Origin: Methylobacter sp.
Lineage (GTDB): Bacteria > Pseudomonadota > Gammaproteobacteria > Methylococcales > Methylomonadaceae
Reading direction: 5' to 3'
DNA length: 64,000 nucleotides
NCBI GenBank assembly: GCA_028716975.1
Contig: JAQUOU010000005.1
Span: forward strand, 62,001 to 126,000
Shown one piece after another: positions 1-64,000 of this stretch. The translations under genes and the position numbers were made by a program. Positions within the stretch are counted from its first letter, which is position 1. Each line of letters starts with the position of its first letter. Under the pieces are notes generated by a model that saw nothing but the letters and a program-made list of their open reading frames with translations, was not told where the DNA came from and searched no databases.

Positions 1-80
1 TTGAGCATACCAAAATTCCGTTCGCCCTGAGCCGGTTGAAGGATGAGCGGGAGTTTGGAATGCTCACCTAATGGGTGAGC
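1..80. repeat. Intergenic inverted-repeat element at left edge
   Basis: The first ~67 bases begin and end with imperfect inverted copies of TGAGCATWCCAAA around a GC-richer core of the TTCGCCCTGAGCC type, a form common in dispersed intergenic repeats of environmental gammaproteobacteria. It is followed at 62-80 by a 7-bp hairpin (GCTCACC / GGTGAGC). The element may continue to the left of the window. Function unknown; a small palindromic repeat or transcript end is the best reading. Confidence 0.4.
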
Positions 81-408
81 GTGCTTTTAGGTTAATAAAA
101 ACGCAGGCTCATCCGGTCTTTAATACAAACAATATAAAACACGCTTACGGCCAGTTAGAATTTGTTAAATAACCAGTGACAAGTGCAGAAAGTTGCAGTC
201 GTACAGGCACGCCTAATATCTCTCTGTGAATTACAGTATTTATGGCAAGGAATTGCACCATCCTTAATGCATAAGGACTAAAAACTAATTCTCAACTTAA
301 TGTTAATTAGTGAGAATAGGTAATAAATATAGTCGAATTTTAACAGTGCCTGATGAATTTATGTTTATAACCACACACTGAGAAAAAATAATTCCGGACT
401 ATAAAAAT
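81..408. other. Intergenic region, no gene recognised
   Basis: About 330 bases of AT-rich sequence between the left-edge repeat and the 3' end of the GH17-like gene. No reading frame with family similarity, tRNA or strong hairpin was seen. Confidence 0.5.
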
Positions 409-1416
409 TCAGTTGCGCTTTAACCCTTTGGCACACCTATAAGGTGGATTTCCCTGACAAATTCCCCAAAATTTACCAAAATCGCCTTCATCATTGGGCT
501 TCCAGCTTTCCGAAAAGGCTTCAAATACTACGCCGGACCAGTTTCTTTCAGCCAGTTTTTTAAAAGTATCCTGCACAACTATCCTTTGATTTTTCTGACT
601 CGCAACATCGCAAGGCTGCCCCGTGCGTTTATTGATTTCAGTTTGTCCTTCGGGGCCATTTGGCCAGCCGAATTCAGTCACAATAACGTCCTTGCCGGAA
701 TAAACGCGCCGAATATCTTCAAGCCGGGCAATATGAAAATCAGCGGCTTTTTTTGCCGGAGTGCAGGGAAATATGCCTGAATATTTATTTTCCCACCAGG
801 GAAAAATATTGGTGCCTATCCAATCGACGCTTTTGCCAAAACTACTTGGCTGGCAAGGATAAGCCCGATTGCACCATTCCCACCAGATATCGATTGTCGT
901 AACCGGTTGCGGCACACCGGCTTTGTGAAGACTGTCGATGCAACGCATGATTTCTCCATCAAATGCATAACCGTGACGGGTTCGCACTTCGGAGCCACAA
1001 CTCAGCTTAACTATGGTTTTCGGAAATGCCTTTGCAACCTCAATGCCTTCACTAATGGATTGTGAATTAATTGCCACATCGTCATCCAGCCACAGAATTG
1101 CAATAACCTTGATATGCCGTGCTTCCGCCGCGGCAAAAGTATAGTCCAGCCCGTTTAAAACGCCGTAAGTCATGATGCAGCGAAAACCGGTTTCCTTAAT
1201 CAATTTATCCAGCAGTTCATCAATCAATTCCCGGGATGGATGAGCGCCATAATCGGGGCTGAGCTTTCCCACATACGGGCTGAAAGCGGCGCATTGCAGC
1301 GCGTCTTTTTTACTGTTTTGGATAGTTTGAAGCGCGGTTGATTTTTTACGTGCCGATACAGTGTGGCAATTCATTAACAATATGGAAACCACAATCAACA
1401 AAAGAAAATGCTTCAT
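409..1416 (-). CDS. Exported glycoside hydrolase family 17-like protein
   Basis: A 335-residue protein with a hydrophobic N-terminal export signal (roughly residues 1-22, ending near MNCHTVSA, a possible but imperfect lipobox). The body resembles bacterial GH17-type (beta/alpha)8 glycosidases that act on beta-1,3-glucans: CGSEV around residue 140 sits where the acid/base Glu is expected, and VTEFGWPNG near residue 250 matches the family's nucleophile motif TEFGWP. Trp-rich stretches (IDIWWEWCN, FPWWENK) could line a sugar cleft. It probably acts in the periplasm or at the cell surface on glucan. It stands alone, with no glycosyltransferase neighbour, so the substrate is inferred from family only. 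The start chosen gives the signal peptide directly. Confidence 0.7.
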   Translation of the reverse strand: MKHFLLLIVVSILLMNCHTVSARKKSTALQTIQNSKKDALQCAAFSPYVGKLSPDYGAHPSRELIDELLDKLIKETGFRCIMTYGVLNGLDYTFAAAEARHIKVIAILWLDDDVAINSQSISEGIEVAKAFPKTIVKLSCGSEVRTRHGYAFDGEIMRCIDSLHKAGVPQPVTTIDIWWEWCNRAYPCQPSSFGKSVDWIGTNIFPWWENKYSGIFPCTPAKKAADFHIARLEDIRRVYSGKDVIVTEFGWPNGPEGQTEINKRTGQPCDVASQKNQRIVVQDTFKKLAERNWSGVVFEAFSESWKPNDEGDFGKFWGICQGNPPYRCAKGLKRN

Positions 1417-1605
1417 AAAACTCTCATAAGTATTTCAGCCGAATAGTATATTTTAAAATCACTATCCTCTATTTGAGAGAGCTATGATAAGCGATTTCTA
1501 CACATTTGGTCGAGAACAGTAATATTGCATGTTTAAAACTACCATGATAATGAGGTGATTGTGTGTAAGTGCATATCACTACCAGTCCTTTCAGGCAACG
1601 TCTGT

Positions 1606-1850
1606 TTAATGGTGTCGATCTGCTCCGGCGCTAAAGGGCAGCAATTCATCGATACGGCTACGGGACCAGAGTGGTAGTTTTGCCAACACTTCCTTTAGCC
1701 AAGCCGCCGGATCTAAACCCTTCAGCTTGCCCGGGCCGAGTAAGGGTTGAATAGCGGCGACCCATTGCCCGACGCGGGGCGGGATGCCGTTTTTCCGCCG
1801 GGTTGTTGTCGATTGGCAGATGTCCGGTTCGCGCCTGGTGGACTCGTACT
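1606..1850 (-). pseudogene. IS66-family transposase (TnpC) C-terminal relic
   Basis: Reading the minus strand, GHLPIDNNPAE (about 1797-1835) matches the catalytic IDNxxAE end of IS66 TnpC. After a frame change the C-terminal tail continues as GPGKLKGLDPAAWLKEVL, then LPLWSRSRIDELLP, closing at a stop codon at 1606-1608. That is the usual end of IS66 transposases (DPxAYLxxVLxRLP...RIxELLP). The two parts lie in different frames and most of the protein is missing, so this is a decayed fragment. No terminal repeats were recognised. Confidence 0.75.
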
Positions 1851-1941
1851 GGCTAATGCTTCAAAAATGGAATGACATATGAACGCATTATTTTATTTAT
1901 GTTTTTAACCTAAAACTTATTTTAACTGTCGAAAAGTTTTT

Positions 1942-2360
1942 TCAATATAGGTTTTTGTTATCGTGCAACCATTTTTTAGGAATGCCGGCAAATTGCACTA
2001 TGATTCTTGTAATAGTTATTGCACTACGGATATTATCAAGGCCTCCGGATGTCTGCATCCAAGATCCCATGGGCTGAGTTTTTACTAACCAATGCAGCAA
2101 AGCATTGCGCCGTTGCGTCTCAACAGGCTTTTTCCGGACGGAATCCATAAGAGTGGTAATCAGCCTTGGTTTCAGCGATGGGTTGTAATGCTTGCATTGC
2201 CCTATCTTGCATGGTTGGAATCCCCAAAGGGTGCAGTTTACCGTTTGCTTTGGGTATATGAACTCTTGTCAATGGTTGTGGCAGATAGCCACTTCTTTTG
2301 AGCAAGTTAATCGCTGTGGCTTTTTGTTCAGGCGTATGGGGTTCTTCAACAGGACCCCTT
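1942..2360 (-). pseudogene. Group II intron reverse transcriptase/maturase fragment
   Basis: The minus strand encodes typical group II intron RT text: NLLKRSGYLPQPLTRVHIPK, ANGKLHPLGIPTMQDRAMQA, then PIAETKAD and SYGFRPEKAC (RT domains 0-2). Compared with the family there is a small deletion after DRAMQAL (the usual LLALEP stretch is missing), a TGA stop directly after EKAC, and then, in the same frame, QCFAALVSKNSAHGILDADI, matching the RT-3 motif before the catalytic domain. Similarity fades after that and the catalytic YADD region is absent. A dead fragment; no intron RNA domain V hairpin was identified. Confidence 0.8.
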
Positions 2361-2583
2361 GAAGTGCAGTCGACTTTTAATATTTCGTGCAGTCGTCTAT
2401 TGAATATAACAAAGTGACCACTCGAAAGTACTAGATATTTCATCAATTGAATATCTGGATCCAACCAATTCCTGCCGATCAAATATTTCGAAATCAGACA
2501 TTTAGAAATAGGTAAACCAAGCTTCATAACTTATTCATTCAGAGACAAATTTATTGCTGATCTAAATGATTATTTTAGATTTT

Positions 2584-3018
2584 TTAAAGAATTTTTGAAT
2601 TCAACCCAACCGTCGTTATTCCTAACAACACATCAGCCAAGGTTGCAGAATCCAGTACTTTTAAATAAGCTTCTCCCGCTTGTGCAAATAAGTGCTTTAA
2701 GCCACAATTTGGCAACAATCGGCAGTGTTGCTGAGTAGGATTAAAACACTCTACCCAATTAAAATGGCATTCCATGCTTCGTACCACATTGCCAATATTT
2801 ATCATCGCTGGGGGTCGTTGCAATACTAAGCCACCGCCTTTTCCGCGTGTTGTTTTGACAAACCCTTTGCTGCCCAGTTGATGGACGATTTTTACCAAGT
2901 GGTTACGGGAAATATTGAAGTAATCTGCAATTTCAGTAATGGTCGTTTGCTTGTTCGGTGACCTTGCTAGATAAATTAATACCCTAAGTGCGTAATCCGT
3001 ATAACTTGTGATTTCCAT
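2584..3018 (-). CDS. nsrR: Rrf2-family NO-sensing repressor NsrR
   Basis: A 144-residue Rrf2-type winged-helix regulator. The N-terminus (MEITSYTDYALRVLIYLA) and the recognition region (ISRNHLVKIVHQLG, KTTRGKGGGL) match NsrR. Three cysteines in the pattern C-x7-C-x5-C (ECFNPTQQHC...PNC, about residues 90-105) are placed like the NsrR ligands of a NO-sensitive Fe-S cluster. NsrR represses NO-detoxification genes and releases DNA when NO damages the cluster. The gene is divergent from the norCB operon with a candidate operator between them, fitting local control of NO reductase and of itself. IscR is less likely, given the neighbours. Confidence 0.85.
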   Translation of the reverse strand: MEITSYTDYALRVLIYLARSPNKQTTITEIADYFNISRNHLVKIVHQLGSKGFVKTTRGKGGGLVLQRPPAMINIGNVVRSMECHFNWVECFNPTQQHCRLLPNCGLKHLFAQAGEAYLKVLDSATLADVLLGITTVGLNSKIL

Positions 3019-3050
3019 GTTGCTTACTTTTGGGAAAAGAATTAAAGTAA

Positions 3051-3072
3051 AAAATGTATTTATAATACACCT
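3051..3072. promoter_or_regulatory. Candidate NsrR operator
   Basis: In the divergent nsrR-nor intergenic region, ATGTATT-TAT-AATACAC forms an imperfect dyad (6 of 7 paired positions) resembling the NsrR consensus of two ATGYATTT-like half sites. It lies 36 bp upstream of the nsrR start and about 180 bp upstream of the first gene of the nor operon. Assignment rests on motif resemblance plus context. Confidence 0.6.
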
Positions 3073-3247
3073 ATTAAAAATAATAAATAGTCGGCGTGCT
3101 CGAAGGGATTAAATCCGAAATTATGACCCTTTTCAAGGCTCAATTAGTTTTAGACTTAACCCTGACTTCTGGGCACTATGAAAACAGCTGTCACACGCTT
3201 CCTAGCCCACGATCGATGTCGTTTGATAAACAGTATGAGGTATTCGC

Positions 3248-3457
3248 ATGAAATTTACTCCATGTATAGCAGGGCAATGCACAGACCAAGGTACACACTG
3301 CGAAGGCTGTGGCAGGACGCATGAAGAAATTGCGGAAACAAAAAAAATGATTAAGGCTCTGGTGGCTTATGCGCAAATGAAGGGCTATGAGAATCATGAA
3401 GATTATGCCCGTTTTATAGGCAATACCATCCTGAACAAACTCCAGAACCCCTCTTAG
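3248..3457 (+). CDS. Small Cys-rich DUF1289-like protein, first gene of nor operon
   Basis: A 69-residue protein with four N-terminal cysteines (C6, C11, C18, C21) in the context CIAGQCTDQGTHCEGCGRTH, resembling DUF1289-type small proteins (SPCxxxC...CxGCxRT..EI), followed by a helical C-terminal part. The cysteine cluster could bind iron or zinc; that is inference. It is the first gene of the plus-strand run towards norCB and lies directly downstream of the candidate NsrR operator, so a link to NO stress is likely. There is a 90-bp gap to the next gene. Function unknown. Confidence 0.65.
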   Translation: MKFTPCIAGQCTDQGTHCEGCGRTHEEIAETKKMIKALVAYAQMKGYENHEDYARFIGNTILNKLQNPS

Positions 3458-3547
3458 GAAAAGATAAGAAAGCTTGTCGAAAGTATGTTTATAGCCCATA
3501 TTTATTTTACTTTATTTTCAAATATGTATATTGAAGGTTAATCTTTG

Positions 3548-3874
3548 ATGATCGAACCTGTCGCTTTAGAAGATTTCTTTATCACGTTTTTTTCATCCGC
3601 CTTAATCATACTGGCAGGCGCAAGCTACGCATTGCTGTTCGCCTGGTCTAAAGTGAATCCAAATTTCCGCATTAAAATTGCAGCTTATATTTCTTATGCC
3701 ATACTTATAATTTCAGTGGCTGAATTAACACAGGCGGCGCAATTTCAAGGTTACTGGTTGATCATTTCCTTTGTAATGGCGATAGGCTATTTTTTTGCAC
3801 CCATAGGCATCTGGCATCTGTGCGTTAAAACACATGCTGACCAGGATTTAATTAAAATAAAAGAGGACATATGA
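3548..3874 (+). CDS. Small membrane protein preceding norC
   Basis: About 108 residues with three to four hydrophobic segments (FFITFFSSALIILAGASYA, then AAYISYAILIISVAEL, then YWLIISFVMAIGYFF). Its stop overlaps the start region of norC, so the two are translationally coupled. The ATG at 3548 is preferred over a TTG one codon upstream. It is not recognisably NorE, NorD or NorQ. By position it may help assemble or place the NO reductase, but nothing in the sequence proves this. Confidence 0.6.
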   Translation: MIEPVALEDFFITFFSSALIILAGASYALLFAWSKVNPNFRIKIAAYISYAILIISVAELTQAAQFQGYWLIISFVMAIGYFFAPIGIWHLCVKTHADQDLIKIKEDI

Positions 3875-4470
3875 TGAATGAAACACCCTTATGGGCTTCG
3901 GAATCATTCTGGAAAAAAATGGCAATCTGGGTCACGGCCGGATCATTCTTGATTTTAGTAGTGCTGACCATGGATTCGTTAAGCAAAACCAATGCAGGTA
4001 GTAAACGGGTACCTGCCTATACCGTGATTAACAAAAAAATCGATTATCAATACGATAAGACATTACATAAATCCATGCCGATTATTGGCGAGAATGAATT
4101 TTTATTCGGCAAAGAATACACCGAAGAAGAAGCCCGACAATGGGTCGATTTAGGTAAGAAAACCACACAAGCCAAAAATTGTATGAATTGCCATACCTTA
4201 TTGGGTAATGGCGCTTATTATGCCCCGGATTTAACCAAAGCCTGGTTAGATAAAGGCTGGATTTCCAGGGACATGCGTGAAGACATGATGGTTAAGTTTT
4301 TAATGGATCCTGAAAGCAATGCGCGTACCTATGGCAGCAACCGGAAAATGCCAAACCTGGATATTACCGAACAGGAAGCCAAAGGCATTATCGCCTTTCT
4401 AAAGTGGATGTCGAGCATTGATACCAATGGCTTTCCCTATAACTTTAAAACTATTGAAGCGGAAGAATGA
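3871..4470 (+). CDS. norC: Nitric oxide reductase subunit C (cytochrome c)
   Basis: A 199-residue membrane-anchored c-type cytochrome. One N-terminal transmembrane segment (IWVTAGSFLILVVLTMDSL) precedes a periplasmic domain with the haem c site CMNCH inside NCMNCHTLLGNGAYYAPDL, a NorC signature. The axial Met is probably in RKMPNLDIT. It delivers electrons from periplasmic donors to NorB for reduction of 2 NO to N2O. The gene overlaps the upstream membrane-protein gene and norB (4 bp each), showing tight coupling. A second ATG one codon in could equally be the start. Confidence 0.93.
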   Translation: MMNETPLWASESFWKKMAIWVTAGSFLILVVLTMDSLSKTNAGSKRVPAYTVINKKIDYQYDKTLHKSMPIIGENEFLFGKEYTEEEARQWVDLGKKTTQAKNCMNCHTLLGNGAYYAPDLTKAWLDKGWISRDMREDMMVKFLMDPESNARTYGSNRKMPNLDITEQEAKGIIAFLKWMSSIDTNGFPYNFKTIEAEE

Positions 4471-5990
4471 GCATGAACACAACTGGATCAAACGGAGTCA
4501 TGCAAAATGCGGCCGCTGTCTATGAGAAATCACGCGCCAGTTTCAATAATTTCAAAGCCTGGGTGCAACTGGACAGCACTCATTTAAGTGACGGGCGGCA
4601 GCTAGCTGTTAAATATTTTACAGTAGCAGTGATTTTGTTCTTCGCGCAAATTCTGTTTGGCCTGCTGGCCGCGACACAGTTTATTTTTCCTGGCTTTCTT
4701 TACGAAATTCTGGATTTTAATGTCAACCGCATGATTCACATCAATGCCATGATCGTATGGATGCTGTTTGGATTTATAGGCAGTGTCTACTGGTTCCTCG
4801 AAGATGAGAGTGGCGCTGAAATCGTCGGCTTAAAGCTGGGCAATATCGCCTTCTGGGTGTTCACCGGGGCGGTCACGCTGGTGGTTTTGGTTTATTTACT
4901 GGTGCAGATTGGTCCCGGTAAGGATTCCAGTCTTTGGTTTATTAATGAAGGCCGCGAATATATTGAAGCGCCACGCTGGGCTGATATCGGCATTGTAGTC
5001 GTCATACTGATATTTTTCTATAACGTGGTCGCTACCTTCAGCAAAGGCAAATGGTCGGGTATTGCCGGCGTTTTAACGCTGGATTTGGTGGCGTTGGCCG
5101 GCTTGTATCTAGCCGGCATGTTTTATATGACCAATATCACCCACGAGCAATACTGGTGGTGGTGGGTGATTCATTTATGGGTCGAAGCCACCTGGGAAGT
5201 ACTGGTAGGCGTCATTATGGCCTGGTCACTCATGAAACTGCTGGGGGTCAGACGTAAAATCGTACAAACCTGGCTGTATATTGAAGTGGCCTTGATGTTT
5301 GGCTCAGGTATTTTAGGTTTGGGGCATCATTATTTCTGGATCGGTACGCCGGAATACTGGCTGACCGTCGGCGGTTTTTTCTCGGCGCTTGAACCCATTC
5401 CCCTGGTCGCCATGGTGGTTCATGCGGTTTATGATGCCGGTACCCATGCGTTTAAAAACGGCAATCACCCGGCATTAGCCTGGATTATCGCCCAAGCCTT
5501 CGGCAACTTTTTTGGCGCGGGCATTTGGGGCTTTATGCATACCCTGCCACAAATTAACATTTTTACGCATGGCACGCAGTGGTCGGCTTCACATGGTCAT
5601 TTAGCGTTTTTTGGCGCGTACGCCACGATTAATATTGCCTTCTTTTATCTGGCGATACAGCAATGGCGGGGTAATGTCTGGATGGGGGGCGGCAGCCAGA
5701 ATGCCTGGCGCTGGAAATGGGCTTTGGGATTGCTCAATGGCGGCGTTCTGGGTATGACGATTGCGTTATTGATAGCCGGTTACGAACAATCCTTTATTGA
5801 GCGTGCCGTCGAAGGCTCAACCTGGGGCGGTTATTTTACCGCTCAAAACCACCCGTCCTTTCAACATGCGATGGGCTGGCGTCTGTTTTTTGGTTGTATG
5901 ACCTTGACAGGATTTATTTTGTTAGTCTGGGATTTATTAACGATAGGCAAGGGCGAAACGAGAAAAGCGCCGGCGATTATTGAAAACTAA
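4467..5990 (+). CDS. norB: Nitric oxide reductase subunit B (cNOR large subunit)
   Basis: A 507-residue, 12-helix haem-copper-oxidase-family protein. Family ligands are visible: HINAMIVWMLFG (low-spin haem His), HLWVEATWEVLVG (His plus the Glu that coordinates non-haem FeB), GLGHHYFWIGTP (paired FeB His) and ASHGHLAFFGAYATINIAFF (His ligands of haem b and b3). The FeB Glu and the absence of the HCO Tyr-His crosslink motif identify NO reductase rather than an oxidase. The N-terminus (~40 residues before the first helix) is longer than in classic NorB. Partner norC overlaps upstream; no norD or norQ follows, so activation factors must lie elsewhere. In methanotrophs such enzymes detoxify NO and produce N2O. 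Confidence 0.93.
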   Translation: MSMNTTGSNGVMQNAAAVYEKSRASFNNFKAWVQLDSTHLSDGRQLAVKYFTVAVILFFAQILFGLLAATQFIFPGFLYEILDFNVNRMIHINAMIVWMLFGFIGSVYWFLEDESGAEIVGLKLGNIAFWVFTGAVTLVVLVYLLVQIGPGKDSSLWFINEGREYIEAPRWADIGIVVVILIFFYNVVATFSKGKWSGIAGVLTLDLVALAGLYLAGMFYMTNITHEQYWWWWVIHLWVEATWEVLVGVIMAWSLMKLLGVRRKIVQTWLYIEVALMFGSGILGLGHHYFWIGTPEYWLTVGGFFSALEPIPLVAMVVHAVYDAGTHAFKNGNHPALAWIIAQAFGNFFGAGIWGFMHTLPQINIFTHGTQWSASHGHLAFFGAYATINIAFFYLAIQQWRGNVWMGGGSQNAWRWKWALGLLNGGVLGMTIALLIAGYEQSFIERAVEGSTWGGYFTAQNHPSFQHAMGWRLFFGCMTLTGFILLVWDLLTIGKGETRKAPAIIEN

Positions 5991-6012
5991 TTAAGCCAAG
6001 AGCCATATTTTT

Positions 6013-6165
6013 ATGGATATCAAAACGACTGTTAAATTGGGAATTTTAGGCGCTGCACGAGTTATCGAGCGTTTATTGCCAGCCATTGTTGAGGCTTCAC
6101 ATGCAAGCTGGGTGCGATTGCTAACCGATACCCCAGTGCAGTTGCGCAAACGGGTAGGGGGTTAA
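6013..6165 (+). pseudogene. Gfo/Idh/MocA oxidoreductase N-terminal fragment
   Basis: Starting with ATG, the first ~36 residues (KLGILGAARVIERLLPAIVE and ASHASW) match the Rossmann GxxGAAR start of Gfo/Idh/MocA dehydrogenases. The frame then changes: the expected AIANRYPSAVAQ text is in the next frame while the original frame stops at 6163-6165. The remaining ~280 residues are absent and the sequence runs straight into the IS1 relic. A truncated, frameshifted remnant, probably cut by insertion. Confidence 0.65.
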
Positions 6166-6377
6166 ACCTGTGATTTGTTATAAATATCACGCCCAAACTC
6201 GATCTTATTGATCAGCCGTCCAATGACAGCATCATGCATCTCCTCCAGCTTTGAGGAGCAGATGCCTCGGCGAGCCAGTCGCTTGATCCAGGTCCTGAAG
6301 TTCAGGTTTTTGCATTCTATCTTTTGGGTGTTGCACGTGCCGACCTCATTGCTCGTCGGCGTCCAGAAGGCGTTCAT
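6162..6377 (-). pseudogene. IS1-family transposase (InsB) C-terminal relic
   Basis: The minus strand reads NTQKIECKNLNFRTWIKRLA and then SKLEEMHDAVIGRLINK, closely matching the IS1 InsB C-terminus (YTQRIERHNLNLRQ...SKSVELHDKVIG). Only the last ~55 residues are recognisable; the catalytic DDE core is missing. The relic abuts the oxidoreductase fragment upstream, so it probably marks a former insertion with partial deletion. Confidence 0.75.
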
Positions 6378-6475
6378 AAGCTCCCCCAGTCATCAGTGAA
6401 GTAACGGTTACTATTTAGATTAATTAATTATCCCATTATTCTCATGTCGTTTTAGAGCTTTAACCCATTACCTAA

Positions 6476-8987
<2,512 letters not shown>

Positions 8988-8993
8988 TCAAAC

Positions 8994-9019
8994 AAAACGC
9001 CCCGCGAGCGGAGCGTTTT
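8994..9019. terminator. Rho-independent terminator between hflC and hisZ
   Basis: AAAACGC(CCCGC)GAGCGGAGCGTTTT forms a GC-rich stem (AAAACGC pairs with GCGTTTT, CCGC with GCGG). A and T runs on both sides make it able to act in both directions. On the minus strand it follows the hflC stop by ~25 bp. Confidence 0.7.
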
Positions 9020-9044
9020 ATATTCGATAATTCAGGTTATTTTA

Positions 9045-9905
9045 TTATTTCTGCGCCTGGTTCTTAAAATACTTAAAGAAATCAGACTCAGGATCAAGCA
9101 CCATCATATTTGAACGTGAAAAGGTTTTTTTATAGGCATTCAGGCTGCGATAAAAAGTAAAAAACTCAGTATCCTCGCCAAATGCCCTGGCATATATTTC
9201 CGCAGACTTTGCATCCCCCTCACCGCGCAATTTTTCCGCGTCTCGGAAGGCATTGGCGAGAGTAACGACGCGCTGCCTGTCAGCATCGGCACGAATTCTT
9301 TCAGCGGCTTCTGCGCCCTGGGAACGGAATTCACGCGCAACTCTTTCACGCTCCGCTTCCATTCTACGAAAAACGGAACTGCTGACCTCACTAGGCAAAT
9401 CAATGCGCATTACCTGAACATCAATAATATCCATACCCAAGTCCGCTGCAACTTTTTTGGAGTTCTGGATTAAAATATCACGTATAGCTCTACGATCCGT
9501 TGAAACCAGCTGCTTGATATTACGCTTACTAAATTCGCCGCGGAAAGCATCCTTAATGATTTGATCCAGGCGTAAATTAGCCTGATCTATATCGCCCGCA
9601 ACTACGGTATAAAAAGTGGTCACATCGCCTATACGCCATTTAACAAAAGAATCAACAATTACGTTCTTCTTTTCAGCCGTTAAAAAGCGCTCCGGTTTCG
9701 CATCCATGGTTTGAATACGGGCATCGAATTTTTTTACATTGTTAATAAACGGCAACTTAAAATGAAGTCCTGGCTCATAATCGTATTTTACGATCTCGCC
9801 TAAACGAAATTTGATGGCTTTTTCTGTTTGACCGACTGTAAACACGCACATCAAGCCAATAACTAATAACCCAGCCAAGCCTACCAATATTTTATTCAGT
9901 GTCAT
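9045..9905 (-). CDS. hflC: HflC, regulator of FtsH protease
   Basis: A 286-residue SPFH/band-7 protein with an N-terminal transmembrane anchor (ILVGLAGLLVIGLMCVFTVG) and a periplasmic band-7 domain starting TEKAIKFRLGEIVK, then an Ala/Glu/Arg-rich coiled coil (MEAERERVAREFRSQGAEAA). With HflK it forms the large membrane cage that surrounds and modulates the FtsH protease. The start overlaps the hflK stop, so the pair is translationally coupled. Confidence 0.96.
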   Translation of the reverse strand: MTLNKILVGLAGLLVIGLMCVFTVGQTEKAIKFRLGEIVKYDYEPGLHFKLPFINNVKKFDARIQTMDAKPERFLTAEKKNVIVDSFVKWRIGDVTTFYTVVAGDIDQANLRLDQIIKDAFRGEFSKRNIKQLVSTDRRAIRDILIQNSKKVAADLGMDIIDVQVMRIDLPSEVSSSVFRRMEAERERVAREFRSQGAEAAERIRADADRQRVVTLANAFRDAEKLRGEGDAKSAEIYARAFGEDTEFFTFYRSLNAYKKTFSRSNMMVLDPESDFFKYFKNQAQK

Positions 9906-11104
9906 TAGCGCCCCCTTACGTCACGGCCGCGGGTTGATGTTCGTAGACCGGATTGCTCTTCTATCCCCGGTGATGCGGATTGATCTATAGAGCTTTGAGG
10001 CGCTTCAGTTTTTGGAGTCGAAGGCTGCTGCTGACGTTCCATCATTTTATCCAACGGCAAGTAAAGCAAATTGTTACCCTGTTTAACATCAATCATCACC
10101 GTATTGGATTCGGCCAATACCGATTCCATAGATTCAATATATAAACGTTTTCTGGTTACGTCGGGGGCTTTCTTATACTCAGCAAGTAATTGTGAAAAAC
10201 GGCTGGCTTCACCTTCCGCCTGCGCAATAACCTGTTCTTTATAACCTTCAGCTTCCTGTATCTTTCTTGCTGCGGCTCCACGTGCTTTTGGCACTACGTC
10301 ATTAGAATAGGCTTCGGCCTCATTAATTAACCGTTGCTGATCTTCACGCGATTTAATGGCATCTTCAAAGGCATTTTGTACTTGTTCAGGGGGTTGTACA
10401 TCCTGGAGATTGACACTGGTAACCTGAATACCGGATTGATAGTAATCCATAATGTCCTGTATTTCCTTTTTAATCTGAGCCACAACTTCACTACGACCTT
10501 CGGTTAAAACAAAGTCCATTGTGCTGCTGCCAACCACTCCCCGTTGCGCGCTTTCGATGACCTGTTTTAAGGTAGCTGCGGGATTCACTACATTAAACAG
10601 AAAATCCTTGGCGTTTTTTACCTGATATTGAACAGCCAGACGGACATCAACAATATTTTCATCCTTGGTCAACATCAAGGCTTCTTTCGGAACTGATCCA
10701 AGGCTCTGTTCGCCACCTCCGGTGCGATAACCAACCTCAATAAAGCGTTGTTGCCTTACATTAATAATATCAACGTGTTCAATAGGCGCGGGAAAATGCC
10801 AATTTAATCCGGACTGGGTTGTCGCAATATATTTACCAAATCGCGTTTCAACACCGTGATTTCCTTCATCAACAATATAAAAGCCACTTAAGCCCCACAA
10901 TAACAAAGCGCCTGCGATAAGAAAGCCAAGACCTTTTATTGAGCCACCGGAAGAGCCTCTATTACCGCCTCTGCCGCCGCCAAAAATCTTGCCTAATTTT
11001 TCTTGCAATGAACGTATTGCTTCATCCAGATCAGGAGGAGTTTTCTGGTCACCCCGACCGCTCCAGGGGTCTTTCTTATCGCCGCCAGGCTCATTCCACG
11101 ACAT
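9905..11104 (-). CDS. hflK: HflK, regulator of FtsH protease
   Basis: A 399-residue SPFH protein. The hydrophilic N-terminus (MSWNEPGGDKKDPW) and Gly-rich linker (FGGGRGGNRGSSGGS) are classic HflK, followed by one transmembrane helix (GLGFLIAGALLLWGLSGF) and the band-7 domain beginning IVDEGNHGVETRFGKY. The C-terminal tail is low-complexity (Gln, Ser, Pro). Works with HflC on FtsH. The gap to hflX upstream is ~180 bp. Confidence 0.96.
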   Translation of the reverse strand: MSWNEPGGDKKDPWSGRGDQKTPPDLDEAIRSLQEKLGKIFGGGRGGNRGSSGGSIKGLGFLIAGALLLWGLSGFYIVDEGNHGVETRFGKYIATTQSGLNWHFPAPIEHVDIINVRQQRFIEVGYRTGGGEQSLGSVPKEALMLTKDENIVDVRLAVQYQVKNAKDFLFNVVNPAATLKQVIESAQRGVVGSSTMDFVLTEGRSEVVAQIKKEIQDIMDYYQSGIQVTSVNLQDVQPPEQVQNAFEDAIKSREDQQRLINEAEAYSNDVVPKARGAAARKIQEAEGYKEQVIAQAEGEASRFSQLLAEYKKAPDVTRKRLYIESMESVLAESNTVMIDVKQGNNLLYLPLDKMMERQQQPSTPKTEAPQSSIDQSASPGIEEQSGLRTSTRGRDVRGR

Positions 11105-11283
11105 ATATATGCTCCATATTGATTATTTTAACTTTTTTAATTTTCATCCCGCAGGATATTTAACGTTTGGCATCGAACAATTTCCATAGCCGACCCATGC
11201 AATCTCTGTATTCTATCGTAAATAATCAGATTCTCATTGTTTAACTGGGAAATTTTCTAAAAAGCACTGCATCCAATCATGAG

Positions 11284-12549
11284 TTAAAGCATTTCTTCAA
11301 CTTCTACCGATTTCAACAAGCCCAAATGTTTTGCCTCAATTTCAATGACTAATTTACTTGCCCCGAAAGCATCAATTTGCTCATCAATAATTTTTGCATA
11401 AGTAAATAATTTTGCTCTTATATTGCCCTGGTCAGGTTGTAAATAACATTTTTTCTTAACTTTGGGCGTTGAAAATATTTCAGCCAATACTTGATAAAGT
11501 AGATCAATGCCCATCCCTGTCTCTGCGGATAACCATACCCGCAGTGGATTGCCGGCTTCATCCCTGTCAATTCGAGGATTGATACCATCCAGTAAATCTA
11601 TTTTGTTAAAAATTTCAAGCTGCCTGATATTATTAGCTTTAATGTCTGTCAGAACCTGGTTGACCTGGACAATGGTTTCATCTCTGTCCTCAGCATTCGC
11701 ATCAATCACATGTAGTAGTAAATCCGCTTCGCTGGCTTCTTGCAGGGTGGATTTAAACGCAGCTACCAGTTCATGCGGTAAATGCCTTATAAAGCCAACC
11801 GTATCAGCCAAAACGACTTCGCCGTTATCAGGTAATCGACAGCTGCGCAAGGTAGGATCTAATGTTGCGAATAATTGATCTGCCGTATAAATATCCGCGC
11901 CGGTCAGTTTATTAAATAAAGTTGATTTACCGGCATTGGTATAACCCACTAAAGAAACCGAAGGAATTTCGGCTTTTTTTCGTTTACTACGTCCTTGATG
12001 CCGTTGCTGATCGACTTTTTCCAAACGGCGTTGTATCTGTTTGATACGTAACCCTAATAATCGTCTGTCGGTTTCCAATTGAGTTTCACCCGGCCCGCGA
12101 AGTCCGATCCCTCCTTTCTGGCGCTCCAAATGCGTCCAACCTCGAACCAGCCGTGTAGATAAATGTTGCAATTGAGCCAGTTCGACTTGAAGCTTACCCT
12201 CGAAGGTCTGGGCTCTCTGGGCAAATATATCAAGAATCAAACCGTTTCTATCAACCACGCGGACACCCAAAGCCCCCTCCAGGTTTCTCTCCTGACTGGG
12301 TGAAAGCGGATGATTAAATAAAACGATGTCAGCAGAATATGTTTCAGTAATATTCTTAAGCTCATCAAGCTTACCTTTACCGACGAAATATTTTGGATCG
12401 GGACTTTTGCGGCTGCCCGTTACTACATAAACAGGATCAGTTCCGGCTGATTTGGCTAATTCTTTTAACTCTAAAAGATCTTCCTGCCCGGAATGAAGTG
12501 TCAGGTGAACCAGAACTGCCCGGTCACCTGAATCGGGACGATCAAACAA
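11284..12549 (-). CDS. hflX: Ribosome-associated GTPase HflX
   Basis: A 421-residue OBG/HflX GTPase that binds and splits stalled 70S ribosomes. The HflX N-terminal domain ends at the Gly-rich linker (RQKGGIGLRGPGETQLETDR), followed by the G domain: Walker A GYTNAGKSTLFN (G1), DTVGFIRHLPHELV (G3), and NKIDLL (G4). The start is a TTG (12547-12549), giving MFDRPDSGD, a typical HflX beginning. It lies between hfq and hflK as in most gammaproteobacteria. Confidence 0.96.
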   Translation of the reverse strand: MFDRPDSGDRAVLVHLTLHSGQEDLLELKELAKSAGTDPVYVVTGSRKSPDPKYFVGKGKLDELKNITETYSADIVLFNHPLSPSQERNLEGALGVRVVDRNGLILDIFAQRAQTFEGKLQVELAQLQHLSTRLVRGWTHLERQKGGIGLRGPGETQLETDRRLLGLRIKQIQRRLEKVDQQRHQGRSKRKKAEIPSVSLVGYTNAGKSTLFNKLTGADIYTADQLFATLDPTLRSCRLPDNGEVVLADTVGFIRHLPHELVAAFKSTLQEASEADLLLHVIDANAEDRDETIVQVNQVLTDIKANNIRQLEIFNKIDLLDGINPRIDRDEAGNPLRVWLSAETGMGIDLLYQVLAEIFSTPKVKKKCYLQPDQGNIRAKLFTYAKIIDEQIDAFGASKLVIEIEAKHLGLLKSVEVEEML

Positions 12550-12642
12550 CTATGCACTCCTTTGACATGTTTATGTATCGGCTTTTATGTTCTTGTATTG
12601 CAATGCTTTCAACAAACAATGGACTCACCTGAAGTGATGGAG

Positions 12643-12882
12643 CTATGACTCGCTTGTTTCGTCATCGCGAAGAAGTTTTACTGCTTTACTCGGTACAATT
12701 GTCGATATAGCGTGCTTATAGACCATCTGGCTAACTGTGTTTTTCAGCATAATTACATATTGATCAAATGAATCTACTTTTCCCTGTAATTTTATTCCAT
12801 TAACAAGGAAAATTGAAACAGGTGTATGTTCCTTTCTAAGGGTATTTAGAAAATTATCCTGCAAATTTTGACCTTTTGACAT
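12643..12882 (-). CDS. hfq: RNA chaperone Hfq
   Basis: A 79-residue Sm-like protein of compact length. The Sm1 region ([35 protein letters not shown]) and the Sm2 motif [12 protein letters not shown] with the RNA-binding KH are intact. It forms hexamers that pair small RNAs with mRNAs. A good ribosome-binding site (AGGAGAAA) precedes the ATG. The short acidic C-terminal tail (RDDETSES) resembles non-enteric Hfq. First gene of the hfq-hflXKC block. Confidence 0.98.
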
Positions 12883-13056
12883 CCGGTTTCTCCTTATTTT
12901 TATATAAACTGTTTATTAAGATAACTGCAATTGCACGCCAATACAAATCATTATCTATCAAACTAAAAAAACTGTATTGATTATTTAAGCTCTCCGATAA
13001 TCGTTTTTTCAGTCACTAACTTTTAATATTATAAAAAATCGGCTTATAATATGCCA

Positions 13057-14289
13057 TCAGCCAACAAAATCAATCACCAATCGCCTGTTTTGTGCGCGTC
13101 CCTGCGGACGTCTATTGGATCTGGTCGGCCTGTCTTCGCCATAGGCTTTTAACTGTATCCTTGCAGCAGGCACGCCTTTCCTTTCCAGGTAACGCTTAAA
13201 ATTTTCGCCTCTTTTCCGGGCAACAGCCTGATTATCGATTCTTGAGCCCTTGCTATCCGTATGACTACTGATGACCAGCCTGCCTTGATTAAAATAATCA
13301 CGCACATACCGGGCCAGCAAATCCAGCCGCTGTTTATCCCCTGAATCCAAATCGGCATTATTGCTATCAGTAAAATAAAAAAATCTTAAATCATCGGGAC
13401 CGAATACATCAATTTTAATAACATTGTTTTTTATATCAGTTAAGGTTTGCCTGGCTGATAATCTGTTTGCTGCAATACCCAGCTGTTTCAGCTGTGAAAC
13501 AACACCAGCGGCTCGTTGGACAAACAATTTCTTATCAGTACTTCCGGCTAGGGCTGTATCGCTACTGACGATAGCTTCGGTGCCTTCCGTCTGTTTCATA
13601 TAATCAGCAATTTTATTAACCTCCTGCTTAGCCAACTCACTCATGCGGTTACTGCCTTGATCAAAAAACAAGGTTCTACTTTGAATATTTTGAATGTTTT
13701 GTCCTTGCTGACCCTGCGCTTTAGTCCGAAAGATATTATTTTGTATTGCAACCGGACGCAAATTGTTCCTGCAATTAATGAATTCCTTATAACTGTCGCT
13801 AAAATTGATTGAAGATACCGCAACACGGGTTTCTTCCAAACTAATAACAGAAGAATCCCGTATATAAGTAAAGGTCGGATATTGCCCCTGTAATAAAATA
13901 TCCAGCATAGCTTCTGCTGCATCGCCATATACCGATAATCGGCCGTAGCTGCCATTCTCAACCGGCTGATCCAGATAAACCTGATAATCCGAGGAAGAAA
14001 ATGCCGCCTCATGCATCCAGGGCGCCGGCATAGCTGTTAAAGTGGCCTTAGTTACAGGGGACTTACGGCGTTGTTCCTGAATCGAAAATTGCAAAGGTTC
14101 ACCCGTCCGGTGAATAAAATCCGCACTTCCGTAAAAAAGAATAACCTGCTTCAAGTAACAAACTGTGTTGCTACCCTTAAATTGCCAATTAACTTCCTGC
14201 ATAGGAGCCTGATAATAGTCCGCAAAACTCCGGACACTTACCAGTAATAAAGTAATCATAATAACCCGTATACACATATGCATAATCAA
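13057..14289 (-). CDS. MotY-like OmpA-domain protein with an extra C-terminal region
   Basis: A 410-residue exported protein. A short signal (ending near RSFADYYQAP) leads into a MotY-type N-terminal domain: YYQAPMQEVNWQ, FYGSADFIHRTGEPLQF and ISFNFSDSYKEF-like text around residue 165 fit MotY, the T-ring protein of Na+-driven flagella that anchors the stator. The last ~110 residues form a normal OmpA/MotB peptidoglycan-binding domain (ISSHTDSKGSRIDNQAVARK, AYGEDRPTRSNR). Between them (about 200-300) lies a second, degenerate OmpA-like unit starting TLFFDQGSNRMSELAKQEV, making the protein ~120 residues longer than Vibrio MotY. Downstream of hfq, transcribed alone. No flagellar rod or filament genes are nearby. 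Confidence 0.75.
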   Translation of the reverse strand: MIMHMCIRVIMITLLLVSVRSFADYYQAPMQEVNWQFKGSNTVCYLKQVILFYGSADFIHRTGEPLQFSIQEQRRKSPVTKATLTAMPAPWMHEAAFSSSDYQVYLDQPVENGSYGRLSVYGDAAEAMLDILLQGQYPTFTYIRDSSVISLEETRVAVSSINFSDSYKEFINCRNNLRPVAIQNNIFRTKAQGQQGQNIQNIQSRTLFFDQGSNRMSELAKQEVNKIADYMKQTEGTEAIVSSDTALAGSTDKKLFVQRAAGVVSQLKQLGIAANRLSARQTLTDIKNNVIKIDVFGPDDLRFFYFTDSNNADLDSGDKQRLDLLARYVRDYFNQGRLVISSHTDSKGSRIDNQAVARKRGENFKRYLERKGVPAARIQLKAYGEDRPTRSNRRPQGRAQNRRLVIDFVG

Positions 14290-14336
14290 AAACCTGTCTT
14301 AGCTGACAATAACTATCGGCAGCAACGGTTTTTTTA

Positions 14337-15113
14337 TTACCCATCTTGTAAAAATTTTTCCACCAGCGCTAAAAAAACACCCGGTTGTTGCACGTGTAGC
14401 CAGTGACCGGCACTGGCGACAATACTTAGAATAGCTGTGGGAAATAATTTAGTTATGTTATAGGGCTTTAAATAGTTCGAATTTTCGCCAGCAATAAACA
14501 AGGTTTTCCGAGTAAAAGGCGCTAAATGACCGGTATCCGGAAACGCTATAATATTCGGCGCCATGCGCTGAAATATATCCAGGTCAATTCGCCAGCAATA
14601 CCCGCCGTTCTTCAAAATAAGATTCTGCAATAAAAATTGCCGGTAACTCAATTCAGGGATAACAGAAGCAAGCAGGATCTCGGCCTGTTTACGATTACTT
14701 ATCTCATTTAGCGGTAACGCCTTTAATGCCTGGATAAGATCATCAAACCTATGCTTGTAATTAACTGGCGCAATATCAACTACAATCAGCTTATTTACAT
14801 AGCCGGGATTATTAAGCGCGAACCACATAGCAACCTTGCCCCCCATACTATGGCCCAGCAAACTGACGGAATTTAACCGGTGATTATTTAGAAACAGCAA
14901 CAAATCGGCTGCCATAGCGGGATAATCCATGCAAGGATTATGAGGCGACTCCCCATGATTACGCATGTCCAGCACATAAACATGAAATTTAGCTGACAAT
15001 TTTTCCGCTATGCTTCGCCAGTTACGCGAGGAGGCGAAAAAGCCATGCAGGATGATCAGGGGCAAATTATCCGCACTCCCGAATTCCTCAAAGGCTAAAT
15101 CCACGGCTGCCAT
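14337..15113 (-). CDS. Alpha/beta-hydrolase, YbfF-type esterase
   Basis: About 258 residues. The fold's signature is clear: oxyanion region LHGFFASSRNW, then DMRNHGESPH, nucleophile elbow LLGHSMGGKVAM (Ser), a late Asp region and the catalytic His in SAGHWLHVQQP. These resemble E. coli YbfF, a small acyl-ester hydrolase. The start [12 protein letters not shown] at 15113 is preferred over one 17 codons upstream, because it overlaps the DUF445 stop by one base (TAATG) and gives the usual family N-terminus. Natural substrate unknown. Confidence 0.8.
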   Translation of the reverse strand: MAAVDLAFEEFGSADNLPLIILHGFFASSRNWRSIAEKLSAKFHVYVLDMRNHGESPHNPCMDYPAMAADLLLFLNNHRLNSVSLLGHSMGGKVAMWFALNNPGYVNKLIVVDIAPVNYKHRFDDLIQALKALPLNEISNRKQAEILLASVIPELSYRQFLLQNLILKNGGYCWRIDLDIFQRMAPNIIAFPDTGHLAPFTRKTLFIAGENSNYLKPYNITKLFPTAILSIVASAGHWLHVQQPGVFLALVEKFLQDG

Positions 15114-15829
15114 TAAAAGAAGACGAACAGTGCGCCTAGCAAACCGCCGAAAACGCCGCCCCACACCACCAGCCAGCCAAGATGTTCGCGGATAATTGCC
15201 TGAACCATTTCCTTGACCAGTTGAGGGGTTAATTCATTCAGGCGTTTATCAATCACTGTTTCAATTTTGCCGATAATGTCCTCGCTAATTTTGTGGGCAT
15301 TCAGGCCATGCCGTAATGCTGATTTAAATCGGTCAGACTCAACCATCTCCGTCAGGGTGATTTCTATTTTTTCGGTAAACGGTGCTTTTAATGGCGCCAG
15401 AGCTTCTTCTCCGCCCATCATAATCAACATGCCGCCAAAAGATGAGCCCATAATCGATGAAACCAGGCTTTCATAAATTTTGTCATAGTCAATTGCTTTT
15501 AGTAACGGCGCAAGATTCAGCAATTTACCGCCTTGCTGTTCCTCAGTTTCAATAAACTGTTCGATATTGTTCACGGTAAAAAACTGCTGCATCATCAGTT
15601 GCTTGATGGAGAACTTAAATTCTTCAAACCGATTCGGTATAACTCCCGACCCGTATAAAAAAGGCACTTCCTCAAATAACATATAAATCGCCAGCCAATT
15701 GGTGATTGCTCCCGATAAGGCAAAAAAACCGATTGATTTGATTAATTCCTGTTGAAAAAGGTAACCGATTAAAATAATAACAGCGGAGACCAGGTTAGTA
15801 ACAGAACTTTTGTTAAAGAATGACTTCAT
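15113..15829 (-). CDS. DUF445 family membrane protein
   Basis: A 238-residue protein with hydrophobic segments at both ends ([31 protein letters not shown] and a C-terminal [18 protein letters not shown]) and a charged helical middle, the usual DUF445 layout. The motif [29 protein letters not shown] near the N-terminus is characteristic. Function is unknown in the family. It overlaps the dihydrolipoamide dehydrogenase relic upstream by 4 bp and the esterase gene downstream by 1 bp, so the three sit in one former operon. Confidence 0.8.
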
Positions 15830-16229
15830 CGTTTTTTAATAAAAAGATCAGTAATAGTGCCTTCGATCATTTCAGCTGAAAACCCCAATGTTTCAGCCAG
15901 GGTAGGATCTGCGTGAACCGTTAACGCCAAATCTTCAGCGCCGGCTCCCATCTCCAACGCCAGCACAGCTTCTGCTATTAATTCACCGGCATGGGTACCG
16001 AGAATACGCCCTAATTTTTTATCGCAAAGTATTTTAGTCACGCCTTTCTTAGCATTAGCAACAGGTAACAAGGCTTTGAAGGAATACAACCGACATTTAC
16101 ACAACCCCCAACCAAAACTGGATAACATTCAATTAAGGTCACTTGGTTACCCAAATCCGCTTCCCGAAACGCTGCTGTATTACCACAGGGGCTACCGCCC
16201 ACCACCAAAACTTCTCTTTTCAATTGCAC
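15826..16229 (-). pseudogene. lpd: Dihydrolipoamide dehydrogenase with large internal deletion
   Basis: The minus strand begins MQLKREVLVVGGSPCGNTAA, then [10 protein letters not shown] and [12 protein letters not shown], the FAD-binding start and redox disulfide (CVNVGC) of E3/Lpd. Similarity then stops after ~50 residues. In another frame the sequence resumes at [16 protein letters not shown] and [20 protein letters not shown], ending [11 protein letters not shown], the dimer-interface C-terminus of the same protein ([11 protein letters not shown] holds the catalytic His region). Around 330 residues and the reading frame are lost, so the gene cannot encode an active enzyme. A functional E3 must be elsewhere. 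The 4-bp overlap with DUF445 downstream is retained. Confidence 0.85.
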
Positions 16230-16399
16230 ACCTTTAAGTAATTTTAACGTGTTGTTCAGTATCTGAAATACTAACTAAAAACAAATAAAGTATAAATCAA
16301 GATCAGCCTGTTATAAATCTTATAGCCAAGTTGAAAGGCTTATAAATATTCAATTGTTTAGCTAAGCATGTTAATAATTATCGAGGCAATTTGCATTTT

Positions 16400-17578
16400 T
16401 TATACATATTGACCCGCGCACCAGCCCGATGACCATGCCCACTGAAAATTGTAGCCGCCCAGCCAACCGGTAACATCCATAACTTCACCGATAAAATAAA
16501 GTCCCGGTACCTTCTTGCTTTCCATGGTTTTAGAAGAAATGGCGTCACAATCCACTCCTCCCAAGGTAACTTCAGCAGTACGGTAACCTTCAGTACCATT
16601 GGGCTTGATTGACCAGCCGTGAAACTGATCGGAAATCTGTTGAATCTGCCGGTCAGATAAGTCCTGTAAAGACAGATTCAGCAAATCCTCATTTAATAAA
16701 CACCTGATCACCCGCTTGGGCAAATAGCCATCCAAAACCATTTTTAAGGTATATTTTATTTTTTGCCGGCGCTTTGATTTCAACTCTACGTCTAAGTTTA
16801 CCTGAGGTAGTAGGTTAACCATAACGTCTTCTCCAGGCTGCCAATAAGACGAAATCTGTAACATGGCGGGCCCGCTTAAGCCGCGATGAGTAAACAGCAT
16901 ACTTTCCCGAAAAGCCTGTCTTTTATTACTGACCAGGCACGGCACGGATATTCCGGATAAAGTAGAAAATTTGTCTTTATCCTCAGGGTGAAGGGTAAAA
17001 GGCACGAGCCCTGCCCTGGTTGATAGCACATTAATGCCAAATTGTTCTGCAATTTTGTAACCCAAAGGCGTAGCACCCATCTTGGGTATCGATAATCCTC
17101 CTGTTGCTATAACTAACGATTTGCAGGCAAAACTGCCGTTACCGGTTTTTATATGAAACTGACCGGATAGTTGTTCAATTTTCTCTATGCGCGTACTCAA
17201 CTGCATAATCACGCTGACCTTGGCGCATTCCGATAACAACATAGCCAGGATATCCTTGGCGCTTACATTGCAAAATAACTGCCCGTGAGCTTTTTCATGA
17301 AAAGCAATCCGGTATCTTTCGATTAATGCCAAAAAATCCCACTGTGTATAGCGGCTCAGCGCGGACTTGCAAAAATGCGGATTATTGGAAATAAAACTAC
17401 CGGATTCAATAAAATAATTAGTGAAATTACAACGACCGCCTCCGGACATCAGAATTTTTTTTCCGGCCTTATTGGCATGATCCAAAACAATCACTTTACG
17501 GCCGCGTTTGCCCGTCTCGATTGCGCACATCAACCCTGCAGCACCTGCACCGATAATAATTACATCGGTCTCATTCAT
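16400..17578 (-). CDS. YhiN/HI0933-family flavoprotein
   Basis: About 392 residues. The N-terminus IIIGAGAAGLMCAIETGKRG is an FAD-binding Rossmann motif; KKILMSGGGRCNFTN is the family signature, and the C-terminus TLGGVDCDAISSKTMES with GEVMDVTGWLGGYNFQWAWS closes the FAD site. The family (BaiN/YhiN, HI0933) is a group of NAD(P)/FAD oxidoreductases with poorly defined substrates. The start at 17578 (MNETDVIII) is chosen because family members begin just before the glycine motif; an upstream ATG would add eight residues. Confidence 0.85.
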   Translation of the reverse strand: MNETDVIIIGAGAAGLMCAIETGKRGRKVIVLDHANKAGKKILMSGGGRCNFTNYFIESGSFISNNPHFCKSALSRYTQWDFLALIERYRIAFHEKAHGQLFCNVSAKDILAMLLSECAKVSVIMQLSTRIEKIEQLSGQFHIKTGNGSFACKSLVIATGGLSIPKMGATPLGYKIAEQFGINVLSTRAGLVPFTLHPEDKDKFSTLSGISVPCLVSNKRQAFRESMLFTHRGLSGPAMLQISSYWQPGEDVMVNLLPQVNLDVELKSKRRQKIKYTLKMVLDGYLPKRVIRCLLNEDLLNLSLQDLSDRQIQQISDQFHGWSIKPNGTEGYRTAEVTLGGVDCDAISSKTMESKKVPGLYFIGEVMDVTGWLGGYNFQWAWSSGWCAGQYV

Positions 17579-17893
17579 AACTTTTATCCATAGAAAAAAC
17601 AATCAACTATACAATATTATCCGCTTCTTTCATGATGCTCTTTGCTATTTATCCAGGAAAACTTGTACAGTGAAAAAACATCGTGGACTACAAGCCTCAT
17701 GACTTCGACCTTAAACTTTAATTTTTCCCAGCTTGCCACTCTTTCAGTGATAGGCTAGTATTTATTGAAGGTGGTTTTTAAAATCAGCCGCCTGTTTACA
17801 TCTTATTGCCCCGAAAATAAGTATCGCATAATAGAAAAAAGAAAAACCTGAAAGCCGTTATACTCAGCAACCCATAGTCAAGGAGATATATTA

Positions 17894-18544
17894 ATGTTAA
17901 AAAAAGCGACCATTTTCATTTCAGCTCTGCTAATTGCAACATTGAATGGCTGCGCATCTTACCGTTACTACGAAGTTAAAGATGCAGATTTGGTCGAAGT
18001 CAGCTATGATGCGACTTGTGAGCTAAAAGACAGGCTCACCAGGACGTTGCCTAAAAATTCCCTGATTATTGTCAGCACTCTTTTGAATGTAGATGATTTA
18101 AGCAAAACTTCTTCATTTGGCCGCATTATCTCAGATCAAATCGCTTCGGCTTTTCATAATTCAGGTTATCAGATTATTGGCATGGAAATGCCGATAGATC
18201 TGTTTGTCATGAAGGAAAAAGGAGCACTGCATCTTTCCGATGAAGCTAAAGCCGAGCTTAAACCTTATCGACCTGCGGTAATAGTTGGCGGAGTTTACGC
18301 TCCAGGAAAGAAAAATACCTATGTGTCGCTCCGTATTGTTGATTTACATACCAAGAATATAATTTCCTCTACTGATTTTTCCGTACCCATGGGTCCGGAT
18401 GCAAAATTTTTGCTGGAAACAAAAGAAGTAGGCTCCGCAGGAGCACGTTCTGAACCCAGTCTTGAAGGCCCAGGAGCAACTCCTGCTGTAGAAGAAACAG
18501 TGCCCCCGGTGGAAACTGAAACGCCGCCCGAAAACGTTAAGTAG
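17894..18544 (+). CDS. FlgO-family outer-membrane lipoprotein
   Basis: A 216-residue lipoprotein: signal ending in the lipobox LNGC (Cys ~20), then a FlgO domain (SLIIVSTLLNVDDLSKTSSF GRIISDQIASAF; residues ~60-170). In Vibrio, FlgO is an outer-membrane lipoprotein needed for flagellar stability. Here the last ~45 residues are a Pro/Glu-rich low-complexity tail (PPVETETPPENVK). A strong AAGGAGATAT ribosome-binding site precedes the ATG. Transcribed alone and convergent with the SUMF1 gene. Confidence 0.75.
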   Translation: MLKKATIFISALLIATLNGCASYRYYEVKDADLVEVSYDATCELKDRLTRTLPKNSLIIVSTLLNVDDLSKTSSFGRIISDQIASAFHNSGYQIIGMEMPIDLFVMKEKGALHLSDEAKAELKPYRPAVIVGGVYAPGKKNTYVSLRIVDLHTKNIISSTDFSVPMGPDAKFLLETKEVGSAGARSEPSLEGPGATPAVEETVPPVETETPPENVK

Positions 18545-18575
18545 CCATAGACTGAGGCTGGAATTATATCCGCTG

Positions 18576-19634
18576 TTAACGTACTTTGACCAAACGAAAA
18601 CCAAGATTAGCCTGGCGCGACCAGGCTATGCCCCAATTACGGGATGCAGCGCGTATCCTTGCGGCGTCTGCATTCCAGCCGCCGCCACGAATAGAAATCA
18701 ATATATCACCGGCCGGTTTCATATCGATGCATGCATCTTCATTACCCGCATATTTCTCCTCGTATTTTGTGCAGGTCCATTCCCATACATTGCCCAACAT
18801 GTCATGTAAATCGAAGTTATTGGCACGGAATGTATTAACGGTAGACGCAAAAAAATGACCATCTTCGCAATTATGCGTCTCAGGCCATTTAAACGGTCCT
18901 GATTTTGTATTGTCAGCTACATTTGCATAGCTGCAGGCAATATCCGGATTATTCCCCCAATACCGCGCGGTTGCAGTCTGTGCCCTTGCGGTATATTCCC
19001 ATTCGGCCTCGGTAGGGAGTCTATACTGCTGGCCGGTTTCCCGATTCAACCAATCGATATAAGCTACAACATCGTTCAAACTAACGCAGGAAACAGGATA
19101 AGCCTTTATCAAATAAGGGCCCTGAATAGGCTTTTTCCAGCTTGCCCATTGCCGCCAGTCCCACGGCTTGTCGGAATTTTTTTCATAGCTCCAGCAACCT
19201 TTTTCCTCAATATTTTGTTCTGCATCAGTAATGAAATGCGTAGCCGTCACAAACCTGCTGAATTCTTCTACAGTGACTTCATTTTTTGCCATCTTAAAAC
19301 CTTTGACACAAACCCGGTGAAGCATTTCATCAACACTGCGCCCTTGTTCCGTTTCCGGGCTGCCCATCTGAAAACACCCCGCCGGGATATTAACTACATT
19401 AGGTACTAATGCAGCACCTTTTTGCAGTTGCAGAATATTTAAAGACGAGAATATTCTTCTGCCTGATTCTTGAGCTATGCCGGAGGTTTCGTTAACGGCC
19501 GTTTTTATCTTGGATACATGGGCTTGATTATTATTAAGTTTGGCTAAATCACTTCCTGACTGCGCTTTTACCAAGCCTGTAAAAAACCAGGGCAGCAGGC
19601 TTAATAACAGACATACCACTTTACTAATCTGCAT
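18576..19634 (-). CDS. Exported SUMF1/FGE-fold protein, non-sulfatase type
   Basis: A 352-residue protein with a signal peptide (ending near VKAQSGS) and a C-terminal formylglycine-generating-enzyme fold from ~residue 80: IPAGCFQMGSPETEQGRS, FKMAKNEVTVEEF, LPTEAEWEYTARA, LHDMLGNVWEW and RGGGWNADAARIRAASR. In true FGEs the last motif carries the catalytic cysteine pair; here it has none, so sulfatase activation is unlikely. Such proteins often act as binding or structural modules in the envelope. It is convergent with the FlgO-family gene, and no sulfatase gene is nearby. Confidence 0.8.
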   Translation of the reverse strand: MQISKVVCLLLSLLPWFFTGLVKAQSGSDLAKLNNNQAHVSKIKTAVNETSGIAQESGRRIFSSLNILQLQKGAALVPNVVNIPAGCFQMGSPETEQGRSVDEMLHRVCVKGFKMAKNEVTVEEFSRFVTATHFITDAEQNIEEKGCWSYEKNSDKPWDWRQWASWKKPIQGPYLIKAYPVSCVSLNDVVAYIDWLNRETGQQYRLPTEAEWEYTARAQTATARYWGNNPDIACSYANVADNTKSGPFKWPETHNCEDGHFFASTVNTFRANNFDLHDMLGNVWEWTCTKYEEKYAGNEDACIDMKPAGDILISIRGGGWNADAARIRAASRNWGIAWSRQANLGFRLVKVR

Positions 19635-19970
19635 TTTAGAAATTCGTTTTCATAAATGTACCGAATTATCCGTCATAAGTTTACAAAAACTATAATTATC
19701 GAATTTATTAATCCGTCAGCCATTTGACTTGTTCTATTTATAATATCTTCTGTCATAGATTTTGAGAGACGTGCAATCCAATGAAAATTTCTTTGGTTCA
19801 GAAAGTTATATTGGTAAGTGTCCCAAAAACTATCCCAGCCTGCACAAGTTGATTGTTAATTAAAGTCTATAGGCTTTATGATATATAAAAATTGAGCCTA
19901 AAGTCCTGTTCATTATGAGCAGTGCTAAAAGCATATAGTCATGAACTGAAAGCCTGTAATTAATTTTAAC
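19635..19970. other. Intergenic region before mtgA
   Basis: 336 bases, AT-rich, between the divergently read SUMF1 and mtgA genes. It should hold both promoters. No supported gene, tRNA or repeat was seen; a 24-codon ATG frame at about 19781 has no recognisable similarity. Confidence 0.4.
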
Positions 19971-20708
19971 TTGGCAAACAAATTTCCTTACTCAAAGAGT
20001 AGAAAGCGGCAGTCGTTATCAATAGGAATAAGGCTGCGGAATACGCTGCTTTATTTACTACTGACCTTCATGGTTTCATCCATTATCCTGGTCACATTAC
20101 TTCGTTGGCTGCCTCCGCCCACATCAGCTTTTATGATATACCGGCATGTTCAGGATTTGGTGCAAGGCCGATCATTCAAATCAATTCGCTATAACTGGGT
20201 AAGCTCAAAGAAAATATCTACTTTCGCTTATTCGGCTGTTATTGCGGCCGAAGACCAACGCTTTTTTGAGCACTCCGGATTCGATTTGCATTCCATACAA
20301 TCATCAATCTATGTTTATATGGATGGCGGACGGCTTAGGGGCGCAAGTACAATTTCACAACAAGTTGCTAAAAACTTATTTCTTATTCCATCAAAAAGCT
20401 TCATCCGCAAAGGTCTTGAGGTATGGTTTACAATACTGCTTGAAGGATTATGGAGCAAGGAGCGGATATTACTGGTCTATCTTAATATAGCTGAATTCGG
20501 CGATCATTTATTTGGCATAGAAGCGGCCAGTCAGCGCTATTTTGCCATTCCTGCAAGACAGCTTAACCGGTCTCAGGCGGCAATCCTAGCTGCAACTCTA
20601 CCTAGTCCGTTACGACTACGGGCAACTCAGCCTTCGCGCTACTTATTCAAGCGGCAACTCTGGATACTCAGGCAAATGCAAAATCTTGGTCATCAGGATT
20701 ACAAATAA
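19971..20708 (+). CDS. mtgA: Monofunctional peptidoglycan glycosyltransferase
   Basis: A 245-residue GT51 enzyme that polymerises lipid II into glycan strands. One N-terminal transmembrane segment (LLYLLLTFMVSSIILVTLLR) precedes the GT51 domain: AAEDQRFFEHSGFDL (catalytic Glu), RGASTISQQVAKNLFL and KERILLVYLNIAEFG (second Glu region), and ASQRYF. No transpeptidase domain. The start is a TTG at 19971, the first in-frame start giving the family N-terminus; it has no strong ribosome-binding site. Convergent with rarA. Confidence 0.93.
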   Translation: MANKFPYSKSRKRQSLSIGIRLRNTLLYLLLTFMVSSIILVTLLRWLPPPTSAFMIYRHVQDLVQGRSFKSIRYNWVSSKKISTFAYSAVIAAEDQRFFEHSGFDLHSIQSSIYVYMDGGRLRGASTISQQVAKNLFLIPSKSFIRKGLEVWFTILLEGLWSKERILLVYLNIAEFGDHLFGIEAASQRYFAIPARQLNRSQAAILAATLPSPLRLRATQPSRYLFKRQLWILRQMQNLGHQDYK

Positions 20709-20745
20709 AGTCGCCTCCTGCGAATTGATGGGTCGGGCACAATAA

Positions 20746-22053
20746 CTAAAGCGGTGAGTTCTTATCCAGGTCTTTCAAATGCTTTAATTTTTCTTTAATT
20801 TTGATTTCCAGACCTCTTTCCACAGGCTGGTAATATTGCGTCCCGGCTAATTCGCTGGGGAAATAATTCTCACCTGCCGCATAAGCTTCCGGTTCATTAT
20901 GGGCGTATCGGTATTCTTTACCGTAATCCAGCGATTTCATTAATTTGGTAGGCGCATTTCTTAAATGCACCGGCACACCCAAACTGCCGCTTTGTTTGGC
21001 ATCGCGCATGGCGGCATTATAGGCCATATAAACCGCATTACTCTTGGGCGCACAAGCCAGATAAACAACAGCTTGCGCTAATGCCAGCCCGCCTTCTGGA
21101 CTACCTAGCCGCTCCTGGGCTTCCCAGGCATTGATGGTAATCTGCAAGGCTCTTGGATCAGCATTGCCTATATCTTCTGATGCCATTCTGACGATGCGCC
21201 TGGCTAAATAAGATAGATCACAACCGGTATCCATCATTCTGCACAGCCAATAAAGTGAAGCATCAGGAGAACTGCCGCGTACAGATTTATGCAAGGCGGA
21301 AATCTGGTTATAAAACTCTTCGCCCTGATTATCAAATCGCCTGACGCCGCCGGAAAGTACTTCCACTGCGATGGCTTCATTAATAACCCGGCTGCCTTTT
21401 GCAGCGGCAAGCTCGACTGCAATTTCCAGCAAATTCAACAGGGTTCTTGCATCACCGTCAGCAGCCTGAGCGAACTGCTGTTTAATATCATCGGCCATTT
21501 CGATAGCCGGACTGCCGAGCCCCCGCTCCTTATCAGCTAACGCTTTGTTTAATACAGCCAGTAAATCCTCGCTGCCTAATGAATTAAGCACATAAACGCG
21601 AGCCCGCGATAATAATGCATTATTGAGGGCAAAAGACGGGTTTTCAGTCGTGGCGCCCACAAAGTAAACCGTACCGTCTTCTACATGCGGAAGAAAAGCA
21701 TCCTGTTGAGATTTATTAAATCGGTGAACTTCATCGACAAACAAAATGGTGCGCCTGTTTTGCTCCTTTTGGACTTTTTTAGCAGTTTCAACAGCCGCCC
21801 TGATTTCTTTAACACCGGCCAACACCGCAGAAATTGACAAAAATTCAGCATTTGAGTGATGTGCGATTATTCGTGCCAGCGTAGTCTTCCCTGTGCCTGG
21901 TGGTCCCCAAAAAATCATGGAGTGCAGCCGGCCTGATACGATTGCCTCATAGAGCGGCTTGCCGGGTTTCAAAATATGCTGCTGACCCACATAATCCTTT
22001 AACAATCCGGGCCGCATCCTATCCGCCAGCGGCCGGGTTAAATCTTCATCCAT
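20746..22053 (-). CDS. rarA: Replication-associated recombination AAA+ ATPase RarA
   Basis: A 435-residue MgsA/RarA/WRNIP1 protein. [20 protein letters not shown] starts the domain, Walker A is [14 protein letters not shown], Walker [17 protein letters not shown], sensor 1 GATTENPSF, and the C-terminal tetramerisation region ([37 protein letters not shown]) is complete. Acts at stalled replication forks. Follows lolA on the same strand (68 bp gap), the common lolA-rarA order. Confidence 0.96.
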
Positions 22054-22122
22054 GACAGACTTAAGGCGAAAAATACAAGAGAAAAAACTCCAGCTTCGGT
22101 TCTTTCGCCCTGAATTCTGATT

Positions 22123-22764
22123 TTATTCTGAAAAAACATCGACACCTTTTGGGGCTTGAAATTGAAATACAGTCTGTTTAATAGGCGGATTGAGAATCAC
22201 ATGAGAAAAATATATACGGGTGAGCTGGCCAAAATTATCGCTTATCTCCATTCCGCCCAGCGAACCTTTATTCAAGCCTATCAATATATATTTAAAACTG
22301 CTTTCTGCATTTTTAGGCAATAACTTTATCCATTGCATATCCCCGTCGACGCCCTGCTGTTCCATCGTGTAATTATCCTCTAACGATACATCGCCGCTTA
22401 ACAGTAATGCCGGGGTGGAGCCTAGCGATTCATCCAGCTTCTTGACGGTAACTTGCTCCAGATCGCTATCATAAAACCAGACTCTGCCTGAATTGGAAAC
22501 AATTTGCTGTTGAAACGGTTTTTGATAATCCCAGCGAAATTTCCCGGGCCGCTGGAGATAAAAAACGCCGTAACTGGTTTGAACAGGTTTGCCGGCTTCA
22601 TCAATCAATACCTGCTTAAAATCCGCTGTAAGAGATTTTGAGGCCGCCAAAAATGCTTTCAACTGTTTAACGGGCTTATCTTCGGCATAACTCACACGGG
22701 TAAGAAAAATCAACATCATCAAAACCAGTCGAAAAAAATTTGCTTTACTCATAAATACTGTCAT
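22123..22764 (-). CDS. lolA: Outer-membrane lipoprotein carrier protein LolA
   Basis: A 213-residue periplasmic chaperone that shuttles lipoproteins from LolCDE to LolB. A signal peptide (cleaved near VSYAED) precedes the domain: KSLTADFKQVLIDEAG, YLQRPGKFRWDYQKPF, VWFYDSDLEQVTVKKLDE and MEISDNFGQLTRIYF are LolA hallmarks. The start codon overlaps the stop of the PBP1B-like gene (TAATG). A second ATG four codons later is an alternative start. Confidence 0.94.
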   Translation of the reverse strand: MTVFMSKANFFRLVLMMLIFLTRVSYAEDKPVKQLKAFLAASKSLTADFKQVLIDEAGKPVQTSYGVFYLQRPGKFRWDYQKPFQQQIVSNSGRVWFYDSDLEQVTVKKLDESLGSTPALLLSGDVSLEDNYTMEQQGVDGDMQWIKLLPKNAESSFKYILIGLNKGSLGGMEISDNFGQLTRIYFSHVILNPPIKQTVFQFQAPKGVDVFSE

Positions 22765-25106
22765 TAAAAATCATTGGGTAATAAATTATTGAGCCAGGAT
22801 TTAACCGGGTTAACAGGCAAGTTGACGCAAGGCGAATAGGCCATAGGCGCTGACCCGGCAATATACGGAAACTGCTTGGCGCCCAGGCAAGCCTCATTAG
22901 CTAATAAGCCATTGGCAGGATCAATCCAGGCCATTTGGATATTATCCGGCGGAATCAGATTCACCGGCTGGTTTGAAATCTGCTTCATTAAAGGTATCCA
23001 AACCTGTAAGGCCCCGGTGGCCCCCGTCAAACCGGCAGGCTTATTATCATCCCTGCCAACCCAGACCACCGATAAGTAATCCCCGCTGTAACCTGCAAAC
23101 CAGCTATCCTTTGAATCATTGGTTGTGCCTGTTTTACCAACCAGTCCATAATCTCCCGGGAAGTAAGAATACGCCGAGCGCCCTGTCCCTTCGTGCATCG
23201 CCTCCTGCAATATGGTATTGACAATATACGCGGCAGAAGGATCAACTGCCTGCTTTACAGTGAAGGGATAACTTTGCAAGTGCTCGCCATCAGCCGCAAC
23301 TACCGCCCTGATGCCCTTTAATGGGGTGGAAAAACCATCCCCGGCTAGGGTCTGGTACATCTGGGTAACTTCTATCGGGGTTAATTGTACCGCCCCCAAT
23401 AACAGCGACGGGAACAAATCGACCGCTCTTGTTACGCCCATGTTTCTTAATGTTTTAGCCGTTCTTGCTACACCGACATCCATGCCAATGCGTACTGTGG
23501 CCAAATTATATGAATTTGCAAGGGCTGTATGCAGGCCGATATTGCCATGTTCCTTATGATCATAATTTTTAGGCCGCCAATCCGTGCCATTCTGCCCTTT
23601 AACCATAATGGCCGTGTCGCTGACTGGTGTGGTAATCGTGTATCGGTTGGGATATTCCAATGCAGTTAAATAAACGATCGGTTTTATCAAGGATCCAATT
23701 GGCCGAACCGCATCCAATGCACGATTAAAACCGGCAGCTGAATTATCACGGCCACTCGCCAGCGCGGCAATTTCACCGCTATCCCTATGCGTTACCACCA
23801 CTGCGGCTTCAAGATTTTCAGCTTTAGGCAATTTTTCCAGTTGCTTTAATTTGCCGGCAAGGGTCTGTTCCAATTTATCCTGAATCACTGTATCCAGCGT
23901 GGTAAAAATCTTTAAACCCTCCGATGTTAAATCTTCCTCACGATAGTCATGGCTTAGTTGACGCTTAACCAGATCCAGAAAGCCAGGATACCGGTTAACT
24001 GAGCGGTGCGTGTTCGCAATAATATTAAGAGGCTGTGCCTTTGCCACATTAGCCTGTTTTGCTGTAATGTATCCTTCAGTTTCCATTTCATTCAGCACCA
24101 GATTACGTCGTTGCAGGGCTCGCTCGGCATAACGTCTCGGATCATAAAAAGAAGGACCTCGAACCAACGCAACTAGCGAAGCTACTTGTTCCAATGGCAG
24201 ATCCTTTAAAGAACTGCCGAAATAAAATTCACTGGCCAATCCAAAACCATGAACGGCACTGGCGCCATCCTGGCCCAGATAAACTTCATTTAAATAAGCC
24301 CCCAGAATTTCATCTTTACTGTATCGATATTCTAAAATCAACGCCATAAAGACTTCATTGACTTTACGAGTCAGGCTTCGCTCCGATGTTAAATAAAAAT
24401 TTTTGACCAGCTGTTGAGTAATGGTGCTGCCACCCTGCACAATGCCGCCGGCAAGAAGATTGGCCCACATCGCTCTGGCAATTGCCCTGAATGAAATCCC
24501 GAAATGCCGATAAAAATCCCTGTCTTCGGTAGCCAGCAAGCCTTTAACAAGAGCATCGGGCGCCTCTTCCAGTTTAATTAAAACCCTGTCTTCTTTTATG
24601 GTGGGATAAAAACTGCCAATTTGCACAGGATCCATGCGGATAATGGCAATGGCTTTTGATTCTGTTAAATCAATTATGCTTGAAATACCTGAAGCGGTGA
24701 AATTCAACCGTATAAGACTGGTCGGCTGTTGTTGGTCCCAGAAAGTAAAATTCCGGGTTTTTACGCTGATGTCATGTCCGTCCTTAAAATAGGTTCCTTC
24801 CGAAGATAAATGCGCATCCTGGCGGTAATGCAGTACTTGCAATAGATCTTCAAATTTTTCTGTGGTCAGGTTATATCCCGCATATAGCTCGACCGGATTA
24901 GCATAGACCCGGGCGGGAATAGCCCATCTTTTGCCTTCAAATTGCTTCCGAACATTGTAATCCAGATAACCCAGATAACTCAGTAAAATAAAAGTAAATC
25001 CGGCAAGAAATAGTAGAACTGCATTTCTGAACCAATGTGAACCCGGTTTATTCGGTATTTTTTTATTGGTGTATCGGGACCCGCGCCTTTTTGTTCTTTC
25101 TGCCAT
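22764..25106 (-). CDS. mrcB: Bifunctional penicillin-binding protein 1B
   Basis: A 780-residue class A PBP. Short basic cytoplasmic N-terminus, one transmembrane segment (AVLLFLAGFTFILLSYLGYL), a UB2H-like region, the GT51 domain (LATEDRDFYRHFGIS, GGSTITQQLVKNFYL) and the transpeptidase domain with SxxK in GSLIKPIVY, SYN, and KTGTTNDSKDSWFAGY. Polymerises and crosslinks peptidoglycan. Size and UB2H suggest MrcB (PBP1B) rather than PBP1A. Same strand as lolA and rarA. Confidence 0.93.
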   Translation of the reverse strand: MAERTKRRGSRYTNKKIPNKPGSHWFRNAVLLFLAGFTFILLSYLGYLDYNVRKQFEGKRWAIPARVYANPVELYAGYNLTTEKFEDLLQVLHYRQDAHLSSEGTYFKDGHDISVKTRNFTFWDQQQPTSLIRLNFTASGISSIIDLTESKAIAIIRMDPVQIGSFYPTIKEDRVLIKLEEAPDALVKGLLATEDRDFYRHFGISFRAIARAMWANLLAGGIVQGGSTITQQLVKNFYLTSERSLTRKVNEVFMALILEYRYSKDEILGAYLNEVYLGQDGASAVHGFGLASEFYFGSSLKDLPLEQVASLVALVRGPSFYDPRRYAERALQRRNLVLNEMETEGYITAKQANVAKAQPLNIIANTHRSVNRYPGFLDLVKRQLSHDYREEDLTSEGLKIFTTLDTVIQDKLEQTLAGKLKQLEKLPKAENLEAAVVVTHRDSGEIAALASGRDNSAAGFNRALDAVRPIGSLIKPIVYLTALEYPNRYTITTPVSDTAIMVKGQNGTDWRPKNYDHKEHGNIGLHTALANSYNLATVRIGMDVGVARTAKTLRNMGVTRAVDLFPSLLLGAVQLTPIEVTQMYQTLAGDGFSTPLKGIRAVVAADGEHLQSYPFTVKQAVDPSAAYIVNTILQEAMHEGTGRSAYSYFPGDYGLVGKTGTTNDSKDSWFAGYSGDYLSVVWVGRDDNKPAGLTGATGALQVWIPLMKQISNQPVNLIPPDNIQMAWIDPANGLLANEACLGAKQFPYIAGSAPMAYSPCVNLPVNPVKSWLNNLLPNDF

Positions 25107-25252
25107 AGCCTCTTACAATATTCATTATTTTATTAATCATCCGTAACTTTAATGATGCATTATACATAAACATGCCTGCCGCAATCAGTAACCGTCAATG
25201 TATCTGTATAAAATGAACCTAAAATGAACAATGCAGCCTAGCCTTAAAACGC

Positions 25253-27085
25253 TCAATTCAAATTAACTGTAGCCTCCGAATTCTGCAATAATTCGTTAAT
25301 CTGAAAAACACTTTTCTCTAAAAAATGTTCCTTCGGTGCCCCAAAAATATAGCCTTGGCCATAATTAATACCGATTTCTCTCAGGATTCTAACGGTCTCC
25401 AGGCATTCAACAAATTCAGCTATGGTTTTTTTACCCAGCTTTTTTGCAATCTGATGCATCGAATGCACCAGTAGCCGGTCTGTTTCATCATTTACCAGGT
25501 TCTGAATGAATTGGGCATCAATTTTTACATAATCAACCGGAAATTTCTTCAAATAGTTAAAAGAACAAAAGCCGGCGCCAAAATCATCCAAAGCAAAATG
25601 ACAACCTAAAGCTCGAATCTGATTAATCATAAATCTTGTTTGCTCGAAATTCTCTACCGCGGCAGTCTCGGTAATTTCAAAAGTAATACGGGGGGCGCTG
25701 ACCCAAGTCAACTCAAACTTTTGCTTAATCATCGGCAATAAAGCTTCATCCTGAAAAGCGGCGCTGGATAAATTTATTGCCAGGGAAATATGCGATAACT
25801 CGGGGGGTAAGGCTGCAAGATAATCAATGGCATTTTCGACTACCCACAAATCAATACTATGAATCAGGCCCATTCTTTCAGCCGCCGGAATAAATTCACG
25901 CGGACCAATCACTATACCTTGCTTACCTCTTAACCTGATCAATACTTCATAATGCGAAACATCGCCATCAATGAGATTTACCACCGGCTGAAAAACCAGG
26001 AAGAAATCCTTGTTAAGAAGTGCATCTCTTATGATTGGAACCCAATAAACATCCCGAAGTCTTTCCTTGATAACAACATCTTCACTGTTATACTCCCAGA
26101 CCATATTTCGGCCATTTGCCTTGGCCATGCAACAAGCCTGATGCGCCCTCGAAATCAGCTCACCGGGATGTAAAATTAATCTTGCAGACTTTAATGAACT
26201 CAATCCAATAGAGACAGTGATGCTATAAGCAATTGTTCCGATTAAAAACCGGAAGCTATCTAAATGTCTCCTGATTTTTTCCGCCCATATTTTAGCTTTA
26301 AAAACCGTCGTGTTTTCCAGATAAATACAGAATTCGTCCGAGCCGATCCGAACCAATAAGCCGGTATTATTTAAGGTTTTTCTTATCACGCCGATGACTT
26401 CAACCAGCAAACGGTCCCCAACTTCAAAACCTTCCAGTTCATTAATCAAACTGAACCGGTCAAGATCAATAAACAACAGCACACTGTCCCGCCTGGGTTG
26501 TCTATTACTATACCTATCCAATCTCAACCGGATATGCTGTTCCAAACTGCTCCTGTTAAGTAGTCCTGTAAGTTCATCATGCGCGACCAGATACTTAAGC
26601 TTTGCATCGATAACTTTTCGCTCGGATAATTCCGTAATTAACCTTTCCTGTTGTTTATAGCGTAAATATTGCTCATTTTTCAATAAGATGAAAAATTCAC
26701 AGGCTATTTGCAATTCAACCGGGTTATAGGTTTTATTTAAGTTATATACCAGACATGTATTACTTAATTCCCATTCTCCATAATCTGTAGATAAATCCCC
26801 TCTTAAAACTATTAAAGGAATAAATAATTCGCTATCGATATAACAAAGAGAAAGATATAGATCGTTAATATGACATTGAGGCAATTCTTCATCGGCAATA
26901 ACCAGGTTTATGGACTCAGGATTTTTGGAATACTCTCTGATAATGTTCTTGATTTGGTGACCATTAACAGCAAATTTAAAATTATAAAATCCCCTGTTCT
27001 GTAATTCTTCTGCGATTCTTGCCGATAGAGCCTCATCAGCTTCAGCAATAATAATAATTCTTTGTTTTAGTGAATTAAGTAACAC
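25253..27085 (-). CDS. REC-like/GGDEF/EAL c-di-GMP protein, probable phosphodiesterase
   Basis: A 610-residue protein: N-terminal receiver-like domain (1-130, with VIADEELP as possible phospho-Asp region), GGDEF domain (~165-330) and EAL domain (~350-595). The GGDEF signature reads IGSDEF, a degenerate A-site, so cyclase activity is doubtful. The EAL domain keeps the catalytic set: EVL in place of EAL, INLSS (Asn), EITETAA (Glu), LDDFGAGF (Asp pair), VKIDAQF (Lys), AEFVE (Glu) and QGYIFG. It is therefore most likely a c-di-GMP phosphodiesterase. Divergent from the HDOD gene. Predicted soluble. Confidence 0.87.
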   Translation of the reverse strand: MLLNSLKQRIIIIAEADEALSARIAEELQNRGFYNFKFAVNGHQIKNIIREYSKNPESINLVIADEELPQCHINDLYLSLCYIDSELFIPLIVLRGDLSTDYGEWELSNTCLVYNLNKTYNPVELQIACEFFILLKNEQYLRYKQQERLITELSERKVIDAKLKYLVAHDELTGLLNRSSLEQHIRLRLDRYSNRQPRRDSVLLFIDLDRFSLINELEGFEVGDRLLVEVIGVIRKTLNNTGLLVRIGSDEFCIYLENTTVFKAKIWAEKIRRHLDSFRFLIGTIAYSITVSIGLSSLKSARLILHPGELISRAHQACCMAKANGRNMVWEYNSEDVVIKERLRDVYWVPIIRDALLNKDFFLVFQPVVNLIDGDVSHYEVLIRLRGKQGIVIGPREFIPAAERMGLIHSIDLWVVENAIDYLAALPPELSHISLAINLSSAAFQDEALLPMIKQKFELTWVSAPRITFEITETAAVENFEQTRFMINQIRALGCHFALDDFGAGFCSFNYLKKFPVDYVKIDAQFIQNLVNDETDRLLVHSMHQIAKKLGKKTIAEFVECLETVRILREIGINYGQGYIFGAPKEHFLEKSVFQINELLQNSEATVNLN

Positions 27086-27283
27086 AAATCATCAGCCCTG
27101 TAAATTTAAGCTTATCAATTAACTTTTTATTATTATTTACATGAAAATTCTAAAATAATGAGAAATTAACATACGCTCACAAAATAAATTATCTTGAATT
27201 CCACCAAATACTAACTAACCTTCATAATAAGTTCTAGTATTGAGACTTGTCCTAAAATTATAGACAATAATATATAATTTCCT

Positions 27284-28126
27284 ATGTTACCCACGAATTC
27301 TTCCCCCTTACAAATTGCAGATCTATTCCGGGGCGATTTACAGTTGACTACTCCCCCCAACGTCTATTTTGAATTGCAGAAGGTGGTGGATGACCCGAAT
27401 AAATCCCTTATGGATGCAGGTTTAATCATAGAAAAAGACCCCGCCTTATCTATGAGGCTGCTTAAAATTGTTAATAGCGCATTTTTTGGCTTTCCCTCTC
27501 AAATCGCATCAATTCCCCGCGCAACGGCCCTAATCGGCGTTACTGAATTACAGAACCTGGTATTGGGAACTGTAGTCATTGACAGATTTTCATCACTTCC
27601 CGGGGGGCTCCTTTCCATGCATGACTTTTGGGCCAGAAGTGTGCGTTGCGCATTAATCAGTAAAGAGCTCTGCATCTATAAACAAAATAAAAATGATCTT
27701 GACTCTATATTTATTTGCGGATTATTACACGATATCGGCCAACTTGTGTTTTACCGCAGAATTCCCGTATTAGCGCGTGAAATCGGGTTGTTAGTCGATG
27801 CTACAGGGGTCGACGAAACTCAAGCGGAAAACAATGTAATTGGCTTTGATCATTATCAGACCGGCGCAGAATTAGCCCGATTATGGAGATTGCCGCAAAT
27901 CATTATTGAAACCATTGGACAGCACTGCTATTTTGAATATCTGGGTATTTATTCAGATGCGTCATCCATCATAAGAATCGCTAATTATCTCAGTAAAATG
28001 GATTCAGAAGGTACTCATCCAAGCGACCTCTGCAAAGATATACCGGCTGATGATTTAAGCAGTCTCATTGATAGGACTCATTCTCAATTTGAAGAAATTT
28101 TTAAACTCTTCTATCCAACCTACTAA
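27284..28126 (+). CDS. HDOD-domain signalling protein
   Basis: A 280-residue protein with an HDOD domain (residues ~20-215): LRLLKIVNSAFFGFPSQI, TALIGVTELQNLVLG, and an HD-like GLLHDIGQLVFY. HDOD proteins act in signalling and post-transcriptional control of motility and secretion; the family's catalytic status varies. Divergently read from the GGDEF/EAL gene, suggesting linked regulation. No ribosome-binding site is evident ahead of the ATG. The ATG gives the expected family N-terminus. Confidence 0.8.
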   Translation: MLPTNSSPLQIADLFRGDLQLTTPPNVYFELQKVVDDPNKSLMDAGLIIEKDPALSMRLLKIVNSAFFGFPSQIASIPRATALIGVTELQNLVLGTVVIDRFSSLPGGLLSMHDFWARSVRCALISKELCIYKQNKNDLDSIFICGLLHDIGQLVFYRRIPVLAREIGLLVDATGVDETQAENNVIGFDHYQTGAELARLWRLPQIIIETIGQHCYFEYLGIYSDASSIIRIANYLSKMDSEGTHPSDLCKDIPADDLSSLIDRTHSQFEEIFKLFYPTY

Positions 28127-28177
28127 CCTTGTACCCGTTTTATTGGAAAAAATAAAGTTTATTAAAGCGACCTCAAC

Positions 28178-29170
28178 TTAAACGGATAAAACAATTTTTC
28201 CAGCCATATGCCCTGTTTCAACTAATTTATGTGCTTCAGAAGCATCTTTCAGTTCCAGTTGTTTACAGATATGAACCTTTAAAAACCCTTTATCCGCCGA
28301 TGCAGCACATTGCTTTAATACTTCCACCTGTTTATCTCTTGCCTCAGTCAACTGCCGAAGCATAGGCGTCAACATCAGCTCAAAACCAATTAATAAATTC
28401 CGCATTCTGGCCTCAGCCAAATTTAATTGGCCGGGATCCAGTAAAGTGACCAATCGTCCAAAATGCGCTGTCACAGCAATACTTTCCTTGAATACAGCCG
28501 CGCCTACCGTATCAAAAACAAGGTCAGCCCCTTTACCGTCGGTCAGAGTGTTTACTGCCTCGGTAAAGCCGCCTTTGGTATAATCCACCACCTCATCAGC
28601 ACCCATAGCCTTGGCAAATTCGGTTTTTTGCCAGGAGCTCACCGTAGTAATTACTCTGGCTCCTTTTAGTTTCGCCAATTGTATCGCCACATGGCCTACT
28701 CCTCCGGCTCCGGCATGAATGAGCACGCTCTGCCCTGATTGCAAGCCGCCACGGTCAAATAGAGCACCCCAAGCTGTAATTAATACCAGAGGCGATGCTG
28801 CTGCCTCAACAAATGAAAATGTCTCAGGCATCAAGCTGGCCCAACGCGCATCAATGACAGTATATTCTGCGTAATTACCCTGTTCTCTTCCCAATCCCCC
28901 ATTACAGAACCAGACCTTATCACCGGGTTTAAAATGATTAACTGCCCTACCCGTTTCGGTGACTTTACCCGCTCCATCACAACCCAATACTGCCGGCATA
29001 GCATTTTCATAAAATAAACCATTGCGCCTGATCTTGGCATCAACCGGATTAATACCAGCCGCCTTCAACTGGACCTTGATTTGTGTTGGCGTGGAAATCT
29101 CAGGTTCTTCAATATCCTGAAGCTTTAAAACATCAGGATCGCCTATAGCCGTCATTAGCACTGCTTTCAT
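28178..29170 (-). CDS. Quinone-oxidoreductase/zinc-type alcohol dehydrogenase-like protein
   Basis: A 330-residue MDR-superfamily reductase. AAGINPVDAKIRRNGLF, then PAVLGCDGAGKV, and the NADPH-binding HAGAGGVGHVAIQLAKLKGA are typical. The structural zinc cysteines of true ADHs are absent, placing it with the QOR/zeta-crystallin-like branch that reduces enones or quinones. Substrate unknown. Monocistronic, 52 bp 3' of the HDOD gene in convergent orientation. Confidence 0.85.
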   Translation of the reverse strand: MKAVLMTAIGDPDVLKLQDIEEPEISTPTQIKVQLKAAGINPVDAKIRRNGLFYENAMPAVLGCDGAGKVTETGRAVNHFKPGDKVWFCNGGLGREQGNYAEYTVIDARWASLMPETFSFVEAAASPLVLITAWGALFDRGGLQSGQSVLIHAGAGGVGHVAIQLAKLKGARVITTVSSWQKTEFAKAMGADEVVDYTKGGFTEAVNTLTDGKGADLVFDTVGAAVFKESIAVTAHFGRLVTLLDPGQLNLAEARMRNLLIGFELMLTPMLRQLTEARDKQVEVLKQCAASADKGFLKVHICKQLELKDASEAHKLVETGHMAGKIVLSV

Positions 29171-29228
29171 TTTTAACTCCTGATTTTTGGGGATATTTTA
29201 GCCGTTCGTAATAAATTATATTTGACGC

Positions 29229-30377
29229 TCATTCATCCGGCAGCCATTGCCGGCGATAGTCCTGATAAGTATACTGTTTGATTTTTGTTGTCTGCGCTGA
29301 TTTACAGACATATATATCAGGCAGATTGTAGCCGTTAAACCGGTTGGCTTTAATCAGGCTATATGCCCCGATATTTTTAAAGATCAGTTTATCGCCTGTT
29401 TGCAAAGGTTCCTTAAAACGATATTCGCCAAACACATCACCGGCCAGGCAGGTACAGCCTGCCAAAATAGCAGAATATTGTCCACTTGAATCCCGCTCGT
29501 GTAATTCGGGCTGGCGCTGATATTCAAATACTTCAGGATTATGATTGACTGACGTATCCAGAATCACAATATTTTTACCATCACTCATAAAACTATCTAG
29601 GACTGTAGTCACTATATACCCGGCATTACCCACCACCGCTTTGCCCGGCTCAATATAGACTTCAATGGCAAAATCATTTTTTAGCTTATTTACCAACTCA
29701 ATGAATGGACTGTAATCTTCAATTTCCTCAAACAAATAACCACCGCCCAGATTCAACCAATCAAGCTGAGCCAGGTTTTTGCCAAAATAACTGCGGAGTT
29801 TCTCAATGGTTTTAATTAGCGGCGTAAAATCGGTTGCAGAAAAAGCGTTATGAAAATGCAGTCCTTTAACTTGATCGAGATAAGATGATTGCCACAAGTC
29901 ATCAATATCCACACCCAGTTTTGAATTCTGCCGGCAAGGATCAAAACGGTTATCATTAAGAAATGACAGCTTGGGGTTAACGCGTAACCCGATGGATATT
30001 TGCGCCTGTGTTGCCGTAGCAAAACGCTGGTACTGTGTTATCGAATTGAAACTGATGTGCGTAATCAAACGCGTCATATCCTCCCACTCATCCTGTCTTA
30101 TGCCTGGCGTAGTTAAATGAATGCTGCCCTGTCCTGCTAAAATCTCATCTGCGAGCCGCGCTTCAAAAAGAGAACTGACCGAAAAACCATCAACAAAGGG
30201 TTTGGCTATTTCCGTCACGGCGGATAAAGGCAATGCTTTTAATGAATATAAAATTTTATAGCCGCACTGATTGCGTAAACCGGCTAAAATTTTCAGATTT
30301 TTAATAACTTCCGTTTCATCCAGAACAAAAGCGGGCGAGCTCTTAATGCCATTTTTTATAGCTTGATAATTCATCAT
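29229..30377 (-). CDS. nspC: Carboxynorspermidine/carboxyspermidine decarboxylase
   Basis: A 382-residue PLP enzyme of alanine-racemase fold. ILYSLKALPLSAV holds the PLP Lys; FSVSSLFEARLADEI, LNLGGGYLFEE and EPGKAVVGNAGYIV bind PLP phosphate; CLAGDVFGEY near the C-terminus contributes the active-site Cys/Asp of the fold-III decarboxylases. NspC decarboxylates carboxynorspermidine or carboxyspermidine, the last step of an alternative polyamine route. Its usual partner, the carboxynorspermidine dehydrogenase, is not in the window, so the gene is an orphan. The two ATGs at the start are adjacent; either may be used. Confidence 0.88.
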   Translation of the reverse strand: MMNYQAIKNGIKSSPAFVLDETEVIKNLKILAGLRNQCGYKILYSLKALPLSAVTEIAKPFVDGFSVSSLFEARLADEILAGQGSIHLTTPGIRQDEWEDMTRLITHISFNSITQYQRFATATQAQISIGLRVNPKLSFLNDNRFDPCRQNSKLGVDIDDLWQSSYLDQVKGLHFHNAFSATDFTPLIKTIEKLRSYFGKNLAQLDWLNLGGGYLFEEIEDYSPFIELVNKLKNDFAIEVYIEPGKAVVGNAGYIVTTVLDSFMSDGKNIVILDTSVNHNPEVFEYQRQPELHERDSSGQYSAILAGCTCLAGDVFGEYRFKEPLQTGDKLIFKNIGAYSLIKANRFNGYNLPDIYVCKSAQTTKIKQYTYQDYRRQWLPDE

Positions 30378-30854
30378 TTAAAAAACTGTTGTCTTTTACC
30401 GGTGTAAATCTTTTTTCTATAGTCATCAATCTTGCATACATCAAGGGTTCATAGCGATTTATTTACATACCAAGGACTATCAAGTCTTACAGTACGGCAT
30501 AGCGATACGTTTATGAGCTCTTAGTTTGCTGATTCAGTTTTTGCTTCTGTCCGGCAGTGAATATACCACATGCCAGTTTCAGCCTGGATATAAGCCGGTT
30601 ATACGGTAAATAAGTCACAACTGATTTTAACGGCATTCTTATCTATCCGGGCATTCCATGCTTCACAGGCCTTAAGGTATTGTTGAGTCTTTATGTCTTT
30701 CATAATGTGCTTAATCAGAAAAACCATCCTCTTAATAAAAATAAAACGTCCTGACTTTACATAGATGTCTCTCTTGTCAATATCCAAAATACATAGGCAT
30801 ATTATTCTGGCATTTTTTCTTTTATACTTATCGGTTATATAAACAGGAGATATC
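30378..30854. other. Intergenic region before the mtdB pair
   Basis: 477 bases between divergent nspC and mtdB. It should contain both promoters. A 34-codon minus-strand frame (30599-30703, start MKDIKTQQYL) is possible but has no recognisable family and only a weak ribosome-binding site. No hairpin of note was seen. Confidence 0.4.
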
Positions 30855-31766
30855 ATGGAAAAACCATTCATTCTGCACATGCTGACCACTGCCAAAAATC
30901 TCAGCCCCTTTGATGCCAATATGGCTTTGGATGTAGGCTGGGCTTCGCTGTCGTATATCAATGTCGAACCCAGTGAGGTTCAAGGTTTGGTTCAGGATGC
31001 CATTTTTTCCCGCAGCCCAAAAAATTTAAAGCGAACCGGAATATTCATAGGCGGACGAGACACCAAACAAGCAATGGACATGCTGAAAATAGCGAAGCGC
31101 TCGATGGTTCCCCCTTTTGAAATATCTGTCTTCGCTGATCCCAGCGGCGCTTTTACTACCGCAGCCGGCATGGTGGCAGCAGTTGAGCATGAATTAATAA
31201 CAAAATTTAACACTACGCTGGAAGGAAAAAATATTCTGGCACTGGGCGGGACGGGACCAGTTGGCCAGGCTGCCGCGGTTATTGCCGCTCAAGCCGGCGC
31301 TCGCGTGAGGCTCATCGGCCGTCAGCTGGATAAGGCCCAGCGTATTGCCGATATGTGCAATAATGAATTTGGTGACGGTAAAATCACTATTGAAGTCGGC
31401 ATAGATGCCGATAAAGCTGAATACATGAAAACAGCCGATGTTGTCTTTGCAACCGGCGCAGCCGGCATTGAATTATTGAGTGCGGAACTTGTTGCCTCGG
31501 CGCCGCAACTAAAGGTCGCAGCCGATGTAAATGCAGTGCCGCCCTCCGGTATCGCAGGTGTTGATGCTTTCCATAGCGGTACGCCTATTCGTGGCTCAAA
31601 AAGCGGTGCGGTCGGCATTGGCGCGCTGGCTATTGGTAACATTAAATATCAGGCTCAAAATCTTTTGTTGAAAAAAATGACTAAAAGCGACAAACCCGTT
31701 TATCTCCATTTTGAGCATGCTTTTGAAGTTGCAAGAGACTATATAAAATCACATGCTAAAAGCTAG
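30855..31766 (+). CDS. mtdB: Methylene-H4MPT dehydrogenase, MtdB type (copy 1)
   Basis: A 303-residue MtdA/MtdB-family enzyme. MLTTAKNLSPFDANMALDVG, QDAIFSRSPKNLKRTGIFIG, MVPPFEISVFADPSGAFTTA and the Rossmann GGTGPVGQAAAVIAA are diagnostic, and the C-terminus VAADVNAVPPSGIAGVD matches. MtdB oxidises methylene-tetrahydromethanopterin with NAD(P)+ in formaldehyde oxidation. A clear AGGAGATATC ribosome-binding site precedes the ATG. A paralogue follows 46 bp downstream. Compared with copy 2 it lacks one residue in the LSYINV segment (LIPYSNV in copy 2), a candidate determinant of altered substrate or cofactor choice. Confidence 0.9.
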   Translation: MEKPFILHMLTTAKNLSPFDANMALDVGWASLSYINVEPSEVQGLVQDAIFSRSPKNLKRTGIFIGGRDTKQAMDMLKIAKRSMVPPFEISVFADPSGAFTTAAGMVAAVEHELITKFNTTLEGKNILALGGTGPVGQAAAVIAAQAGARVRLIGRQLDKAQRIADMCNNEFGDGKITIEVGIDADKAEYMKTADVVFATGAAGIELLSAELVASAPQLKVAADVNAVPPSGIAGVDAFHSGTPIRGSKSGAVGIGALAIGNIKYQAQNLLLKKMTKSDKPVYLHFEHAFEVARDYIKSHAKS

Positions 31767-31812
31767 ACACTATAATAGTTAATTTAACCTGCGCTGATAA
31801 AGAGGATTTCTA

Positions 31813-32724
31813 ATGGAGAAACGCAGCATTATTCATATGCTTGACCCCATGCAGAACAACAGCCCGTTTGATATTAATATGGCGCTTGATGCAGGATTCG
31901 ATATGTTAATACCCTATAGCAACGTCAAGCTGGATAACATCCACGGACTGACCCAGGATGCCATATTTTCCCGCGGCCCATCCGGTGTAAAACGCACAGG
32001 CATTTTTATCGGCGGACGCGACCTGGGATTAGCCATAGACATGTTGAACGCCAGTAAACAAGCAATGGTTCCTCCTTTTGAAATTTCAGTTTTTGCCGAT
32101 CCCAGCGGCGCATTTACTACGGCGGCCGCCTTAGTCGCCTGTGTTGAACAACAACTGAAAGTAAAGCATGGTAAGGATCTGAAAGACTGCAAGGCAGTAG
32201 TTTTTGGCGGAACAGGCCCGGTCGGTATTGCTACAGGCGTTATCGCATCATTAGCAGGCGCCGATACAACATTAATAGATCATTTATCAATTGAAACGGC
32301 TCTGGATGTTTCTAAAGAATATAACCGCCGTTTTGGCTGTTCTCTTAAGGGAGCATGCGCGAGTTCTGAAATAGATAAAATCCGCCTGGTTTCAAATACC
32401 GACATTATTTTCAGTACTGCAAAAGCCGGTATCCGGGTTTTAAGCGCTTCAGTATTACATGAAGCAAAGCAGCTGAAAGTGGCGGGAGACGTAAATGCGG
32501 TCCCTCCTCTTGGCATTGAAGGTATTAATCGCAATGATTTTGGAACACCTGTGATCTATGCAGTAAATGCTCAAGGCGCAGTAGGTGTAGGTGCTTTAGC
32601 TGTCGGGAACGTTAAATACAAGCTGCAACATACGATGTTAAAATTAATGCTGGAAACCGATAAGCCTTTATACCTGGATTTCAGGGATGCATTTAATAAA
32701 GCCAGGGAAGATATAAAAATCTAA
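31813..32724 (+). CDS. mtdB: Methylene-H4MPT dehydrogenase, MtdB type (copy 2)
   Basis: A 303-residue paralogue of the gene just upstream, read in the same direction with its own ribosome-binding site (AGAGGATTT). It has MLDPMQNNSPFDINMALDAG, LTQDAIFSRGPSGVKRTGIF, FEISVFADPSGAFTTAA and GGTGPVGIATGV, and keeps the LIPYSNVKLDNIHGL segment found in canonical MtdB, so it is probably the conventional enzyme of the pair. Sequence identity between copies is moderate by eye (roughly half), pointing to an old duplication rather than a recent one. It converges on the response-regulator gene with only a 13-bp gap. Confidence 0.9.
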   Translation: MEKRSIIHMLDPMQNNSPFDINMALDAGFDMLIPYSNVKLDNIHGLTQDAIFSRGPSGVKRTGIFIGGRDLGLAIDMLNASKQAMVPPFEISVFADPSGAFTTAAALVACVEQQLKVKHGKDLKDCKAVVFGGTGPVGIATGVIASLAGADTTLIDHLSIETALDVSKEYNRRFGCSLKGACASSEIDKIRLVSNTDIIFSTAKAGIRVLSASVLHEAKQLKVAGDVNAVPPLGIEGINRNDFGTPVIYAVNAQGAVGVGALAVGNVKYKLQHTMLKLMLETDKPLYLDFRDAFNKAREDIKI

Positions 32725-32737
32725 TCCTTTTATTTTA

Positions 32738-33382
32738 CTAAATCAAAGTATTATCAATATGGCCAAACTTAACAGCAAGCCGGGTTAATTCAACATCGTT
32801 CTTGATTTGTAATTTGTTGTAAAGACGGTAACGATAGGTATTTACCGTCTTATCGCTCAACATCAACATTCCCGCCATTTCCTGGATAGTCTTTCCCTGA
32901 AGAATTAAAGTCACTACTTCAGCCTCTCTTTGGGAAAGTTTTGAAAAGGGTGATTCATGACTTCCAGGTAATCCCTGAAAAGCGAGATTATTGGCAACAT
33001 CTGAACAGAGATAACGCTTACCGGCTATTACCATCCTGATGGCATGTATCATTTCATCTACAGGCGAGCCTTTAGAAATAAATCCTAAAACCCCGAGTTT
33101 AAGTAGCTGATAAGGTATGGGACCATCATTGTGAACAGATAAGGCAATGATTTTTATCTCCGAATTATGCTGTAAAATTCTACGGCAGGCTTCCACGCCG
33201 CCTATTCCGGGCATATTAACATCCATCATCACCACATCCGCCACTATTTTACCAACCGCATAAATGGCTTCTTCGCCGGAATTTGCTACGCCCACTACCC
33301 TTATATCCTCAGCAGCATTCAACAAAGCTTCAATACCGGTTCGCACCAGTTCATGATCATCAACAAGCAAAACACTAATCAT
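32738..33382 (-). CDS. GacA/UvrY-like LuxR response regulator
   Basis: A 214-residue two-domain regulator. Receiver (1-120) begins SVLLVDDHELVRTGIEALL with phospho-Asp in VVMMDVNMPG and Lys in FISKGSPVDEMIHAI. The C-terminal LuxR helix-turn-helix (FSKLSQREAEVVTLILQGKT, then MLMLSDKTVNTYRYRLYNKL) matches the GacA/UvrY group, which in gammaproteobacteria controls the Rsm/Csr small-RNA system. No kinase partner lies next to it. Stop-to-stop with mtdB copy 2. Confidence 0.85.
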   Translation of the reverse strand: MISVLLVDDHELVRTGIEALLNAAEDIRVVGVANSGEEAIYAVGKIVADVVMMDVNMPGIGGVEACRRILQHNSEIKIIALSVHNDGPIPYQLLKLGVLGFISKGSPVDEMIHAIRMVIAGKRYLCSDVANNLAFQGLPGSHESPFSKLSQREAEVVTLILQGKTIQEMAGMLMLSDKTVNTYRYRLYNKLQIKNDVELTRLAVKFGHIDNTLI

Positions 33383-33592
33383 ATTTATTTCATTGTTATT
33401 GTTAAATTAGTTTTAAACCATTATTTCTACGTGCTGCTCGTTACAGCCATATTAATAGCTGTTTATACCAATAATTATACATAGATAGCATCTCTCTTGC
33501 TGACTGATCACTCTATTATCCGACACTTAAGGCATCATTAATTGATCAGACTTAATTCCTGCATAATTAGCGTGTTCTGCTATTATTTTAAG

Positions 33593-34405
33593 ATGAAAAA
33601 TAATAACCCCTTTATAAAAATCATTCCTAAGAAAGTGAATTACTCAACTGCAATAGGTATTTTGTTGAGTCTGTTATTATTCATTTTTATCATAGTCTTT
33701 GCTGCAAACAATCCGCTTTCTTTTCTTAACCCCATCGGGCTTTTAATTGTAGTTGGCGGCACATTGGCCGCCATTTTTTTAAGCTATCCCTTAAGAGATA
33801 TCAAACATGGATTAAAATCGGTCAAGCTTATTTTTTTTTATGAGAGTCTCAACCCTCAAATGGAAGCCAATGAAATTATGGCAGTATCTCAAATGTGGTT
33901 TCAAAGAGATACCATAGCAATCGAAAATGTTATCGATACTATTAATAATCCTTACCTGAAAACTGGGTTTCAGCTCGTTGTAGATAACACCCCTATTGAG
34001 GACATATTATCCTTACTTAAATGGCGTATTGCCCGTTTGAGAGCCAAAGAAAAAGCTGAATCCAATATTTTTCACAGCCTCGCCTCTTACTCGCCTGCGT
34101 TCGGCATGCTAGGCACTCTGATAAGCTTAATTAATCTGCTGCAAGTCCTTGAGCTTAAAGATATTGGCGGGATAAGCTTTAATATGGGCGTAGCCCTGAT
34201 CACTACTTTTTACGGCCTGATCATGGCTAACCTCATTTTTAGCCCCATTGCCATAAAACTGGAGAGACGGACAGAACAACGCATCATGATCATGAGCATG
34301 GTTATGGAAGGCATTACGCTGATAGCGGAGCGTCGTAATCCATCATTTATCCGCGAAACGCTCAAGTCATTTATTATTCACTATGATAATGAATTAAAAG
34401 ACTAA
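33593..34405 (+). CDS. MotA-family stator subunit
   Basis: About 270 residues with four transmembrane segments: ILLSLLLFIFIIVFAAN, GLLIVVGGTLAAIFL, and late ones in SYSPAFGMLGTLISLINLL and ALITTFYGLIMANLIF. The cytoplasmic loop between TM2 and TM3 is MotA-like (YLKTGFQLVVDNTPIEDI, LLKWRIARLRAKEKA). MotA and MotB form the ion-driven stator of the flagellar motor. The start ATG at 33593 (MKNNNPFIK) is preferred over a TTG 51 bp upstream. The MotB gene follows after 74 bp. No other flagellar genes in the window, so possibly a secondary stator set. Confidence 0.8.
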   Translation: MKNNNPFIKIIPKKVNYSTAIGILLSLLLFIFIIVFAANNPLSFLNPIGLLIVVGGTLAAIFLSYPLRDIKHGLKSVKLIFFYESLNPQMEANEIMAVSQMWFQRDTIAIENVIDTINNPYLKTGFQLVVDNTPIEDILSLLKWRIARLRAKEKAESNIFHSLASYSPAFGMLGTLISLINLLQVLELKDIGGISFNMGVALITTFYGLIMANLIFSPIAIKLERRTEQRIMIMSMVMEGITLIAERRNPSFIRETLKSFIIHYDNELKD

Positions 34406-34479
34406 AAAGAAACCCGATAACCTGTCTGATTAAGGCCCTTGTTAAACTTAAGTTGTTAATAAATGTGTATTAGTTTTAA

Positions 34480-35337
34480 ATGAGTAAAGATCCATTTTCA
34501 AAACTCCAGTCTTCCTTGTCTTTCGATGACTTGCTTAACCAGCCGGCTAACCACAACTCACAAAACTGGCTGTTAAGTTATCTTGATGTCTTTGTGCTGA
34601 TCATCATGCTGGTAATAGTACTGATTTCTTTAAGTGATTTTAAAGTAGAACAAAAGCAGGTGACTGGTAAAGAGCAAACTGAATCCTCCTCCGCCGCCAA
34701 AACCCCATGTAATCATGTTCCTGCCGTATGTAAGACTGCCCCGCCAATCAATCTTCCTGAGAATAATGTCGATGCCAAAACAGAAGCTAAAAACGCCCCT
34801 TTAGCAAATTTTATTCCTTACCCACCCACTACCAAACAAGTAGAACCACAACCGATACTGATAACAGTACTACCCGCCGTAAAATCAGTGGATGAGAATG
34901 AATTACAACAGCAATTATCAAAAAAGATTGACGAATTTGGCCTTAAAGACTCAATTGAAATAAAAGTTAAACAAGGCTATGCTGAACTTGAGATTCAGGA
35001 GGAAGTACTTTTTAAATCTTCTGAGGCCTATTTGACAGTTGACGGGAAGTTATTATTGCAACGCCTTTCGCCTTTATTAAAACAAGCAGTGGGCCTGATC
35101 CTGATAGAAGGACATACCGATAACCGCCCTATTCATACTCCACAATTTCCTTCAAATTGGGAACTTGGCTCCTCGCGCGCTACCAGTGTTCTGCACTTTC
35201 TGGCTTCGCAACAATTAGACAGCAACCGCTTGAGGGCTATCACTTATGCAGATACAATGCCTATTGCTGATAATTCCACACCTGAAGGAAGAGAAAAAAA
35301 CCGCCGAGTCAATATCTTAATAAAGATTTCGGACTAA
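34480..35337 (+). CDS. MotB-family stator subunit with OmpA domain
   Basis: A 285-residue protein. One N-terminal transmembrane segment (LLSYLDVFVLIIMLVIVLIS) holds the ion-channel Asp in YLD, followed by a Pro/Lys-rich periplasmic linker, then the OmpA peptidoglycan-binding domain (VGLILIEGHTDNRPIHTPQF, NWELGSSRATSVLHFLAS, REKNRRVNILIKIS). Pairs with the MotA-type protein upstream. Its long linker (~80 residues) is a feature to note. Followed by the PilZ gene. Confidence 0.8.
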   Translation: MSKDPFSKLQSSLSFDDLLNQPANHNSQNWLLSYLDVFVLIIMLVIVLISLSDFKVEQKQVTGKEQTESSSAAKTPCNHVPAVCKTAPPINLPENNVDAKTEAKNAPLANFIPYPPTTKQVEPQPILITVLPAVKSVDENELQQQLSKKIDEFGLKDSIEIKVKQGYAELEIQEEVLFKSSEAYLTVDGKLLLQRLSPLLKQAVGLILIEGHTDNRPIHTPQFPSNWELGSSRATSVLHFLASQQLDSNRLRAITYADTMPIADNSTPEGREKNRRVNILIKISD

Positions 35338-35448
35338 AGTTTAACAAAATATTCTCTAACTTATTGAAAATAAATACTATTTTATAGAAATCAAGGTTGT
35401 GCTCTTTCCTCGGAATTCTCACTTAACTTTAAAAATTTCATCTATATA

Positions 35449-35712
35449 ATGTTATCCAACCATAATAATCGCCGTCATTTGCGGTTGTCGCATCGTGCAA
35501 AAGTTGAGTTAATCAGTGCTAATGAATCTATAATCGCCTATACCAAGGATTTATCTGACAGTGGTTTATTTGTAATGGGCTCATTCAGGATTACGCCTTC
35601 CATAGGCGACGTCCTGGAAGTTGTGATTCTCGATATTGAAAGCGCCATACCCAAATCCGTTGTAGTCAAACGAGTGGAGGCGGAAATCGGGTTTGCTGTG
35701 GAATTTATTTAA
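35449..35712 (+). CDS. PilZ-domain c-di-GMP binding protein
   Basis: An 87-residue stand-alone PilZ domain. The N-terminal motif NNRRHLRLSHRAKVEL contains the RxxxR c-di-GMP-binding arginines, and YTKDLSDSGLFVMG supplies the second binding motif (DxSxxGxF/V). The gene follows motB by 111 bp on the same strand; the arrangement suggests it links c-di-GMP to stator behaviour, but this is inference. No further domains. Confidence 0.8.
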   Translation: MLSNHNNRRHLRLSHRAKVELISANESIIAYTKDLSDSGLFVMGSFRITPSIGDVLEVVILDIESAIPKSVVVKRVEAEIGFAVEFI

Positions 35713-35808
35713 ATCCCGCTATCCCTATAAAATCTATAACTCTAAAAATATGCTCAGCCTAATGCGCATACAATAATTTCTTAAACCATAATCCATAAAG
35801 GGAAGGCG

Positions 35809-36207
35809 ATGTTTAAAACACAACTCATAAAAATAATAGGATATTTTTGCGTAACCTTGATAGCTTTCCTCTTTATAGTGTGCAGACTATTGTTTCAGCA
35901 GAGGAGAAGTCGACATTCAACAGAACAGTTTTATTAGAAAAAAAAAGTTGAACTTCCCAGTAACATTATTAAAACAAAAATAATACGAGTTAAATTTCCT
36001 CCCGCTTTCAAAACACCTTGGCATACTCACCAAGGACCTGGACCTCGTTATATTGTCAAAGGTAAACTGAAAGTAATTGAAAATGGAAAAACCAACAGCT
36101 ACTCCGCCGGGGAAGTATTTTGGGAATCAGGCTCATTAATGTCCGTAGAAAACATCGGCGAAGGCTCTGCTGAATTAATAATCTTTGAATTAGCGCCGGC
36201 TAATTAG
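35809..36207 (+). pseudogene. Exported cupin protein, twice frameshifted
   Basis: An ATG at 35809 opens a signal peptide (MFKTQLIKIIGYFCVTLIAF, LFIV), but the mature protein continues in another frame as TIVSAEEKSTFNRTVLLEKK. At a run of nine A (35938-35946) the frame changes again to VELPSNIIKTKIIRVKFPPA, then the cupin core TPWHTHQGPGPRYIVKGK and AGEVFWESGSLMSVENIG with the metal-binding histidines, ending at 36207. Deleting one A restores the second junction. At least two frameshifts make it a pseudogene unless the sequence is in error. A signal-peptide-bearing small cupin of this type is otherwise ~130 residues. Confidence 0.75.
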
Positions 36208-36448
36208 TAAAAACGACCTCATTAGTCATCATCCAATTCGCTAACCTTTCATGTTTTGAAAAGCCTTTCCTTCAGAATTAAAACTTGTATCTATATTTCC
36301 AAAAACTGAAACGAGAAACACATACTATCTCAGCCACTCAATCATGCTTAACGTCGATTCCTTAAGCAACTCACTAAAAATGAGTAAAGACTTTTTCTTT
36401 ATAGCGGACTGTTAAGTTAGAAATTAAAATATTATCCTTTATTTTTGT

Positions 36449-36467
36449 AATGAGAATTGTTATCATT
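36449..36467. promoter_or_regulatory. Fur box upstream of bfd
   Basis: AATGAGAATTGTTATCATT is an imperfect 19-bp dyad (7 of 9 paired positions) very close to the Fur consensus. It ends 32 bp before the bfd start, over the likely promoter. It implies derepression of bfd under iron limitation. Confidence 0.75.
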
Positions 36468-36499
36468 TATAAAAATTATTGTTAGGAGATATTTCATTT

Positions 36500-36715
36500 A
36501 TGTATGTATGTGTTTGCAAAGCAGTCACCGATACCCAAATAAAAAACGCTATTGTCAATGGCGTTTGCACCCGCAGGCAATTATTTCAATGCTTTGGAGT
36601 CGGCGGGGACTGTGGAAAATGCAATAAACATGTAAAGGAATTACTTAATCGTAACCTGCAACAGCAGTCTATAATACAAACAGCATCAAACCAGCCTGCT
36701 CTTAACGCCTGTTAG
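36500..36715 (+). CDS. bfd: Bacterioferritin-associated ferredoxin
   Basis: About 71 residues with the [2Fe-2S] ligand set YVCVCKAVTD and GVGGDCGKCNKHVKEL (four Cys in the Bfd spacing C-x-C...C-x2-C). Bfd reduces bacterioferritin to release stored iron. Start 36500 (MYVCVCKAV) is chosen over an upstream codon because GGAGAT lies in correct spacing. It follows a Fur box. The bacterioferritin gene that should accompany it is only a fragment here. Confidence 0.9.
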   Translation: MYVCVCKAVTDTQIKNAIVNGVCTRRQLFQCFGVGGDCGKCNKHVKELLNRNLQQQSIIQTASNQPALNAC

Positions 36716-36746
36716 TAAAACAGAGGATCTTTGAAAATAGATATAA

Positions 36747-36917
36747 GAAATCTATGAATCTATCGATGAAATGAAAGGTCCTGGCCGTTTAATTGAATGT
36801 CTATCTTTTTTTGAGGCCTCCACTGATATAAAGAATATTGGTAGTCCAATGGTTGGTGAAAACCTTATAGCAAGGCTGAAGTTTAATTTAAGGCTGGAAC
36901 AGGCTGGCATTACTTAA
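36747..36917 (+). pseudogene. bfr: Bacterioferritin C-terminal-half fragment
   Basis: Directly after bfd the sequence reads EIYESIDEMKGPGRLIECLS, then DIKNIGSPMVGENLIARLKF and LRLEQAGIT, a clear but corroded match to bacterioferritin (Y-ESIDEMKHADKLIERIL, LGxLxIGEN, DLxLE). The key helix metal ligands (Asp-Glu-x-x-His) have lost the His: EMKGPGR in place of EMKHADK. An upstream in-frame stop at 36744 and a stop at 36915-36917 bracket it; the N-terminal half and the last helix are missing. Not functional. Confidence 0.8.
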
Positions 36918-37099
36918 TAGAAAAAATAGAACTGTAAAATTATTCACAATCGCAACTTTAAGCGTTGCCATACTCTAATATAATTCCTGATCGATTTATA
37001 TCCGTTCATTATTTCAACCGAAAAACCCGTTTGTTTAAGTATAATAAAGTTCTTTTTTGCCCCGGATTTACTTTCCGGCTCGCAACATGGAAATAATTT

Positions 37100-38095
37100 A
37101 TGTCTCAAATAATAGTTTGTGCCCTGTACAAATTTGTAACGCTGGAAAATTATCGGAATTTGCGGCAACCGCTGCATAATGTCATGGCAAGTAATCAGCT
37201 TCGCGGAACGTTGCTGCTGGCTAAAGAAGGCATAAACGGCACCGTAGCCGGCTCCCGTCAAGGCATAGATCTACTGCTGAACTGGTTGCGTTGCTACCCG
37301 CGCCTGGCGGATATTGATCACAAGGAATCCTTGACTGACATCCAGCCTTTTAACCGCACTAAAGTTAAACTGAAAAAAGAAATTGTCACTATGGGCGTCG
37401 AAGGGATAGACCCTAAACGCGTCGTAGGCACCTATGTCCAACCCCGCGACTGGAACAAGCTGATTTCTGATCCCGATGTCATTCTGGTGGACACGCGCAA
37501 TGATTATGAAGTTAAGGTAGGCACGTTTAAAAATGCCATTAATCCCGGCACCGAAAGCTTCCGTGAATTTCCCCGTTATGTAAAAGATAACCTCGACCCT
37601 GAAAAACACAAAAAAATTGCCATGTTCTGCACCGGCGGGATTCGTTGTGAAAAATCAACCGCTTTCTTAAAAGAACAAGGGTTTAATGAAGTCTTTCATC
37701 TCAAAGGCGGCATATTAAAATACCTGGAAGAAGTACCTGAACAAGAAACCTTATGGGAAGGCGAATGTTTTGTTTTTGACGAGAGGGTAACGGTCAATCT
37801 GCAACTTGAAAAAGGCAATTACGATCAATGCCATGCCTGCCGCATGCCCATCACAGCAGCAGACAAAGCCAGCGATAAATATCAGCAAGGATGCGCATGT
37901 CCTCATTGTTACGACAGGGTCACGCCCGAGCAGAAGGCCCGTTTTATGCAGCGACAAAAGCAAATCGAATTGGCCGAAAAACGAGGCATCGCCCATATAG
38001 GTTCTGATGCAGCCAAAACGCTTGCCGCCAGTCGCGAAACCAAGTTTCTAAGGCAACAGGAAGCACTGGAAAAACAGAACCGGAAAATATCCTGA
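37100..38095 (+). CDS. trhO: tRNA U34 hydroxylase TrhO (rhodanese family)
   Basis: A 331-residue YceA/TrhO protein. Acylphosphatase-like N-terminal domain ([16 protein letters not shown]), rhodanese domain with the active Cys in [15 protein letters not shown] and a C-terminal Cys-rich zinc-like region ([18 protein letters not shown]). TrhO makes 5-hydroxyuridine at position 34 of certain tRNAs using oxygen. The first ATG gives the family N-terminus. Followed by a redoxin gene 64 bp downstream. Confidence 0.93.
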
Positions 38096-38159
38096 ATCCT
38101 CAAAACCAATCCAAATATTAAATTCTGAAATCCACCGCGGCTGAAGCAGGGAGTTCATA

Positions 38160-38822
38160 ATGAAAGCAAAAATAGGACAAAAAGCTCCCCCGTTATCAGT
38201 ATCTGCCTGGGTTCAAGGCGAACCGGTTAATTTTGATGATTTATCAGGCCAAGTCGTATTGGTGGTAGTATTCCAACTGAACTGCCCAGGTTGTTTCCTA
38301 TATTCGTTGCCGCAAGCAGTAAATTTGTACCGGAAATATTCGAATCACGGCTTATCGGTATTGGGAATAGCTACTGCATTTGAAGATTTTGATAAAAACA
38401 CTCTGGAAAACTTAACCCGGCTGGTTGAAAAAGGTGAAGTCGTAGGCGAAACATTGCGTGCATTAAGCCAGTCCGGGGAATTAACTGCAGGTCGCTTATT
38501 GCCCTACCCTATTCCGTTTCCTTTAGCTATGGATCGTTTGACCAAGCGGCAAGACGATATAACTGATAACGAAATTACGATCTTTATCAAAAACCGTATT
38601 CCAGATTTTGAGCAGGAACCGGAACCTTATCAACAAAAAATTCGGCAGCAGGTGCAGCATTATTTTGAATCGCTAATCTATCACGCAGAAACATTTGAGA
38701 CTTTCGAGTTAAAAGGAACACCGTCACATATTCTCGTTGATAAGCATGGCCTGCTACGAGATTGTGCATTTGGCGCTTATCCTGAATTGGAAGTGCGTAT
38801 AAAGGAGTTAATGGAAGAGTAA
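38160..38822 (+). CDS. Redoxin/AhpC-TSA thioredoxin-fold protein
   Basis: A 220-residue protein with a thioredoxin fold. The active-site motif is CPGC (FQLNCPGCFLYSLPQA), unusual in having Pro-Gly rather than CGPC, followed by GLSVLGIATAFEDFDKNTLE and near the C-terminus KGTPSHILVDKHGLLRD (cis-Pro motif TPS). An inserted ~70-residue segment in the middle distinguishes it from simple TlpA/Bcp proteins. Probably a cytoplasmic thiol oxidoreductase or peroxidase; no signal peptide. Start has an upstream AGGGAG. Confidence 0.75.
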   Translation: MKAKIGQKAPPLSVSAWVQGEPVNFDDLSGQVVLVVVFQLNCPGCFLYSLPQAVNLYRKYSNHGLSVLGIATAFEDFDKNTLENLTRLVEKGEVVGETLRALSQSGELTAGRLLPYPIPFPLAMDRLTKRQDDITDNEITIFIKNRIPDFEQEPEPYQQKIRQQVQHYFESLIYHAETFETFELKGTPSHILVDKHGLLRDCAFGAYPELEVRIKELMEE

Positions 38823-39271
38823 TGAGGCTGGAATGGATTCTAATAGCTGTTTTTTAGTGAAAGCGGCTTAAGGCTTTTAACTTTCTAAAAAACCGCGTCT
38901 CCAGGAATCCGTCTCTCTATGCCAAGAAACAGCTTGCCCTTACACTGGTTTTGCGCGCAGCCGCTGGGTGTCAACTTTTGGAGGTTAAATCCCCGTCAAA
39001 AACCTGGCCGATAGGAAGCTGCGGAGCCCCTGTAATGGCCTTTAGGCGGCCCCATTCAGGAAGGTAATCTCATCCGAGTCCCTATCTGACGCTTTCAATT
39101 CCCGAGGAGATGAACCTGATCCGGAGCAACCGATACCCAAGGCTTGTCATCGCACTAGGCAATCCAATGCGCATTTTATCGTCGACTATCAGCGCGGCCG
39201 GTTGTAACGCTAGGATTCAAATTACGCTTTCCCAATGTTTGTAGATTCTTTAACCGGACAGCTTCTTAACC
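38823..39271. other. GC-richer intergenic region, no gene recognised
   Basis: 449 bases between convergent redoxin and Kef genes. From ~38890 to ~39220 the composition is richer in G and C than its surroundings, which is unusual for spacer here. Frames on both strands give broken text (for example EWGRLKAITGAPQLPIGQVF on the minus strand) that suggests a decayed coding sequence, but no family could be named. No clear tRNA, tmRNA or riboswitch signature. Confidence 0.4.
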
Positions 39272-41098
39272 TTAATTGAGATCTTCATGGCTTCCGTCGG
39301 TTCGGATATCTTCCCGTAAGATACGCTCCATTTCCTGCGATGCTTGACGTGCAAAGTTAATCATTTCCGGTTCCTTCTCAAAAAATTTAAACGATGTCAG
39401 CAGGGTTTGCTCGTCATGTTTCATAAACCGTATGGCTTGGTAACGCATATCCGATTCGCTCTCTCCCATGAACTTCATAACCTCCTGCGCCATGGTAAGC
39501 GAAGAATCGAAAGTCTCGCGGCGGAAATAATCTATGCCGGCTTTATCAAGTTCATAGGCATGTCGGCGGTTGCGGGCACGCGCGAAGATTTTGAGATTGG
39601 GAAAGTGGGCTTTTGATTTGCGCACAATCTCAAGGCATTTATCCGCATCATCTACGGCCACGATCAGCAGTATGGCTTTATCCGCGCCTGCATTGCGCAG
39701 TATATCCAGCCGCGAGGCGTCGCCGAAATAGCCCTTCTGGCCGAATTTGCGTAATAAATCAATCTGGTCCGGATCTTTTTCCAGAATAGTGGTTTTAATT
39801 CCCTGCGCTTTCAGAAATCGCCCGATAATTTGCCCGAAGCGGCCATATCCGGCAATAATAACGGAATTGCTGCTTTCATCAATCGTGTCGTATTCGCGCT
39901 CAGGCAACAGGCTCATAAAACGCGGCTGAATAAAGCGGTCATTGAAAATCATCACAAAAGGCGTAGCCGCCATCGATGATGCCACGGCCAACGTCAGAAA
40001 CGCCGACTGCTCGCTAAGGATGACGTGCAACCCGCTCGCATATTGAAACAAAACAAAAGCAAATTCACCGCCTTGCGCCAAAGCGAGAGCAAACAGGGCG
40101 TTTTGCGGACCATCCAGGCCAAAAACCTTGCCAAGCACAAATAAAATTATAGCTTTGCTAATAATCAACGCCATTACTGCAGCAATCAAACCGGCTGGAT
40201 TCCCGGTCAGCAAACTAAAATTCATTCCCATTCCGATGGAGATAAAAAACAGCCCTAGCAACAATCCCTTAAATGGCTCAATATCGGTTTCCAGCGACTG
40301 TTTATATTCCGAATCGGCAAGCACCACGCCGGCGACAAATGCGCCCAGTCCCGGAGAAACCCCTACAACTTCCATTAATAGCGTAATTCCGACGACAAGA
40401 GCCAATGATGCCGCCGTGAATACTTCACGCAGATTGGTTTTGGCAATAAAGCCGAACAGGTATTGAGACAAATAGCGCCCTGTCACTATCACCAGCGCAA
40501 TCACGAGAGCAATGACCAGCGTATGTGCATAAGCAGGGAGATGGGAAATCCAGCCCGTCTGATGAGTCTCGGGTTCAATGCCGGGCGCCGCCAAAAGCGG
40601 CATAAGAATCAAAATCGGGATAACAGCGATATCCTGAAACAAAAGTACTGCGAAACAGGATTCGCCGGCGGAAGTTTGCAGCAAGCCTTTTTCCTGAAGC
40701 ATTTGCAACACTATCGCGGTTGATGACAGCGGCAATGCCATACCGCAAGCAAGACTTACGCGCCAGTCAAAGCCAAGCATTATTCCAAATGCCGTAAATA
40801 AAATACTGGTGACGCAGACCTGCAAACTACCCAAGCCAATAATTAATTTTCGTAGTTCCCACAGTTTTGCAGGTTCCAGCTCCAGACCGATCATAAACAA
40901 CATCATTATTACGCCGAACTCAGCAAAACTCATGATTTGCAAAGAATTCCCGATTAAGCAGATACCAAATGGACCAATGAGCACACCCGCAGCCAGATAA
41001 CCCAGCACCGCGCCAAGCCGAAAGCGGCTAGCCAGCGGCACCACTAGGCAGGTGGCGATGAGGAAAATAAATGTATTGAACAAAAATCCATTATCCAT
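39272..41098 (-). CDS. Kef-type K+/H+ antiporter
   Basis: A 608-residue CPA2 protein. The N-terminal ~380 residues carry about a dozen transmembrane helices (ALVVGITLLMEVVGVSPGLG, GAFVAGVVLADSEYK, LALAQGGEFAFVLFQ), followed by an RCK/TrkA-N domain (VIIAGYGRFGQIIGRFLKAQ, EKDPDQIDLLR, KGYFGDASRLDILRNAGAD). The last ~100 residues form a TrkA-C-like helical region. KefB/KefC exchange K+ for H+ and are gated by glutathione adducts under electrophile stress. No ancillary kefF/kefG gene is adjacent, so KefB/KefC/YbaL cannot be separated here. Confidence 0.88.
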   Translation of the reverse strand: MDNGFLFNTFIFLIATCLVVPLASRFRLGAVLGYLAAGVLIGPFGICLIGNSLQIMSFAEFGVIMMLFMIGLELEPAKLWELRKLIIGLGSLQVCVTSILFTAFGIMLGFDWRVSLACGMALPLSSTAIVLQMLQEKGLLQTSAGESCFAVLLFQDIAVIPILILMPLLAAPGIEPETHQTGWISHLPAYAHTLVIALVIALVIVTGRYLSQYLFGFIAKTNLREVFTAASLALVVGITLLMEVVGVSPGLGAFVAGVVLADSEYKQSLETDIEPFKGLLLGLFFISIGMGMNFSLLTGNPAGLIAAVMALIISKAIILFVLGKVFGLDGPQNALFALALAQGGEFAFVLFQYASGLHVILSEQSAFLTLAVASSMAATPFVMIFNDRFIQPRFMSLLPEREYDTIDESSNSVIIAGYGRFGQIIGRFLKAQGIKTTILEKDPDQIDLLRKFGQKGYFGDASRLDILRNAGADKAILLIVAVDDADKCLEIVRKSKAHFPNLKIFARARNRRHAYELDKAGIDYFRRETFDSSLTMAQEVMKFMGESESDMRYQAIRFMKHDEQTLLTSFKFFEKEPEMINFARQASQEMERILREDIRTDGSHEDLN

Positions 41099-41413
41099 AA
41101 GCTACTTTTCCACGTGGTACAGACCATTAGAGAATAGGTTCATAATCATACAGATATCAAACAAGACAGTCATATGAACGGGTTTAAAAATGTCTATCAA
41201 CATTACGTTCTCTCACACCCTTTAATACAAGAACAAGGATTCAATACCGGTTTTTCTATCAAAATGGCTCCGTTTTTTCTGATTTTTTATTTCAAATTAG
41301 TTGGGAAATAGCGATTGTTTGCTTGTCTTACAATATCTTGCCAACAAGATCGGTAAGGTGTAATGTCTATAAAGTGCGTATTCAACAGGTAATAAAGTAT
41401 TTATTAAAAAATA
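41099..41413. other. Intergenic region upstream of MITE-like element
   Basis: About 315 AT-rich bases between the start of the Kef gene and the element at 41414. It should hold the antiporter promoter. No gene or repeat recognised. Confidence 0.4.
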
Positions 41414-41568
41414 GTAACTATTCAGCGCGAAGAATAGTCCCTTCTCCTTCGAGGGAGAAGGTTAGGATGAGGGGGATTAAAATAAAGCATTTTGCCTTGT
41501 TTTAAATTCCCCCTCGCCAAAGCCCTCTCCCCCGGAGAGGGCTTTGGCGTATTGCGCTAAATAGTTAC
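41414..41568. mobile_element. 155-bp MITE-like element with TIRs and 8-bp direct repeats
   Basis: The ends are 15-bp inverted repeats: GTAACTATTCAGCGC at 41414-41428 and its near-perfect complement GCGCTAAATAGTTAC at 41554-41568 (one mismatch). Immediately outside, AAAAAATA occurs on both sides (41406-41413 and 41569-41576), an apparent 8-bp target-site duplication. Inside are two hairpins: CCCTTCTCC...GGGAGAAGG and CCAAAGCCCTCTCC...GGAGAGGGCTTTGG. No coding capacity. The tetrad of TIRs, direct repeats, small size and hairpins defines a MITE-like element; the A-rich target makes the duplication slightly uncertain. It lies upstream of the DUF4331 gene and could affect its expression. Confidence 0.75.
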
Positions 41569-41657
41569 AAAAAATAAAATAACCCATAGGGTTGATAATC
41601 AGGATACGTATATTGCAAGTATCCGATTATATAAAATTAAAAAATCACGGAGGTCAA

Positions 41658-43325
41658 ATGAAGATGCTAACAATAAAGAAAAAAAATTCTCTGATCGGAC
41701 TGCTAATTCTGAATTTCCTGCTTCCTTCCAGCATATGCACCGCTGCGGATCATAATGATCCTAATGCGATCAATTCAATCTTTGCTGATATTCCAACGAA
41801 TCCTGCCGACTTATACGATATGTTTGGTTTTCCCAGTGACGACAAGACTGATGGGGAAAAGGTCGTGGTGGCGCTAACCTTCGCTTCCATTCCAAAGGCC
41901 GGCGTGTTCGATACGGATTTGCTTTACCGCATCCATTTTGACCCCGATCCAAGAACAGGTCCGGCCATGCAGGATGAACACTCGCTGTCATCGATAGTTC
42001 AATACGCCAAGGCAGTCGGCAAAAAATACCTGGATTTTAAACCTTCCGAAGTAAAGGTAACATTCAACAAGGAAAATCAGGCGAAGGTTGACTTTATCGA
42101 TTTTCCGGGCGGCAGTTTTTCCAAAGTGATCCCAACCAATACAGTGACGACTATTCAATCGCCGGATGGCTATTCCATCAAAACCTTTGTCGGCGGTAGG
42201 GATGATGCTTTTTTCAATGACCTGCCGGGGTTTTTCAGGTCTATCAACTATGCGCCGCAGTTCTATCATATTCCTAATTCCATGAAAGATAAGAGGGAGT
42301 TGCCCATACCGAAAACTCTGATTGAGCTGGAAGGTAATACCCTGTTCAATTTCGACAAAAATAATCCCGATTTAGGCATCACGGTTAAAAAGGATTTACC
42401 TAAAGGTTCTCTAGGGTGGAACGGCAATAAGTTTCTCAAGGATGAAAACGGAAATTTTCGCTTTGTATACAGCGGTAAAGATGCCCGGGCCGGCGGAAAC
42501 GTCAATGCTATTATTCTGGAAATTCCCTTGAAATTTCTGACCAAGACGCCCGATCAGGACAGGATAGTCCGGACATGGGGAGAAAGTTGGGTATTGAAGG
42601 CAACCGCCAAAGCAGACTCCACGGCTGAGGAAAAACCCAATCTTTTTTCCGGACTTTTCAAAGCGGCTTGGGCGGGAGCGGCTCCTGCAGAAACCGGGTT
42701 CAATGATGACATAAAGAATTATAATAAAGTTGATGTAGACGGCGTTCCGTTCCTTGATGCAGCGCTTAATGAACGGGAGGATGACAGGCAAATGGCCAAT
42801 AATATCAAACTCTCTGAACATTACGTCAAGCGCTTCGCCCACCTCGGATGGGGATTCGGCCCTTCCATCAGTGCGTTAGGGCTAGGCACCTGTTTTGATC
42901 ATTCCAACTCCCCTGTCTCGGTGCATAAAACCTATAATCTCGCGATTAAAGCCTTTCCACGCGCGAAGAAATGTTTTTTTCAGCGCGTTAACATGCCGGA
43001 TAATTCCTGGAATGTGAAAAACCTGGATATCAAACCGCCCCGCACTTTCGAAATATTTATCCCCAATGTCGCATCCATAGATATGGATACGAACGGCACC
43101 TGGCCGTTCGGCCGCAGGCTTGAAGATCAGGTAGCCTCACGGTTTCTGGCGCTGTTCCTGGATATGGAAAAAGGCTGCGGCGGCAAACCCTGCAATCTGG
43201 AAACGTTAAGTGATCTCACGCTATGGGAGAAAGCGCCCATAGTGCCAAAAACCCCGCCTAATCCGTTGAAGAACGACAAGGATTTTCTCAAGGAATTTCC
43301 TTACCTGGCTGAACCCTGGCAATAA
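41658..43325 (+). CDS. Exported DUF4331 family protein
   Basis: About 555 residues. A signal peptide (MKMLTIKKKNSLIGLLILN to CTAADHN) precedes the DUF4331 body, beginning ADHNDPNAINSIFADIPTNP and ADLYDMFGFPSD, the family opening. Later regions include DGYSIKTFVGGRDDAFFNDL, VNAIILEIPLKFLT and DVDGVPFLDAALNERED. The family is exported and of unknown role. ATG 41658 is preferred because CGGAGG lies 7 bp upstream, giving a clean signal peptide; an in-frame codon 66 bp earlier is less likely. First gene of a three-gene run with a TPR protein and a HupE/UreJ-type protein. A 12-bp-stem hairpin follows. Confidence 0.85.
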   Translation: MKMLTIKKKNSLIGLLILNFLLPSSICTAADHNDPNAINSIFADIPTNPADLYDMFGFPSDDKTDGEKVVVALTFASIPKAGVFDTDLLYRIHFDPDPRTGPAMQDEHSLSSIVQYAKAVGKKYLDFKPSEVKVTFNKENQAKVDFIDFPGGSFSKVIPTNTVTTIQSPDGYSIKTFVGGRDDAFFNDLPGFFRSINYAPQFYHIPNSMKDKRELPIPKTLIELEGNTLFNFDKNNPDLGITVKKDLPKGSLGWNGNKFLKDENGNFRFVYSGKDARAGGNVNAIILEIPLKFLTKTPDQDRIVRTWGESWVLKATAKADSTAEEKPNLFSGLFKAAWAGAAPAETGFNDDIKNYNKVDVDGVPFLDAALNEREDDRQMANNIKLSEHYVKRFAHLGWGFGPSISALGLGTCFDHSNSPVSVHKTYNLAIKAFPRAKKCFFQRVNMPDNSWNVKNLDIKPPRTFEIFIPNVASIDMDTNGTWPFGRRLEDQVASRFLALFLDMEKGCGGKPCNLETLSDLTLWEKAPIVPKTPPNPLKNDKDFLKEFPYLAEPWQ

Positions 43326-43334
43326 CCCGGATGT

Positions 43335-43364
43335 CGGCAAACCGCCAATAGAGGTGGTTTGCCG
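43335..43364. terminator. Hairpin after the DUF4331 gene
   Basis: CGGCAAACCGCC and GGTGGTTTGCCG pair over 12 bp with one G-T wobble and a six-base loop, starting 9 bp after the stop codon. No strong T-run follows (CCTTCCTTCTT), so it may be an attenuator or mRNA-stabilising hairpin that sets the ratio of DUF4331 to the downstream genes. Confidence 0.5.
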
Positions 43365-43479
43365 GCCCTTCCTTCTTGAACCGATAGCTTGCAGTCATAC
43401 TACTTGAGCAAAACAGCTTAAGCCAATGCCTTGCAGCCGGTCTTAAAATCCTGCCTTTAATCCTGATTAACAGCCTATT

Positions 43480-44733
43480 GTGTTTATACGCTTTCTTAAA
43501 ATCTCTTTTTGCCTTGTTGTTGCTGTATTATCCATCCCTCTTACTGGCCTGACGGGATTGACTTCCACGGATTACCAACAGGAATTGGCAAAAATTGAAG
43601 GAGATATTTCTAGCTCGCGAAACGTGTCCGCCACTTCCACTGACAACCCTGAAATCTTATTGCGAACGGCTTACTTTTATTTCCTCAAGAGCTCCTTGAC
43701 AGGACTGGAACAGGACATGATAAAAGCAGGATGGGCATTCGATAAAGCTATTGAGGGCCTGCCAACTCCTGCCGATCTTTATCTTTTACATACGGCGTTC
43801 AATCTGAAACTGCACCGTCTGACAGAGGCCAAAGCTGATCTGGAAAAAATTACCTTCATGAGCGAAGACCCGAAATTCCAGGTATGGGAGGGGGATATTG
43901 ATGTTCAGGAAGGAAACTACCGAAGCGCCGAAACCATCTACCGGCACATTATTGAGCAGAAGCGCGACTGGGACAATCTTTCCCGTCTCGCTTATTTACG
44001 CTGGAAAACCGGGGATTTTGAAGGCGCCGACCACTTATATTCGGAAGCGGAAGAAGAAATTTCAGCCAAGGACATGCGTTCATTTGCCTGGGTAGAGTTG
44101 CAAAGAGGACTTATGGCTTTGAGCAGGGGCCACAATAAGACAGCATGGGCTCGCTACCAGCGGGCTGATCGAGCCTATTCCGGTTATTGGCTGGTCAAGG
44201 ACTACATGGCCGAATGGTTGGGTGCTCAACGGAACTTTGACGCGGCGATAGCGCTTTACCAAAAGCTTATCGTCTGTACGCCGCGGCCTGAACTATACCA
44301 GGCGTTAGGGGACTTATATGTGTTTATGGGCAAGCAGGCGTTAGCTCAGCCCTGGCATGACAAGGCGCTTGCGGCCTATTTGGATTCAGCCCTGCGTGGC
44401 GAGGTTCAGTATTATCATCATCTGGCTGCATTTTATGCGGATTCGCGCATGGATGGCGTTGAAGCTGTGAAATGGGCGCAAAAAGATATTGTGTTGCGAA
44501 AAAATGCAACAACTCATGATGCCCTGGCGTGGGCCTTGTATCGAAATGATCAATATCCTGCGGCTCTTGAGGAAATAAAAAAGGCATTGGCCGGCAACTG
44601 GCAGGATGCGCATCTTTATTTTCATGCAGCAATGATCCATTTAGCCGCAGGACAGATAATAGAAGGCAAAGGCTATTTGCAAAAAGCCGCCGAGATTAAT
44701 CCGCGCTACGATAGCTTTCATGTCCATCGCTGA
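43480..44733 (+). CDS. Exported TPR-repeat protein
   Basis: A 417-residue protein with a short hydrophobic N-terminus (FLKISFCLVVAVLSIPLTGL) and TPR repeats along the length, for example DNPEILLRTAYFYF, HRLTEAKADLEKITF, GNYRSAETIYRHII and RNFDAAIALYQKLI, ending with GQIIEGKGYLQKAAEIN. Start is a GTG at 43480 with no strong ribosome-binding site. Probably a periplasmic scaffold. It overlaps the HupE/UreJ gene by 14 bp, so they are co-translated. Confidence 0.75.
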   Translation: MFIRFLKISFCLVVAVLSIPLTGLTGLTSTDYQQELAKIEGDISSSRNVSATSTDNPEILLRTAYFYFLKSSLTGLEQDMIKAGWAFDKAIEGLPTPADLYLLHTAFNLKLHRLTEAKADLEKITFMSEDPKFQVWEGDIDVQEGNYRSAETIYRHIIEQKRDWDNLSRLAYLRWKTGDFEGADHLYSEAEEEISAKDMRSFAWVELQRGLMALSRGHNKTAWARYQRADRAYSGYWLVKDYMAEWLGAQRNFDAAIALYQKLIVCTPRPELYQALGDLYVFMGKQALAQPWHDKALAAYLDSALRGEVQYYHHLAAFYADSRMDGVEAVKWAQKDIVLRKNATTHDALAWALYRNDQYPAALEEIKKALAGNWQDAHLYFHAAMIHLAAGQIIEGKGYLQKAAEINPRYDSFHVHR

Positions 44734-45901
44734 AGCTGTTAGCTTGACTGATTCCGGGAGACAGGGTAGAACTTGGAAGGACTTTTTCAGCGTTCAGGAA
44801 AAATCTCCCACTGTCACATGGTTTACCGCTTGTCTGTTCTTTTTGGCATACTTCTGTTCGCCTCCAACCGAGGCGCATCCAATCTCGCAGGGTGCTATGG
44901 AAATCAGGGTATTGTCAAACCGTATCGATCTGCGCGCGAGGGTTTCACGAGAAGAAGTTTTGGTTGCTACGGCCTTGGGAGGACAGGAAAATTCGGTTGG
45001 CCCGGAGGCCATTCGTAAACATGCTGAGTACCTGCTGGCTCATCTTCATATCAGCGCGAATGGGCAATCGCTGGCCGGACGAATAATTGAAGCACCTAAA
45101 AATTTTGCCGGATTACTCCCCTACCGGTTCGAGTATAGCCTGGAAGATGCAGCGCACAGGCGCATTGAATTTCGGCAGGACGTATTGCGTGAGTTCGAGT
45201 TTGCTCCCGGAAATGCGTGGGAGGCGAGCTATATCGTATGCATCATAGTGCATGATCAAATATCGGCCGAAGGTGTACTGTTTACTTTCAGTGAGCCTCT
45301 GGTATTCCAAAGTGACGGCATTGACGGGCCGGACCTCTTACGAAAAAGCATAGCATTTATACGGCATGGCATTGCCCATATTCTCAGCGGCTATGATCAT
45401 CTGCTCTTCGTCGGCGCGCTGGTATTGGCGGCAGCCGGCTGGTGGGATCTGGTCAAGGTGATTACGGCGTTCACGCTGGCTCATAGTCTTACCCTCACTC
45501 TTGCGGCCCTGGATATATTCCGACTATCCGCTGGGATTGTCGAACCCATGATCGCATTAAGCATCGTGGCCGCTGCCTTACAGAATATTTTGTGGCCCAT
45601 GCACAGCCGCGGCTGGGAACGACTGCTGCTGGCTTTCGGATTTGGATTGTTTCATGGCCTGGGTTTCGCGGGCGGCCTCCTCGATGCAATGTCAGACATG
45701 CAGCTAACCAGCGCCTTATTGGCAATAGCGGCGTTCAGCTTTGGGGTTGAAATCGGCCATCAGCTTGTAGTATTGCCGGCCTTTTACGGGCTAACTCTTC
45801 TGCGCCGCTTCAGCGCCGGGCAAAGCCGATATGCGCAACGTTACGGATCGGCCATGATTTCCCTGTTTGGGCTGGCCTATTTGTATATGAGTTTACGGTA
45901 A
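44720..45901 (+). CDS. HupE/UreJ-family membrane protein
   Basis: About 393 residues. A hydrophobic leader (WFTACLFFLAYFCS, about residues 34-47, then EAHP) precedes a ~170-residue extracytoplasmic domain, then six membrane segments with the family motifs: FIRHGIAHILSGYDHLLFV, FTLAHSLTLTLAALDI, FGLFHGLGFAGGLLDAM and GVEIGHQLVVLPAF. The His-rich motifs resemble nickel/cobalt permeases, so metal transport is possible; the substrate is unproven. The N-terminal start is uncertain: the annotated ATG overlaps the TPR gene by 14 bp and leaves ~30 residues before the leader. Last gene of the module. Confidence 0.75.
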   Translation: MSIAEAVSLTDSGRQGRTWKDFFSVQEKSPTVTWFTACLFFLAYFCSPPTEAHPISQGAMEIRVLSNRIDLRARVSREEVLVATALGGQENSVGPEAIRKHAEYLLAHLHISANGQSLAGRIIEAPKNFAGLLPYRFEYSLEDAAHRRIEFRQDVLREFEFAPGNAWEASYIVCIIVHDQISAEGVLFTFSEPLVFQSDGIDGPDLLRKSIAFIRHGIAHILSGYDHLLFVGALVLAAAGWWDLVKVITAFTLAHSLTLTLAALDIFRLSAGIVEPMIALSIVAAALQNILWPMHSRGWERLLLAFGFGLFHGLGFAGGLLDAMSDMQLTSALLAIAAFSFGVEIGHQLVVLPAFYGLTLLRRFSAGQSRYAQRYGSAMISLFGLAYLYMSLR

Positions 45902-46937
45902 GACAGCCATCGGAATAAGTTAAGATTTTGCAGTTTCTAACGCCCTGTCCTCCCCTCACTTCGACTATCGTCTATTTCGGGCAAGTTGACGTTTTTATTA
46001 GACTAATACAGTTGATACGAAACATTGTTATGATCAACTAAAACCCGATACTTCTTTAAGCCACATTACTATAAAATACTCACTCAAATTCCAATGGTGC
46101 TTGATAGCCTTACTTGAATGCGTGCGTTTGTCGTGGTAAAAGTCATCCATCAATAATGGTCAGCTTTGCCGTTTCTTGAGTTCTGAACTTTTCGTAAAAG
46201 GGTTCTAAGCCAAAACCCTCGGTATTTTTAAAATATTCTAAATCAATTAGTTAGTCTAATATAAGGGGACTAATATCTCTTCAAAGTCGATTGGGTTGTA
46301 AGTACTGGCTACCCCAGTCACTAGGATAGATAAGGTCCTCTGTATCGTTGCGCTTGCGCAACCAGAGCGCTTGTTCCCAGACGTTCAAGACTAAATCCGT
46401 CTGCACGGAACGGCTGACCTGCAGCCCACGATATAACGGGCAAAGACGTCACTGCTCTGTGAACAACTGGTCAACTTCTAATATGAGGTCATTTAGCATG
46501 GGGAAAATGATGATATTCGGTTGTTTTCACCCATTTTTAAGAAAACTATTTAGCTGTATTATTAGCTAAGTATATTATTTGTAAATAATTCTTATAATTT
46601 GGTATAGTAATTGCTCATAGGATTATGCCGACAACAATCAAATTTCAGTTAACCGGTCTCTATAATAATTAATTTTTTATCATTGAGTTAAAATAATTTA
46701 TAAATACTCAGGAGCAGGATAAAATCGGACTTCACCGTTCAGTAATTGACTTTTTAGAGGCTGTTAAAGAAGAAATAAGGCATTATACATAAAGGAAAAT
46801 ATTGAATTGTTTTCAAATAAGGTTAGAAAATCCAATAACCTGCTTGCCTATGCTAAATCAATTCATTCTCTCATATTGGGCAAATTGTACTGAGTTGTAT
46901 GATAGCTCAATCATTCACTCTAAAGGATCTTCGGAAC
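45902..46937. other. 1-kb non-coding region with IS3 relic ahead of arn operon
   Basis: Between HupE/UreJ and arnT. The part 46079-46470 holds decayed IS3-family transposase text (separate entry). The remainder is AT-rich, with a possible -10 TATAAT at ~46590 and degraded frames (LGLHRSVIDFLEAVKEEIRH at ~46730) that could not be assigned. The arn promoter should be here. Confidence 0.45.
46079..46470 (-). pseudogene. IS3-family transposase OrfB relic
   Basis: The minus strand shows IS3 OrfB text in broken frames: FARYIVGC, then VSRSVQTDLVLNVWEQALWL and DLIYPSDWGSQYL, matching the family VVGWRVSxxMxTDFVLDALEQALWxR...HHSDRGSQYLS block (second catalytic Asp). Further on, MDDFYHDKRTHS and GYQAPLEFE match the OrfB end (DDFYxRKRxHSxLGYxSPxEFE). 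At least three frame changes or stops. Upstream OrfA and the first catalytic Asp are not recognisable. It sits between the HupE/UreJ module and the arn operon. Confidence 0.75.
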
Positions 46938-48614
46938 ATGACAATATTATCTTGCCGTCAATGGCGGATGGGTGGCGCAATAATAGCACTGACTGGATTT
47001 ATATGGTTTCTTTTCCTGGGTTATCGTGACCTGATAGAGCCTGATGAGGGACGTTATGCAGAAATCGCACGAGAAATGCTGGCTTCCGGTGATTGGATTA
47101 CGCCGCATCTTAACGGATTCAAGTATTTTGAAAAACCGCCGTTGCAATATTGGGGCTCCGCGATCAGTATGGCCTTATTAGGTGAAACCAATACGGCCGC
47201 CAGAGTATGGTGTTCCGGACTCGGATTTATCGGCGCCTTATGGGTTGGGTTTGTAGGCAGCCGGGTTTATGGACGCAGTGCCGGTTATTTTGCATTCCTG
47301 TTTTTGATTAGCACAGTTCTTTATGTCGGCATGGGGCATGCCAATAGCCTGGATATGGGGGTGAGTACGCTACTGATTATCGCAGTCGGCGCATTGGTGC
47401 TGGCTCAGACAGAACGGCATTTACCCCAACAGGAGCGAAACTGGATGCTGCTGGCCTGGGCTGCGCTTGGCGGAGCAACGTTGAGCAAAGGACTCATCGG
47501 CCTGGTGCTTCCCGGCGGCGCGATTGTTCTGTATACCCTCTGGCAGCGCGACTGGGCGCTATGGCGTCACCTGCACCTGGGCAAGGGCTTGCTGGTCTAT
47601 TTATTGATTGCCGCGCCCTGGTTTGTGGCCGTCAGTTACTCAAATCCCGAGTTTCCCCATTTCTTTTTTATTCATGAACATTTCGAGCGTTATACTAGCG
47701 ATGTTCACGGACGCACCAAGTCCAACTGGTATTTCTTTGCCGTTTTTGCGATAGGAGCGATACCTTGGCTTTTTTCGTCGTTAAACGGCCTGATTAAGCC
47801 GCCTTTTTCCTGGCGAGCCGAAGCCGGAAAATTTGAAGCCTCACGCTTACTTTGGATTTATGCGATTTTCGTGTTCTTCTTTTTTTCGATTTCCCATTCC
47901 AAGTTACCGGGCTATATTTTGCCGATGTTTCCGGCATTGGCGCTGTTAGCCGGCGAGAATATGTCCAAGCGCAGACATTTTATTGCCGACGGTATTGCGG
48001 CTATAGTAATTGCCGCCGTTATATTCATTTTCTTTATCTGGAAAGCAGGTGATACTGCCAAGATTGCCGGTGATACTGCCAAGATTGGAAGATTAACATC
48101 AGACCTGATGCTGTTCCGTCCCTGGATTATGGCAATGGCTTTTTTAACAGGCGCGGCTGGTATTTCTACGCTAATGTTAAGGAATAAAAAAAATCTGGCT
48201 ATCTCTATTTTCGCTCTTTGCGCCTTACTTGGATTACAAATGCTTTCATGGGGCTATCAAAGTATCAGCGAATTTCGCTCCAGCCGGATTATGGTCAAAG
48301 CAATTCAATCCTACTTCGACAAGAGCGGCAAAGACACCGTGGAGATTTATGATGTTAATCGCTATGATCAATCGCTGCCTTATTATTTGGGCAGAACCAT
48401 TCACTTGGTTGACTATAAAGGTGAGCTGGAATTCGGGATTAACCAGGAACCCCAAAAATGGTTAAATAAAACAGATTTTCTGCCTGTATGGTTAAATTCA
48501 GACCAGGCAATAAGTATTCTGACTCAAAATATTTACGACCAATGGCATCAACAGAAAATTCCTATGCACACAATTTATGAAAATTCCCGTTATATCGCAG
48601 TGGCTCGCCGATGA
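46938..48614 (+). CDS. arnT: Undecaprenyl-phosphate-L-Ara4N transferase ArnT
   Basis: About 558 residues of a PMT/GT83 membrane glycosyltransferase that moves L-Ara4N from undecaprenyl phosphate to lipid A in the inner membrane. RDLIEPDEGRYAEIAREMLA carries the catalytic Asp/Glu of the first periplasmic loop, then LNGFKYFEKPPLQYWGSA. About 12 hydrophobic segments follow. Start 46938 (MTILSCRQW) is preferred over a codon 39 bp upstream. A 21-bp tandem duplication (48048-48089) gives two copies of GDTAKI in a loop. First gene of the arn run; overlaps the next gene by 4 bp. Confidence 0.87.
   Translation: MTILSCRQWRMGGAIIALTGFIWFLFLGYRDLIEPDEGRYAEIAREMLASGDWITPHLNGFKYFEKPPLQYWGSAISMALLGETNTAARVWCSGLGFIGALWVGFVGSRVYGRSAGYFAFLFLISTVLYVGMGHANSLDMGVSTLLIIAVGALVLAQTERHLPQQERNWMLLAWAALGGATLSKGLIGLVLPGGAIVLYTLWQRDWALWRHLHLGKGLLVYLLIAAPWFVAVSYSNPEFPHFFFIHEHFERYTSDVHGRTKSNWYFFAVFAIGAIPWLFSSLNGLIKPPFSWRAEAGKFEASRLLWIYAIFVFFFFSISHSKLPGYILPMFPALALLAGENMSKRRHFIADGIAAIVIAAVIFIFFIWKAGDTAKIAGDTAKIGRLTSDLMLFRPWIMAMAFLTGAAGISTLMLRNKKNLAISIFALCALLGLQMLSWGYQSISEFRSSRIMVKAIQSYFDKSGKDTVEIYDVNRYDQSLPYYLGRTIHLVDYKGELEFGINQEPQKWLNKTDFLPVWLNSDQAISILTQNIYDQWHQQKIPMHTIYENSRYIAVARR
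48048..48089 (+). repeat. 21-bp tandem repeat within arnT
   Basis: GGTGATACTGCCAAGATTGCC at 48048-48068 is followed directly by GGTGATACTGCCAAGATTGGA at 48069-48089; 19 of 21 bases are identical. It encodes GDTAKIA-GDTAKIG. A multiple of three, so the frame is kept. It sits after a transmembrane segment (FIFFIWKA) in a loop. Confidence 0.9.
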
Positions 48615-48982
48615 GTATCGTTAGTTTCAGTATTATTCTGACTGGGGTGATGCTGAATGCAATCGCACAACTGGCGCTCAAAGCCAGCGTCAGGGAAATG
48701 GGCGTCATCGGTTTAAATTTTTCTTCGTCCGCTACGGCATTTTTAAGATTGGCCTGCGAACCTTTTCTCTGGATCGGCTTGTTTTGTTACGGTATCAGCG
48801 TCATCGTATGGATATTAGCATTGTCCAGAGTTGATGTCAGCATTGCTTATCCGATGCTATCCCTGGGTTATGTGGTCAATGCATTTGCCGCCTGGCAGAT
48901 ATTCGGCGAAACGATGAATCCGGCTCGCATGATCGGAATAGGTATCGTTCTGCTTGGTGTTTATGTTTTAGCAAGGAGTTAA
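48611..48982 (+). CDS. ArnE/ArnF-like L-Ara4N flippase subunit (SMR fold)
   Basis: A 123-residue, four-helix EamA/SMR protein (LTGVMLNAIAQLALKASVRE, then PFLWIGLFCYGISVIVWILA, LSRVDVSIAYPMLSLGYVVN, and GIGIVLLGVYVLA). In E. coli the flippase is an ArnE-ArnF heterodimer; here only one such gene exists in the operon, so it may act as a homodimer or pair with a distant subunit. It overlaps arnT by 4 bp and precedes arnB by 1 bp. Confidence 0.8.
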   Translation: MSIVSFSIILTGVMLNAIAQLALKASVREMGVIGLNFSSSATAFLRLACEPFLWIGLFCYGISVIVWILALSRVDVSIAYPMLSLGYVVNAFAAWQIFGETMNPARMIGIGIVLLGVYVLARS

Positions 48983-48983
48983 T

Positions 48984-50111
48984 ATGCTGCCATTTACTCG
49001 GCCCACACTTGATTCAGAAGAATTTGAAGCAATCAAAGAAGTGCTGCAATCAGGATGGCTGGCGACCGGCCCCAAAGTTGCCGCTTTTGAAACCGCATTG
49101 GCCGATTATATTGGCGGTGACGTACAGCTTCGGGTGTTCAATTCCGGCACCAGCGCGCTGGAAGCCGTTTTGCTCGCTTACGGAATCGGGCCGGGTGACG
49201 AAGTGATTGTACCTGCGATGAGTTTTGTCGCCAGCGCCAATGTCATCGTTCGTTGCGGAGCGACGCCCAAATTCGTTGATGTCGACTTAATCTCTCGCAA
49301 TATTGATGCTGCTGCGGTTGCGGCGGCGATAACGCCCAATACCAAAGCCGTTATACCTGTGCATTTTGCCGGTCGCGCGGTTGAGATGGACGCGATTTAT
49401 CAGTTGGCCGAGCAGCATAATTTTCTGGTGCTTGAGGATGCGGCTCAAGCTATCGGCACTCGATATAAGGGACGTAAGATCGGCAGCTCAGGCAACCCCG
49501 TCTGCTTCAGCTTTCATCCCAATAAAAACATGACCACTATTGAAGGCGGCGCCGTTGCTGTCAATGATCCTGTGTTGCTGAAAAAAATTGAAGGTATCCG
49601 CTTTCACGGCATCGAAAGAGACTCGCAGGGTAGTATGGATGTGACCGCGTGGGGCGGCAAAATGAATATGCCGGATGTGGGAGCGGCTCTCGGATTAATA
49701 CAATTGAAGAAACTGGATAGTTTTAATCAAAAACGCCGGACACTGGTTGAGCGTTACTTACAGCAACTTCCGCAACATGACGCCCTGGTATTGCCCGCCA
49801 ATGCAGACGGCCACAGCTGGCATATGTTCTGCATCCTGCTTAATTGGGAAAAAATTGGCCTGAACCGTAACCAGTTTCTTGAAGTGCTCAAGCAGCAGCA
49901 CGCCATTGCGGCGGGCATCCATTACCCCCCTATTCATCTGTTCGCCCTTTATCGTCAATATGGCTATAAGGCCGGGGATTTTCCTAATGCTGAAAAAATC
50001 GGTGACCAAACCTTAACGCTTCCGCTCTTTCCTGCCATGGAGGAAAAAGATGTTGATCAGGTTTGTTTGGCTGTGGTTTCATTGCTGGATGGCCTTAACT
50101 TAATGCCGTAA
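48984..50111 (+). CDS. arnB: UDP-Ara4N aminotransferase ArnB
   Basis: A 375-residue DegT/DnrJ/EryC1 PLP enzyme that converts UDP-4-keto-arabinose to UDP-L-Ara4N. It begins PFTRPTLDSEEFEAIKEVLQ and has NSGTSALEAVLLAYGIG, DEVIVPAMSFVASANVI, the PLP Lys in FSFHPNKNMTTIEGGAV and AAGIHYPPIHLFALY near the end. A good AAGGAGTT ribosome-binding site precedes the ATG. Length matches E. coli ArnB. Confidence 0.93.
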   Translation: MLPFTRPTLDSEEFEAIKEVLQSGWLATGPKVAAFETALADYIGGDVQLRVFNSGTSALEAVLLAYGIGPGDEVIVPAMSFVASANVIVRCGATPKFVDVDLISRNIDAAAVAAAITPNTKAVIPVHFAGRAVEMDAIYQLAEQHNFLVLEDAAQAIGTRYKGRKIGSSGNPVCFSFHPNKNMTTIEGGAVAVNDPVLLKKIEGIRFHGIERDSQGSMDVTAWGGKMNMPDVGAALGLIQLKKLDSFNQKRRTLVERYLQQLPQHDALVLPANADGHSWHMFCILLNWEKIGLNRNQFLEVLKQQHAIAAGIHYPPIHLFALYRQYGYKAGDFPNAEKIGDQTLTLPLFPAMEEKDVDQVCLAVVSLLDGLNLMP

Positions 50112-50172
50112 TTAGCAAATGCTGTATTTATCTTGTAATTATTAAATCTAAGACATTAACTTTCCCATCTAA

Positions 50173-51150
50173 ATGACGAAAAATCATGAATTACCTGAAG
50201 TGTCTATTGTTATTCCGGTTTATAACGAAGAAGCCGTTTTACCGTTACTGTTTGAAAGACTTTATCCGGTTCTAGAAGCCTTAAAGCGCAGCTACGAAGT
50301 AATTTTTATTGACGATGGCAGTCGTGATCATTCGGCCGCCTTGCTTCGCAGGCAGTTTCAAGTATTCCCTAATACTACGCGAGTCATATTTCTGCGTACC
50401 AATGTCGGACAACATTCGGCACTGATTGCAGGTTTTGAGCGGGCCAGAGGGTCGTCTATCATAACGCTGGATTCAGATCTTCAAAACCCTCCTGAAGAAA
50501 TTCCTGCTCTACTGAATCAAATGTATAAAGGCCACGATTATGTTGGCACTATCCGGCGTAAACGAAATGATAGCTGGTGGCGTCATTGGGCCTCGAAAGC
50601 AATGAATTGGCTGAGGGAAAAAATCACCCATATTCACATTACGGATCAGGGATGCATGATGCGGGGTTATGACCGCGACATTATCGATGCTGTTTTAGCC
50701 ACCACCGAAACCAATACCTTTATACCGGCGCTGGCTTACCTTTATGCCGGAAATCCTACTGAAATCGTTATTGACCATGAAGAGCGTGCGGCCGGAGAAT
50801 CAAAATATTCGTTGATCAAATTGATTCATCTCAATTTCGATTTGATGACAGGATTTTCAACTGCGCCTTTGCAATTATTTTCCTTAATTGGTATGGCAAT
50901 TTCCCTGCTATCGCTAATCTTTGTGATGTATATGGGCTTGCGAAGACTTATGCTGGGACCGGAAGCCGAAGGTGTTTTTACGCTTTTCGCCATTCTGTTT
51001 TTTTTGCTAGGTATTCTATTATTCGGCGTCGGGCTTTTAGGTGAGTATGTCGGGCGGATATATTCTCAGACCCGGTCGCGTCCTCGTTATTTGATTCAGG
51101 CTGTCTTGGATAATAATGAAGAAAAGCCTGCAAGCAATAAAAATTCATGA
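50173..51150 (+). CDS. arnC: Undecaprenyl-phosphate Ara4FN transferase ArnC
   Basis: A 325-residue GT2 enzyme that transfers formylated Ara4N from UDP to undecaprenyl phosphate. VSIVIPVYNEEAVLPLLFER, VIFIDDGSRDHSAALL, ITLDSDLQNPPEEIPALL and the TM pair (ISLLSLIFVMYMGLR, FTLFAILFFLLGILLFG) near the C-terminus are ArnC hallmarks. Overlaps the next gene by 4 bp. Confidence 0.93.
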   Translation: MTKNHELPEVSIVIPVYNEEAVLPLLFERLYPVLEALKRSYEVIFIDDGSRDHSAALLRRQFQVFPNTTRVIFLRTNVGQHSALIAGFERARGSSIITLDSDLQNPPEEIPALLNQMYKGHDYVGTIRRKRNDSWWRHWASKAMNWLREKITHIHITDQGCMMRGYDRDIIDAVLATTETNTFIPALAYLYAGNPTEIVIDHEERAAGESKYSLIKLIHLNFDLMTGFSTAPLQLFSLIGMAISLLSLIFVMYMGLRRLMLGPEAEGVFTLFAILFFLLGILLFGVGLLGEYVGRIYSQTRSRPRYLIQAVLDNNEEKPASNKNS

Positions 51151-52082
51151 AGCCGTCAGCCGTTGTTTTCGCCTATCATACGCTGGGTATAACGGGCATA
51201 GAATGCCTGTTGCGAGCTGATGTCGATATTAGACTGATAGTCACTCATCAGGATAATCCCGAAGAAAATATTTGGTTCGGCAGCGTTTCCAATCTGGGGG
51301 CCAAACTAAAAATACCGCTTATAAAGCCCAATAATCCTAATTGCGCAGAGGTGATGGAACATCTTATAGGGCTTAACGCGGACTGGTTTTTTTCTTTTTA
51401 TTACCGGCACATGCTCAGTCCCGACCTATTGGCTATCCCGCCTCGAGGCGCTTATAACCTGCACGGTTCGTTACTGCCAAAATACCGAGGCCGCGCTCCG
51501 GTTAACTGGGCTGTGCTGCAGGGCGAATCAGAAACCGGAGTCAGTCTCCATCAAATGATAGATAAGCCCGATGCCGGCCCGCTGATAGATCAGGAAGCTG
51601 TCCCCATTTTACCTAACGATACCGCGCAGGATGTTTTTTTAAAGCTAATTCCCGCCGCAGACAGGTTATTAAACCGTTGTCTACCCCTATTATTTGATGG
51701 AAAAATAGTACCCAGGCCTCTGGATCTTTCTATGGGGAGTTATTTTGGCAGCCGTAAGCCGGAGGATGGACGTATTGATTGGAGTCAATCGGCGTGGACC
51801 ATACATAATCTTATCCGGGCTGTAGCGCCGCCTTATCCGGGCGCATTTTTTGATATCAATGGAAAACGCTTTTTTCTGCTGGGCAGTTATTACCACGATG
51901 AATCGGCCATTCATACGGGGCAGATTTGTCTCTATTGGGAAAGCGGACATTTTTATGCGGATTGCAGAAATAACAAACGCTTCCGTATCAAACAGCTTGA
52001 TTGCGATGGAAAACCGCTGGATCAGATTGCTTTCAGAACAATAGCAGGCAGCGACCTGTTATTTCCGGCTTTCGATTGCTGA
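51147..52082 (+). CDS. arnA: ArnA formyltransferase half (UDP-Ara4N formyltransferase)
   Basis: A 311-residue protein corresponding to the N-terminal formyltransferase domain of E. coli ArnA. FAYHTLGITGIECLLRADVD, YNLHGSLLPKYRGRAPVNW (catalytic Asn and His), DKPDAGPLIDQEA (catalytic Asp) and the C-terminal DGRIDWSQSAWTIHNLIRAV match. It adds a formyl group to UDP-L-Ara4N. In E. coli this and the dehydrogenase are one 660-residue protein; here the gene stops and a separate gene follows after 29 bp. Confidence 0.9.
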   Translation: MKPSAVVFAYHTLGITGIECLLRADVDIRLIVTHQDNPEENIWFGSVSNLGAKLKIPLIKPNNPNCAEVMEHLIGLNADWFFSFYYRHMLSPDLLAIPPRGAYNLHGSLLPKYRGRAPVNWAVLQGESETGVSLHQMIDKPDAGPLIDQEAVPILPNDTAQDVFLKLIPAADRLLNRCLPLLFDGKIVPRPLDLSMGSYFGSRKPEDGRIDWSQSAWTIHNLIRAVAPPYPGAFFDINGKRFFLLGSYYHDESAIHTGQICLYWESGHFYADCRNNKRFRIKQLDCDGKPLDQIAFRTIAGSDLLFPAFDC

Positions 52083-52111
52083 CAATTTTTTAACTTAATA
52101 GACAGGATATT

Positions 52112-53164
52112 GTGAAAATACTCATATTGGGCGTAAATGGTTTTATCGGGCATCATCTTTCAAAGCGCATACTCGAAACCACCGATTGGCATGTCTATGG
52201 CATGGACATGCAATCCAATCGTGTTGAAGCATTCCGAGAGCATGAACGCTTCCATTTTTTTGAAGGCGATATCACCATTAATCACGAGTGGATGGAATAT
52301 CACATTAAAAAATGCGACGTGATTCTGCCGCTGGTGGCAATCGCCACGCCCGCTACTTATGTCACCCATCCGCTAGCGGTATTCGAGCTTGATTTTGAAG
52401 CGAATCTGCCGATTATCCGCGCGTGCGTGAAATATGAAAAACGTATTCTTTTTCCCTCAACTTCAGAAGTGTATGGTATGTGTAAAGATGATGCCTTTCA
52501 TCCTTACGAGTCCGAACTGGTGTTGGGCCCGTTGACCAAGCCCCGCTGGATTTATTCCTGCTCCAAGCAATTGCTGGATCGGGTTATTTGTGCCTACGGA
52601 CAGGAACAGGATCTAAGGTACACCTTATTCAGACCGTTTAACTGGATAGGCTCTGGCCTCGATAGTATCCACACCGCCAAGGAAGGCAGCTCTCGTGTGG
52701 TGACTCAATTTCTGGGGCATATCGCCCGGGGCGAGTCCATTAAGCTTGTTGACGGCGGCCAGCAACGGCGCAGCTTTACCTTTATCAGTGATGGTATTGA
52801 TGCGCTAATGAGCATTATTAAAAATGAAGACGGCAAGGCAACGGGCAGTATTTATAACATTGGTAATCCGGCCAACGACTTATCCGTTAGAGAACTCGCC
52901 GAGTTGATGTTGAAAATCGCCAATGAATATCCGGAATATCGAATACTGGCTGATAAAGTCAAACTCATGGATATCAGTGCCAAAGATTATTATGGTGAGG
53001 GTTATCAGGATATCAAAACACGCGTGCCCTGGATTGGTAATACCGTGAAAGACCTTGGTTGGAAACCTGAAGTAACAATGGAGGATGCGTTACGCAATAT
53101 TTTTGATGCATACCGTCACGAAGTTGGTTCTGCTATAAAATTACTCGATCAGTATCCGGGCTGA
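52112..53164 (+). CDS. arnA: ArnA dehydrogenase half (UDP-GlcA decarboxylase)
   Basis: A 350-residue extended short-chain dehydrogenase corresponding to ArnA's C-terminal domain, which oxidatively decarboxylates UDP-glucuronate to UDP-4-keto-arabinose. NAD-binding LGVNGFIGHHLSKRIL, catalytic PSTSEVYGM and the Tyr-Lys pair in WIYSCSKQLLDRVI, plus FRPFNWIGSGLDS, match ArnA. Start is GTG at 52112 with AGGATA upstream. It overlaps arnD at 53164 (TGATGA). Confidence 0.92.
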   Translation: MKILILGVNGFIGHHLSKRILETTDWHVYGMDMQSNRVEAFREHERFHFFEGDITINHEWMEYHIKKCDVILPLVAIATPATYVTHPLAVFELDFEANLPIIRACVKYEKRILFPSTSEVYGMCKDDAFHPYESELVLGPLTKPRWIYSCSKQLLDRVICAYGQEQDLRYTLFRPFNWIGSGLDSIHTAKEGSSRVVTQFLGHIARGESIKLVDGGQQRRSFTFISDGIDALMSIIKNEDGKATGSIYNIGNPANDLSVRELAELMLKIANEYPEYRILADKVKLMDISAKDYYGEGYQDIKTRVPWIGNTVKDLGWKPEVTMEDALRNIFDAYRHEVGSAIKLLDQYPG

Positions 53165-54069
53165 TGAAAATTGCCTTGAAAGTAGATGTCGATACCCTGC
53201 GAGGCACACTGGAAGGCGTCCCCGCATTACTTGCTCTGTTTCGGCAATACAGCGTAAACGCTACCTTTCTGTTCAGCCTCGGGCCTGATCATACCGGTCG
53301 TGCCCTGCGCCGTCTATTTAGGCCGGGATTTTTCAGCAAAGTTAAACGGACTTCGGTGCTCAGTCATTATGGGCTGAAAACCTTACTCTACGGAACAGTG
53401 CTTCCCGGCCCGAAAATTAGCCTGCATGGCCGCCATATCCTGCGCCATGCTGAAGATGCAGGGCATGAAGTAGGTATCCATTGTTATGACCATATCCGTT
53501 GGCAGGATTTTGTCGCCCATCGCGATGCAGACTGGACAAAAAGAGAGATGCAATCAGCAATAAACGCCTTTCATGAGGTATTCGGACATCCGCCTTCCGT
53601 TCATGGCGCAGCAGGCTGGCAGGTGAATAAACATATGTTACAGTTAGAACAGCAACTGGGTTTCCGTTATGCCAGCGATTGTCGCGGCTATTGCCCTTTT
53701 ATACCTTTTATGGAAGGACAGTCATACCCATGCCCGCAAATTCCCAGCACGCTGCCGACCCTGGATGAATTAATCGGCCGTCACGGCATTACCGAAGACA
53801 ATGTGCATACAGCGATATTCGCTGCCAGTCGTGAGCCCGTCCCGTTCGGTCATGTGTATACCTTGCACGCAGAGCTGGAAGGTATGAAATTGCTTCCGGT
53901 CATGGAAAAACTGCTGCAATTATGGCAGCAAGCGGGCGACGAAGCCTGTAGGCTGCAAGACTATATCACCGGCATAAATATTGCCAAACTTCCTCATCAT
54001 GAGCTTGTCTGGGGCGGTGTTGAAGGTCGTTCCGGTGTATTGGCTTTGCAAGGCCGCGAAATTTATTAA
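53164..54069 (+). CDS. arnD: Ara4FN-undecaprenyl phosphate deformylase ArnD
   Basis: A 301-residue NodB-homology polysaccharide-deacetylase-fold enzyme that removes the formyl group from the lipid-linked sugar. ALKVDVDTLRGTLEGVPALL (metal-binding Asp), HEVGIHCYDHIRWQD (metal His), VHGAAGWQVNKHMLQ and YASDCRGYCPFIPF are typical ArnD. Start overlaps the upstream stop. Last gene of the operon; a ugd gene, needed for UDP-glucuronate, is not in the window. Confidence 0.93.
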   Translation: MKIALKVDVDTLRGTLEGVPALLALFRQYSVNATFLFSLGPDHTGRALRRLFRPGFFSKVKRTSVLSHYGLKTLLYGTVLPGPKISLHGRHILRHAEDAGHEVGIHCYDHIRWQDFVAHRDADWTKREMQSAINAFHEVFGHPPSVHGAAGWQVNKHMLQLEQQLGFRYASDCRGYCPFIPFMEGQSYPCPQIPSTLPTLDELIGRHGITEDNVHTAIFAASREPVPFGHVYTLHAELEGMKLLPVMEKLLQLWQQAGDEACRLQDYITGINIAKLPHHELVWGGVEGRSGVLALQGREIY

Positions 54070-54704
54070 AGAAATCGAAAAAGCTGAATATTTTAAAAAT
54101 TAGGCCATCGTTCGCGGCAAAAACAAGCAAAGGAAATATGGAGCGCTTTTGTTTAAAACCTTTCAAGATACGGCATTTAGAAGCGGGAAACTATCGAGCT
54201 TTCTGTTCCCTATGCGAGTGCAGAGCATCTCGATCAATACCGTCCACGAGTTATTATCTGCTATCAATCGTGAGGCCGATTTACGCAATTATTTTGTGAA
54301 TGCTGAAATTTGGGAGGTTGCTACAGATCGTAGATTGCAGTAACACAAAAAAATCATTAAGTTAGACCTATTTCTGCGAAAAAACCGGAATATCGGCCAA
54401 CCCTAAAAAAGAATGAGCAGGCACTTTAATGAGTAATTGGGGAGATGGAATGGCCGGGATGCCTACAGATAATAAGGTGGTTGTTTAGTCCCACAAATAA
54501 GTGCCTGAAGTGGGGTAATCTGCTTCCTAATGACCTGCGCTCAAAAATTATTCCTATCACTTTCATATGCTCAAAGAGTTAGTTGGGGGAAATTAATGAT
54601 AAGTCAATAAACTCCAACTATTAGATTGAAAGTCCTGTGCCATTCTATATGGCTACCGCCATATAGAATGGCACAGGACTATTTGGGCTACCTGGAATCA
54701 GCCA
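54070..54704. other. Intergenic region after arn operon, no gene recognised
   Basis: 635 bases. A 53-codon ATG frame at 54138-54299 (RBS AGGAAA, start MERFCLKPF) and a TTG frame at 54149 overlap in different frames; neither matches a known family, so both are left uncalled. Near the end is a 50-bp perfect hairpin (separate entry). Confidence 0.4.
54631..54680. terminator. Perfect 23-bp-arm hairpin downstream of arn operon
   Basis: Arm 54631-54653 (AGTCCTGTGCCATTCTATAT followed by GGC) is the exact complement of 54658-54680, with a four-base loop TACC. The stem is far longer than ordinary terminators and lacks a T-tract on the plus strand. It lies 24 bp beyond the stop of the CHRD gene, which reads towards it on the minus strand. 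It could be a bidirectional transcript end, an RNase III site or the palindromic core of a small element. Confidence 0.6.
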
Positions 54705-55313
54705 TTAAGAGGAAAGGTCAATACGTCGGCGGCTGAAACTCATCAAGGTTGCAAGTGCCGAACCCATCAGCCAAAAAGCCGCGGGTATGGGCACGGCCGT
54801 GGGTATAGATTGCCGGAATCCGCGTATTTCACCCGTTGGGAAATTGCTGGTGTGGATATTGAAATAAGCCGTGCCTGCATTCAGGCCTGCGGCCAGCGCA
54901 TTGAATGCTTGGGATGGGCCAGTATATAAAGCAAGAAAAGCCGGATTATAGCTCGATGTGGAGGCCATATCGAAGGTTTGGTTGTAACTGCCTAATTTTA
55001 CTCCCAGGGGAAAGCCTGGAAAAGTAGGCACCTGAGTGGCAACCATGGCAGTTCCGGCTCCTAGCACCGCGGTGCAGCAGTGAATATGCGCAGCCGTTAC
55101 ATTACTGGTCAATCCTGTAAAGGTGGTATCGACAGTCATCGAATTTAAGCCAGTATCGAGAGTGACTAATGCTACTCCTAAAGCAAGGGAATTATTGGGA
55201 GGCTCCTCGCCAGGACCAGATAACACGGCAGAATAAGTGGTTATCTGGGCTGATACTGAAGAATTGATTACAAGGGCTAAAAATAAGGTGATATACATGA
55301 TGAAGGATTTCAT
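54705..55313 (-). CDS. CHRD-domain exported protein with PEP-CTERM-type sorting signal
   Basis: A 202-residue protein. Signal peptide (VINSSVSAQ cleavage), then a CHRD domain (YSAVLSGPGEEPPNNSLALG, AAHIHCC, FNIHTSNFPTGEIRG), ending in VPIPAAFWLMGSALATLMSF then SRRR. That tail (PxPAAxWL, hydrophobic helix, basic end) is the VPxPA form of the PEP-CTERM sorting signal recognised by exosortase/archaeosortase systems. It predicts export and anchoring or processing by an exosortase encoded elsewhere. Confidence 0.85.
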   Translation of the reverse strand: MKSFIMYITLFLALVINSSVSAQITTYSAVLSGPGEEPPNNSLALGVALVTLDTGLNSMTVDTTFTGLTSNVTAAHIHCCTAVLGAGTAMVATQVPTFPGFPLGVKLGSYNQTFDMASTSSYNPAFLALYTGPSQAFNALAAGLNAGTAYFNIHTSNFPTGEIRGFRQSIPTAVPIPAAFWLMGSALATLMSFSRRRIDLSS

Positions 55314-55501
55314 AATTTTCCTCCCCCGAGTGGTTGTAATTGCCTGAACAATTTTAACTGGGTTGGTGTAAAGGGTTTAATTCCTGTTCATATGTCTTTT
55401 GGTTTTTTGTTGCTTTTGGACGGTAACATAAGTTTTTTTACAAGTCAACCTAGTATGTTTGTTAGCCTTCAAAACTCAACCGGTTACTGATATGGCGTAG
55501 T

Positions 55502-56044
55502 TTATTTAAACAACTGCAGTGCCAGCATGATCGCATCTTCGCGTCCATTTTCGGCTGGGTAGTAACCTTTTCTTATTCCTATTTCGTTGAAGCCCATATT
55601 CCTATAAAGAGCAATAGCGACAGGATTAGAAGGCCTAACTTCCAGAAAAATTGTTTCTGCGCGCCTCCTGGCCACGTCGATAAGGTTTTCCAGCATTTTA
55701 CGGCCTATTCCCTGCTTTTGCTCAGCCGGGTCTACGCAAATATTTAAAATATGCGCTTCGCCTGCGGCCATTGAAAGAATGCTATAACCCAACACTTTAT
55801 CGAGTTCTTCACATACCCAACAGCTATAACCGGCCCTGAAGCAGTCTCTAAAAATATCTTCCTGCCAGGGAAATTGATAATTTTTTCTTTCAATTTCCAA
55901 AACAGCAGGTAAATCAGAAGCATACATTTTTCTAAGGCGTATTAAATCTTTCCTGGCTACTGAATCAGGAAAGACTTTTGCGTAAAATTCTTTATCAGCA
56001 TCATAAACCACAAAATTTTTAATTCTATCTAAGAATCCCTGCAT
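55502..56044 (-). CDS. rimI: Ribosomal protein bS18 N-acetyltransferase RimI
   Basis: A 180-residue GNAT. LRKMYASDLPAVLEIERKNY, FPWQEDIFRDC and ICVDPAEQKQGIGRKMLENL (acetyl-CoA loop) and EVRPSNPVAIALYRNMGFNE are RimI-type. It carries ~38 additional N-terminal residues relative to E. coli RimI. It lies 2 bp from the UDG gene upstream, the common order in which RimI follows a uracil-DNA glycosylase and TsaB-linked genes. Confidence 0.85.
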   Translation of the reverse strand: MQGFLDRIKNFVVYDADKEFYAKVFPDSVARKDLIRLRKMYASDLPAVLEIERKNYQFPWQEDIFRDCFRAGYSCWVCEELDKVLGYSILSMAAGEAHILNICVDPAEQKQGIGRKMLENLIDVARRRAETIFLEVRPSNPVAIALYRNMGFNEIGIRKGYYPAENGREDAIMLALQLFK

Positions 56045-56046
56045 AT

Positions 56047-56787
56047 TTAACCTTCGACATTTTTATAGGTGTGCACAGCTAACTGTAAATCCATCCAGGC
56101 TTTGCGCTTGTCCAGCAAAGACCGTAACAAGTACGCGGGATGATAGACGACAACAACCGGCGTATTCTCTAAACTATGTACTTTGCCTCTCAGTTTAGCG
56201 AGGGGCTCATCCGTTTTTAATAATGTTTGAGCCGCAACCCGGCCTACAGCCAGTATAATTTTTGGCTTGATCAACATCCTCTGTCTTTGCAGGTAATCCC
56301 CGCAACTTTCAATTTCATCAGGTTTGGGATTGCGGTTGCCGGGAGGGCGGCACTTCACTATATTAGTAATGAAAATTTCTTCCCGGGCCAGGCCGATTGC
56401 TCGCACCATCTCCGTTAATAATAGCCCGGCGCTACCGACAAAAGGTTTGCCTTGCAGATCTTCATTTTGCCCCGGCGCTTCACCAATCAGCATCCAGTCA
56501 GCATTTTTATTACCTGATCCAAAAACCGTCCGGTTACGCGTTTCACACAGGGAACATTTTATACATGTAGCAACTTCAGTTTGTAATGCATCCCAGTTTT
56601 CTGCGTCCTGAAAATCAGGTTCAACGCACTGTACTGGATTTTCAATGCTATTACTCTCTATCGCCAACAGTGACGATTGCGCAGGCTGCATCACGATTTT
56701 TGGAATCCAGACATCAATGCCCATTGCCTCCAGATATTGCAGACGCCTTGCATTATCCAAAATCAGCCTCAACTGAACTATTATCAA
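56047..56787 (-). CDS. Family 4 (type 4) uracil-DNA glycosylase
   Basis: A 246-residue enzyme of the Fe-S UDG family. Cys ligands in CIKCSLCETRN, motif GEAPGQNEDLQGKPFVG (catalytic loop), KCRPPGNRNPKPDE and a late VVYHPAYLLR motif are diagnostic. It removes uracil from DNA. A start TTG at 56787 gives the usual N-terminus with RRLQYLEAMGIDVW. Paired with rimI on the same strand. Confidence 0.88.
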   Translation of the reverse strand: MIIVQLRLILDNARRLQYLEAMGIDVWIPKIVMQPAQSSLLAIESNSIENPVQCVEPDFQDAENWDALQTEVATCIKCSLCETRNRTVFGSGNKNADWMLIGEAPGQNEDLQGKPFVGSAGLLLTEMVRAIGLAREEIFITNIVKCRPPGNRNPKPDEIESCGDYLQRQRMLIKPKIILAVGRVAAQTLLKTDEPLAKLRGKVHSLENTPVVVVYHPAYLLRSLLDKRKAWMDLQLAVHTYKNVEG

Positions 56788-57076
56788 TAACCATAACGAA
56801 CATTAAAACATTACTCCAAATCCTCCTGGAAATATTCAATTGTAAGCTAGGGCTCAAAGACTTACGATAAAAAGTTTACTAAGGCCACTAAATTAAATAC
56901 CGGGATCCATAAAAAATAAGTAGCCATAAGAGGGGAGCGCAGAATTCGGGAAGCATAGCACGTTTAGACTTTCCGATGAGGCGTAGAGGCCGAAACTGAC
57001 CGTCCTAAATGTTACGGTCTAGACTGTGTGTCTTAGGAAGTTGGGTATTAACGACTGAGTAATGAAAAATTGACAA
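56788..57076. other. Intergenic region upstream of UDG gene
   Basis: About 290 AT-rich bases between the start of the UDG gene and the terminator of the KGG gene. No gene recognised; it should hold the UDG-rimI promoter. Confidence 0.4.
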
Positions 57077-57114
57077 GATGAATGGCTTAGTTCGGAAGAA
57101 CTAAGCCATTCATC
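57077..57114 (-). terminator. Terminator of the KGG stress-protein gene
   Basis: GATGAATGGCTTAGTTC and its exact complement (17-bp arms) with a GGAA loop, read on the minus strand, follow the KGG stop codon within 10 bp and end in TTGTCAATTTTT. A strong rho-independent terminator. Confidence 0.8.
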
Positions 57115-57122
57115 AATGAAGA

Positions 57123-57323
57123 TTACGCTTCATTTTTTCTTGATTTACCGCCCTGTGAATGCTCGCCGCCTTTGCGGCCTGCTTCACTTAGACTTTCGTG
57201 GCCTCGTGTCTTCGCAGCTTGTTCATGATCGGCAGCTTTTCCGCCTTTGCGGCCTGCTTCACTTAAGCTGTCATGCCCACGTTTTTGTGCGGCTTTTTTT
57301 CCGCCTTCAGTTGTACCTGTCAT
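57123..57323 (-). CDS. KGG-repeat stress protein
   Basis: A 66-residue, highly hydrophilic protein with two near-identical KGG motifs (GHDSLSEAGRKGGKAA and GHESLSEAGRKGGEHS). The family includes small abundant desiccation/osmotic-stress proteins (Con-10/GsiB-like). A strong AAGGGG ribosome-binding site precedes the ATG and a strong hairpin terminator follows, fitting high expression. Monocistronic. Confidence 0.85.
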   Translation of the reverse strand: MTGTTEGGKKAAQKRGHDSLSEAGRKGGKAADHEQAAKTRGHESLSEAGRKGGEHSQGGKSRKNEA

Positions 57324-57731
57324 AATATTTCCCCTTTATATTAAATAAATGGTTAAGTTATGATTAAAGTTAAGCCTATGAATTAATAGCTAAATAATAA
57401 AAAAGTTCGATTAAAGTTAAAGTAGTACAAAGTACCTGTAGCTTATTTTTTTAATAGCTCCTGTAGAATTAAATCATCGAACTTTTATTAAATTGTGTCC
57501 AATAACTAAAAATCCATAGCCATATACTTACCTCCCTAACAGATTAAGTCAATAAGTAATACTCCTTATATTTTTAATTAATTTGCTTTTTTCAAATTTT
57601 TTTGAGCGTAGCATCAGGTAGGAAATTTACCTGCTTCCAAAGAAAGAACTATAACTTTTTACTTCGGCCAGTATGGACCGATAGGTGCCTCTGGAATTTT
57701 CTGGCGAGGGACTGGACTGGGGATAGTTCTT
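57324..57731. other. Intergenic region between KGG and LigD-type genes
   Basis: 408 bases, AT-rich, presumably with the KGG promoter. It holds short inverted repeats, GAAAGAACTAT (57642-57652) with ATAGTTCTTTC (57723-57733) and CAGGTA/TACCTG (57615-57633). No gene recognised. Confidence 0.4.
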
Positions 57732-58322
57732 TCAAGGGTTTTTATTTTGATTGCTTTTACTTAACCATTGATTGATGGGAGAATTTTTGGGTGTATCCGC
57801 CTCGCTGTCATAATTCTCTTGCACCGCATAGCTATCCTTATGCTTAATCAGCAGCCAGGCATTATCTTTTTTAGCTTTTAATTTGACTAGGGCAAATTCA
57901 CCTTTCAGTTTTTTACCGTGCAAAATAATTTTTAAATGTCCAGCTTTCAATGCCTGCAATAATTTTATTTCTGTGTCTTTTCCTGAGTTTTCACTATCGG
58001 TGTAATGGCCATGATCCCAATTTTCAACGATGCCTGCACCATAATTTCCTGCCGGAATAACGCCTTCAAAATCCTTATACTCATAAGGATGATCTTCCAC
58101 CCTCAGAGCAAGTCTTTTATCAGCAGGATTTAACGAAGGACCTTTGGGTATGGCCCAGCTTTTTAAAACACCTTCCATTTCCAATCTGAAATCATAATGC
58201 AGACGCGACGCTTTATGCCGTTGCACGACAAAAACCAATTTGCAGGAATCTTTTACTACTTTTCCCTCGGGTTCAGGCGACTGGTTAAAATCCCTTTTTT
58301 GCCGGTAATCAGTAAGTGTCAT
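57732..58322 (-). CDS. Stand-alone LigD-type DNA 3'-phosphoesterase
   Basis: A 196-residue protein homologous to the phosphoesterase domain of bacterial LigD. FVVQRHKASRLHYDFRLEME holds the HxAxxLHYDxRLE active site, with AIPKGPSLNPADKRLALRVE, VEDHPYEYKDFEGVIPAGNY and LLIKHKDSYA. It removes 3'-phosphates or ribonucleotides from DNA ends. Neither ligase, polymerase nor Ku genes are adjacent; stand-alone forms also exist elsewhere and may work independently of NHEJ. Confidence 0.88.
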   Translation of the reverse strand: MTLTDYRQKRDFNQSPEPEGKVVKDSCKLVFVVQRHKASRLHYDFRLEMEGVLKSWAIPKGPSLNPADKRLALRVEDHPYEYKDFEGVIPAGNYGAGIVENWDHGHYTDSENSGKDTEIKLLQALKAGHLKIILHGKKLKGEFALVKLKAKKDNAWLLIKHKDSYAVQENYDSEADTPKNSPINQWLSKSNQNKNP

Positions 58323-58503
58323 ACTTCAGGAAACTTTTTTACTGTTCTGGCTAGCTTTTAATTTAATCACGTCTTTAGATCAGTAAATTAAGAATTATTT
58401 TCCAATCTTCAAGCTAATTTATTGAAATTTACCTTATACAGGTAATGACCAAATCATCATTTTGAGCGCTTCAAAATTCTTATCCAGTGGTGTTTCAGCG
58501 ATA

Positions 58504-59334
58504 TTAACCGGGATGCATCGATTCTGTGACATCCTTGCCGATTCCCCGGTAACCGATGAAGCGTCCGGAACCATCAAACATCGGTTCTCCGCTAACCATC
58601 AGATATTGATTGGAGCCATCCGGATTGGTTCGAGTGTAAACGAAGTCCAGAAATGGCTTTCTACCTGCCAAGTTCGCCTCCAAGGCTTCCCGTTCGGCTT
58701 CATTCCAACTGGATTTATCCACCACTTTCTCGCCAAGCAATTCATCAACTTCAATACCGAGCATTTCCAGAACCGGGCCGTAAATTTTAGTAAAATGGCC
58801 GCTTTCATCCTGTTCCCAATACCAGTCGGACGATAATTCCGTGAGACGACGAGCTCTTGCTTCACTTTCCCGCAATTCAGCGGTTCGTTCCAGAACGGTC
58901 TGTTCAAGTTCTTTGCTGTAATTCTCTAATTTTTTATACAGTAAGCGCACCTCGATCATATTGTGGATACGTGTCTGAACTTCGACCAAATCAAATGGTT
59001 TACTGACAAAATCTTTAGCGCCGGATTGCAAGGCGCGCAATTTTTGATCAGGTTGGGCGGTGATTACAAGGATGGGAAGATAACTATGCGGTTCAAGCCC
59101 TTTAAGTTCTTCCATCACCTGGAAGCCATCCTTACCTGGCATAAGAAGGTCGAGCAAAATCAAATCATAACGGTTAGTATGATAAAGCCGGCAAACTTCA
59201 TTGGGGTTTGTTGTCGATTCAATATTCGTATAACTCGCCTGTTGCAGCATTTCTTCCAACAAAAGAACATTAGAAGGCTGGTCATCAACGATCAGTATGC
59301 TTGCGTTAAGAATGTCTGAATTGCTGACTTTCAT
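58504..59334 (-). CDS. Response regulator with PAS output domain
   Basis: A 276-residue regulator. Receiver (ILIVDDQPSNVLLLEEMLQQ, phospho-Asp in DLILLDLLMPGKDG, Lys in FVSKPFDLVEV) followed by a helical linker (LEQTVLERTAELRESEARAR) and one PAS domain (~165-270, FTKIYGPVLEMLGIEVDELL, VDKSSWNEAEREALEANLAG). It ends right after the PAS motif (GKDVTES) with no GGDEF, kinase or DNA-binding domain, which is unusual and may mean loss of a C-terminal effector. Its start overlaps the kinase stop by 4 bp, so the kinase is almost certainly its partner. Confidence 0.82.
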   Translation of the reverse strand: MKVSNSDILNASILIVDDQPSNVLLLEEMLQQASYTNIESTTNPNEVCRLYHTNRYDLILLDLLMPGKDGFQVMEELKGLEPHSYLPILVITAQPDQKLRALQSGAKDFVSKPFDLVEVQTRIHNMIEVRLLYKKLENYSKELEQTVLERTAELRESEARARRLTELSSDWYWEQDESGHFTKIYGPVLEMLGIEVDELLGEKVVDKSSWNEAEREALEANLAGRKPFLDFVYTRTNPDGSNQYLMVSGEPMFDGSGRFIGYRGIGKDVTESMHPG

Positions 59335-62300
59335 ATATTTCCTGTCTTGTTTGAATTAATTGATTTTGCACCCGATAATTTTAGCGCCGCATCCAGCGTA
59401 CTCATAAGTTCTTCAAGATTAATAGGCTTGGTAAGATACCTGAAAAACCCTGCTTTTATCCCTTTATCGATATCGCGAAGCATCGCATTGGCGCTTAGGG
59501 CGGCAATGGGAATATGCATAGTCAACGGGTCTTCCCGCAAAATCTTCAAAACATCTACGCCGTTAATGCCAGGTAAATTAATGTCCATTAATATCATATC
59601 AGGAAGATGAGCGCGGGCAAGCTCTATACCAAGCTTGCCACTTTTTGCCTGTAAAAGCCGGATATTAGAATAATCTGAAATAAGATGCTCGACTAATAAT
59701 AAATTGGCCGGATTATCCTCTACATACAGTAGAGTCGGAAAGTGTGCATCGTCCTTCCGGAAATCGGATGCAAGAGTAAAGACATTAGTTTTTTCATCTG
59801 CAGACTTTACTGAGGTATCCCTGTTTAATTCAATCCAGAATGTGCTCCCCACCCCAACCGTGCTTTCAACTCCGATCGAACCTCCCATCAGTTCAATGAG
59901 CTCCTTCGTCACAACCAGACCGATGCCGGTACCCTGTTCAGTGCCATTTTCTTGTCCGAGCCGGTTAAACGGTTGAAAAAGTAGCCCTAACATTTCAGGA
60001 GATAAGCCCTCGCCTGTATCTGTAATACAGATGCGGATGCGTTCAGGAGCAACCATGCTGCATTCCACTTCCACTCTGCCTTGTTCGCGATTATATTTTA
60101 TCGCATTGGTAAGCAGATTAATCAGAACTTGTTTCACCCGTGTTCTATCTGCAAGGGCGTAAACTGCACAATCAAACTCATGAAATATGACCTGGATGCC
60201 TCGTTTTTTAGCCTCCGCTTCAATCATTGTCTGACATTCGTCGATGACTTCAATAAGTGATAATGGCTCTTGCGACAGCGAAACTTTTCCCGATTCAATT
60301 ACAGCAAGGTCAAGTATTTGGTTAATAAGTTCAAGCAGGTACCAGCCGGCATTAAGAATCTGTGTAATTCTTACAGCCTGGATACCCGTTGGCGGAGGCG
60401 AACCGGCTTCCAGCAACTGAGCAAAACCCAGAATTACATTAAGTGGAGTGCGAAGTTCATGGCTCATTCGTGAGAGAAAATCCGATTTCGCCAGATTAGC
60501 TTTTTCCGCCGCATTCTTGGCGGCTTCCAGCTCAATATTTTTTTCGTGCAGCTTTTGTTCAAAACGTCTTCGTTCAGTCACGTCGCGCGCCGAGGCAAAT
60601 ACGCCCAGCAGCTTTCCGTCCTGGTCATAAAATGTAGCCGCATTATAGGACACTACTGTTTCTCCGCCATTCCTTGCCCGCGCAGTAAGCTCGTAGTCAG
60701 TAAGCTTTTTTTCGCTCAGTACCCGTTGAATAGCGGCCCCGGCACGATGCGGATCAGTGAAATAGCTTTTGAAAGATGTACCAATTAGCTCATTACGCGA
60801 GCAACCGGTTAGTAATTCCATCTGCTGGTTGACATCGGCAATAATGCCAAGCGGATCGATAGTGGCCAAAGCATCTACATCGGACTCAATAAGAGACCGC
60901 GTGTTTAATTGCTGGTCGCGTAAGCGTTGCTCAAGCATTGCCCGCTCAGCCTCTATGCGTTTGCGCACCGTAATATCGCGTATTATGCAAGTGAAATAAT
61001 ATTGTTCCCCCAGCCACATTTCACTTACCGCCATATCAATAGGAAAGCTACTTCCGTCTTTACGCCTTCCCAGCACTTCGCGTCCGGTATCAGCAGTGTG
61101 CTCCACATCAGTTGCACTGTAGAACCCGAGCGAGCCTTTGCCCCGGCTATATTTTAGCTCGGGTATTAGCATACTGAAATTTTGCCCGATAATCTCGGCT
61201 GCAGAATATCCAAAAATACGCTCAACAGCGGGATTAACGGTTTCAACTAGGCCATAACGCTCGTCGACAGTTAGAATACCATCCACGACTGTATTCAAAA
61301 GAGTCCGAATACGCGCGGCACTATTACTCAATGCCTGTTGGGACGCATATTCTTCCGTAACATCACGGAATACCAGTACAGCCCCGATTACCTGGCCGGC
61401 GCTGTCACGAATAGGAGCGCAACTATCAGCGATAGCATATTCCTTGCCATCCCGTGCTATCAATACCGTATGATTGGCAAGGCCTTTTATAGTGCCTTGC
61501 GTTAAGGTTTCCATTACCGGAATATGAGCGGGCTGGCGAGTCTGCTGATTGATAATGTTAAAAATTTCTTCTACGGGGCGATCCAGCGCTTCCTGCAAAG
61601 GCCAACCGGTATATAATTCTGCGAGCGGGTTGAGATTGGTTACCCGCCCATCGGCATCGGTAGTCAATACCGCATCGCCTATGGAGTTAAGTGTTACTGC
61701 CAGTTTCTCCTGCTTGACCTGCAATTCAGCATTACTGTGCTCCAATTGTTTATTGACTTTTCTTTGTAACTCAAGATGCCGCTGAGCTTCCTTATGGGCT
61801 AAAGTATCAAGCTGGCGTTGTGATGCCCGGAACATCAGGTAGCCCATAAAAACAGCAATCAGCAAACCCAGCGCACTAATGAAAAGAAGAGTTATGAATA
61901 AGCGCTGCATATTCGTTTGAAACTGCGCATCGCGCTGCGCCAGCAAATCATTCTCTTTTTTAATAAACCGGCTTATTTCGTCACGAATGGAAGCCATTAA
62001 TTTTTTATTCTTCTCTCCTTGAAAAACCTCAATTTTATTCTTGAAACTCTGTCTGTTAAACAGTTCAACAGATTGATTCAGAAGTGCTAAATGCGCTTCA
62101 ATTAATGGAGTTAATGCTTTGAGATGAGATCTCTGTGCCGGATTGTCTATGGTCAATCGATATAGTTCGTCCAGTTGTTCCTTGATAGTACTATTTACTT
62201 TCAACCGAGGCTCAAGATAGTTTGTGTCACCGGTCAGCAAATAACCACGGCGCGCAGTTTCTGCATTTTCCAATCCCGACAATAAGCTATTTGCCTTTTC

Positions 62301-62444
62301 TAATACAATGAAGCTGTGTTTGCGCCATGCGGCCGCCTCCTCGCTGTCCTTGAAAGTCAAAAATGCCAATAGCACGCCTATTCCTAATACGATCAATAAG
62401 GTAATATCGCAAAACCAGGAAATTTTTTTATAAAAAGTTTTCAA
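59331..62444 (-). CDS. CHASE3/multi-PAS hybrid sensor histidine kinase
   Basis: A 1037-residue hybrid kinase. N-terminal transmembrane helix, CHASE3 periplasmic domain (~35-180), second helix (LFITLLFISALGLLIAVFMG), then three PAS domains (~245-365, ~375-500, ~510-635, for example NPLAELYTGWPLQEALDRPV), HisKA with FLSRMSHELRTPLNVILG, HATPase with VLINLLTNAIKYN and GTGIGLVVTKEL, and a C-terminal receiver (LLYVEDNPANLLLVEHL, DMILMDINLPGING). Phosphate probably moves from the kinase His to its own receiver and then to the adjacent PAS-type regulator. Signal unknown. Confidence 0.9.
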   Translation of the reverse strand: MKTFYKKISWFCDITLLIVLGIGVLLAFLTFKDSEEAAAWRKHSFIVLEKANSLLSGLENAETARRGYLLTGDTNYLEPRLKVNSTIKEQLDELYRLTIDNPAQRSHLKALTPLIEAHLALLNQSVELFNRQSFKNKIEVFQGEKNKKLMASIRDEISRFIKKENDLLAQRDAQFQTNMQRLFITLLFISALGLLIAVFMGYLMFRASQRQLDTLAHKEAQRHLELQRKVNKQLEHSNAELQVKQEKLAVTLNSIGDAVLTTDADGRVTNLNPLAELYTGWPLQEALDRPVEEIFNIINQQTRQPAHIPVMETLTQGTIKGLANHTVLIARDGKEYAIADSCAPIRDSAGQVIGAVLVFRDVTEEYASQQALSNSAARIRTLLNTVVDGILTVDERYGLVETVNPAVERIFGYSAAEIIGQNFSMLIPELKYSRGKGSLGFYSATDVEHTADTGREVLGRRKDGSSFPIDMAVSEMWLGEQYYFTCIIRDITVRKRIEAERAMLEQRLRDQQLNTRSLIESDVDALATIDPLGIIADVNQQMELLTGCSRNELIGTSFKSYFTDPHRAGAAIQRVLSEKKLTDYELTARARNGGETVVSYNAATFYDQDGKLLGVFASARDVTERRRFEQKLHEKNIELEAAKNAAEKANLAKSDFLSRMSHELRTPLNVILGFAQLLEAGSPPPTGIQAVRITQILNAGWYLLELINQILDLAVIESGKVSLSQEPLSLIEVIDECQTMIEAEAKKRGIQVIFHEFDCAVYALADRTRVKQVLINLLTNAIKYNREQGRVEVECSMVAPERIRICITDTGEGLSPEMLGLLFQPFNRLGQENGTEQGTGIGLVVTKELIELMGGSIGVESTVGVGSTFWIELNRDTSVKSADEKTNVFTLASDFRKDDAHFPTLLYVEDNPANLLLVEHLISDYSNIRLLQAKSGKLGIELARAHLPDMILMDINLPGINGVDVLKILREDPLTMHIPIAALSANAMLRDIDKGIKAGFFRYLTKPINLEELMSTLDAALKLSGAKSINSNKTGNI

Positions 62445-62519
62445 TGACTTACTTCTATTCAGGCAATAGTGTTCCAGAATTAATACCGTAGTATATTAAG
62501 GTAACCTCTAATATTACAG

Positions 62520-62633
62520 TGCTTCGATAAGGCTCTCCTGAGCGTAGACGAAGGGCTCAGCACGAACGATTCTATTATTATCAATACCTTACGTTCGTGC
62601 TAAGTCGTGAGCTTGTCGAATGGTCGAAGCATG
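62520..62633. repeat. Dispersed-type inverted repeat between kinase and Crp genes
   Basis: GCTCAGCACGAACG (about 62555-62568) and CGTTCGTGCTAAG (62592-62604) pair across a short AT-rich loop, and the outer TGCTTCGA (62520) pairs with TCGAAGCA (62624). The motif TGAGCTTGTCGAA is a common repeat core in gammaproteobacteria. It lies in the ~300-bp gap upstream of the kinase gene. It is distinct from the left-edge repeat by sequence. Confidence 0.6.
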
Positions 62634-62743
62634 AGTGTAACTTATTTTTAGAGCTTCCCTTAAAGGAATCATGCCGCCACAAACTTATAAGTATTCTCGT
62701 GCCTGTAGAAAATGTAAGCAGGCTGTCTTTAACGCCCCACAGT

Positions 62744-63466
62744 TTATCTATTCTGTCGAAACTTGCAGAGCAAGCGATCACGCTCACTCTTTACTACGCC
62801 ATAGCATTCACAGACATGCTCTTCCAATCCAGCCCTGTTAAGTACGGAAATATGACCCCGGCGATAACTGATAATACCCGCTCGCTGCAATTTTCCAGCC
62901 GCTTCCGTAATGCCTTCACGGCGCACGCCGAGCATGCCGGCTATCAATTCCTGGGTAATGATTAGTTCATTTGATGACAATCGGTCAAGCGTTAGCAGTA
63001 GCCAGCGGCATAGTTGCTGCTCAATTGTATGGTATCGATTGCAAACCACGCTTTGGGAAATATGCGTAATAAGCCCCTGGGTGTAACTCAGCATCAAATC
63101 CATAATCGATCGGGAAGAGTTAAATTCATCTTGAAAAACATAGGCTTTAAGCCGATAACCATATCCTGCCGTATGGACAACGGCAAAACTCGATATGCGG
63201 TCGCTACCCATCAGCAGAGAAATACCCAGCATACCTTCATTACCCACTCCGATAATTTCAAGGGATGAACCGTCTTCCATAATATTATGCACGGAAATAA
63301 TGGCCGTAGTAGGAAAATAGATGTGTTGCAACTTAACCTCGGCTTCATAAAGCACTGCGCCGAGCGGCATGGAAATGAGTTCTAAAAAAGGCGTTATACG
63401 CTTGAATGCATCCGCAGGCAGGGCGGCAAGAAGATGATTTTGTATTTGACTAACAGCGACTGGCAT
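62744..63466 (-). CDS. Crp/Fnr-family transcription regulator
   Basis: A 240-residue regulator. Cyclic-nucleotide-binding-like N-terminal domain (FLELISMPLGAVLYEAEVKL, HIYFPTTAIISVHNIMEDGS, EGMLGISLLMGSDR) and a C-terminal winged helix-turn-helix (LIITQELIAGMLGVRREGIT EAAGKLQRAGI). No N-terminal Cys cluster, so not a classic Fe-S Fnr. Ligand unknown; the group often regulates stress and biofilm genes. Monocistronic, upstream of the DUF1244 gene. Confidence 0.85.
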   Translation of the reverse strand: MPVAVSQIQNHLLAALPADAFKRITPFLELISMPLGAVLYEAEVKLQHIYFPTTAIISVHNIMEDGSSLEIIGVGNEGMLGISLLMGSDRISSFAVVHTAGYGYRLKAYVFQDEFNSSRSIMDLMLSYTQGLITHISQSVVCNRYHTIEQQLCRWLLLTLDRLSSNELIITQELIAGMLGVRREGITEAAGKLQRAGIISYRRGHISVLNRAGLEEHVCECYGVVKSERDRLLCKFRQNR

Positions 63467-63714
63467 AAATAGATGAAAAGTCTTATTAAAAGTGCAAATC
63501 TAAAAATAAGGAAATAATTTTATCAAAAATGGATGCAATTCTATTTCTGCAATAAAAAGGTTTGAAATTTTAACCTGATTCTTATTTTAGCTGGAGACTT
63601 CAATACGCACGATCAGATACTATTCGTGCGTTAATAGTCCAGTTAATAGAGCAAATAAAACCTCATCGCCATACACTTCAACACTCTAAAACTTAACCTT
63701 AGATAGGCCGGCTC

Positions 63715-64000
63715 TTAAGATTTCGGCTGTTGCTTATGCGCATAGGCGGCTAATTGCTCTTCCGTCGCTTCGCTTTGAAATTTATCTTTCCATTCTTTAT
63801 AGGGCATCCCATAGATAAATTCCCGGGCCTGTTCATAATCGACGGGTACGCCCTGCTCTACCGCCGCCGCTGAATACCACTTCGCCAAACAATTTCTACA
63901 AAAATCAGCCAAAATCATTAAATCAATGTTTTGAACTTCAGTATGCTTTTGTAAATGGCTGACTAACCGTCTGAACGCTGCGGCTTCCAATTCAATTTGT
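63715..64000 (-). CDS. DUF1244 family protein, cut at right edge
   Basis: The minus strand reads EAAAFRRLVSHLQKHTEVQN, then DLMILADFCRNCLAKWYSAA and FIYGMPYKEWKDKFQSEAT, matching DUF1244 (SMc04008-type), a small conserved proteobacterial family of unknown role. A TTG 10 bp from the edge gives an apparent start, but the frame stays open beyond it with QIEL, a better match to the family N-terminus, so the true start lies outside the window. Confidence 0.8.
   Translation of the reverse strand, partial: QIELEAAAFRRLVSHLQKHTEVQNIDLMILADFCRNCLAKWYSAAAVEQGVPVDYEQAREFIYGMPYKEWKDKFQSEATEEQLAAYAHKQQPKS

Follow-up and report, generated by a model that had tools for sequence, protein, structure and literature searches.

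The DUF4331, TPR and HupE/UreJ_2 genes that follow one another on a Methylobacter sp. contig (Table 1) form a conserved trio that, with a likelihood we place slightly above even, acts as a periplasmic cassette for the capture and import of a transition metal, most likely copper. This proposal builds on observed features of the gene set, namely its content, the adjacency of its members, invariant residues, a fold match of the permease ectodomain, and the co-occurrence of a redox pair; its putative elements are the cleavage points, metal binding, the identity of the metal, its transfer between the proteins, the direction of transport, and the part played by the TPR protein. Throughout, the window denotes the entire 64,000-nucleotide stretch that was analysed. 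The reading frames and domains of the original prediction, in which the three genes lie in a row and the last two overlap, were confirmed at their positions, the overlap amounting to 14 bp (44720-44733). The first two genes are separated by 154 bp containing a terminator-like hairpin, and the DUF4331 gene may therefore be expressed partly separately from the TPR and HupE/UreJ_2 genes. The flanking genes, one KefC-like (39272-41098, minus strand) and the other ArnT-like (46899-48614), are unrelated to the trio.

Table 1. Features of the DUF4331-TPR-HupE/UreJ_2 locus, in window positions.
Feature	Position	Strand	Properties
DUF4331 protein	41658..43325	+	ATG start, GGAGG upstream, 555 aa; divergent (ADHNDPN) subfamily, exported; PF14224 49.9 bits; orthologues 53-82% identical
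DUF4331 predicted signal peptide, residues 1-29	41658..41744	+	hydrophobic leader; AXA-type site fits cleavage before Ala30
Ala30-Asp31-His32, predicted mature N-terminus A-D-H (X-X-His, ATCUN-type)	41745..41753	+	His32 invariant in untrimmed alignment
Terminator-like hairpin between genes 1 and 2	43333..43366	+	14-pair stem, 9 G-C, pyrimidine-rich tail; consensus match only
TPR protein, possible scaffold	43480..44733	+	GTG start, 417 aa; hydrophobic N-terminal leader; TPR_2, TPR_19, TPR_14 above cut-off
HupE/UreJ_2 permease, anglerase-type ectodomain	44720..45901	+	ATG start, 393 aa; PF13795 127.1 bits (curated cut-off 24.5); AlphaFold2 pLDDT 87; top match 9gce
Extracytoplasmic beta-sandwich domain, predicted start His1 (precursor His53)	44876..45325	+	VIA-align Z 11.8 to Cu-bound Ang-1 9gce
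HILSGYDH, His168-X5-Asp174-His175 metal signature (mature numbering), first membrane helices	45377..45400	+	His168, Asp174 and His175 each 27/27; compare HPXXGXDH (PMC7689651)

Among 151 genomes of the order, a HupE/UreJ_2 gene lies within 5 kb of DUF4331 at 36 of 43 loci, compared with 0.22 expected under uniform gene placement, and full trios occupy 11 of the 15 strong DUF4331 loci in other Pseudomonadota. Both counts run counter to the lack of conserved adjacency elsewhere that had been named as grounds for abandoning the original prediction. The same gene set is common to three DUF4331 subfamilies and is kept together in several phyla, and a TPR gene lies 3′ of the window-type DUF4331 gene at all 11 such loci in the genome collection. 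The idea that the genes are chance neighbours, to which the hairpin between the first two might lend itself, was rejected in view of this excess over expectation and the conservation across phyla, which leave it a probability close to nil. The arrangement does vary. Two genomes (G548 and G549) carry a window-type DUF4331-TPR pair without an adjacent HupE gene and encode a window-type HupE elsewhere, which in G548 follows a different DUF4331-TPR pair, a pattern that speaks for the cassette; in Acidobacteriota, DUF4331-TPR pairs often have no HupE gene beside them; and in two related genomes the trio has decayed, indicating that it is dispensable. This dispensability, the frequent absence of HupE in Acidobacteriota and the existence of DUF4331 orthologues lacking a signal peptide all count against the cassette. 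The genome containing the window harbours a second, paralogous trio, which was missing from the original prediction, as were the Acidobacteriota pattern and the cytochrome-GMC pair described below.

In the permease, a signal peptide is followed by an ectodomain of about 150 residues and a membrane part that is modelled as helical. The ectodomain is modelled with strands in residues 5-12, 16-23 and 57-145 and helices between strands 2 and 3, giving the Ig-like beta-sandwich ahead of a permease that characterizes Ang-1 anglerases. Its best Foldseek match is the Cu-bound Ang-1 domain of a HupE/UreJ-2 protein (E 1.1e-4), that of RbAng-1a (PDB 9GCE; PMC12537917), which likewise has a signal peptide and a predicted His1; VIA-align superimposes model residues 1-147 on this structure over 132 aligned positions at an rmsd of 3.5. 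The next-best matches are the Zn-binding proteins ZrgA and PA4063 (Z 8.4-10.0). A sequence profile of the HupE family, compared with PDB chains, yielded no match up to E 1 and missed 9gce, so that only the fold and His1 connect the two, whose structural alignment shows 10% identity.

His1 is invariant in 27 of 27 diverse HupE/UreJ_2 proteins, and an AXA-type site places it at predicted mature position 1 in 43 of 43 relatives, a set whose selection made use of the -1 but not of the -3 residue. Here and below, cleavage sites are predictions by the AXA rule. In a screen restricted to H, D, E, C, M, Y, K, R and W positions, only eight residues are conserved in at least 85% of the 27 proteins: His1 and, located in the membrane part and each present in all 27, His168, Asp174, His175, His203, Glu223, His260 and Glu292. 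The HILSGYDH signature in the first helices retains the His, Gly, Asp and His of the HPXXGXDH motif of nickel/cobalt HupE/UreJ permeases, with Ile replacing Pro (PMC7689651). The window permease differs further from those transporters in carrying the extra ectodomain, in belonging to PF13795 instead of PF04955, and in that no hydrogenase, urease or B12 genes are seen beside it. The spacing of His168, His175 and His203 equals that of His194, His201 and His229, the modelled permease ligands of MmAng-2a (PMC12537917). Judged by its model, the window protein is an anglerase-type permease, a kind published in 2025. It differs from the Ang-1 proteins in that its gene belongs to a conserved set together with DUF4331 and TPR genes, which the passages of PMC12537917 that were consulted do not mention.

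The DUF4331 protein exceeds the curated PF14224 cut-off of 27 bits, with the best stretch spanning positions 144-240 of 421, and this partial coverage of the profile marks it as a member of a divergent subfamily. Its orthologues come from Methylococcales, Verrucomicrobia, Acidobacteria, Thermoanaerobaculia and Cellvibrio MAGs. An invariant His is predicted at mature position 3, within the consensus A/S-D/N/S-His; an AXA-type site puts it there in 46 of 46 sequences, and in an outside set Ala or Gly directly precedes the predicted mature N-terminus in 34 of 37. For the window sequence alone, a crude scorer favours cleavage one residue later, at Asp31. Conservation of this His in 87 of 87 sequences arises by construction, as these were trimmed on the motif, and the untrimmed alignment provides the fair evidence. 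Two orthologues lacking a signal peptide (L142 and L043) begin directly with Met-Ala-Asp-His, the start in L043 being preceded by GAGGAGG, and the same start is possible in a third (L039). The predicted terminus is a candidate Cu(II)/Ni(II) site typical of the X-X-His (ATCUN) class (PMC7701195), from which it differs in being predicted from sequence and in residing on a large conserved protein and not in a peptide motif alone. This metal-binding-looking N-terminus seems to be new here and to have gone unnoticed, and the term DUF4331 was not found in a literature search.

Taken with the multi-phylum trio, the ectodomain likeness to anglerases (PMC12537917) and the invariant His at or next to both predicted mature N-termini support the coherent envelope metal-handling system that was originally suggested; the accompanying idea of surface display found no support, the proteins showing no feature for anchoring or display. 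In the cassette we propose, the exported DUF4331 protein would bind Cu(II) (or Ni(II)) through its free A-D-His N-terminus, the TPR protein, a possible scaffold, would hold the partners together at the membrane, and the His1 ectodomain would take over the metal and feed it to a membrane path lined by the seven invariant residues. ATCUN sites bind Ni(II) too, and the same cassette might instead serve nickel or cobalt, which we consider improbable. The nickel and cobalt permeases among its HupE/UreJ relatives (PMC7689651) and the Kd of 220 nM that Ang-1 has for Ni agree with such a role, whereas the closest solved ectodomain prefers Cu, with a Kd of 74 nM (both values from PMC12537917). Also pointing away from nickel and cobalt, paralogous HupE/UreJ_2 genes in these bacteria reside within BNR-CopC-HupE clusters, and the window contains neither a B12 or metal riboswitch nor any other Rfam family. 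A search for PF02461 (particulate methane monooxygenase, copper demand) gave no match anywhere, controls included, and is hence uninformative.

Many window-type loci also encode a di-heme cytochrome and a GMC flavoenzyme, a pair that in the window genome lies at another place than the trio. The cytochrome is present in 6 of 7 genomes with window-type DUF4331 and in 18 of all 151 genomes (hypergeometric P 8e-6), and in one genome (G622) the operon order is cytochrome-GMC-DUF4331-TPR-HupE-patatin. An assignment of this approximately 880-aa partner to the patatin-like proteins proved wrong, Pfam and two CxxCH motifs indicating a di-heme cytochrome. Like RoxA/RoxB and di-heme cytochrome c peroxidases, the partner cytochrome, encoded outside the window, has these two motifs, and it matches NF040606 weakly; it differs from those proteins in scoring below the curated cut-off (30 bits versus 150) and in its length of about 850 aa, and comparison with the RoxA and oleate-dioxygenase families gave weak matches only and no placement.

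Cellobiose dehydrogenase serves as electron donor for LPMOs, and in the window subfamily the redox pair could play a similar part if DUF4331 proteins were secreted metalloenzymes in which the N-terminal His contributes to holding a catalytic metal, with HupE only supplying or recycling that metal. The co-occurrence and the shared operon fit this scheme, as do twin-arginine-like leaders on two GMC relatives (L149 and L150) and the GxxDD, GRRxxD and FP motifs conserved alongside the His. The DUF4331 structure model is poor (pLDDT 54), so that a location of His32 in a buried active site, next to the GxxDD and GRRxxD motifs, is an alternative to the ATCUN site. Against an enzyme, Foldseek with this model returned no significant fold match, GMC usually lacks a signal peptide, and most loci of other DUF4331 subfamilies are not seen with cytochrome or GMC. 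DUF4331 resembles CopC and LPMO copper proteins in being exported and in having an invariant His that starts the mature chain or lies close to its start, yet its His is predicted at position 3 and theirs is at position 1, and no CopC or LPMO domain was found in it. On balance, we regard the enzyme as rather unlikely. For the copper cassette, one might speculate that in the window subfamily cytochrome and GMC supply electrons, for example to convert Cu(II) to Cu(I), and ATCUN sites hold Cu(I) poorly. The fullest version, in which DUF4331 proteins are widespread periplasmic ATCUN metallochaperones delivering to anglerases and the window-subfamily pair reduces ATCUN-held Cu(II) to Cu(I), making the whole set a reductive copper uptake system, is in our estimation quite doubtful.

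In the vicinity of the cytochrome-GMC pair there are genes for patatin, alpha/beta hydrolase and old yellow enzyme. Together with two other DUF4331 loci (L109 and L105) that follow a gene for an ECF sigma factor or a ChrR-type cupin, they would suit an envelope stress or lipid-oxidation module devoid of metal transport, in which DUF4331 and TPR are periplasmic stress proteins and HupE/UreJ_2 acts in sensing or as an anchor in the membrane. The polar residues that HupE conserves are of metal-ligand types and its ectodomain matches Cu- and Zn-binding domains, making such a module very unlikely.

The importer kind is already described, and the prediction of an N-terminal site in DUF4331 is what seems new. 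An uncharacterised domain found in several phyla thereby gains a concrete question, that of Cu/Ni binding through its N-terminus followed by handover, on the basis of a site prediction testable across the family and a stable link to recently described metal-capturing permeases. If the copper cassette is correct, DUF4331 would be a soluble partner for anglerase permeases, whose neighbourhoods, as published, consist mostly of unknown proteins, and it may show how such bacteria gather copper outside the cytoplasm.

Gene and domain calls place the DUF4331, TPR and HupE/UreJ_2 permease genes where the original prediction had put them. The product of the first matches the Pfam profile PF14224 at 49.9 bits and belongs to a divergent subfamily, designated window-type (ADHNDPN). 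A terminator-like hairpin is located between the DUF4331 and TPR genes. Upstream of the DUF4331 gene lies an inverted-repeat-like stretch (41430-41555; CCCTTCTCC...GGAGAAGG, then CCCTCTCCCCCGGAGAGGG), and an Rfam search of the window returned no family at or above its threshold. The window's assembly comprises 4.28 Mb, and the locus is also present in G090, a genome from the same family.

Genes of the trio and their positions in the window
Gene	Position	Features
DUF4331	start ATG at 41658	GGAGG ahead of the start; predicted signal peptide
TPR	43480-44733	GTG start; hydrophobic leader
HupE/UreJ_2	44720-45901	14-bp overlap with the TPR gene

A scan using one genome per species recovered 11 window-type DUF4331 loci, distributed among Methylococcales, other Gammaproteobacteria, Acidobacteria, Thermoanaerobaculia and Verrucomicrobia MAGs. 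The TPR gene adjoins DUF4331 in all 11, and HupE is also nearby in four; the subfamily is rare, occurring in 1 of 398 genomes sampled across the phylum. When DUF4331 genes of any subfamily are considered across the 151 genomes of the order, HupE/UreJ_2 resides within 5 kb at 36 of 43 loci, against 0.22 expected by chance if placement is assumed to be uniform. Two of the seven exceptions occur in genomes with no HupE match, and in another HupE lies 9.5 kb away. Beyond the order, Pseudomonadota yielded 15 strong DUF4331 loci, of which 11 have the full trio. Most loci in the sample from Acidobacteriota include the TPR gene, and only a few include HupE. Adjacency in other genomes, on which the original prediction of an envelope metal-handling system was staked, is therefore conserved. 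Two relatives retain only broken remnants, one with HupE and DUF4331 pieces and one stop (L012, G148), the other with HupE and TPR pieces and three stops (L013, G131), and thus the trio is dispensable in this group.

Related arrangements were also observed. Elsewhere in the window's genome (C38) is a second, distant trio whose DUF4331 gene, of the SDHADP type, is on the opposite strand (L054:7292-10885). At L133:2385-6695, a window-type HupE follows a DUF4331-TPR pair from another subfamily, and cassette parts seem to have been exchanged. Upstream of DUF4331 genes of another subfamily are genes for an ECF sigma factor and a ChrR-type cupin (L109:1863-3127) or a cupin gene (L105:4402-5226). Other HupE/UreJ_2 genes occur in BNR-CopC-small unknown protein-HupE clusters (L055:4633-8075, with a TonB-plug protein downstream; similarly L056, L057, L059, L062 and L063).

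The mature HupE protein yielded a good structure model (pLDDT 87, pTM 0.84). The best match to the modelled ectodomain is 9gce, an Ang-1 domain with bound Cu from a HupE/UreJ-2 protein, and zinc-binding ZrgA and PA4063 come next; the sequence profile alone did not find 9gce. Among 27 diverse relatives, the invariant residues of metal-ligand type are His1, His168, Asp174, His175, His203, Glu223, His260 and Glu292. The anglerase study reports Ang-1 Kd values of 74 nM for Cu and 220 nM for Ni, and models the MmAng-2a permease site as three histidines (His194, His201 and His229), a spacing that recurs in the window's HupE (PMC12537917). On the basis of this modelled fold match and His1, the window's HupE is a new member of the already known anglerase kind of permease. 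Separately, the ectodomains of other HupE/UreJ_2 proteins, at L054:9758-10885, L104:4770-5963 and L108:4682-5815, contain an EF-hand-like loop (DTNDDSAITWGE in L054), a possible calcium or lanthanide site, that the window's protein does not have.

An untrimmed alignment of 15 DUF4331 proteins, which spans three subfamilies, shows His32 to be invariant. The predicted AXA-type cleavage site places this histidine at mature position 3 in all 46 leader-bearing proteins (next-best position, 0.50). A crude cleavage scorer gave the same placement for 35 of the DUF4331 proteins scored, with the window protein's site one residue later. In an outside set of DUF4331 proteins, Ala or Gly immediately precedes the X-X-His in 34 of 37 cases. 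Among orthologues that lack a signal peptide, L043 (behind GAGGAGG), L142 and possibly L039 start with Met-Ala-Asp-His, such that removal of Met would create the same X-X-His end; L243 begins Met-Ser-His-His. A free N-terminal X-X-His is known as the ATCUN motif, a binding site for Cu(II) and Ni(II), and the mature DUF4331 terminus, given the putative cleavage, is a predicted site of this type. The motif was found by pattern, and a domain starting at its own first residue would give a similar picture; conserved residues near the leader also occur in the partner TPR family.

Many window-type loci additionally encode a di-heme cytochrome (~850 aa; CGFCH and CARCH) and a GMC flavoenzyme (~630 aa). 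In relatives this pair adjoins DUF4331-TPR, the order in G622 being cytochrome, GMC, DUF4331, TPR, HupE, patatin. In the window's own genome the two lie side by side away from the window (C8; L098:11345-15925), with 72% and 69% identity to the query copies, respectively. The cytochrome is present in 6 of 7 window-type genomes versus 18 of 151 overall (P 8e-6, which is overstated since related genomes are not independent). This redox pair is central to the main rival explanation, in which DUF4331 is itself a metalloenzyme and the pair its electron donor. For a metal-handling cassette, DUF4331 would collect metal, the HupE ectodomain would receive it for import through the permease, and the TPR protein would act as scaffold. 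ATCUN sites usually hold Cu(II) far more tightly than Ang-1 does with its nanomolar values, and Cu(I) poorly, so copper transfer from DUF4331 may need reduction, which, speculatively, the cytochrome and GMC flavoenzyme could perform.

The trio is real and conserved, and it is probably a metal-handling cassette. Its new parts are the predicted N-terminal site of DUF4331 and the stable partnership with HupE, both of which are readily testable.
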